This document shows positions 1 to 33,559 of a stretch of DNA of 33,559 nucleotides, in pieces. The stretch covers positions 1 to 33,559 of the forward strand of contig JAFEBB010000079.1 of the NCBI GenBank assembly GCA_018266075.1, given 5' to 3'. Numbering within the stretch: position 1 is the stretch's first letter; each line of letters starts with the position of its first letter. Position numbers and translations under genes: made by a program. Origin of the DNA: Deltaproteobacteria bacterium. GTDB lineage: Bacteria; Myxococcota; Myxococcia; Myxococcales; SZAS-1. The notes under the pieces are model-generated. The model did not search any database and had not been told where the DNA came from. It worked only from the letters and a program-made list of their open reading frames with translations.

Positions 1-1
1 T

Positions 2-157
2 TTCATCCAGCAGGACGACGGTGGTGAGGACGTGTTCGTCCACCACACCGCCATCGCGATGGATGGCTTCCGCACCCTGGCCGAGGGCCAGAAGGTGCAG
101 TTCGACGTCGCCAAGGGCCCCAAGGGCCTGCAGGCGTCGAACGTTCGCGCGGCCTGA
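2..157 (+). CDS. Cold-shock domain protein, C-terminal part (5' end outside window)
   Basis: Only the last 51 residues are present. They read as the second half of a CspA-type OB fold. The FVHHTAI segment is the RNP2-like motif, followed by a Gly-rich [14 protein letters not shown] strand pair and a [11 protein letters not shown] tail ending in Ala-Ala-stop. Members of this family are about 65-70 residue single-stranded nucleic-acid chaperones, so roughly the first 17 residues are missing upstream. A strong intrinsic terminator follows 24 bases after the stop, so this looks like the end of a transcript, probably monocistronic. The family call is firm; which Csp paralogue it is cannot be told. 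Confidence 0.93.
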
Positions 158-180
158 GCCAACGTCGCCACTCCGAAAGG

Positions 181-209
181 GCCCGGCCTCGGATGAGGCC
201 GGGCTTTTT
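181..209 (+). terminator. Rho-independent terminator of the cold-shock gene
   Basis: A perfect 10-bp GC-rich stem (arms 181-190 and 195-204, loop GGAT) is followed directly by five T residues. It lies 24 bases after the stop codon of the cold-shock gene. This is the most canonical terminator in the window. Confidence 0.93.
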
Positions 210-255
210 CATTCGGGTGTAGTGTCCCATTCACGGTCACGCTCTAGGAGGAGCC

Positions 256-444
256 ATGCAGTTCCGTTCGAGCAAGCGTCAGAAGGAGCTTCAGCGCCAG
301 GAGCACCAGAAGGAGAAGGAGGCCAAGAAGGCCGAGCGCGCGAAGGAGAAGGGCGACAAGCCGGCACGCTCCGCCGACTACGACCCGGACATCGCCGGCA
401 TCATCCCCGGGCCGCAGCCCAAGCCGGAAGATGGCCAGCCGTAG
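256..444 (+). CDS. Small Lys/Glu-rich protein of unknown function
   Basis: A 62-residue protein with a very strong Shine-Dalgarno (AGGAGGAG, 246-253) two bases before the ATG. Residues 5-37 are almost entirely charged (Lys, Glu, Arg, Gln) and should form a single amphipathic or coiled helix. The C-terminal third is Pro/Asp-rich with a DPDIAGIIPGPQPK segment. There is no signal peptide, membrane segment or catalytic motif. The gene stands alone between the terminator at 181-209 and a palindromic heptamer array. The strong ribosome site and the neat fit between neighbours argue that it is real. I do not recognise the family. Confidence 0.75.
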   Translation: MQFRSSKRQKELQRQEHQKEKEAKKAERAKEKGDKPARSADYDPDIAGIIPGPQPKPEDGQP

Positions 445-451
445 CGCGTCG

Positions 452-518
452 TTCCTGGTTCCTCGTTGCTGGTTCCTCGTGCGCCACACGCCAGGAACCA
501 GGAACCAGGGACCAGGGA
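452..518. repeat. Palindromic array of heptamers
   Basis: Four tandem 7-mers of the form TTCCTGG/TTCCTCG/TTGCTGG/TTCCTCG (452-479) face four 7-mers of the form CCAGGAA/CCAGGGA (491-518) across an 11-base centre. The segments 451-463 and 493-505 form a perfect 13-bp inverted repeat. It lies between the small gene ending at 444 and the moxR-type gene. It could fold as a long hairpin; there is no T tract after it. Confidence 0.8.
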
Positions 519-564
519 CCGACGGACGGCGACCCGAACGTCCGCGTGTTAGCGTTTCCGCGCC

Positions 565-1380
565 ATGAAAAGCGCGTTCGACAAGTTCCAGGGGACGTCC
601 AGCTACATCACCTCCGAGCCGCTGCGCCACGCGGTGAACGTGGCCCTGGCGCTCGAGCGCCCGCTGCTGGTCCGCGGCGAGCCGGGCACCGGAAAGACGC
701 TGCTCGCTGAGCAGGTTGCCCAGTCGCTTGGGCTGCCGCTCCTCCGCTGGCACGTGAAGAGCACCACCAAGGCCCACGACGGCCTCTACGTCTACGACGC
801 CGTCCAGCGCCTGCACGACTCGCGCTTCGGCGACCACGACGTGCGCGACGTCAAGCGCTACATCAAGCTCGGGCCGCTCGGCCGCGCGCTGCAGAGCGAG
901 AAGCGCGTGGTGCTGCTCATCGACGAGGTGGACAAGGCCGACGTCGAGTTCCCCAACGACCTGCTGCACGAGCTGGACGCGATGCGGTTCACCATCGGCG
1001 AGACCGGCGAGGAGATCGTCGCGCGGGAGCGACCGTTCGTGGTCATCACCTCCAACAACGAGAAGGAATTACCCGACGCGTTCTTGCGCCGGTGCATCTT
1101 CCACTACATCGAGTTCCCCGATCGCGAGCTGATGCGCCAGATCGTGAAGGTCCACCACCCGGACCTCGAGGCCCGCGTGCTCGACCAGGCCCTCGACGTG
1201 TTCTTCGAGCTGCGCGACACGCCGCGGCTGCGCAAGCGCCCCTCGACCAGCGAGCTCATCGACTGGATCTCCGCGCTGCGCCGCTCGGGCGTGGACCTCG
1301 CGCGCGTGGGCGGCGGGATTCCCTTCCTGGGCACGCTGCTCAAGACCGAGCAGGACGTCCAGGCGGTGCTCAAGAACTGA
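565..1380 (+). CDS. MoxR-family AAA+ ATPase
   Basis: A 271-residue AAA+ ATPase of the MoxR type. Walker A is GEPGTGKT (residues 38-45) and Walker B is LLIDEVDKAD (about 117-126). A sensor-1/arginine region follows (VVITSNNEKELPDAFLRRC, about 157-175), as does the C-terminal helical lid. MoxR ATPases act as chaperones that remodel or activate targets, usually together with a von Willebrand A (VWA) partner. Here the gene is followed after 7 bases by a CoxE-like VWA gene, the standard pairing, so the two are almost certainly co-transcribed. No good Shine-Dalgarno precedes the ATG. The substrate cannot be told: no cox, methanol dehydrogenase or other target operon is adjacent. Confidence 0.93.
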   Translation: MKSAFDKFQGTSSYITSEPLRHAVNVALALERPLLVRGEPGTGKTLLAEQVAQSLGLPLLRWHVKSTTKAHDGLYVYDAVQRLHDSRFGDHDVRDVKRYIKLGPLGRALQSEKRVVLLIDEVDKADVEFPNDLLHELDAMRFTIGETGEEIVARERPFVVITSNNEKELPDAFLRRCIFHYIEFPDRELMRQIVKVHHPDLEARVLDQALDVFFELRDTPRLRKRPSTSELIDWISALRRSGVDLARVGGGIPFLGTLLKTEQDVQAVLKN

Positions 1381-1387
1381 GCGCGCC

Positions 1388-2575
<1,188 letters not shown>

Positions 2576-2632
2576 CCCGGACGGGTTAGTGGGGCTTCTA
2601 GAATTTCTCTGGCAACATGCGCGTCGCAAAGT

Positions 2633-2650
2633 CGCCGGCACGAGCCGGCG
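2633..2650 (+). other. GC hairpin before the secreted Ala/Lys-rich protein gene
   Basis: A 7-bp perfect stem (2633-2639 with 2644-2650, loop ACGA) lies 58 bases after the VWA gene and 31 bases before the next ATG. It has no T tract. It may be a weak terminator of the MoxR/VWA unit or part of the leader of the next gene. Confidence 0.4.
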
Positions 2651-2681
2651 CATTCGGCGCTCGCGCGCCAGGAGACAGACC

Positions 2682-2963
2682 ATGAAGCGCGTCCTCGGGT
2701 TGGCGATGGCAGTGGGCATCTTCGGTTCTTCGGCGGTGGCGATGGCGGCCGATGCCCCGGCCCCTGCCAAGACGGAGGCTCCGGCCACGGCGAAGACCGC
2801 CGCCGCGAAGACCGCCGCGAAGGCACCGGCCAAGACCGCGACCAAGGCGAAGGCCAAGGACGAGAAGGCCGCGGGCGCCAAGCCCACGGTGCAGCCCACC
2901 CAGGGCGCGGCGAGCAAGGCCGGCGGCGGCGCCGGCGCGGCGAAGATGGAGGGCGGCGAGTAA
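2682..2963 (+). CDS. Secreted Ala/Lys/Pro-rich low-complexity protein
   Basis: A 93-residue protein. The start chosen is the ATG after AGGAGA (2670-2675); an upstream in-frame extension would spoil the signal peptide. Residues 1-23 are a classical signal peptide (MKRVLG..., hydrophobic core, AMA-A cleavage). The mature part is an irregular repeat of Ala, Lys, Thr and Pro (AKT/AAK/KAK units) that looks like a histone-H1-type tail, ending in a Gly-rich stretch and EGGE. No domain is recognised. As it is exported, the basic tail may bind envelope polyanions such as polysaccharide or LPS; that is inference. A bidirectional terminator follows. Confidence 0.75.
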   Translation: MKRVLGLAMAVGIFGSSAVAMAADAPAPAKTEAPATAKTAAAKTAAKAPAKTATKAKAKDEKAAGAKPTVQPTQGAASKAGGGAGAAKMEGGE

Positions 2964-2989
2964 TCGCGCTCACGCTTCGCTGAAACACG

Positions 2990-3019
2990 AAGGCCGCCCG
3001 GTGCAAACCGGACGGCCTT
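2990..3019. terminator. Bidirectional terminator between convergent genes
   Basis: A 13-bp stem with one mismatch (2990-3002 and 3007-3019, loop GCAA) lies between the stop of the secreted Ala/Lys-rich gene (2963) and the stop of the Cys-repeat lipoprotein (3042). A short T-rich run follows on the + strand only. Confidence 0.7.
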
Positions 3020-3041
3020 CTGATCTTTCAAGCGCTCGCGG

Positions 3042-4412
3042 CTACTGGCAGGTGCCGTTGATGCACGAGCCGCCATCGCAGTCGACGTTGGTGCGGCATG
3101 CCAGGCCCGCGTCGACGCCGCCCGTGGTCCCGCCGCTTCCCGACGTGCCGCTGGTGCCGGTGGTGTTGGCGGGGAACTCGCAGATCCCGCCGATGCACGA
3201 CTGGCCCGTGGCGCAGTCCGAGTCGGTGTTGCAGCTACCGCCCGTCGTGCCACCGGTGGTGGTGCCCGAGCCGGTGGTGCCGCTCGACGCCGGCTGGCAG
3301 ACGAGGTTCACGCACGCGTCGCCCGAGGGGCAGTCCGAGTCGGCGCGGCAGGGCGCCGGGCCCGCGTCGACGCCGCTCGTGCCCGACGTTCCGGTGGTGC
3401 TCGAGGTCCCGGTGCTGCCGATGGGCTGGCAGACGAGGTTGATGCAGGCGTCGCCCGAGGGGCAGTCCGAGTCGGCGCGGCAGGGCGACGGTCCAGCATC
3501 GACGCCGCTGGTGCCCGAGGTGCCGGTGGTGCTCGACGACGCGCCAATGCACTGGCCGCTGGAGCAGACCTGGCCTGTGGCGCAATCGCTGTCCGCGGTG
3601 CAGCCGCTGCCGGTGGTGCCCGTGGTGCTCGACGCACCCGCGGTGCAGACGCCGTTCACGCAGCTCTGGCCGGTGGCGCAGTCGCTGTCGGTGCGGCAGA
3701 CGTTACCGGTGGTGCCCGAGGTGCCGGTGGTGCTCGACGCGGCCGCGCCGCAGACGCCGTTGACGCAGCTCTGACCGGTGGCGCAGTCGCTGTCGGTGCG
3801 GCAGGCGTTGCCGGTGGTGCCCGAGCTGCCGTTGGTGCTCGAGGTGCCCGTCGTGCTGGGCGAGACGCAGGTGTTGGACACGCAGGTCTGGCCGCTGGCG
3901 CAGTCGCTGTCGGTGCTGCAGCCGCTCGTGGTGGCGGGCTGGTAGCGGGTGAAGCCGGTCACGCTGAACGAGACGTGGTGCGCGACCGAGTCGATGCTGA
4001 GCTGCTCGTGGTTGAAGTGCAGGCGCGTGCCATCGGACTCCTCGCCCTCGACCACCAGCTCGGCCTCGCTGCCGCCGCTGGGAAGCGCGTAGTCGAGGGT
4101 CACGCTGGCGGGCGTGGCGAAGTGGGTGCCATCGGGGCCGAACTCCACCGTCGGGCCGGCGCCGGTCGCTGCCGACGAGATGTCGTTCTCGGCCACGGTG
4201 ATGGTGATGGTGGTGTCCTGCGAGAGCGAATTGGGCGGGATGGTGATGGACGTGCCCGCGAGCGCCGCGTCGTCCGACGCGCTGACGGTGATGGTGCCGC
4301 CCTGCGAGGCCGAGATGGCCTGCGACTTCACGTAGCGGCTGCCGACCTGCGAGTTGCCGCCACAGCCGAGCGCGCCCAACAAGCCGAGCCCGACGAGGAT
4401 CTTCCGCGACAT
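3042..4412 (-). CDS. Lipoprotein with ZU5-like domain and eight Cys-rich repeats
   Basis: A 456-residue predicted lipoprotein. The start is the ATG with AGGAGG nine bases upstream rather than a GTG 14 codons earlier. The lipobox ends ALGC at about residue 17. Residues about 28-155 resemble a ZU5-type beta domain (GGTITV..., IPPNSL, VEFGPDGTHF, VTLDYALP). Eight repeats of the form CxxDSDCxxGxxCxxxxC follow, separated by Ser/Thr/Gly linkers; the last repeat is shortened and ends the protein. Each repeat can form disulfides, so the protein should project from the envelope as a beaded stalk. A motif upstream matches one before the ECF sigma gene at 6905, so this is a candidate sigma target. The ligand is unknown. 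Confidence 0.85.
   Translation of the reverse strand: MSRKILVGLGLLGALGCGGNSQVGSRYVKSQAISASQGGTITVSASDDAALAGTSITIPPNSLSQDTTITITVAENDISSAATGAGPTVEFGPDGTHFATPASVTLDYALPSGGSEAELVVEGEESDGTRLHFNHEQLSIDSVAHHVSFSVTGFTRYQPATTSGCSTDSDCASGQTCVSNTCVSPSTTGTSSTNGSSGTTGNACRTDSDCATGQSCVNGVCGAAASSTTGTSGTTGNVCRTDSDCATGQSCVNGVCTAGASSTTGTTGSGCTADSDCATGQVCSSGQCIGASSSTTGTSGTSGVDAGPSPCRADSDCPSGDACINLVCQPIGSTGTSSTTGTSGTSGVDAGPAPCRADSDCPSGDACVNLVCQPASSGTTGSGTTTGGTTGGSCNTDSDCATGQSCIGGICEFPANTTGTSGTSGSGGTTGGVDAGLACRTNVDCDGGSCINGTCQ
3045..3920 (-). repeat. Eight-unit Cys-rich coding repeat array
   Basis: This is the DNA encoding the eight CxxDSDC-type units and their Ser/Thr/Gly linkers. Neighbouring units are near-identical at DNA level; the pair around 3310-3345 and 3430-3484 share long stretches around CAGTCCGAGTCGGCGCGGCA. 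This makes the array a likely site for unit gain or loss by recombination. Confidence 0.8.
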
Positions 4413-4440
4413 GGTGAGCCTCCTGTGCTGCGTTCGCGCG

Positions 4441-4474
4441 GTGAATGGCTCCACGCCCGGCCACCTTCAAGAAA
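4441..4474 (-). promoter_or_regulatory. Candidate ECF-sigma promoter of the Cys-repeat lipoprotein
   Basis: On the minus strand, TTTTCTTGAAGGTGG (-35-like core at 4461-4470) is followed about 14 bases later by CCATTCACC. The same pair, with one base difference in spacing and one in the second box, occurs before the sigma gene (6914-6950). The start codon lies 28 bases downstream of the second box with its own AGGAGG. This is inferred only from the shared sequence. Confidence 0.5.
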
Positions 4475-4491
4475 AGAATTCGCGCCCGAAA

Positions 4492-6285
4492 TCAGCGCCC
4501 CAGCGCCTGCTCCACCTCGGCCCGCCGCGGGCCTTGCGGATGGCGCTCGAGGTACGCGCGCAGCGAGGCCTCGGCGCCCGCGAGATCGCCCGACTGGCGC
4601 TGACAGAACGCGGTGAAGAAGAGCGCCTCGGCAGCGGAGGGCGTGCCCTCGAGCTTGCGGTAGTCGTCGATGGCTTCGGACCAGTCGCGGCGATCGCGGT
4701 GCAGGTTGGCGCGCAAGAGCCGCATCTCGTGGGCGCGCTCGCTGCCAGGGTAGTGCGCGAGGAACCCGTCGAGCGACTCCAGCGCGGCGCCTGGCTTCTG
4801 CAGCGCGAGCTGGACCTCGATGGTGGAGATCGCCACCTCCTGGTTCAGCGCGCCGCGCGGGTAGCTCGACTGGTAGCGCTCGAAGGCATCCAGCGCGCCG
4901 GGCAGATCGCCCAGGCTCCGCTGACGCAGCCGGCCCAATTCGTAGAGCGCGAGATCCGCGCGCGGCTCGTGCGCGTCGACGACCTGCTGCAAGAGCCCCG
5001 CGGCCTCGCGCGCGTGACCCTGCTGCGCCAGCTCCAGCGCGCGCGCGTAGTGATCCACCGGCGGTGCGGGCGTCGGGAGCGGCGTGGGCTCGGCGCGGAC
5101 GATGACTGGAACCTCGGGCGCGGCGACTGGCGCGGGCGGGACGGGCGCGGGCGTGGGCACCGGCGGCGTCTCGACGGCGGTCGGCTTGGGCTCGATGGGC
5201 TGAGTTCGCGTCGGCTCGCGGTGCGGTATCTCGACGTGCGGCGCGGGGCGCTCGACCTTGGGCGCCGCAGCGACGACGACCGGAGCCGGCGTCACGTCGA
5301 CCTTCGCGGATTCGGGCTTGACGGGTGCAGCCTCGCTCTTCGCGGGCGCTGCGAGCCGCACCACGGAAGGCTCGCCTGCGCGCACGCGCGTCTCGAGCTC
5401 CACCTTGCCCGAGCTCGAATCTGCCGTGATGCGATGCACGCCTTCGCTCGCGAGGACGCTCGTCGGGGCGGGACCGAGCGCCGCGCCGTCCATGGCGACG
5501 CGGAAGTCGCGCTCGCCCTCCACCCGAACCTCGCTGCGCGCGCCGCCGCCGCCCACCGCCTCGAGCAGCGCGACCACTTCGGTGGTCACGATGCTCGCGG
5601 CGACGGCGTCCGGGGCATTGCTGCGCCAACGCTGACCGGCGCTCACCCGCCAACGGAGGTCGCCGCGCGAGGCTTCGACCGCGCCCGAGGCCACGTCCAC
5701 CACGGTCTCGCCCGCCGCGTCGAGGCGGACCTCGTAGGTTGAATTCTCTCCGCGCAGCACCTGCTCGCCCGACTGGAGCACCACGTCGCTCGAGGGCGTG
5801 TGCAGCGCGAGCTTGCCCGCGGTGAGCCGAAGCCGGGTGGGGCCATCCAGGGCGATGGTGGTGTCTGCGTCGAGCGCCGCGGCGGCCCGACCGAGCTCGA
5901 GGACTGCCCGCGCGCTGGCTCCCGTGTGCAGTCGGCTCCCCGGAGCGAGCACCTGGCCCGCGTGCGCGGCGATGTCGGCCTGCGGCGGCGTCCCGAGAAC
6001 TACGTCGCCTGCGGCGAGCGTCAGCACTGCCTCGGGGACCGGATGTGGCGCAGAGATGCCGCGCCAGACCAGGAACACCAGCGCCGCCGAGCCCGCAGCC
6101 GCCAGTGCCATGCGGAAGAACGGCGGACGCTGCGGCTGCACCCGCTCCGCCTCGAGCCGGCGCCACACGCGCTCGCGTGCGAGGTCGTCGCGAACGGGCT
6201 CGCCGAGCCGCGCGAGGAGCTCGGCGCTCTGGCGGTCGGCGGGCTCGGCGCCGTCCACGAGCCGCTGCGGGTCGTGCTGGCTCAT
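4492..6285 (-). CDS. Membrane FecR-domain / TPR protein, putative regulator of the adjacent ECF sigma
   Basis: A 597-residue protein whose ATG overlaps the sigma stop (ATGA), which implies translational coupling. The N-terminal 50 residues are cytoplasmic and helical (RVWRRLEAERV). One membrane helix spans about 56-74. A FecR-type beta domain follows (about 90-225: AGDVVLGTP, GSRLHTGASARAVLEL, GKLALH, VSAGQRW), then a PEGA-like segment (about 260-310). A Pro/Ala/Val linker (about 315-425) leads to C-terminal TPR helices (about 430-597). FecR proteins gate ECF factors across the inner membrane, so this is likely the anti-sigma or sensor, with the TPR part in the periplasm binding partners. No zinc HxxxCxxC motif is seen, so it is not a ZAS-type anti-sigma. 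Confidence 0.85.
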   Translation of the reverse strand: MSQHDPQRLVDGAEPADRQSAELLARLGEPVRDDLARERVWRRLEAERVQPQRPPFFRMALAAAGSAALVFLVWRGISAPHPVPEAVLTLAAGDVVLGTPPQADIAAHAGQVLAPGSRLHTGASARAVLELGRAAAALDADTTIALDGPTRLRLTAGKLALHTPSSDVVLQSGEQVLRGENSTYEVRLDAAGETVVDVASGAVEASRGDLRWRVSAGQRWRSNAPDAVAASIVTTEVVALLEAVGGGGARSEVRVEGERDFRVAMDGAALGPAPTSVLASEGVHRITADSSSGKVELETRVRAGEPSVVRLAAPAKSEAAPVKPESAKVDVTPAPVVVAAAPKVERPAPHVEIPHREPTRTQPIEPKPTAVETPPVPTPAPVPPAPVAAPEVPVIVRAEPTPLPTPAPPVDHYARALELAQQGHAREAAGLLQQVVDAHEPRADLALYELGRLRQRSLGDLPGALDAFERYQSSYPRGALNQEVAISTIEVQLALQKPGAALESLDGFLAHYPGSERAHEMRLLRANLHRDRRDWSEAIDDYRKLEGTPSAAEALFFTAFCQRQSGDLAGAEASLRAYLERHPQGPRRAEVEQALGR

Positions 6286-6905
6286 GACGACTCCTCCATC
6301 ACGCCGATGCGCCGGCCGATGCGCGCGAACTCCTTGCGCGCGTGAAACAGCCGCGTCCAGACCGTGTCCACCGGGCAGTCCACGCGTCGAGCGATCTCCT
6401 CGCCGGAGAGGCCCTCGATCTCGAAGAGCACGAACACCTCGCGCTTCTTGGGCTTCATGCGCTCGAGGATGCGCGACACCTGGGCTTGCGCTTGCGCCTG
6501 CTGGAGCTGGGCCTCGGGCGTGGGGCCGCGCGCGACCTCAGCCTCGGGATCTGCCGCTGGGCCGAAGATGCTCATGAGCGCGCTGCGCACGCGGCGCCGG
6601 CGGTGGTGATCGGTCACCACGTTCGCGCAGATTCGATAGAGCCAGGTGGTGAGCTGACCTTCGTGGAAGCGATCCAGCTTGCGGAAGGCGATGGCGAACA
6701 CGTCGTGGGCCACGTCGTCGAGCTCGGCGGGCGGCGTGCCCAGGTTGCGCGCGGTGCGGTGCACGAAGTCGAAGTGCGCGGCGTAGAGCGAGCGCCACGC
6801 CGCCGCGTCGCCCGAGCGGCAGCGGGCAACGAGCGCGAGCGTGCGCGCATCGTCGGCCTCGGGAGGCGCGGGCGTGGGGTCCACCTTGAGCATCACGAGC
6901 AGCAT
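6282..6905 (-). CDS. ECF-type RNA polymerase sigma factor
   Basis: A 207-residue sigma-70 family factor with only regions 2 and 4. Region 2 includes DVAHDVFAIAFRKLDRF and TWLYRICANVVTDHHRRRR. After a short acidic linker, region 4 runs KKREVFVLFEIEGLSGEEIARRVDCPVDTVWTRLFHARKEF, with a clear helix-turn-helix. There is no long C-terminal extension. It is coupled by a 4-base overlap to the FecR/TPR gene. Two starts are possible: the ATG at 6905, and an ATG at 6893 giving MLKVDPT. If the upstream motif is its promoter, transcription would begin almost at 6905, favouring 6893 or near-leaderless translation. It probably controls its own operon and the lipoprotein at 3042. Confidence 0.92.
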   Translation of the reverse strand: MLLVMLKVDPTPAPPEADDARTLALVARCRSGDAAAWRSLYAAHFDFVHRTARNLGTPPAELDDVAHDVFAIAFRKLDRFHEGQLTTWLYRICANVVTDHHRRRRVRSALMSIFGPAADPEAEVARGPTPEAQLQQAQAQAQVSRILERMKPKKREVFVLFEIEGLSGEEIARRVDCPVDTVWTRLFHARKEFARIGRRIGVMEESS

Positions 6906-6913
6906 GGCGCGCA

Positions 6914-6950
6914 GGTGGATGGTGCGGCCAGCCTCCCACCTTCAAAAAAA
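6914..6950 (-). promoter_or_regulatory. Candidate autoregulated ECF promoter
   Basis: On the minus strand, TTTTTTTGAAGGTGG (core 6936-6945) plus CCATCCACC (6914-6922) repeat the pair seen before the lipoprotein gene at 3042-4412. The TGA inside the core is the stop codon of the upstream barrel gene. Spacing between boxes is typical of ECF promoters, but the -35 sequence lacks the common GGAAC. Confidence 0.5.
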
Positions 6951-7886
6951 GAGCTTGGACAGCCCGAGCGAGATCCCGCCGTCAAAACGGCTGCTTGGAT
7001 AGAGGTCCGCTGAGCCGTCCACGCTGTACGTGGTGGTGCTGGCATAGACGCGCCCGTCCGCGCGCAGCGTGAGCGCGATGCGAGCCGGGAGGCCGAGCTC
7101 GTACGCCGCGCGCGCGCCAAGGAATGGAATCGTCGTCGTGGCAGGCGCGTCATGAAATACGCGCGCTCCGCTTGCGCTGACGCTTTCCAGCGCCACGCCC
7201 GGCCCGGCGTCGAGCACCAGCGCGCCAGGCCCGAGCGGCCGAACCCAACCGGCGACGAGCTCCGCACGGCCGGCGGTGGCGCTCAGCGTCCCCGGTCCGG
7301 TCGTGTCGTCCGGTAGGCCCTTGAGCGCCCTCGACTCCGACGTCGAGCCTGCGATCGCGAGCTCCAGCCGCAGCGCGCCGCGCTGCACACCACCGCCGAG
7401 CTCCACCATCGGCCGAAGCGCGAGCAGCCCGCTCTCCACGCCGCCCGCGAGCTCCAGCACGCCGAACCACGGCACGGGCGGCGTCGGCGGCTCTGGCGGC
7501 GGAAGCGGAGCGATCACCGCCGGCCCGCCCTTCCAGTTCACCTCGATCAAATAGCGGTCGACCATCAGCGCTGCGGTGTCCGCCAACGCCACGCAGTCGG
7601 CGCCGGGGTCGGGCAGGGCGCGCTGAAGCGGCGAGTCGCCGGCGCCTCGGACCTGCAGGCTCCACTGGCCCGGTCCGCGCTCGACGTTGACGGCCACGTC
7701 CCCGGCAGTCACCTCGCCGCCTGCGCGCACCTCGTCGGCCGGCCGCCGCAGGTGGATCGCGGCCACGAGCTTCTCTGCGCTGCAGCTCGCAGGGTCCGCG
7801 GGGAGTGCCACCCGAATGGTCGACGCGCGTGCGTTGGGCGCGGCGAGCGTCGCCGCGAGCGCCAACCAGCGGCAAAGCTTGCTCAG
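6942..7886 (-). CDS. Predicted outer-membrane beta-barrel protein
   Basis: About 314 residues. No ATG or GTG fits. The best start is a CTG whose last two bases lie in the stop of the upstream gene (CTGA overlap); a TTG seven codons later is the alternative. A signal peptide follows (LCRWLALAATLAAPNARA-S). The middle is a soluble domain with a Pro-rich hinge (PPPEPPTPPVPW, about 180). The C-terminal half alternates polar and hydrophobic strands (VELGGGVQRGALRLELAIAG, PARIALTLRADGRVYAS) and ends LSKLFF; a terminal Phe is the usual barrel-assembly signal. It sits directly upstream of the sigma gene, suggesting a shared envelope role. I do not recognise a named family. Confidence 0.7.
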   Translation of the reverse strand: MSKLCRWLALAATLAAPNARASTIRVALPADPASCSAEKLVAAIHLRRPADEVRAGGEVTAGDVAVNVERGPGQWSLQVRGAGDSPLQRALPDPGADCVALADTAALMVDRYLIEVNWKGGPAVIAPLPPPEPPTPPVPWFGVLELAGGVESGLLALRPMVELGGGVQRGALRLELAIAGSTSESRALKGLPDDTTGPGTLSATAGRAELVAGWVRPLGPGALVLDAGPGVALESVSASGARVFHDAPATTTIPFLGARAAYELGLPARIALTLRADGRVYASTTTYSVDGSADLYPSSRFDGGISLGLSKLFF

Positions 7887-10339
7887 GCCAGCACCATGCG
7901 CGTGTAAGCGCCCACGAAGAAGGTGATGAGGATGATGCCGATGATGGTGAGGATGGTGTTCACGTACTTGAACCGCCGGTCCTTGCCCATCACCTCCCAG
8001 CCGATGTTCGCGCCGATGATGGACTGCAGGCTCATGGTGAAGAGCGCCAGCTGGCTCATGTTCTTGAGCACGTGGATCTCGCCGTTGAACTTTACCTCGG
8101 TGTCGTGACACGCGGCCCGGTAGATGAACGAGAAGATGAGCGACATCACCAAGGCTGTAACAAGAATGTTAATGAGTCGCACGCCCCAGCCGAAGCCCTT
8201 CTCGAACACCAGCCACTGGAACGCCGCCGAGGCGCGGGTGAGCGCGTCGCCCTCACGGAGATCGCGCGCGGTGGCGTAGTGCCGCTGGAACCAGTAGGCC
8301 CAGTCGTGGTCGGCCGGCTGAGCCTGCTTGGCGAAGGCGTCCTGCAGGGTGCTGAACTCGTCGAGCGCGTGGTCGAAACACACGCCGCGCAGATCGTCGC
8401 TGCCGTCGGCGTCGCGCTCGAGGCGGGCGTCCTTGGCTGCGCCGTCCACCTTGCCGCCCGCGCACGCCTCGTAGAAGAGCGTGTGCGTGCCGTCCTTGCG
8501 CTCCACCTGGTCGCGGGCGATCTGGAACGCGCCGATGCTCGCGCCCCAGAAGGAGAGATCGCTCGCGTCGGTGAGCGTGGCGTCGGCGAGGGAGAGCCGG
8601 CCGGAGATGTTGCTCTCGTCGAGCACCAGCGAGCCGTCGAGCTTGGCGCGGTTGAGCGCCACCTCGCGCCCCGCCATCGCCGACAGATCGAGCCGCCCGT
8701 GCACCTCGGCGCGCTCCAGGTGCAGCTCGCCGATGCGCGCGCCGTAGAAGAGGATCGAGGTCGGCCTGTTCGCTGCGCCGAAGCGCACCGCCTCCAGCAC
8801 CAGGCGGCCGTCGACGTTCAGGTTGGCGAAGCTCACGTCGGCGTCGAACTGCGAGCTGAGATCGTCGGGCCCGGCGACGCCATACGCCGGCCCGGAGAAC
8901 GCCGCGGGATCGGCGTCCTCGTCGCCCAGGTAGAGCCGGTACAGCCGCGGCAGCGACGCGAGGTCGGCCTGGTAGCGCCGCCGCTGCCCGCCATCGAGCG
9001 CAAAGCGCGCCGTCCCGCGCACGTGCACATCGGCGAGCGAGAGCGGCGCCGTCACCTCCAGCCCGAACGCGTCGAGCGCGGCCAGATCGCTCTCGTCGAG
9101 CCGCACCGGCGCGTGCAGCTTCGCGCGCGAGAGCGCCAGCCGCTCGCCCACGTGCATGCGCGTGAGCAGCGCCGGGCCTTCGAAGCGCGCGCCCTCGAAG
9201 GTCGCGCCGCGATCGAAGTTCGATTCGTCGAACGTCGACGCGGCCAGGAAGCGCGCGCCATTCAAGTCCACCATCGCGCCGCGCGCGCGAAGCGACGACA
9301 GATCGGCCTGGCCGTCGAAGCGCGTGCCGCCCAGGTACGACGCGCCGCCGAGCTCCAACCCACGGAGCTGCGCGGCCTGACCGAAGCTGGCGAAGCGCAG
9401 GTCGAGCGTGTTCGGGAACTCGGCGTTGCGCAGGTCCACCGGGCCCAGGAACGTGGCGAACGCGAGCAGCCCCAGCCGCGAGGCCTTCACGCCCTCGAGC
9501 CGTGCCGCACCGGTGACCACCACGTCGCGCAGGCCCAGGGTGACGAAGCTCCCCGCAGGCAGCTTGGCGCTCTTGTTGGCCTCGCCCGCCCAGTGCTGGC
9601 CCACGAGCAGCTCGCCCACCACCGCGTGCTGCACGTAGAAGTCGTCGAGGTGCGCGCCGGCCGTGCGCAGCTTGCCAATCACCGACCGCGCGATGAGGAG
9701 CTTTCCGGGCTGGGTGAGGTTGCTCAGATCCAGCTCGGGGACGATCACGAACTTGAGCGCGCCGTCCTTGAGGAGCCGCGCCTTGGCTTCATCGGGCGTG
9801 AGGCGCTCCAGCGGGTGCGCTGCGCCGTCGGGGCCGGGCAGGGTGGGCGGCTCGGCGCCCTCGGCGGGCGTGGAGAGTTTCGCGAGCGCCGCGTTCGCGC
9901 GCTCGAGCAGCGTCGCGCTCCGCGGCCCTTCGACGAAGTGTCGGATGGCGATCGTCGCGGCGATGGGATCCTGCTGGATCGACCGGTCCCACGCGGTATC
10001 GGCTTCGGCGAGCTCACCGAGCGCCTCGCGCACCGCGGCCTCGCCCCAGCCCTTGCCCTTCACGGGGAAGTACATCGCCAGCTCGGAGCCTTCGATGGCC
10101 TTCCGGACCGTCTGCTCGGCGCCCGCACGGTCGCCGCTGGCGAAGGCCTTCTTTCCGGCGGCCAGGAGCGCGTCGGGGTCGGTGCTCGCCGGGCTGTCGT
10201 GCACTGGACCGGGCCAAGGCCCGGGAGGCGGCGCGGCGCTCCCGTGCGCGGAACGGACCTGGCCCCAGCTCCAGAGCACCACGCAGGTGAACCCGAGGAG
10301 GCGCAGGAGCTTGGCGGGAGAAAGTCGAGAAGTGCGCAT
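7883..10339 (-). CDS. Exported pentapeptide-repeat protein with C-terminal two-helix channel-like domain
   Basis: An 818-residue protein. The ATG start is preferred over a TTG ten codons upstream. There is an N-terminal signal peptide or anchor (LLRLLGFTCVVLWSW, to about residue 33). A TPR-like helical stretch spans about 55-155. A long quasi-pentapeptide region follows, about 205-610, with units such as LDLRFASF, ADLSSL, VDLNGARFLAASTF and FEGARF. At the C-terminus, TM1 (about 721-740), a re-entrant-like segment (LALFTMSLQSIIGANIGWEV, about 763-785) and TM2 (about 792-812) give the TM-P-TM order of two-TM ion channels. No TVGYGD filter is present. It overlaps the barrel gene by four bases. 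Likely an inner-membrane protein with a large beta-helix domain; function unknown. Confidence 0.78.
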   Translation of the reverse strand: MRTSRLSPAKLLRLLGFTCVVLWSWGQVRSAHGSAAPPPGPWPGPVHDSPASTDPDALLAAGKKAFASGDRAGAEQTVRKAIEGSELAMYFPVKGKGWGEAAVREALGELAEADTAWDRSIQQDPIAATIAIRHFVEGPRSATLLERANAALAKLSTPAEGAEPPTLPGPDGAAHPLERLTPDEAKARLLKDGALKFVIVPELDLSNLTQPGKLLIARSVIGKLRTAGAHLDDFYVQHAVVGELLVGQHWAGEANKSAKLPAGSFVTLGLRDVVVTGAARLEGVKASRLGLLAFATFLGPVDLRNAEFPNTLDLRFASFGQAAQLRGLELGGASYLGGTRFDGQADLSSLRARGAMVDLNGARFLAASTFDESNFDRGATFEGARFEGPALLTRMHVGERLALSRAKLHAPVRLDESDLAALDAFGLEVTAPLSLADVHVRGTARFALDGGQRRRYQADLASLPRLYRLYLGDEDADPAAFSGPAYGVAGPDDLSSQFDADVSFANLNVDGRLVLEAVRFGAANRPTSILFYGARIGELHLERAEVHGRLDLSAMAGREVALNRAKLDGSLVLDESNISGRLSLADATLTDASDLSFWGASIGAFQIARDQVERKDGTHTLFYEACAGGKVDGAAKDARLERDADGSDDLRGVCFDHALDEFSTLQDAFAKQAQPADHDWAYWFQRHYATARDLREGDALTRASAAFQWLVFEKGFGWGVRLINILVTALVMSLIFSFIYRAACHDTEVKFNGEIHVLKNMSQLALFTMSLQSIIGANIGWEVMGKDRRFKYVNTILTIIGIILITFFVGAYTRMVLA

Positions 10340-10450
10340 GGCCGGGCGAGCTTCGCGCGAATGGGTCAACCCCGGGAAGTCCCGTCGGGGGCGCCCCCGT
10401 TCGGGCGGGTGGCACCGGCTGCAAGCAGTGCCTAATGATGCAAGCGCGAA

Positions 10451-10477
10451 TGGCGCCCTCGCTCGGGCGCCAAGGAG
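10451..10477 (+). promoter_or_regulatory. Hairpin abutting the ribosome binding site of the receiver gene
   Basis: A perfect 8-bp stem TGGCGCCC/GGGCGCCA (10451-10458 and 10465-10472) touches the Shine-Dalgarno AAGGAG (10472-10477) that sets the GTG start at 10483. It could modulate translation. It also argues against the earlier ATGs at 10435/10438. Confidence 0.5.
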
Positions 10478-10482
10478 CGGCC

Positions 10483-10890
10483 GTGGCCGACGACTTCGAG
10501 GGGACGGTGCTGATCGCCGAGGATGACGAGGCCATCCGCGACGGCCTCTCCATGTCCCTGGAGATCGAGGGCTACCGGGTGCTCATCGCCGCCGACGGCC
10601 GGGAGGCGCTGGAGCTCTTGCCGACCATCGAGGCGCCGTGCCTGCTCCTGCTCGATCTGTTGATGCCGGTGATGAACGGCTGGGAGCTGCTCGAGGCCAA
10701 GAACGCCGACCCGGCGCTCGCGCCCATCCCGGTGGTGGTGCTGTCGTCTGCCGATGAGAAGCAGCGGCTGCCCGGCGTGGCGGCGTTCGTGCCCAAGCCC
10801 TACGAGCTGGACAAGGTCATCAACGCCATCCGCCAGTTCTGTGGACGCAGCGCGCCGCGCGGCCGCGCCGCGGGCCGAATGCTGAACTGA
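10483..10890 (+). CDS. Stand-alone response-regulator receiver protein
   Basis: A 135-residue single CheY-like receiver domain. The GTG start follows AAGGAG by five bases; earlier in-frame ATGs would place a hairpin inside the coding region. The acidic pair is at Asp14-Asp15, the phospho-acceptor is Asp58 (LLLLDLLMP), the switch Ser is at 88 (VVLSSADE) and the conserved Lys at 105 (VPKPYELDKV). There is no output domain; the basic tail (RSAPRGRAAGR) is short. Such single-domain receivers act by protein contact in phosphorelays or motility. No histidine kinase lies nearby, so the partner must be elsewhere. It diverges from the pentapeptide/channel gene. Confidence 0.9.
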   Translation: MADDFEGTVLIAEDDEAIRDGLSMSLEIEGYRVLIAADGREALELLPTIEAPCLLLLDLLMPVMNGWELLEAKNADPALAPIPVVVLSSADEKQRLPGVAAFVPKPYELDKVINAIRQFCGRSAPRGRAAGRMLN

Positions 10891-10910
10891 ACAACCGCGG
10901 AAAACACGAA

Positions 10911-10936
10911 GGGCCTCACCGTCTCCGGCGAGGCCC
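10911..10936. terminator. Terminator hairpin between receiver gene and hppA
   Basis: An 11-base arm (10911-10921) pairs with 10926-10936, one mismatch, in the short space between two convergent stops. Read on the minus strand it is followed by TTCGTGTTTT, so it best serves the pyrophosphatase gene. Confidence 0.7.
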
Positions 10937-10962
10937 CTCGATTCGTCGCGAAGCGGTGACGC

Positions 10963-13431
<2,469 letters not shown>

Positions 13432-13699
13432 GTTTGCCACTCCTCAACTGGAGCTCGCGCAGAGGCCGCAAGGCGGCCCCGGTGAGCTCGGGTTTCGAGG
13501 GGTTGGCCGCTCGCAATCCGCGAACGCTTCAGCACGGCCTCGCCTCCGGCCGGAACGGGCCCGGAAGGGCGCGGCTCATACCACGCTGCGTCGAAGGCGA
13601 CAAGGCGATCTCGCGCTCGCCAACCGCCATTCGACACGCCCTTGCACAGCCCGCTGGGCGGCTGCGTTGGGCCTGGAAAGAAAAGACGGGGAGAGCGAC

Positions 13700-13987
13700 A
13701 TGAAGCGCACGGTGCTGGCCCTGCTGGCCTTCGCGACGACGCTGGCGGCTTCCGGCCTGGCGCGCGCGAGCTGCAACATCCACAACGACACGGGCTACAG
13801 CTTCACGGTGGAGTCCGGGAACGTGTCGAACCAGCGGCTGGGCTCGCACACGCTGACCACCATCGCGCCGGGCAAGGTCATCGCCAAGAGCGACGACGGC
13901 AAGGCCAGCTTCGGCGGCATGTGCCGCGACGGCGAGTCCGTCGAGGTGAAAGAGGAGCGCGGCGTGGTGGTGATGGTACCCAGATAG
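13700..13987 (+). CDS. Small secreted protein with two cysteines
   Basis: A 95-residue protein. The ATG follows a GGGGAG site. Residues 1-24 are a signal peptide (LALLAFATTLAASGLARA-S). The mature part of about 70 residues starts SCNIHNDTGYSFTVESGN and has a second Cys in FGGMCRDGES, so one disulfide is possible. It ends in a hydrophobic strand (GVVVMVPR). The alternating pattern suggests a small beta sandwich of the kind found in secreted proteins with an 'N-D-T-G-Y' first strand. No family recognised. It diverges from hppA, with 268 bases between, and converges with the next gene, the stops being only two bases apart. Confidence 0.78.
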   Translation: MKRTVLALLAFATTLAASGLARASCNIHNDTGYSFTVESGNVSNQRLGSHTLTTIAPGKVIAKSDDGKASFGGMCRDGESVEVKEERGVVVMVPR

Positions 13988-13989
13988 TT

Positions 13990-14646
13990 CTACTCGGGGT
14001 GCGTCACCACGATCGGCTCGCCATGGGTGGGCGTCGCCGTGTCGCGCGAGGACTCGGGCACGAGCTCGGCGCTGGAGTAGTGCACGCCGCCCTGGCCGTC
14101 GACCCAACGGTAGATGACGGGCGGTTCGCCGCTGCCGTCGTCGACCGTGATCGCCTCCGGGCCGGTGTCCTGAGGCGCCGTCGACGTGTCCTGGTTCGCA
14201 TCGTCGGGCGGCGGGGTCACGTCCGGGGGCACGCTGCCGTCGATGGAGACGTCGTCCACCGCTTCGTCAGTTGGCCCGTAGACCACCACCACGCCGCTCT
14301 CGACGTACGTTTCCTGCTGCGAGGCTTGGACTCCGGGCGCACGCGGCCCGCAGCCGTCGTGGTGTCGGCTGTGATTTCCGTCGGAGATGGGCGCGGCCGG
14401 GTGTGCGTTCCCCGCCGCCACGCCTTCCGCGTGATGGGTGGGCGCCGCGGGCTGCGAGCCGTGCGGCTGCGCGTTCGATCCGCGCCCGTTGGGCTGGATG
14501 TGCGGCGGCGGGGCAAGGTGCGCCGAGGTCGCATTGCTCGCGCGGGGCGCAGAGCTCGCAGCCGCGTGCGACGCGGTCGCTGCCGAGGGATGGCTCTGGG
14601 TGAGGGTGAGCGGCGCGAGGGTCAGCACGATCAGCGCGGTGGACAT
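13990..14646 (-). CDS. Secreted His/Pro/Ala-rich protein with DUF4124-like tail
   Basis: A 218-residue protein. The ATG is chosen because GGAGGT lies five bases upstream. A signal peptide covers about residues 1-16 (STALIVLTLAPLTLT). The middle is disordered and rich in Ser, Ala, Pro and His. An acidic Asp/Pro stretch follows (about 130-175), then VIYRWVDGQGGVHYSS (about 182-197), which matches the start of DUF4124, a short beta domain in exported proteobacterial proteins. The tail is unstructured. Its role is unknown. Base composition resembles the neighbours. It follows the PEGA-like gene on the same strand after 90 bases and could be its second cistron. Confidence 0.72.
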   Translation of the reverse strand: MSTALIVLTLAPLTLTQSHPSAATASHAAASSAPRASNATSAHLAPPPHIQPNGRGSNAQPHGSQPAAPTHHAEGVAAGNAHPAAPISDGNHSRHHDGCGPRAPGVQASQQETYVESGVVVVYGPTDEAVDDVSIDGSVPPDVTPPPDDANQDTSTAPQDTGPEAITVDDGSGEPPVIYRWVDGQGGVHYSSAELVPESSRDTATPTHGEPIVVTHPE

Positions 14647-14736
14647 GGCGCACCTCCGGGGCAACCTGCGTTCGACGCCGGCGCCCCCCGATTATTCAAC
14701 CGCTCGGCTGCCGCCGCTCGACGCAGTGCGAAAAAG

Positions 14737-15456
14737 TCAGTGGCTACCGGACGCTGGCGCGGCGTCGGCGAGCTCGTAGCGGGTGCGGCTGAGCAAGAAG
14801 AGCAGGCCCGCTCCCACGGCCATGGCCCCCGCGATCCCCAGGCCGACGAGGCCAACCTGGGTCTGGAAGTTGCGGTCGCTGCTCGACCCGGCGCCGCTGG
14901 CGGACGTCACGAACACGAAGCCCAGGTAGCCCGCGCCCAGCGCAGCCCCGCCGAGCAGCACCGCGCCCAGTCGCAGGGGCTTGCTGCCGGGCTCGACGCG
15001 CGCCTGCAGCTCGCCCGAGTGCAGCGAGAAGTCGAAGCTCGACGAGTCGGGCACGCCGTCGCCGCCGCCGAAGACGAACGAGGTGCCCGAGCGCGCGTCG
15101 ACGACCACGTCGCACGGCGCCGCGCAGACCGCACCGGAGATCATCCGCGCGCCCTTTTCGTCGTAGACCATCACCGGCGGGCCCGAGTCGCGCTTGAGGA
15201 CCAGTCCATTCGGTCCCATCAAGTGCAGCCGGATCACGCCCTGCTGGCCCAGCGGCGGCGGCGGTGCGGGCGGAGCCGCGACCTGCGACGGGTTCGCGTC
15301 GTATGCGGGCGGCGAGTAGAGCGGCGGCGGCTCGAGCGGGGCCGGTGGCGGCGGCGCGAGCGTCGCGGGGGGCGGCGGAGCATTCGGACCCTCGGCGCGG
15401 ACCAGCGCGGGCCCGAACGAAGCGAGGAGCACGAGAGCAAAAGCGACGCGCCGCAT
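14737..15456 (-). CDS. Exported Pro-rich protein with two membrane helices
   Basis: A 239-residue protein. There is a signal peptide (residues 1-21, ALVRA-E). A Pro/Ala-rich spacer (about 24-70) leads to a beta domain (about 73-150: GVIRLHLMGPNGLVLKRD, CAAPCDVVVDARSGTSFVFGG, FDFSLHSGELQARV) that resembles a PEGA-like or carboxypeptidase-regulatory fold. Its two Cys lie in CAAPC. Two hydrophobic helices near the C-terminus (about 161-182 and 200-222) frame a short Ser/Gly/Asp loop, so the beta domain should face the periplasm. Myxobacterial genomes carry many such anchored PEGA proteins of unknown role. It diverges from the three-domain Cys-rich lipoprotein gene. Confidence 0.75.
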   Translation of the reverse strand: MRRVAFALVLLASFGPALVRAEGPNAPPPPATLAPPPPAPLEPPPLYSPPAYDANPSQVAAPPAPPPPLGQQGVIRLHLMGPNGLVLKRDSGPPVMVYDEKGARMISGAVCAAPCDVVVDARSGTSFVFGGGDGVPDSSSFDFSLHSGELQARVEPGSKPLRLGAVLLGGAALGAGYLGFVFVTSASGAGSSSDRNFQTQVGLVGLGIAGAMAVGAGLLFLLSRTRYELADAAPASGSH

Positions 15457-15464
15457 CGCGAAAT

Positions 15465-15517
15465 TGTCGGCTGCCCGCCCGGCTGGGGCAATGGTGTGCG
15501 TCGCTTTGCAGCCGACA
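15465..15517. promoter_or_regulatory. Inverted repeat in a divergent promoter region
   Basis: TGTCGGCTGC (15465-15474) and GCAGCCGACA (15508-15517) are perfect 10-bp inverted repeats separated by 33 bases, centred between the divergent genes starting at 15456 (-) and 15565 (+). Spaced half-sites of one regulator, or a hairpin in the leader of the + gene, are both possible. Confidence 0.5.
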
Positions 15518-15564
15518 GCGTCTTCCGACTAACCTGCCGCTCCCCCGGCCGCCCGGAGCACCCC

Positions 15565-16845
15565 ATGAAGCGCCTCGTCCTCGCCGTCGCTTGCTGCGCC
15601 ACGCTCAGCCTCGTCGGCTGCTTCTCCAGTCCGTCGGACACGGGCAGCTCCGGCAGCAGCGCGTCCAACGCCACCACCGCTGGCAACGGCACGCACACCA
15701 CCGGCAACTCGGGCGGCGCCAACGGCTCGACCTCCGGCTCGGCGGGCACGACCGGAACCACCGCGTCGACGGGCGCGAGCATCGCCGGCAGCAGCGGCAC
15801 CAGCGCCACCACGACCACCACCGTCGGTCCGACGATCGGCGGCGACGCGACCATCGGCGCGACCGGTACCACCGGCACCGTCAGCACGGGCAGCACGGGC
15901 ACCATCGGCAGCGTGTCCAGCACCACCGGCTCGAGCGGCTCCACGGGCACCACCGCCTGCACGCCGTCGCCGAACGACACGCCGCTCATCGCCTGCAGCA
16001 AGGCGAGCTGCTGCAGCCAGCTCACCGCCTGCGAGAGCGACACCACCTGCCTCTGCTACGCCGGCTGCGTGGCCCAGACCGGCGATCCCACCCAGTGCTT
16101 CGGCACCTGCGGCACGCCCGACCAGACCACGCTCGACATGGGCCAGTGCACGAACACCAACTGCCCGCTTGGCGGCGGCAGCTCGGGGAGCACGGGCAGC
16201 ACCGGCGGCGCGTGCGCGCCCTCGGCGAACGACGGCGCGTGCGTGGCGTGCACCAAGGCGAACTGCTGCTCTGATCTGACCGCCTGCGAAGGCGACGCCA
16301 CCTGCATCTGCTGGGTGCAGTGCTTCGTGAGCGGCGGCGACTTCACCAGCTGCTCGGGGACGTGCGGCACCATCGACAACCAGACCATCAACATCGCCCA
16401 GTGCACCCAGAACTCCTGCGGCAACGAGTGCGCGGGCACGGGCGGCACCACGGGCACCACCGGCACCACGGGCACCACCGCGACGACGGCCACGGGCACG
16501 ACCAACGCCAGCGTGTCGTCGACGTCGACCGGCGGCTCGGTGGGCTCGACGACGACCACGGGCACCACCGGGAGCGGCAGCACCACCACTGGCGGCTCGA
16601 CGGGCACCTCCGGCAACGCGTGCGCGGCCGGGCCCAACGACGACGCATGCACCACCTGCGCGAAGTCGAGCTGCTGCTCGGACTACACGGCGTGCCTGGC
16701 GGACACGAGCTGCCTCTGCTGGGCGAGCTGCCTCCAGGGCGGCGGCGACATCGCGACGTGCGTCGGCCAGTGCGGCGCGCCGTCGACGGTCGCGCAGAAC
16801 CTGAACACCTGCACCACCAACGCGTGTCCGAACACCTGCCCGTAG
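15565..16845 (+). CDS. Lipoprotein with three copies of a CC-type Cys-rich domain
   Basis: A 426-residue predicted lipoprotein: MKRLVLAVACCATLSLVGC with lipobox LVGC at residue 19. A Thr/Ser/Gly stretch (about 20-130) leads to three copies of a roughly 72-residue domain (about 132-205, 213-288 and 352-426). The second and third copies are separated by another Thr/Gly-rich linker. Each copy has the frame PND, C..C.K..CC, AC..D..C.C, W or Y, C, then a C...CG pair and two or three later Cys. The even, conserved Cys suggest a disulfide-rich binding module displayed on the cell surface on a flexible stalk. I do not recognise it as a named domain. No catalytic motif is seen. Confidence 0.8.
   Translation: MKRLVLAVACCATLSLVGCFSSPSDTGSSGSSASNATTAGNGTHTTGNSGGANGSTSGSAGTTGTTASTGASIAGSSGTSATTTTTVGPTIGGDATIGATGTTGTVSTGSTGTIGSVSSTTGSSGSTGTTACTPSPNDTPLIACSKASCCSQLTACESDTTCLCYAGCVAQTGDPTQCFGTCGTPDQTTLDMGQCTNTNCPLGGGSSGSTGSTGGACAPSANDGACVACTKANCCSDLTACEGDATCICWVQCFVSGGDFTSCSGTCGTIDNQTINIAQCTQNSCGNECAGTGGTTGTTGTTGTTATTATGTTNASVSSTSTGGSVGSTTTTGTTGSGSTTTGGSTGTSGNACAAGPNDDACTTCAKSSCCSDYTACLADTSCLCWASCLQGGGDIATCVGQCGAPSTVAQNLNTCTTNACPNTCP
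15958..16843 (+). repeat. Three-copy coding repeat (CC-type Cys domain) with low-complexity linkers
   Basis: The three domains begin near 15958, 16210 and 16618. The linker at 16435-16610 is built from ACC/GGC/ACG codons and reads as a short-period repeat at DNA level, prone to slippage or recombination in steps of three. Confidence 0.75.
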
Positions 16846-16848
16846 TCG

Positions 16849-16871
16849 CGAGCTAGGTCGAGCTAGGTCGA
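16849..16871. repeat. Tandem 10-bp duplication over the treY stop codon
   Basis: CGAGCTAGGT occurs twice in tandem (16849-16858 and 16859-16868), followed by CGA. The treY stop (TAG on the minus strand, 16863-16865) lies in the second copy. The unit sits in the 17-base space between convergent genes. Confidence 0.7.
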
Positions 16872-19800
16872 TACCAGGACGGCGATCGGAAACTCGGCCC
16901 AGAGCCGGCGCAGCTCCAGCGCGCCCTGGCTCTCGAGCTTCTCGCCGGTCAGCAGATTCTCCCAGCCGGCGACGCCCTCCGGCAGCCGCACCTGCGCGGT
17001 CCACGCGGGCGTGCCGTCGGCGGCGTCGAGGCGCGCGAGCGTCCAGCGCGGGGCCACGAGGACCACGGTGCCCGTCGAGTGCCAGCGCGCGAGCGCGATG
17101 GTGTGCGGCGCGTCCGGACCTTCAACGGGCAGCGGCTGGTGCTCGCCGAGCTGGAAGAGCTCGGGCCGCGCCTTGCGCAGCTGGAGCGCGCGCCACAGCA
17201 GGTAGAGCTTGGACCGGCCGTCGTGCATGCCGCCGTCATGGGCCAGCTCGCGCGCGAGCGTGCGACGCGCGTCGGGCTCCTTCGCGCGACCCTCCAGCTC
17301 CTCCAGCAGGTGCGCGCGCAGCTCGAAGTCCACCGGCCGGCGATTGTCGGGATCGACCAGCGACAAGTCCTGCAGCTCGCAGCCCTGGTACACGTCGGGC
17401 ACGCCGGGCGCGAGGCACTTGAGCGCGGTCATCGAGAGCGACGTCAGCGCGCCCGCTCGCGCCACCCGCCGGGCGAAGGGCAGGAACGCATCGAGGAACG
17501 GCCGCGCCCGCAGCACCGCTTCCACGAAGGACTTGAGCGCGCTCTCGTAGCCCGCGTCGGGGTTCGTCCAGCTGGTGTGCGCCTTGGCCTCGCGCGCGGC
17601 CTTCTCCATGTAGCCCGTGGTCCGCTGCACGAACGCGTCCCAGCCGGGCGTGCCGGGCTCGTCCGCCGGCGCTGCGCCCACCAGCGTCTGGTAGAGCAGG
17701 TACTCGTCCTCGCGGTCCGGCGCGGGCTCGCCCTCCACCTCGGTCTTGTGGGCCGCGTTGAGCTGCGCCCAGTGCGCCACGTGCGCGCTCCACTCCTGCG
17801 CCACCTCGCTCAGCGCGCAGATGCGCGCGCGCACGTCCTCGCTCCGCTTGGTGTCGTGCGTGCTCGACGCGTTCAGCGTGAACGGATGCTGCGCGCGCCG
17901 CTCGGCGCAGAAGGCGTGGAACTCGTTCAGGGTGGTGCCGAAGACGCGCGGCTCGCCGCCGACTTCGTTGAGCGCGATCAGCCGGTGGTAATTGTAGAAC
18001 GCCGTGTCCTCGACGGCCTTCGCGGTCACTGGCCCGGTCGTCTGTTGCAGCTTGAGCGTGAACTCCAGCCACATCGCGCGCTCGGCCGCGGAGAGCGTCT
18101 CCGGGTAGCGAAGCAGCATCACGTCGCGCAGGAAGTCATAGACGCTGGCGGCCGTGGTCGGCGCGCGCCGCTTGGCTCGGGCGATCGTCTGCTCGATGTA
18201 TTGGCGATCGCGCGCGTCCACGCTCGCGGCGTCCGGACCGCGAATGTACGTTCTATAGATTGGAAAACATGCAATGAATTCGACGAGTGCGCGCGCGAGC
18301 TCGTTCAAGGTGAAGTCGCGCGTGCGCCGGTTGGTCTCGCTGATTCGGTTGAGCCGCGCGGCGAGCATGTTGATCTCGCTCGCCATCGACGAGCTCATGA
18401 TCTGCTTCTTCTTTTGATAGGTGAGCCCGGCAAAGTCATGCGGGTGGCCCACGAAGCTCGCGTAGGTGTCGCCGAGCGGCGTCTCCGCGGCGGGGTCCAC
18501 GAAGAGCCCCGTCGAGGCCACGAGGAAGTCGTAGCCCGTGGTCCCCGCGACGGCCCAGCCGTGCGGCAGCGGCTCGCGCCTCGAGAGGATCTTCTCGGCC
18601 ACCACGTAGAGCCGCTCGCGGGGGAGTTCGCCGGCCTCGAGCGCGTCCACGACGGCCTGTTCGACCCAGGCTCCGAGCTCCCAGGCCTCGGTCGTGGGCG
18701 CCTTCGCCAGCCGCCGCGCGCGCGCCGCCAGCCAGGCAATTTGTAAGTTTCTAAAGTAGCTCGCCGGGTCATACAGGCCGTCGGGATGGTCGATGCGCAG
18801 GCCGGTCGCGGTGCCGTCCGCGAGCAGGCCAATCACCAGGCGGTGCGCGTCGGCGAAGACGCGCGCGTCCTCCATGCGGATGGCCGCGAGCGTGTTGATG
18901 TCGAAGAAGCGGCGGTAGTTGATTTCCTCGCCGGCCGTTCGCCAATACGCGAGCCGGTATGCTTGATTGTCGAGGAGCGTATCCAGCAAATCGAAGGTAC
19001 GCGGCTCGCCCGCCGTGCCGCCGAAGCGCTTCACGTTGGCGTCGACATGGCGGCAGATGGCCGCGTTCCTCTCGCAGAGCGACTCCAGCCGCCGCTTGGC
19101 GATTTCCTTCTCGCGGTTACGCTCCGCGACCTGCGACGCATCGGTCTCGTTGCGCGAGGGCAGCTTGTCGAGCTGGGTGATGATCGACTCCAGTTCCTGC
19201 AGCGCAGGATCGTTGGGCCCGAGCTCGGCCCTGACCGAGTCGAGGTCGAACTGGAGCAACTGTGCAATTCGCCCGGGCGAGACGGGGAAGGCGTTTTCAA
19301 AGTACGCCAGCACGAACCGGCCGCCCTCACGTGCGAGCTTGAGCTCGCCCCGCTCGAGCACCACGCCGTACTGATCGCCGAGCACCGGCACCAGGATCTT
19401 GTTGTTGAGCTCGCTCTTGATGGGCTTCCAATCGATATCGAAATACGGCGCGTGGACGCTCGCCGGGCCGTTCTCGAGCACGTCCATCCACCAGCGGTTC
19501 TGGTGGCCAATGCCCATGTGGTTGGGCACGAAGTCGATGATCTGCCCCAGGTTGTGCTCGCGGAGCGCCGCGCAGAGCCGCGCGTATGCCGCGTCGCCGC
19601 CGAGCTCCGCGTTGAGCTTGGCGTGATCCACCACGTCGTAGCCGTGGCTCGAGCCCGGCGCCGCCTGGAGGATCGGCGACAGGTACACGTCCGAGATGCC
19701 CAGCTTCGCCAGGTACGGAACGGCCTTCGCCGCGGCGTCGAAGCCGAACTGCGGCGAAAGCTGCAGGCGATAGGTCGCGGTCGGCCGGCGCAGCGGCTCG

Positions 19801-19895
19801 CGGCGGAGCTGCGTGGAGAGCTCACGCACCAGCGCGCGCGCGCGCGACTCCGGATCAGCCTCCAGCGAGACTTCTTGTTGGGTCTCGATGGTCAC
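16863..19895 (-). CDS. treY: Malto-oligosyltrehalose synthase (GH13)
   Basis: A 1010-residue cytoplasmic enzyme that converts the reducing-end alpha-1,4 bond of maltodextrins to alpha,alpha-1,1, giving maltooligosyltrehalose. The GTG start lies 21 bases after malQ. GH13 motifs are present: region I DFVPNHMG (121-128), region II GLRIDHPDGL with the nucleophile near 368, the acid region VVAEKIL (about 430) and region IV STHDTKRSED (about 678). The C-terminal FPIAVLVST strand is typical. Length is greater than most TreY (about 700-950). The TreZ partner that releases trehalose is not in the window. Pairing with malQ suggests use of glycogen-derived dextrins for trehalose, perhaps for osmotic or desiccation stress. 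Confidence 0.95.
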   Translation of the reverse strand: MTIETQQEVSLEADPESRARALVRELSTQLRREPLRRPTATYRLQLSPQFGFDAAAKAVPYLAKLGISDVYLSPILQAAPGSSHGYDVVDHAKLNAELGGDAAYARLCAALREHNLGQIIDFVPNHMGIGHQNRWWMDVLENGPASVHAPYFDIDWKPIKSELNNKILVPVLGDQYGVVLERGELKLAREGGRFVLAYFENAFPVSPGRIAQLLQFDLDSVRAELGPNDPALQELESIITQLDKLPSRNETDASQVAERNREKEIAKRRLESLCERNAAICRHVDANVKRFGGTAGEPRTFDLLDTLLDNQAYRLAYWRTAGEEINYRRFFDINTLAAIRMEDARVFADAHRLVIGLLADGTATGLRIDHPDGLYDPASYFRNLQIAWLAARARRLAKAPTTEAWELGAWVEQAVVDALEAGELPRERLYVVAEKILSRREPLPHGWAVAGTTGYDFLVASTGLFVDPAAETPLGDTYASFVGHPHDFAGLTYQKKKQIMSSSMASEINMLAARLNRISETNRRTRDFTLNELARALVEFIACFPIYRTYIRGPDAASVDARDRQYIEQTIARAKRRAPTTAASVYDFLRDVMLLRYPETLSAAERAMWLEFTLKLQQTTGPVTAKAVEDTAFYNYHRLIALNEVGGEPRVFGTTLNEFHAFCAERRAQHPFTLNASSTHDTKRSEDVRARICALSEVAQEWSAHVAHWAQLNAAHKTEVEGEPAPDREDEYLLYQTLVGAAPADEPGTPGWDAFVQRTTGYMEKAAREAKAHTSWTNPDAGYESALKSFVEAVLRARPFLDAFLPFARRVARAGALTSLSMTALKCLAPGVPDVYQGCELQDLSLVDPDNRRPVDFELRAHLLEELEGRAKEPDARRTLARELAHDGGMHDGRSKLYLLWRALQLRKARPELFQLGEHQPLPVEGPDAPHTIALARWHSTGTVVLVAPRWTLARLDAADGTPAWTAQVRLPEGVAGWENLLTGEKLESQGALELRRLWAEFPIAVLVST

Positions 19896-19916
19896 GGCCG
19901 CACCGGGCCGGACGAA

Positions 19917-21452
19917 TCAGGGCAAGCGCGCGCTGCGTTGCGCCAGGCCGCGGAGGCGCGCGTTGGTGGCGCCGTCGGCGAGGAGCGCGGAGACGTCCTG
20001 GGGCATGCGGAACGTCCAGTTCGACTCCGCCACCGTACCCGGCACATTCACCCGCTCCCGAGTTCCCAGCGCGTCCTGAAAAGGAAGGAGCGTCAGGTCA
20101 GACCCCGAGCGGAATATGAGGTCGAGGATGGCGTCGCGCACCTGCGGGTCGAAGATCCTTGGAGCGCGCGCCTTGAGGTGGTTCAGCGCCGGGATGTCGA
20201 GGAACGCTTTGCGCTCGGCATCGGACAAGAGGTCGTACCACTCCGCCATCGACTCGGTGTCGTGCGTGCCCGTGACGGCCACCGAGAGCGCGGGCCACTT
20301 CATCGGGTCGCGGAACACCGCGTTGTCCTTCTCCCAGCGAAGCACGCGGTAGCCCGGCACGTTGAGCTTGGTGAGCGAGGTGCGCACGAAGTCGGGCACC
20401 GTGCCCAAATCCTCGGCGATCACCGTGGCGCGCTCCGAGAGCGTCCGCAGCACGGCCTCGCCATTCAGCGTCTGGTCCTTCTCGTTGTCGGGCGAGAACG
20501 CGGCGCGCTTGTCGGGGAAGCGGTGGTAGGTGCGGTACAGGCCCACCACGTGGTCCACGCGGTAGTAGTCGAAGAGCTCGGCCGCGCGGTGCCCGCGCGC
20601 GCGGAACCAGGCGAGCTTGTTCTGGGCCATCACGTCCCAGCGGAAGACGGGCAGGCCCCAGTCCTGGCCGTCGGCGCTGAAGGCGTCGGGCGGCACCCCC
20701 ACGCGGGCGTCCATGCGGAACTCGTCCTGGTGCGCCCAGACGTCGGCCGAATCGCCCGCAACCACGAACGGCAGATCGCCCATGAGCTGCACGCCCAGGT
20801 TGCGAATCTCCGCGCGTGCGGCGCGCCACTGCACATCCAGCTGCCACTGGATCCACTTGAGGAAGAGCAGCTTGTCCTGGAGCCGGGTGCGGTGCGACGC
20901 GAGCGCGCCCGGATCACGGCCGGCGAGCTCGGGCTCCCAGTCGGTCCAGGCGGTGTTGCGCTCGTCGTGCAGCGCCTTGAAGAGGACGAACTCCTCCAGC
21001 CACTCGCGCTGCGACTCGACGTAGCGCTTGAGCTCCGCGGCGCGCGCGGTGTCCTTCTGCCACTCGTGCTCGTGGAAGTGGCGATAGGCCATCCACGTCC
21101 CGAACTCCTTGAGCGGCCGCAGGTCGCGCCAGGGCACGAACTGCGCGGAGCGCACGCGCTGGAGCATGAGCTGCTGCTCCACCGACAGCGCCTTCGACCC
21201 GCCCGCGTGGTGAAAGTCCTCGCAGGCCTCGAGCGAGAGGAACATCGGGTCGAGCGCGAAGGCGCTGCTCGCGGCGTACGGGCTGTCCTGGCCGCTGGAC
21301 GGCTGGTTCACCGGCAAGAGCTGCACGAGCGAGAACCCGGCCTCGCGCGACCAGCGCGCAAACGGGACGAGGTCCGGGATCTCGCCGAGCCCCCAGCCCT
21401 GCGGGGTGCGGATCGAGAAGAGCGGGATGAGGACGCCGGAGCGACGGGCCAT
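19917..21452 (-). CDS. malQ: 4-alpha-glucanotransferase (amylomaltase, GH77)
   Basis: A 511-residue cytoplasmic enzyme that transfers alpha-1,4-glucan chains (disproportionation of maltodextrins). GH77 motifs are in order: SIRTPQGWGLGEIPDL near the N-terminus, LLPVNQP, SPYAASSAFALDP, GDLPFVVAGDSADVWAH, YYRVDHVVGL with the nucleophile near 297, VIAEDLG with the acid/base Glu near 345, and GTHDTESMAEWYD (about 397). Length is normal. Its ribosome site (AGGA, four bases before the ATG) includes the last base pair of the upstream M16 gene stop, six bases away, so translation may be coupled. treY follows after 21 bases, giving a glucan-to-trehalose pair. Confidence 0.95.
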   Translation of the reverse strand: MARRSGVLIPLFSIRTPQGWGLGEIPDLVPFARWSREAGFSLVQLLPVNQPSSGQDSPYAASSAFALDPMFLSLEACEDFHHAGGSKALSVEQQLMLQRVRSAQFVPWRDLRPLKEFGTWMAYRHFHEHEWQKDTARAAELKRYVESQREWLEEFVLFKALHDERNTAWTDWEPELAGRDPGALASHRTRLQDKLLFLKWIQWQLDVQWRAARAEIRNLGVQLMGDLPFVVAGDSADVWAHQDEFRMDARVGVPPDAFSADGQDWGLPVFRWDVMAQNKLAWFRARGHRAAELFDYYRVDHVVGLYRTYHRFPDKRAAFSPDNEKDQTLNGEAVLRTLSERATVIAEDLGTVPDFVRTSLTKLNVPGYRVLRWEKDNAVFRDPMKWPALSVAVTGTHDTESMAEWYDLLSDAERKAFLDIPALNHLKARAPRIFDPQVRDAILDLIFRSGSDLTLLPFQDALGTRERVNVPGTVAESNWTFRMPQDVSALLADGATNARLRGLAQRSARLP

Positions 21453-21458
21453 TTTTTC

Positions 21459-22822
21459 CTAGAGCGACTGGAACAGCGGTTGATTGACCTTCGCGGGATC
21501 GCCGAGCACCACGGTCTGGAGCTTGTTCACGTGCGTCTGCGCGAACTTCTGGATGTCGGCAGCCGTGACCGCGCGGATGCGCTCGGGCAACGTCTGCGCG
21601 AGGTGCCAGTCGCCGCCGTAGATGAGGGCGCGCCCGAGGAAGCCGGCCTGCCCGTCGACGGTCTCGTTGCCCATGAGCAAGCCGGTGAGGAACAGGCTCT
21701 TGCTGCCCGAGACCTCGGCGTCGGTGGCGGGCGTGCTGGCGAGCTTCTTGGCCTCATCGAGCATGACCTGCCAGGTGGTGTTGGCGTCGACGGCGGTGAC
21801 GTACAGGAAGCCGGTGGGCTCCTCGCTGCCCGCGCGCAGGCTCGCGCCCGGCGCGTAGGAGAGGTCGCGCTTGGTGCGCACCTCCTCGAAGAGCCGGTAG
21901 CCGAGCAGGTTCATGGCCACCATGCCCGCGGGCAGGTCGGCGTCCTTCCAGCCCGGGCCGGAGAACGTGCCCTGGATGTAGTTGGTGGGGAGCTTGCGCG
22001 CCTCGGTCGACAGCTTGGGCGCGGCCAGCGCGAGCGGAGGCAGCGGCGTCTGCACGTAGTTGCCCTTGGGCAGCGAGCCGAAGCGCTGCTTGGCGAGCTC
22101 GATGACGTGGTTCGCGTCCACGTCGCCCACGACCACGAGCACCAGGCGGCTGGTCTCGCGCAGCTTGTCCAGGTACGGCGCGAGATCGGCGGCCTTCACC
22201 GCGGCCACGCTCTCCAGCGTGCCCACCGCGCGGTTCGCGTACGGGGTGCCCGCGAAGAGCTGCTGGTGCACCAGGTAGCCGAGCCGGCCGTCCGGGCTCT
22301 CCTGCTCGTGGTGCAGGCCCGAGAGCTGCCGCGCGCGCTGGATCTCCAGCTCCTGTGCCGGCAGCGCCGGCTCCAGGAACGCGTCGACCATGAGGTTGAA
22401 CGTCTCGTCCCAGGCGGGCTTGAGCGCCTTGGCGCCGAAGCTGCCGAAGTCGTTCCCCGAGCCGCCGCCGACCTCCGAGCCGAGCGAGGCGAGCTTGCGC
22501 GCGTAGGCGTCCTTGTCGAGCTTGTGCGTGCCGCCCTCGGCCGCCGTGGCCAGCGCGAGCTGCTCGATGCCGGCGTTCTGCGCGGTCCAGTTGCGCACGC
22601 CGCCGAGGATGTAGAGCTGCCCGGCCACGAACTCGGCGCCGGGCGTGCGCTTCACCAGCACGCGCATGCCGTTGATGTCGGTCCAGGTGAAGGCGCCCTC
22701 GGTCTGCACGCCGCCCGTCGTGGGCGCAGCGGCCGTCGCCGGCGCGGTGTTGCCTGCAGAGGTGGGGCTGGCGCAGCCGGCGAAGGCGAGCGCGAACACG
22801 AACGCGAAGATCGAGCGCTTCA

Positions 22823-22823
<1 letters not shown>
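21459..22823 (-). CDS. M16-family peptidase-like lipoprotein lacking the zinc motif
   Basis: A 454-residue predicted lipoprotein (MKRSIFAFVFALAFAGC). The two-domain insulinase/processing-peptidase fold is recognisable. The position where HxxEH should be reads GIEQLALATAAEGG, so zinc ligands are absent. The FEEVRTKRDLSYAPGASL segment keeps the Arg/Tyr pair typical of the non-catalytic partner subunit. It starts inside the stop of the upstream catalytic M16 gene (TGATG, one-base overlap), so the two are made together and probably form a heterodimer in the envelope, comparable to mitochondrial alpha/beta MPP or PqqF-like pairs. Six bases separate it from malQ. Confidence 0.88.
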
Positions 22824-24268
<1,445 letters not shown>

Positions 24269-24319
24269 GGTTTCCTCTCGACCGGCGGGGGCCCTTCCCT
24301 AACAATTCCACTCGCGCAA

Positions 24320-25266
24320 ATGAAGCAATTCCACGTCGCCACGTTGGCCATGTCGCTCGCGCTGTCCGGTTGCGCACCGCCGGGCATTCGTCCGGGCCAC
24401 GCGATGGCGCTCACCTTCGCGGCGCTGCGCGCGGACACGCCGCCTGCGCCCGCGCACGCCGCGCAGCCCTTTCGCCGCGACGCGCGGCTCGCAGTGACCT
24501 GGATTGGACATGCCACGGCGCTCATTCAGCTCGACGACAAGGTGGTGATCACCGATCCGGTCTTCACGAGCCGCGTGGGTGGGCTTTCACCGCGGCTGGT
24601 TGCGCCGGGCCTTCAGGTGTCGGAGCTGCCGCAGCTGGATGCGGCCGTCGTCTCGCACATGCACTTCGACCACCTGTCGTTCGACTCGCTGCGGATGATC
24701 GCCTCGCGCACGAAGGCGCTCCTGCTCCCAGCGGGCGGACGCAACTACGTCCACGACTACTCGTTCGACGAGATCGAGCTCGGTCACTGGCAGAGCTGGG
24801 AGCAGGGCGGGCTGCGCATCACGGCGGTGCCGGTGATTCACCGCGGCTGGCGCTGGGGCATCGACGCGTTCTGGAGCCCGCAGTCGTTCACGGGCTACGT
24901 CATCGAGTACCACGGGCTCTCCGTGTACTTTGGCGGCGACACCGCGCTCGACGAGCTGACTTCAACGAGGCGCACAAGCGCTTCCCGCACCTCGACGCGG
25001 CGCTGCTGCCCATTGCGCCCGTGGAGCCGCGCGACTTCATGAAGCGCACGCACATGGATCCGCGCGAGGCGGTGAAGGCGTTTCAGATCCTCGGCGCGAA
25101 GGTGCTGGTGCCCGTGCACTTCGACACCTTCATCAATTCCGCCGACGAGCTCGGCGACGCGCCGCGCCTCCTCGACGAGGCCGCGCGCGCCGCGGGCGTC
25201 GCCGACCGCGTGCAGCGGCTGAAGGTGGGCGAGCAGCGCGTGCTGGTGGCGAAGTCAGCGCACTGA
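24320..25266 (+). pseudogene. Metallo-beta-lactamase-fold lipoprotein (UlaG/NAPE-PLD-like), frameshifted
   Basis: Two reading frames together give one protein of about 315 residues. The first part (24320 to about 24957) has a lipoprotein signal (SLALSGC), the metal motif SHMHFDHLS and YFGGDTALDEL. Homology then jumps to another frame: DFNEAHKRFPHLDAALLPIAPVEPRDF, THMDPREAV, VPVHFDTF, ending at 25266. The junction reads GAGCTGACTTC; one base missing after GAGCT would restore DELDFNEAH. The first frame otherwise runs to a stop at 25042. The rest is intact, so this is either a very recent mutation or a sequence error. An intact protein would be a zinc-dependent hydrolase of the UlaG or NAPE-PLD type anchored in the envelope. 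Its 3' end overlaps the next gene by 12 bases. Confidence 0.85.
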
Positions 25267-26529
25267 GCGCCGACGCCGCAGGGCGATGAGCGCGAAGGGC
25301 AGGGCGAAGAGCGCGGCGTCGGTCGTGGAGGCACAGCCGCAACCGCCAGACTTCGCGCCGGTGGTGCCGCCCGTCGAGCCGCTCGCGCCTGCGCTGCCGC
25401 TTCCGCCGCTCCCGGTCGCGCCGCTGGAGCCCGAGCTGCCGCCGGCGACCACGGTGAAGGCGCCGTGGAGCGTGGCCTGGGCGCCGTCGGGGTTGACCAC
25501 GGTGACGTCGTAGGTGCCCGGCGCGGTGCCGTGGGGCAGGGTGGCCACCAGCACCGCCGGCGAGCGCAGCTCGAGCGCGGTGAGCGTCGCCGGCCCAATG
25601 AGCGCCTGAATGCCGATGGCGAAGTTGCTGCCCACCAGCGTGACCTGGGTGTCGTCGGCGCTGTAGCCCTGGGTGGGCTGGATGGAGGTGAGCGTGAGCG
25701 CGCCCGACGTGCCCGTGGTCCCGGTGGACGTCGTCGAGCCGCCGGTGGTCGTGCCCGTGGTCGTGGTCGAGCTGCCCGTCGAAGAGCCAGCGGTGGTGGT
25801 GCTGGTCGACGAGCCCGCGGTGGACGTGGACGCCGTCGTGGTCCCGGAAGTGGAGCCGGCCGTGGTGGTGGACGAGGTGGTCGTGCTGGTGGTGCTTGGG
25901 CCGGCGTCGACGTCTGGCGCGTCAACGACTCCGCGAATGATCCAGTTGCCGTAGGGGTACCCCGAGTCAGGGTAGGACATGTCCTCGTAGCCCCTGTTGT
26001 GGTTGAGGAACCAGTTCGCGCCCAGCACGGGCGTCGCGTCGTCGAGGGCGATGACGCCGCTGTAGCAGATGCCGTCCAGGTTGCAGTCGTACGGCTCCTT
26101 GAGCTGGACGAAGATGGGCCCGTCGATCGAGATGGGCGTGGGCAGCGTGAAGGTGTTGAAGGAGTTCGTGGAGGTGGTGAAGCCGACGTTGGTGCCCTCG
26201 ACGTAGTCGGAGTAGAGGTCGCCACTTGCCACGGTGGGCAGCCCGCCGTCCGGGGTGGAGAAGATCTCGAGGTCCCAGGGCTCGCTCGAGCCCGCCCCGG
26301 ACTGCGGCGCGTACAGCACCTCGATCCCCTTGAGCGTCAACGGGTAGCTCATCCCTGGACCCGCGTTCAGGAAGACGCCGGCGGCGCCGTAGTCCGAGAA
26401 GTCCGCGCCGATGTTCACGTGCGACGAGCCGGTGAAGGTGTCGTTCTGCAAGTACGCTTGGCCTGCCCATGCGCGACCGCCAAGGAGGGTCGACGCCACC
26501 ACCAGCCCGACGAGAAGGTAAGTGCGCAT
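25255..26529 (-). CDS. Surface protein with TIG domain and MYXO-CTERM tail
   Basis: A 424-residue exported protein. The ATG start gives a signal peptide (TYLLVGLVVASTLLGGRAWA-G). A beta-rich N-terminal domain (about 24-205: YLQNDTFTGSS, PWDLEIFS, PIFVQLKEPYDCNLDGICYSG) is of no known family to me. A Ser/Thr/Gly linker (about 208-278) is followed by an IPT/TIG domain (about 280-365: SIQPTQGYSADDTQVTLVGSNF, GTYDVTVVNPDGA). A Gly/Ser linker leads to the MYXO-CTERM signal: GGCGCAS, a hydrophobic helix and RRRRSVR at the end. In Myxococcota this tail directs proteins to processing and cell-surface anchoring. The role may be adhesion; that is inference. Confidence 0.85.
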   Translation of the reverse strand: MRTYLLVGLVVASTLLGGRAWAGQAYLQNDTFTGSSHVNIGADFSDYGAAGVFLNAGPGMSYPLTLKGIEVLYAPQSGAGSSEPWDLEIFSTPDGGLPTVASGDLYSDYVEGTNVGFTTSTNSFNTFTLPTPISIDGPIFVQLKEPYDCNLDGICYSGVIALDDATPVLGANWFLNHNRGYEDMSYPDSGYPYGNWIIRGVVDAPDVDAGPSTTSTTTSSTTTAGSTSGTTTASTSTAGSSTSTTTAGSSTGSSTTTTGTTTGGSTTSTGTTGTSGALTLTSIQPTQGYSADDTQVTLVGSNFAIGIQALIGPATLTALELRSPAVLVATLPHGTAPGTYDVTVVNPDGAQATLHGAFTVVAGGSSGSSGATGSGGSGSAGASGSTGGTTGAKSGGCGCASTTDAALFALPFALIALRRRRSVR

Positions 26530-26628
26530 TCCACAACTGTACCGGACGCCTCTCGTCGAGCCCACCGTCAGCCCCGGCCGGTCATTTCCTGCTCGGGGCC
26601 GACCTCCGCTAAACTTCTAGGCAGTGTC

Positions 26629-26658
26629 TTGGCACCCCGCTTGGGGTTTTGCTAGGGT
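26629..26658 (+). promoter_or_regulatory. Possible promoter of the Cys-rich lipoprotein gene
   Basis: TTGGCAC, five bases, then TTGG (26629-26644) resembles a sigma-54 -24/-12 pair, with G instead of C in the critical -12 position. The same TTGGCA with TAGGGT 18 bases later (26653-26658) could be read as a weak sigma-70 pair. Neither is convincing alone. The start codon is at 26712. Confidence 0.3.
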
Positions 26659-26711
26659 GCGCCCCCTCTCGTGGCCCGGCCGGGAACGCGAGGCGAAGTT
26701 CGAGGTGCAAG

Positions 26712-28346
26712 ATGCGGAGCTCGGCTTGGTCTTTCGCGGCGGCGCTCGCCGCTGGGCTCCTGGTGGCGTGTGGTGGCACTCCCAGCAAGCCCCACGGCAC
26801 CACCACCGGTTCGGTCGACGCGGGGCACGTCATCGGCGTCACCGGCTCCGGCACCGGCGGCGCCTGCTCGCACGACAGCGAGTGCGCCTCCGGCTCCTTC
26901 TGCATCAACGCCCACTGCGGCAGCTGCCGCGGCACGCCCGCCCTGGCCTGCCCGAGCGGCTCGTCGTGCTCCCAGAGCGGCGCCTGCGTGGAGAGCACCG
27001 GCACCACCGGCACCGCAGGCAGCGGCGGCAGCAACGGCGGGTCCACCGGCCTCTCCGGCACCTCGGGCACCAGCGGCCAGTCCTGCGACCACCGCTCCGA
27101 CTGCGACGCCGCCGAGGCCTGCCTCGGCCTCCCCGACGCCGGTGCGTGCGGCACGCCCGCCGCCGACGCCGGCTGCAACACCAGCGACGCCTGCGTGAAG
27201 GGCTACATCTGCCAGGCGCACAACTGCGTCTTCGGCTGCCTCAACAACCTCGATTGCCACGGCACGCCCGAGCCGGTCTGCGTCTCCGGAAACCCCGGCC
27301 ACTGCGGCCCGTGCAGCCAGAACTCGCAGTGCCAGGCGGGCGAGGTCTGCTCGGGCGGCCAGTGCGTGGCGGGCCAGGCCTGCTCCAGCGGCGCCACCTG
27401 CGCCAACGGCCAGGGCTGCGTGGCCGGCGTCTGCGGCGCGTGCACCGACAGCACCCAGTGCGCCTCGGGCGATGTCTGCGACGTGGCCACCGGCGTCTGC
27501 GGCACGCCCACGGGCTGCACCAGCGACGCGTCCTGCCAGAGCCAGCACGGCGGCTCGACCGCGTGGTGGTGCTCGCCCGTCCCCGACGGCGGGCTCGCGT
27601 CCTGCGCGCTGGGCTGCGTGGATGACTCGCTCTGCGGCAACCCGCAGGCCGGCTGCTGCAACCTCGCCGCGAACCAGACCTGCAACACCACCACCCACCG
27701 CTGCGTGACCAACCAGACCACCACGGCCACCACGTCGAGCACCACCGGTACCACGTCCACGACGGTCACCAGCAACGGCACCAGCACCACGGGCACGTCC
27801 ACCACGGGCACCTCGGCCACCTCGACGTCGACCTCCACCTCCACGTCGACCAGCACCACGGGCACCACCGGCACCAGCTCGACGGCGACGTCGACCACCA
27901 CGGGCACGACGGGCACCACCTCGACGTCGACCACGGGCGGCGGCAACTACTGCAGCACGTGCTCCGCGCAGAGCGACTGCCCGGGCGGCGCGTGCTTCTC
28001 CGACGCCAACGGCAACGGGTTCTGCGCGCCGACCTGCACCGACTCCAGCCAGTGCGACAGCTCGGCGCAGTGCTACGCCAACGGCAGCAGCGACTACTGC
28101 CTGCCCCAGTCGGCGAGCTGCTCCACCTCGGGCAGCGACTTCTGCCAGCCATGCTCGGACGACTCGGAGTGCGAGTGGGGCGCCTGCGGCGTGGACCAGC
28201 AAGGCTTCGGGTTCTGCATCGTGCCCTGCGACGTGAACGGCGCGTGCCCGGCCAGTGGCCAGTGCTACTCGGGCATCTGCGACATCAATGACTTCATCTC
28301 GTGCTCGGACTTCACGGGCTGCGCGCCGCCCGACACCTGCCCCTAG
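26712..28346 (+). CDS. Large Cys-rich lipoprotein with Ser/Thr/Gly stalk
   Basis: A 544-residue predicted lipoprotein. The ATG start gives MRSSAWSFAAALAAGLLVAC with the lipid Cys at 20. Residues about 50-350 hold many Cys-rich units related to CxxDSxCxxGxxCxxxxC (for example CSHDSECASGSFC, CSQNSQCQAGEVCSGGQC, CTDSTQCASGDVC), with one short STG linker near 100-125. A long Ser/Thr linker follows (about 335-410). The C-terminal part (about 415-544) holds further units such as CSAQSDCPGGACF and CSDDSECEWGAC. It resembles the lipoprotein at 3042 but without the ZU5-like domain. A disulfide-rich surface rod is likely. A second lipoprotein gene follows 10 bases downstream. Confidence 0.83.
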   Translation: MRSSAWSFAAALAAGLLVACGGTPSKPHGTTTGSVDAGHVIGVTGSGTGGACSHDSECASGSFCINAHCGSCRGTPALACPSGSSCSQSGACVESTGTTGTAGSGGSNGGSTGLSGTSGTSGQSCDHRSDCDAAEACLGLPDAGACGTPAADAGCNTSDACVKGYICQAHNCVFGCLNNLDCHGTPEPVCVSGNPGHCGPCSQNSQCQAGEVCSGGQCVAGQACSSGATCANGQGCVAGVCGACTDSTQCASGDVCDVATGVCGTPTGCTSDASCQSQHGGSTAWWCSPVPDGGLASCALGCVDDSLCGNPQAGCCNLAANQTCNTTTHRCVTNQTTTATTSSTTGTTSTTVTSNGTSTTGTSTTGTSATSTSTSTSTSTSTTGTTGTSSTATSTTTGTTGTTSTSTTGGGNYCSTCSAQSDCPGGACFSDANGNGFCAPTCTDSSQCDSSAQCYANGSSDYCLPQSASCSTSGSDFCQPCSDDSECEWGACGVDQQGFGFCIVPCDVNGACPASGQCYSGICDINDFISCSDFTGCAPPDTCP

Positions 28347-28356
28347 CGAGGCCGCG

Positions 28357-29094
28357 GTGCCCCGGCTGTCGAAGCTCGGGCTGGCTTGCGCGCTCGCGCT
28401 CGCGGGCTGCGCGACCACGGTGAGCGGCGAGAACGGCGCGGTCTCATCGTCCACGAGCGTGGATGTCGCCGGCGCGCCGCAGCCCGTGCAGGCGATGGTG
28501 GAGCACGAGGGTCGCGAGCTCGACGCGGTGAAGCTCCTCCGCGACGCCATCGCCGCGTGCGACACCGTCCAGTCGAACGCACACCGGCTCCCCTCGGAGT
28601 TCTTCAGCGCCGAGCGCAACTACGAGGACCAGCGCGACCAGGCCATGCTCCTCGACGGCAGCCTTCGCGAGTCGAAGCAGGGCTACTCGCCGCACCAGGG
28701 CGCGCCGTCGTCGACGTACGAGGACTGGATCGTCCGCTGCGATCTCTTCTTCCAGAGCAACAGGGACAGCTACGCCGCGGCCCAGGACGCTGAGGTCGAC
28801 GCCGCCGCGAAGTCCAAGCCCGCCGCGGGCACGCTCACCACCTGCAAGGTCCTCGGCGGTCGCGCGGCAGGATGCGGTGCTCCCTTCACCGGCCACGCGC
28901 CGCTCCTTCGCGAGGGCGTTTGGCGCCAGTGCGAGATCGAAGCGGGCAAGCCCACGAGTTGTGGCGACGCGATCGAAGGCCAGGCGGTCGTCAGCCACGA
29001 CGGGCTGGTCCGCAGCTGCGATCTCGAGGCAGGCAAGGTGATGGCCTGCTCGACCAGCGGCTACGACGGCGCCGCGGTCCTGCCGACGCCCTGA
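28357..29094 (+). CDS. Lipoprotein with three C-terminal Cys-pair repeats
   Basis: A 245-residue predicted lipoprotein. No ATG fits; the GTG start 10 bases after the upstream stop gives VPRLSKLGLACALALAGC (lipobox LAGC). A helical, charged domain follows (about 45-155: VEHEGRELDAVKLLRDAIAAC, AERNYEDQRDQAMLLDGS, YEDWIVRCDLFFQSN). The last 80 residues are three similar units of about 30 residues, each with a Cys, seven to nine residues, a second Cys and a G-x-A turn (CKVLGGRAAGC; CEIEAGKPTSC; CDLEAGKVMAC). I know no named repeat of this type. It is probably co-transcribed with the large Cys-rich lipoprotein. Its 3' end overlaps the convergent hydrolase gene by 34 bases. Confidence 0.75.
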   Translation: MPRLSKLGLACALALAGCATTVSGENGAVSSSTSVDVAGAPQPVQAMVEHEGRELDAVKLLRDAIAACDTVQSNAHRLPSEFFSAERNYEDQRDQAMLLDGSLRESKQGYSPHQGAPSSTYEDWIVRCDLFFQSNRDSYAAAQDAEVDAAAKSKPAAGTLTTCKVLGGRAAGCGAPFTGHAPLLREGVWRQCEIEAGKPTSCGDAIEGQAVVSHDGLVRSCDLEAGKVMACSTSGYDGAAVLPTP

Positions 29095-30074
29095 TTCGCC
29101 GGCAGCCGCGCGAGGAACTCCAGCGCGCGCTCCAGGGCCCAGGTTCGCTTCCACGCGGGCGCGTCGAGCGAGCGGAACCAGCCCACGTGTCCGCCTTGTC
29201 GACTCCAGGCGACGTCCACAGTCGACGCGCGCGCGCCCAGAAACGGCTGCACGGTGTGCCCGGGGACCATGGGATCGTCGTCGGCGTGCACCACGAGCGC
29301 GGGGATGCGCGCGTGCGGCAGGCGCGGGCCGGCGCTCACCTGCGCGTAGTAGTTCGCGGCGTCGCCGAAGCCGTGCATGGGCGCGACCACCACGTCGTCG
29401 TAGGCCCAGATGGTGCGCACGCGCAGGAGCTGCTTGGGCGTGTAGCGCACGCGCTCCGGCCGCAGCTTCGCGAAGGCCAGCCCTTGCCTCAGCAGCCCCG
29501 CGAGCACGTACGCGCGGTACGGGAACACGCGCGCGCGGTTGATGAGCCGGGAGGTCGCCGCCAGATCCAGCGGCGCGGAGATGCCAATCGCCGAGCGGAC
29601 GAGCTCCGCGTCGGGCTCGGCGGCGAAGCGCAACACACAGTTTCCGCCGAGGGAAAAACCGATGAGGTGCACACCGTCGACATCCGCACGCGCACGCAGC
29701 GCCGTCGCGGCCACGCGCAGATCGTCGACGAGCCCGCCGTGGTACAGCAGCGGCGCGTCCTCCAGCGAGCTCCCGGCGCCGCGCAGGTTCAGCCGCACCG
29801 CGTGGTAGCCCGCCGCGTGCACCTCGGCCGCGGCGCGAACCACGTACCTCGAGTCGATGGAGCCGCCCACGCCGTGCACGAGCACCACGGCGGGTCGTCG
29901 ATCCGCGTGCAACCAGGCCGAGGCATGCAGCGCCCCGCCCGGAATCGGAAAGCGCAGCGACTCCTCGCGCGCGCCCGCGGGCGGAGCGAGGTGCAGCGGC
30001 ATCGCCGCGCCGAGCGTCTGGACATGTGAAATCGACAGCGGCCAGGGCGGGCGGAACTCGTCGGGCTCGCGCAT
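29061..30074 (-). CDS. Alpha/beta hydrolase of the YheT type
   Basis: A 337-residue protein without a signal peptide. The ATG at 30074 is chosen since HVQTLGAAM at residues 17-25 matches the conserved HxQT start of YheT-like hydrolases. The fold is clear: VVLVHGVGGS (about 63-72), RLNLRGAGSS, and the nucleophile elbow GFSLGG with Ser141. The acid is in VVHADDDPMVP and the His in GGHVGWF near the C-terminus. Family members act on short or medium acyl esters, often unassigned. It begins five bases after the stop of the esterase gene upstream, so both form one unit. The tail overlaps the convergent lipoprotein gene by 34 bases. Confidence 0.9.
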   Translation of the reverse strand: MREPDEFRPPWPLSISHVQTLGAAMPLHLAPPAGAREESLRFPIPGGALHASAWLHADRRPAVVLVHGVGGSIDSRYVVRAAAEVHAAGYHAVRLNLRGAGSSLEDAPLLYHGGLVDDLRVAATALRARADVDGVHLIGFSLGGNCVLRFAAEPDAELVRSAIGISAPLDLAATSRLINRARVFPYRAYVLAGLLRQGLAFAKLRPERVRYTPKQLLRVRTIWAYDDVVVAPMHGFGDAANYYAQVSAGPRLPHARIPALVVHADDDPMVPGHTVQPFLGARASTVDVAWSRQGGHVGWFRSLDAPAWKRTWALERALEFLARLPANQGVGRTAAPS

Positions 30075-30079
30075 CGGTC

Positions 30080-30832
30080 TCACCGCCGGAACATGAAGCG
30101 CAGCGCCTTGGGCAGACGTCGGCGCCAGGCGCGCTCGCTGTGCGTGCCGCGCGGGTCGGGCCGGTACATGAGCTGCGCGCGCGGATAGCCGCGTCCCTCG
30201 AGGTTCTCCACGATCTCCTGGCAGATGGGGAGCATGTTGCCGCCGCCCTCGCGCACGCCGCAGTCGACGTAGACGCGCGAGATGTCGGGCTTGGCCTTGC
30301 TCTTCACGAAGCCCACGATGCGCTTCTTCGCGAACCAGAACGCCGGCGACATGCAGATGGCACCGCCGAACGCGTCCGGCCGCGCGAAGTGCGCGTACAT
30401 CGCCGCCAGCCCGCCCATCGATGAGCCGCCGACGACCGCGCCCAGCGGCCCGCCGATGAGCTCGAACTTGCCGTGCACGACCGGCATGAGCGACTCGGTC
30501 ATCCAGGTGAGGAGCTTGTCGGTGTCGCCGCCCTGGTTGCCCATCTTCCAGGGGCCGAGCTCGTCGATGCGCTTCTCGCCGCCGTGGTCGATGGCGACGA
30601 TGATGGGCGCGATGAACGTCTTGCCCGGGATGAGCTTGTCGACGGCCTCGTTGGCGTACCAGCCGCCCGAGAAGCTGCCTTCGTCGCCGAAGACGTTCTG
30701 GCCGTCGAAGAGATACAGCACCGGCCGCGGCACGCCGGCGATGCGGCCCAGCGGCTCGTAGGCGCGCACGCGGCGGCCAGGTGCGAGGCCGGGGACGTCG
30801 AAGGTGCCGAGGTCGTGGAACGTGCCGCTCAT
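30080..30832 (-). CDS. Esterase of the enterochelin esterase/esterase-D-like alpha/beta family
   Basis: A 250-residue cytoplasmic protein. The ATG is preferred over a TTG four codons upstream. Family features: an N-terminal strand region, LYLFDGQNVF (about 39-48), the nucleophile elbow GSSMGG with Ser138, and the catalytic His in GTHSERAW (about 230). The family hydrolyses esters such as S-formylglutathione, enterochelin or acyl-sugars; the substrate is not apparent. A YheT-type hydrolase follows after five bases. A heptamer array lies upstream (30896-30923), next to the likely promoter. No secretion signal is seen. Confidence 0.88.
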   Translation of the reverse strand: MSGTFHDLGTFDVPGLAPGRRVRAYEPLGRIAGVPRPVLYLFDGQNVFGDEGSFSGGWYANEAVDKLIPGKTFIAPIIVAIDHGGEKRIDELGPWKMGNQGGDTDKLLTWMTESLMPVVHGKFELIGGPLGAVVGGSSMGGLAAMYAHFARPDAFGGAICMSPAFWFAKKRIVGFVKSKAKPDISRVYVDCGVREGGGNMLPICQEIVENLEGRGYPRAQLMYRPDPRGTHSERAWRRRLPKALRFMFRR

Positions 30833-30895
30833 GTCGCGAGGCAAGGTAGCCGGACAGGTCGTTCGTCACCACGAAAACAGATCGCTTTCACGCAG

Positions 30896-30923
30896 TCGTG
30901 GCTCGTGGTTCGTGGCTCGTTCG
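30896..30923. repeat. Heptamer tandem array
   Basis: TCGTGGC, TCGTGGT, TCGTGGC and TCGTTCG lie in tandem (30896-30923) in the space between the esterase gene and the Smr gene. The unit length matches the array at 452-518 and the motif is related (T-C-N-T-G-G). A partial inverse copy, CCACGAA, lies at 30869-30875. Confidence 0.65.
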
Positions 30924-30963
30924 GCGTGACGACGATCCGTGCGCTCGAGCGCTCGCTTGCGGC

Positions 30964-31257
30964 TCACTTCGAATCGAGCGGCCAGAGATCGACCAGCGTG
31001 GCGCCCCAGCCGCCGCCGTCCTCGCCGGCCGTGCGGAACGACTTCACCACAGGGTGCGTCTCGAGCAGCGCCTGCACGCTCCGCATCTGCACGCCGAGAC
31101 CTTTGCCATGGATGATTCGCAGCGCGAGCACGCCCTTCTCGCGGCACGCCTGGATGTACTCATTCACCACGTCGCGCACGTCGCGCGGGGCGAAGGGGTG
31201 CAGATCGAGGGTGCCGTCGAGGGGGAGCTCGACGGGCGGCAGCTCGTCGTGGGCCAT
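30964..31257 (-). CDS. Small Smr-domain protein
   Basis: A 97-residue protein that is essentially one Smr domain. LDLHPF (residues 17-22) corresponds to the LDLHG motif and IIHGKGLG (48-55) to the HGxGxG loop. Smr domains occur in MutS2 and as stand-alone proteins with nicking endonuclease or RNA-cleaving activity. [10 protein letters not shown] near the C-terminus is the usual final strand. No other domain is attached. It diverges from the CoA-binding protein gene. Role: nucleic-acid processing, exact substrate unknown. Confidence 0.88.
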
Positions 31258-31319
31258 GGCGCGAAGAGTACAGGCGCGAATTCGTCGGCGCTGCGTTACA
31301 TCTGCGGTCGGGAGGCAGC

Positions 31320-31754
31320 ATGGCCGGACGGCTCATCGAAGACGAAGCGGGCATCGCCGAGCTGGTGCGCTCGCTGCGCACCGTGGCGGTGCTGGGCATC
31401 AAGACCGAAGCCCAGGCGGATCAGCCCGCGTTCTACGTGGCGCGGTACCTCCACGGGGCGGGCGTCAAGGTGATCCCGGTTCCGGTCTACTACCCGGACG
31501 TCACCGAGATCCTCGGCGAGCGCGTGTACCGCAAGGTCGCCGACGTGCCCGGTCCGGTGGATCTCGTCGACGTCTTCCGCCGCCCACAGGACGTGCCGGT
31601 GCACGTGGAGGACATCCTCGCCAAGAGGCCTCGCGCGGTGTGGATGCAGCTCGGCATCCGCAACGACGCAGCCGCGCAGCGCTTCATCGAGGCCGGCATC
31701 GATGTGGTCCAGGACCGCTGCCTGATGGTCGACCACCGGCACCACGCGCGCTGA
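31320..31754 (+). CDS. CoA-binding (YccU-like) protein
   Basis: A 144-residue Rossmann-type protein of the CoA-binding family. The ATG has GGGAGG six bases upstream. The nucleotide-binding strand is [14 protein letters not shown] (about 22-35). [37 protein letters not shown] and [15 protein letters not shown] carry the typical motifs, and CLMVDHR is the conserved end. Family members are small cytosolic proteins linked to acyl-CoA synthetases or protein acylation, but have no firm function. Its stop codon TGA is the first part of a 25-base near-perfect palindrome that precedes the next lipoprotein gene. Confidence 0.9.
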
Positions 31755-31776
31755 TATTTCCGAATCGGAAATGTCA
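31752..31776. promoter_or_regulatory. 25-base palindrome before the Ser/Thr/Gly-rich lipoprotein
   Basis: Arms of 12 bases around a single central A (31764) with one mismatch; the inner ATTTCCGA/TCGGAAAT arms are perfect. It begins with the stop codon of the CoA-binding gene and lies 68 bases before the ATG at 31845. Symmetry and A/T-rich half-sites in GC-rich DNA fit a dimeric regulator operator. Confidence 0.6.
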
Positions 31777-31844
31777 CAAAAGAAGCAGCGGGGTGGCTCC
31801 TCTGGCACGATCGCTCCCGGCCGGATTTCTGGGGAGCACACCAC

Positions 31845-32513
31845 ATGCGAAGGTTGGGAATCCTCGCGGGCCTCGCGCTCGCGTTGGCAGGTTGCAGCGG
31901 TTCATCCGGAAGCAGCAGCTCGTCGGGCAGCACCAGCGGCAGCACCACGGCGGGCTCGACCAGCAGCACGGGCACCACGAGCTCGGGCAGCGGCGCGGGC
32001 AGCACGGGAACGACCGAGGGCAGCACCTCGTCGACGTCCTCGACGGCCAGCACGAGCTCCACGGGCTCGAGCACCACCGCGTCGAGCACCTCGTCGACGT
32101 CGTCGACGGCGAGCACCTCGAGCACCGGCAGCAGCGGCTCGACGACGGGCACGAGCGGCTCGGGCGGAAGCACGGGCGGCCAGACGTTCACGCTCACCTT
32201 CAACGACCTGCAAAACTGGTGCACGAGCGATGTCGGCGGGACGAGCGTCGCTGCGGGCGCGGCGAATCCGCAGACATTTACGTTCCCGGCCAACACGGTG
32301 GTGGACCTGTCGACCGCGCCCGAGTCCAGCACCTTCGTGTTCGGCTACTGGGTCGGCACAGATGGCGACGTCGGTTACCCGACTTACGACACGAACGCGG
32401 ACACCACTGTCACCATGGACTCGAACAAGTCGATAGCCGTCTGCTGCCCGTTCGCGAGCGACCCTTCAAAGCTGTGTGTCGGGACGCTCCCTGACGGCGG
32501 TCCATTCCCCTAG
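31845..32513 (+). CDS. Ser/Thr/Gly-rich lipoprotein with InlB-repeat-like tail
   Basis: A 222-residue predicted lipoprotein: MRRLGILAGLALALAGC, lipobox ALAGC at residue 17. Residues 18-112 are almost only Ser, Thr and Gly in short repeats (SSTSSTAST, GSTTGTSGS). The C-terminal domain (about 113-222: TFTLTFNDLQNW, TFTFPANTVVDLSTAPESS, GYWVGTDGDVG, TTVTMDSNKSIAVCCPF) has the TVTMDxNKS strand and aromatic-Gly pattern of InlB-B or bacterial repeat domains, with four Cys. A single small beta domain on a flexible stalk is expected. A perfect hairpin terminator follows. Confidence 0.8.
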   Translation: MRRLGILAGLALALAGCSGSSGSSSSSGSTSGSTTAGSTSSTGTTSSGSGAGSTGTTEGSTSSTSSTASTSSTGSSTTASSTSSTSSTASTSSTGSSGSTTGTSGSGGSTGGQTFTLTFNDLQNWCTSDVGGTSVAAGAANPQTFTFPANTVVDLSTAPESSTFVFGYWVGTDGDVGYPTYDTNADTTVTMDSNKSIAVCCPFASDPSKLCVGTLPDGGPFP

Positions 32514-32525
32514 TTGAAGTGACCA

Positions 32526-32556
32526 GCGAGGCGCGCGCCATCAGCGCGCGCCTCGC
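32526..32556. terminator. Hairpin terminator between convergent genes
   Basis: A perfect 13-bp stem (32526-32538 and 32544-32556, loop CATCA) follows the lipoprotein stop by 12 bases. Short outer arms GAAGTG and CACTTC extend it. There is no T tract on either strand, but it lies just before the stop of the minus-strand delta-60 gene and probably serves both. Confidence 0.65.
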
Positions 32557-32567
32557 CCCCACTTCGG

Positions 32568-33559
32568 CTACGGCCAGAATCTCATCAATACTGGGCTTGA
32601 GCCCGACTGGCCGCCTACCAGGATGCGGCCGTCAAAGTCCGTGGCACAAACAAATATAATGATCGACTGCCCAACTGGATCTGAAACTACGACGACGCCG
32701 CCGTCACCAAACGTCGAATCAAGTTGCCCCGCGGGCGTAGCCCTCATGAGACCGAAGATCGGCTCCCCGTGGCTTGGCCCCAGACCAACTATCGAGTAGC
32801 CATCCTGCGTGATCGCGAGTGCGGATCCGCCATACAGAGTGCCAAGCGGTATCGACGCTACGCCCATCTGCCCGAACGACGAATCCATTAGGCCGGCAGG
32901 TGTCATTCTGATCAGGATGGTTCCGCTTGTTGCGTTTGCACTCGCCACGACACGGCCCAATCCGTCTACGCCGATGTTGAGGGGCTGCGACAGGGCGCCA
33001 GCATCGACAGTTGAGACCGCGAGAGTTCCTACCGTGGCACTGCCGACGCCAAGCCCGACGTGGCCGGCCAGATCCAAGAGGCCCAATTCAACGACCCCGT
33101 CTGCTCCAGCGAGGCCTGCGAGGGGGGCGACTACGCCGGCACTCTTGATTGCGACACCGCCTTGAGGCGGAGAGTCACGCAGAAACTGGCCAGTCGAACT
33201 TATTGCGCGTACTCCGAAAAAACCGCCATCCGGACCATAGAGAGTAGAAACCAGGTTCCCGGCAGGGCTCAGCGCCAGTCCGTTGGTGATCGTGGGAAAT
33301 GTCGCGATCCCAGCGGTGCCGAAGTTCGAATCGATTGACCCATCTAGATTTCTGGCCTCGAACATAGTGCCGTAGTGCATCACGATCCGATTCGGGAGAA
33401 GAACCGTGTTGGTGACATCAACAAGGCTCCCAAGAGGCGACGCAAAACTCTGGTCAAATGTGCCATCGCGATCGAGGCGCTCAAAGAGGTCGCGCGCTCC
33501 AGATCCACCCCTTTCAAGGTGACTTGATGAGTCCACTGCGCAGGACGCGGGCCGTGGCG
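32568..33559 (-). CDS. Delta-60-repeat protein, 5' end outside window
   Basis: The last about 330 residues of a larger exported-type protein; the frame stays open to the window edge, where a GTG at 33536 is not clearly a start. It contains repeats of the delta-60 type, recognised by GxxDxxFG: TFDQSFASPLGS, SIDSNFGTAGIAT, LMDSSFGQMGVAS, QLDSTFGDGGVVV. These form strands of a propeller or solenoid in surface and secreted proteins. No catalytic motif is seen. The DNA is visibly less GC-rich, with many A/T-ending codons, unlike all other genes here, which suggests later acquisition. The call to the repeat family is good; function is unknown. Confidence 0.82.
   Translation of the reverse strand, partial: PRPASCAVDSSSHLERGGSGARDLFERLDRDGTFDQSFASPLGSLVDVTNTVLLPNRIVMHYGTMFEARNLDGSIDSNFGTAGIATFPTITNGLALSPAGNLVSTLYGPDGGFFGVRAISSTGQFLRDSPPQGGVAIKSAGVVAPLAGLAGADGVVELGLLDLAGHVGLGVGSATVGTLAVSTVDAGALSQPLNIGVDGLGRVVASANATSGTILIRMTPAGLMDSSFGQMGVASIPLGTLYGGSALAITQDGYSIVGLGPSHGEPIFGLMRATPAGQLDSTFGDGGVVVVSDPVGQSIIIFVCATDFDGRILVGGQSGSSPVLMRFWP

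Follow-up and report, generated by a model that had tools for sequence, protein, structure and literature searches.

Genes and predicted products at the locus

The window, i.e., the whole DNA stretch of 33,559 nt that was analysed, is contig C79 of a genome assembled into 166 contigs (7.84 Mb in total). This genome is the sole representative of its family among those compared. The original prediction had placed a pentapeptide/channel protein, an outer-membrane barrel, an ECF sigma factor, a FecR-TPR protein and a Cys-repeat lipoprotein in one surface-sensing system, and gene calls confirm five consecutive genes, all on the minus strand. The range 4492-10339 assigned to them holds four of these genes, while the Cys-repeat lipoprotein named with them lies outside, at 3042-4412. 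The domain labels are recovered as Pfam Pentapeptide_3, Sigma70_r2/r4, TPR and ZU5 together with NCBIfam Myxo_Cys_RPT. We refer to the barrel, sigma, FecR-TPR and lipoprotein genes as BAR, SIG, FECR and LIPO.

The most upstream gene (7883-10339, minus strand) encodes a pentapeptide-repeat protein (Pfam Pentapeptide_3) with a C-terminal two-helix membrane part. Searches of PDB and NCBIfam gave no match; one match, a 28% identical pentapeptide protein on a Haloarcula plasmid, was found. No relative is present in the 146 other genomes of the class, and the C-terminal part has none in the 194 other Myxococcota genomes. Because of this, the protein is, as judged from the genome searches, a neighbour in this one lineage that stands outside the module described below, and we ruled it out as a fifth member. 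In pore-loop position it carries LFTMSLQSIIGANIGWE; a TVGYG filter is absent. Its reported 4-base overlap with BAR (7883/7886) holds only if BAR starts at a rare CTG.

The start of BAR (6942-7886, minus strand; about 311 residues) is uncertain, i.e., CTG 7886 or TTG 7865, where the latter is the next standard start and would leave a poor signal peptide. BAR has no Pfam match, and its assignment builds on an AlphaFold2 model (pLDDT 87.8), fold matches and relatives. The layout comprises a signal peptide, a periplasmic domain of ~95 residues, a Pro-rich linker, an 8-stranded barrel and a C-terminal FF. Residues 134-311 resemble OmpA (9a2m; Z 18.4, rmsd 2.5 over 156 residues) and residues 17-114 resemble TolB (7mx5; Z 10.1, rmsd 2.9 over 96 residues). 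BAR is thus predicted from its model to be an 8-stranded OmpA-like outer-membrane barrel with a TolB N-terminal-like domain. With regard to STN, the N-terminal domain gives no Pfam match and none among the fold matches listed, of which TolB is the best. BAR does not have the architecture of a TonB-dependent receptor, which requires a plug and a barrel of about 22 strands instead of one 8-stranded barrel.

SIG (6282-6905, minus strand) encodes an ECF sigma factor with regions sigma2 and sigma4 (Pfam Sigma70_r2, 46.8 bits; Sigma70_r4_2, 52.6 bits), in which the other sigma70 regions are absent; NCBIfam TIGR02937 is above its cut-off. The predicted 4-base overlap of SIG with FECR (6282/6285) is exact and reads ATGA.

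FECR (4492-6285, minus strand; 597 residues) is a predicted anti-sigma factor or sensor transducer, based on Pfam, PDB profile matches and an AlphaFold2 model. A short cytoplasmic helical segment with a conserved Trp41 is followed by one predicted transmembrane helix, a FecR domain, a PEGA-like domain, a Pro-rich linker and periplasmic TPRs. The label FecR-TPR stands for the TPRs, which Pfam detects, and for the family, since Pfam FecR is found in 6/7 members scanned; the window copy is below threshold and gives no FecR match at E<=0.1. The profile matches in PDB are the putative anti-sigma factors 4m0n and 4m0h, and the TPRs resemble YbgF/CpoB (2xev; Z 15.8, rmsd 2.1 over 119 residues). We infer that FECR acts as an anti-sigma factor.

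LIPO (3042-4412, minus strand) has a lipobox-like ALGC, found by inspection, and an N-terminal ZU5-like domain (Pfam ZU5 in 6/6 members scanned), followed by Cys-rich repeats and Ser/Thr/Gly linkers. The repeats are of the Cys-rich type of about 22 residues that Myxo_Cys_RPT describes (TIGR04201; 87.1 bits at a cut-off of 25, 7 stretches). Autoproteolytic ZU5 domains have an HFS-type cleavage site. Such a site is absent from the LIPO family: at the aligned position, most members have GFT and a single one has HFT. LIPO is a predicted surface-exposed protein. For the Cys-rich repeats of TraA, stalk formation has been proposed (PMC6372800).

Conservation of the module across Myxococcota

BAR, SIG, FECR and LIPO form a conserved four-gene module of Myxococcota. 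Profile annotation of gene neighbourhoods gave 16 loci with BAR-SIG-FECR-LIPO in one order and on one strand, such that the predicted co-occurrence across the phylum, which asked for four or more of the five families, is borne out. Together with the single sigma clade and the shared promoter motifs described below, these loci strongly support a surface-sensing module, as opposed to random neighbours, for the four genes; for the pentapeptide/channel protein the claim fails. Three further loci are incomplete or interrupted: the contig ends after FECR in L014 and before SIG in L172, and BAR is displaced by one gene in L168. In total, the module is found at 19 loci in 18 genomes from 13 genera and 6 families, some of them beyond the class of the window (G193, G163).

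The searches were started from different members of the module. Among 147 genomes of the class, BAR has relatives in six other genomes, and next to these, relatives of SIG, FECR and LIPO are found in unchanged order; against 195 Myxococcota genomes, the BAR profile matched 15. The ZU5-domain profile of LIPO gave 23 matches with at least 122 bits, the next being at most 70 bits, and we used this score gap as the family cut. SIG and FECR are directly upstream in 18/23 of these matches, and BAR directly precedes SIG in 16 of the 18. An independent SIG search of the named genomes returned the known loci and L026, which has all four parts and is the same as L125. Every module record that bears a name is a metagenome bin, the labels being Myxococcales, Myxococcaceae or Deltaproteobacteria.

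The other five ZU5 lipoproteins of the LIPO family (L165, L166, L167, L170, L171) have no SIG nearby, and FecR neighbours are absent too; GTGAAGACA-CCG is common to the upstream regions of L167 and L170. At L123, a BAR relative (4303-5259) and a FECR relative (6579-6986) are on opposite strands next to a contig end, i.e., the usual arrangement is broken.

The source genome holds two further sigma-FecR/TPR pairs, on contigs C3 (L020, 5400-9100) and C25 (L021, 5811-10400). Both belong to paralogous barrel, sigma, FecR-TPR and lipoprotein sets, with a barrel-like protein of the BAR layout before the sigma pair and a Cys- or Ser-rich lipoprotein after it.

A phylogeny built from 99 ECF sigmas places all 19 of the module in a single clade of their own (ultrafast bootstrap 98, SH-aLRT 90), whose nearest outsiders are L027 and two sigmas from the source genome. 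A literature search outside the main ECF classification returned no ECF sigma with a FecR-TPR system in myxobacteria.

Paired promoter-like sites before SIG and LIPO

We report here a new bipartite, promoter-like motif, TGAAGG-N16/17-CATTCA, which precedes SIG and again LIPO. In the window, the site of SIG-FECR reads TGAAGG-N17-CATCCA (6916-6944, minus strand) with the BAR stop codon inside its -35 half, and that of LIPO reads TGAAGG-N16-CATTCA (4442-4469, minus strand). Both emerge from the comparison of upstream regions and are strict matches in the genome. BAR is without such a motif.

The strict form of the motif (TGAA[C/G]G-N15..18-CATNCA) is present in 12/19 SIG and 10/18 LIPO upstream regions (22/37 altogether). 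Elsewhere on both strands of the module loci (530 kb) there is one match, and 200 shuffles gave none. The 7.84 Mb source genome has six strict matches, i.e., the two module sites and four within coding sequence, among them an ATP synthase beta-like and a GGDEF gene. A wider regulon in this genome was thus rejected, all four other strict matches being inside coding sequence. In the same strict search, no site was found before general envelope-assembly genes.

With mismatches allowed, both sites are readable in 17 loci; these are best-site picks that lean to the consensus, and the strict count stays at 22/37. The -35 class is identical between the SIG and the LIPO site in 17/17 of these loci, a number that overstates independence, since the -35 class switched in a single evolutionary event and the -10 half in about three. 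TGAACG is found at exactly six loci (L125, L127, L132, L133, L168, L169), which make up one sigma subclade (100/99), and TGAAG at the other 11. The -10 half co-changes in both sites as well: it is CGTT in the lineage of L015 and L016, TGTT/TGTC in L122 and CCTTCA twice in L169. That is, the -35 and -10 variants shift together per locus and track the sigma tree. Such paired variation is what one sigma reading both promoters predicts, and the two matching promoter sequences suggest that SIG switches on itself, FECR and LIPO. At the C25 copy, the paired motif takes a variant form of its own, TGAAGGT with the second halves CACTCAC and CACCTAC, and therefore the paralogous copies may perhaps be insulated from each other.

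The sites also bear on transcription of the locus. A single simple operon for all five genes is unlikely, because two internal promoter-like sites part SIG-FECR and LIPO from the upstream DNA, and we disfavour it as main reading. The predicted gap of 36 bases between BAR and SIG is exact; it gives no argument for read-through, because a promoter-like site sits inside it.

A predicted surface-to-gene circuit and its relation to known systems

Given the promoter evidence before SIG and LIPO, we read the module as a predicted sigma circuit, i.e., a variant form of cell-surface signalling. With a probability of roughly two thirds, the four genes constitute a FecIRA-like envelope-to-cytoplasm signalling circuit with a local regulon. 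In systems of the FecIRA type, the N-terminal domain of the receptor touches the regulator in the periplasm, and the regulator in turn controls the sigma via proteolysis (PMC9249621); in the Fox system, the same contact shields the regulator when the signal is absent (PMC11637429). By analogy, FECR would be placed in the inner membrane, where its cytoplasmic N-terminus would keep SIG inactive while its FecR and TPR domains extend into the periplasm. BAR, in the outer membrane, would contact or shield periplasmic FECR through its TolB-like domain, such that this domain and the FECR TPRs would stand in for the STN pair. An outside event sensed by BAR, LIPO or both would alter the BAR-FECR contact; FECR would then probably be cut and SIG freed. 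SIG would transcribe SIG-FECR from its own promoter, which amplifies and resets the loop, and LIPO from the second, near-identical promoter, which would bring more Cys-repeat lipoprotein to the cell surface.

Like FecI-FecR-FecA and its relatives (Fox, Pup, Has), the module combines an ECF sigma with a single-pass inner-membrane regulator with FecR domain (PMC9249621, PMC7186176), whose gene adjoins that of the sigma. It also shares an outer-membrane partner with an N-terminal periplasmic domain, and its promoter-like sites may correspond to the sigma promoter that those systems have on neighbour genes. In contrast, the module has a small OmpA-like barrel and no TonB-dependent transporter, and the TolB-like domain of BAR is at the place of the STN signalling domain of FecA. 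PupR consists of an anti-sigma segment, a membrane helix, an all-beta juxtamembrane part and STN (PMC7186176). FECR ends in TPRs according to both Pfam and the model, where FecR and PupR end in STN. Furthermore, the predicted output of the module is a Cys-repeat lipoprotein, and SIG apparently controls its own gene, which iron-uptake sigmas are reported not to do (PMC9249621). Finally, unlike fecA, the gene of the presumed receptor BAR would not be induced, as the motif is absent before it.

Other systems share single traits. PUMA3 of Pseudomonas aeruginosa (VreA-VreI-VreR) also has a non-canonical cell-surface signalling receptor that mixes Ton/Tol-type domains and a sigma that controls neighbouring surface or secretion genes (PMC2729926). 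VreA, however, is without barrel and has STN and a TolA/TonB-like domain, and neither a TPR regulator nor a ZU5/Cys-repeat lipoprotein is described for PUMA3. TraA-TraB of Myxococcus outer-membrane exchange likewise pairs a surface protein with Cys-rich repeats of ~20 residues with a barrel (PMC6372800). LIPO differs from TraA by its ZU5 instead of a PA14-like variable domain and by a lipoprotein-type anchor instead of MYXO-CTERM; BAR differs from TraB by lacking TSP-3 repeats and the OmpA domain, and a sigma factor is not described as part of traAB. The TolB N-terminal-like fold and the YbgF-like periplasmic TPRs recall Tol-Pal (TolB, CpoB/YbgF), but the module is without the TolB propeller, and its domains are fused to a barrel and an anti-sigma-like protein. 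Neither Pal nor TolA is among the neighbouring products scanned in the window.

The same parts could also be read as an envelope-stress or assembly monitor, in which TPRs and TolB-like domain watch barrel or lipoprotein assembly instead of an external ligand; LIPO would then be produced on demand, for repair or as a stalk. The resemblance of the FECR TPRs to BamD, MamA and YbgF, the TolB-like domain of BAR and a sigma with local envelope genes only fit such a monitor. We nevertheless consider it unlikely, as the TPR likeness is unspecific, with similar scores for many unrelated TPR proteins, and the lack of strict sites at general envelope-assembly genes is unlike an RpoE-type response. Sites before SIG and LIPO only would equally suit an autoregulated cassette without outside sensing, where SIG-FECR would determine how much LIPO is made or switch it on and off, and BAR would help to export or anchor it. 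BAR is indeed not part of what the sigma would control, which might suit a constitutive partner, and the paralogous modules of the source genome have different lipoproteins; yet it is difficult to see why a FecR-type transmembrane protein should have so large a periplasmic part if it received no input there, and the reviewed FecR-type regulators read periplasmic contacts (PMC9249621), which makes the cassette distinctly improbable. Chance neighbourhood, which does apply to the pentapeptide gene as a chance or lineage-specific neighbour, is barely credible for the other genes in view of 16 complete same-order loci over several families and the paired promoter variants.

The signalling circuit favoured here would be a compact route from surface to gene beyond iron transport, whose regulator, promoters and output are all predicted from sequence. 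If true, the contact domains of cell-surface signalling are swappable (STN-STN for TolB-like-TPR), and myxobacteria, which are known for their contact behaviour, maintain sigma circuits devoted to individual Cys-rich surface lipoproteins. Two promoters that vary in step with one sigma are also natural material for the study of sigma-promoter specificity. A bolder version, which we put forward tentatively and with considerable doubt, is an undescribed class of transenvelope signalling, where a small barrel makes contact, through its TolB-like domain, with the TPRs of a FecR-type anti-sigma. Several paralogous copies per genome would be mutually insulated by different -10 elements, and each would control one Cys-rich surface lipoprotein as sensor and output, possibly for kin or prey recognition.

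An anti-phage function was dismissed, as a PADLOC scan gave no convincing match. Upstream of the module, a single-domain response regulator (10435-10890) is divergent from the pentapeptide gene, with a membrane H+-pyrophosphatase (10963-13440) beyond it. The window further contains a row of genes for an amylase-domain protein, a GH77 4-alpha-glucanotransferase and two M16 peptidases (16863-24268).
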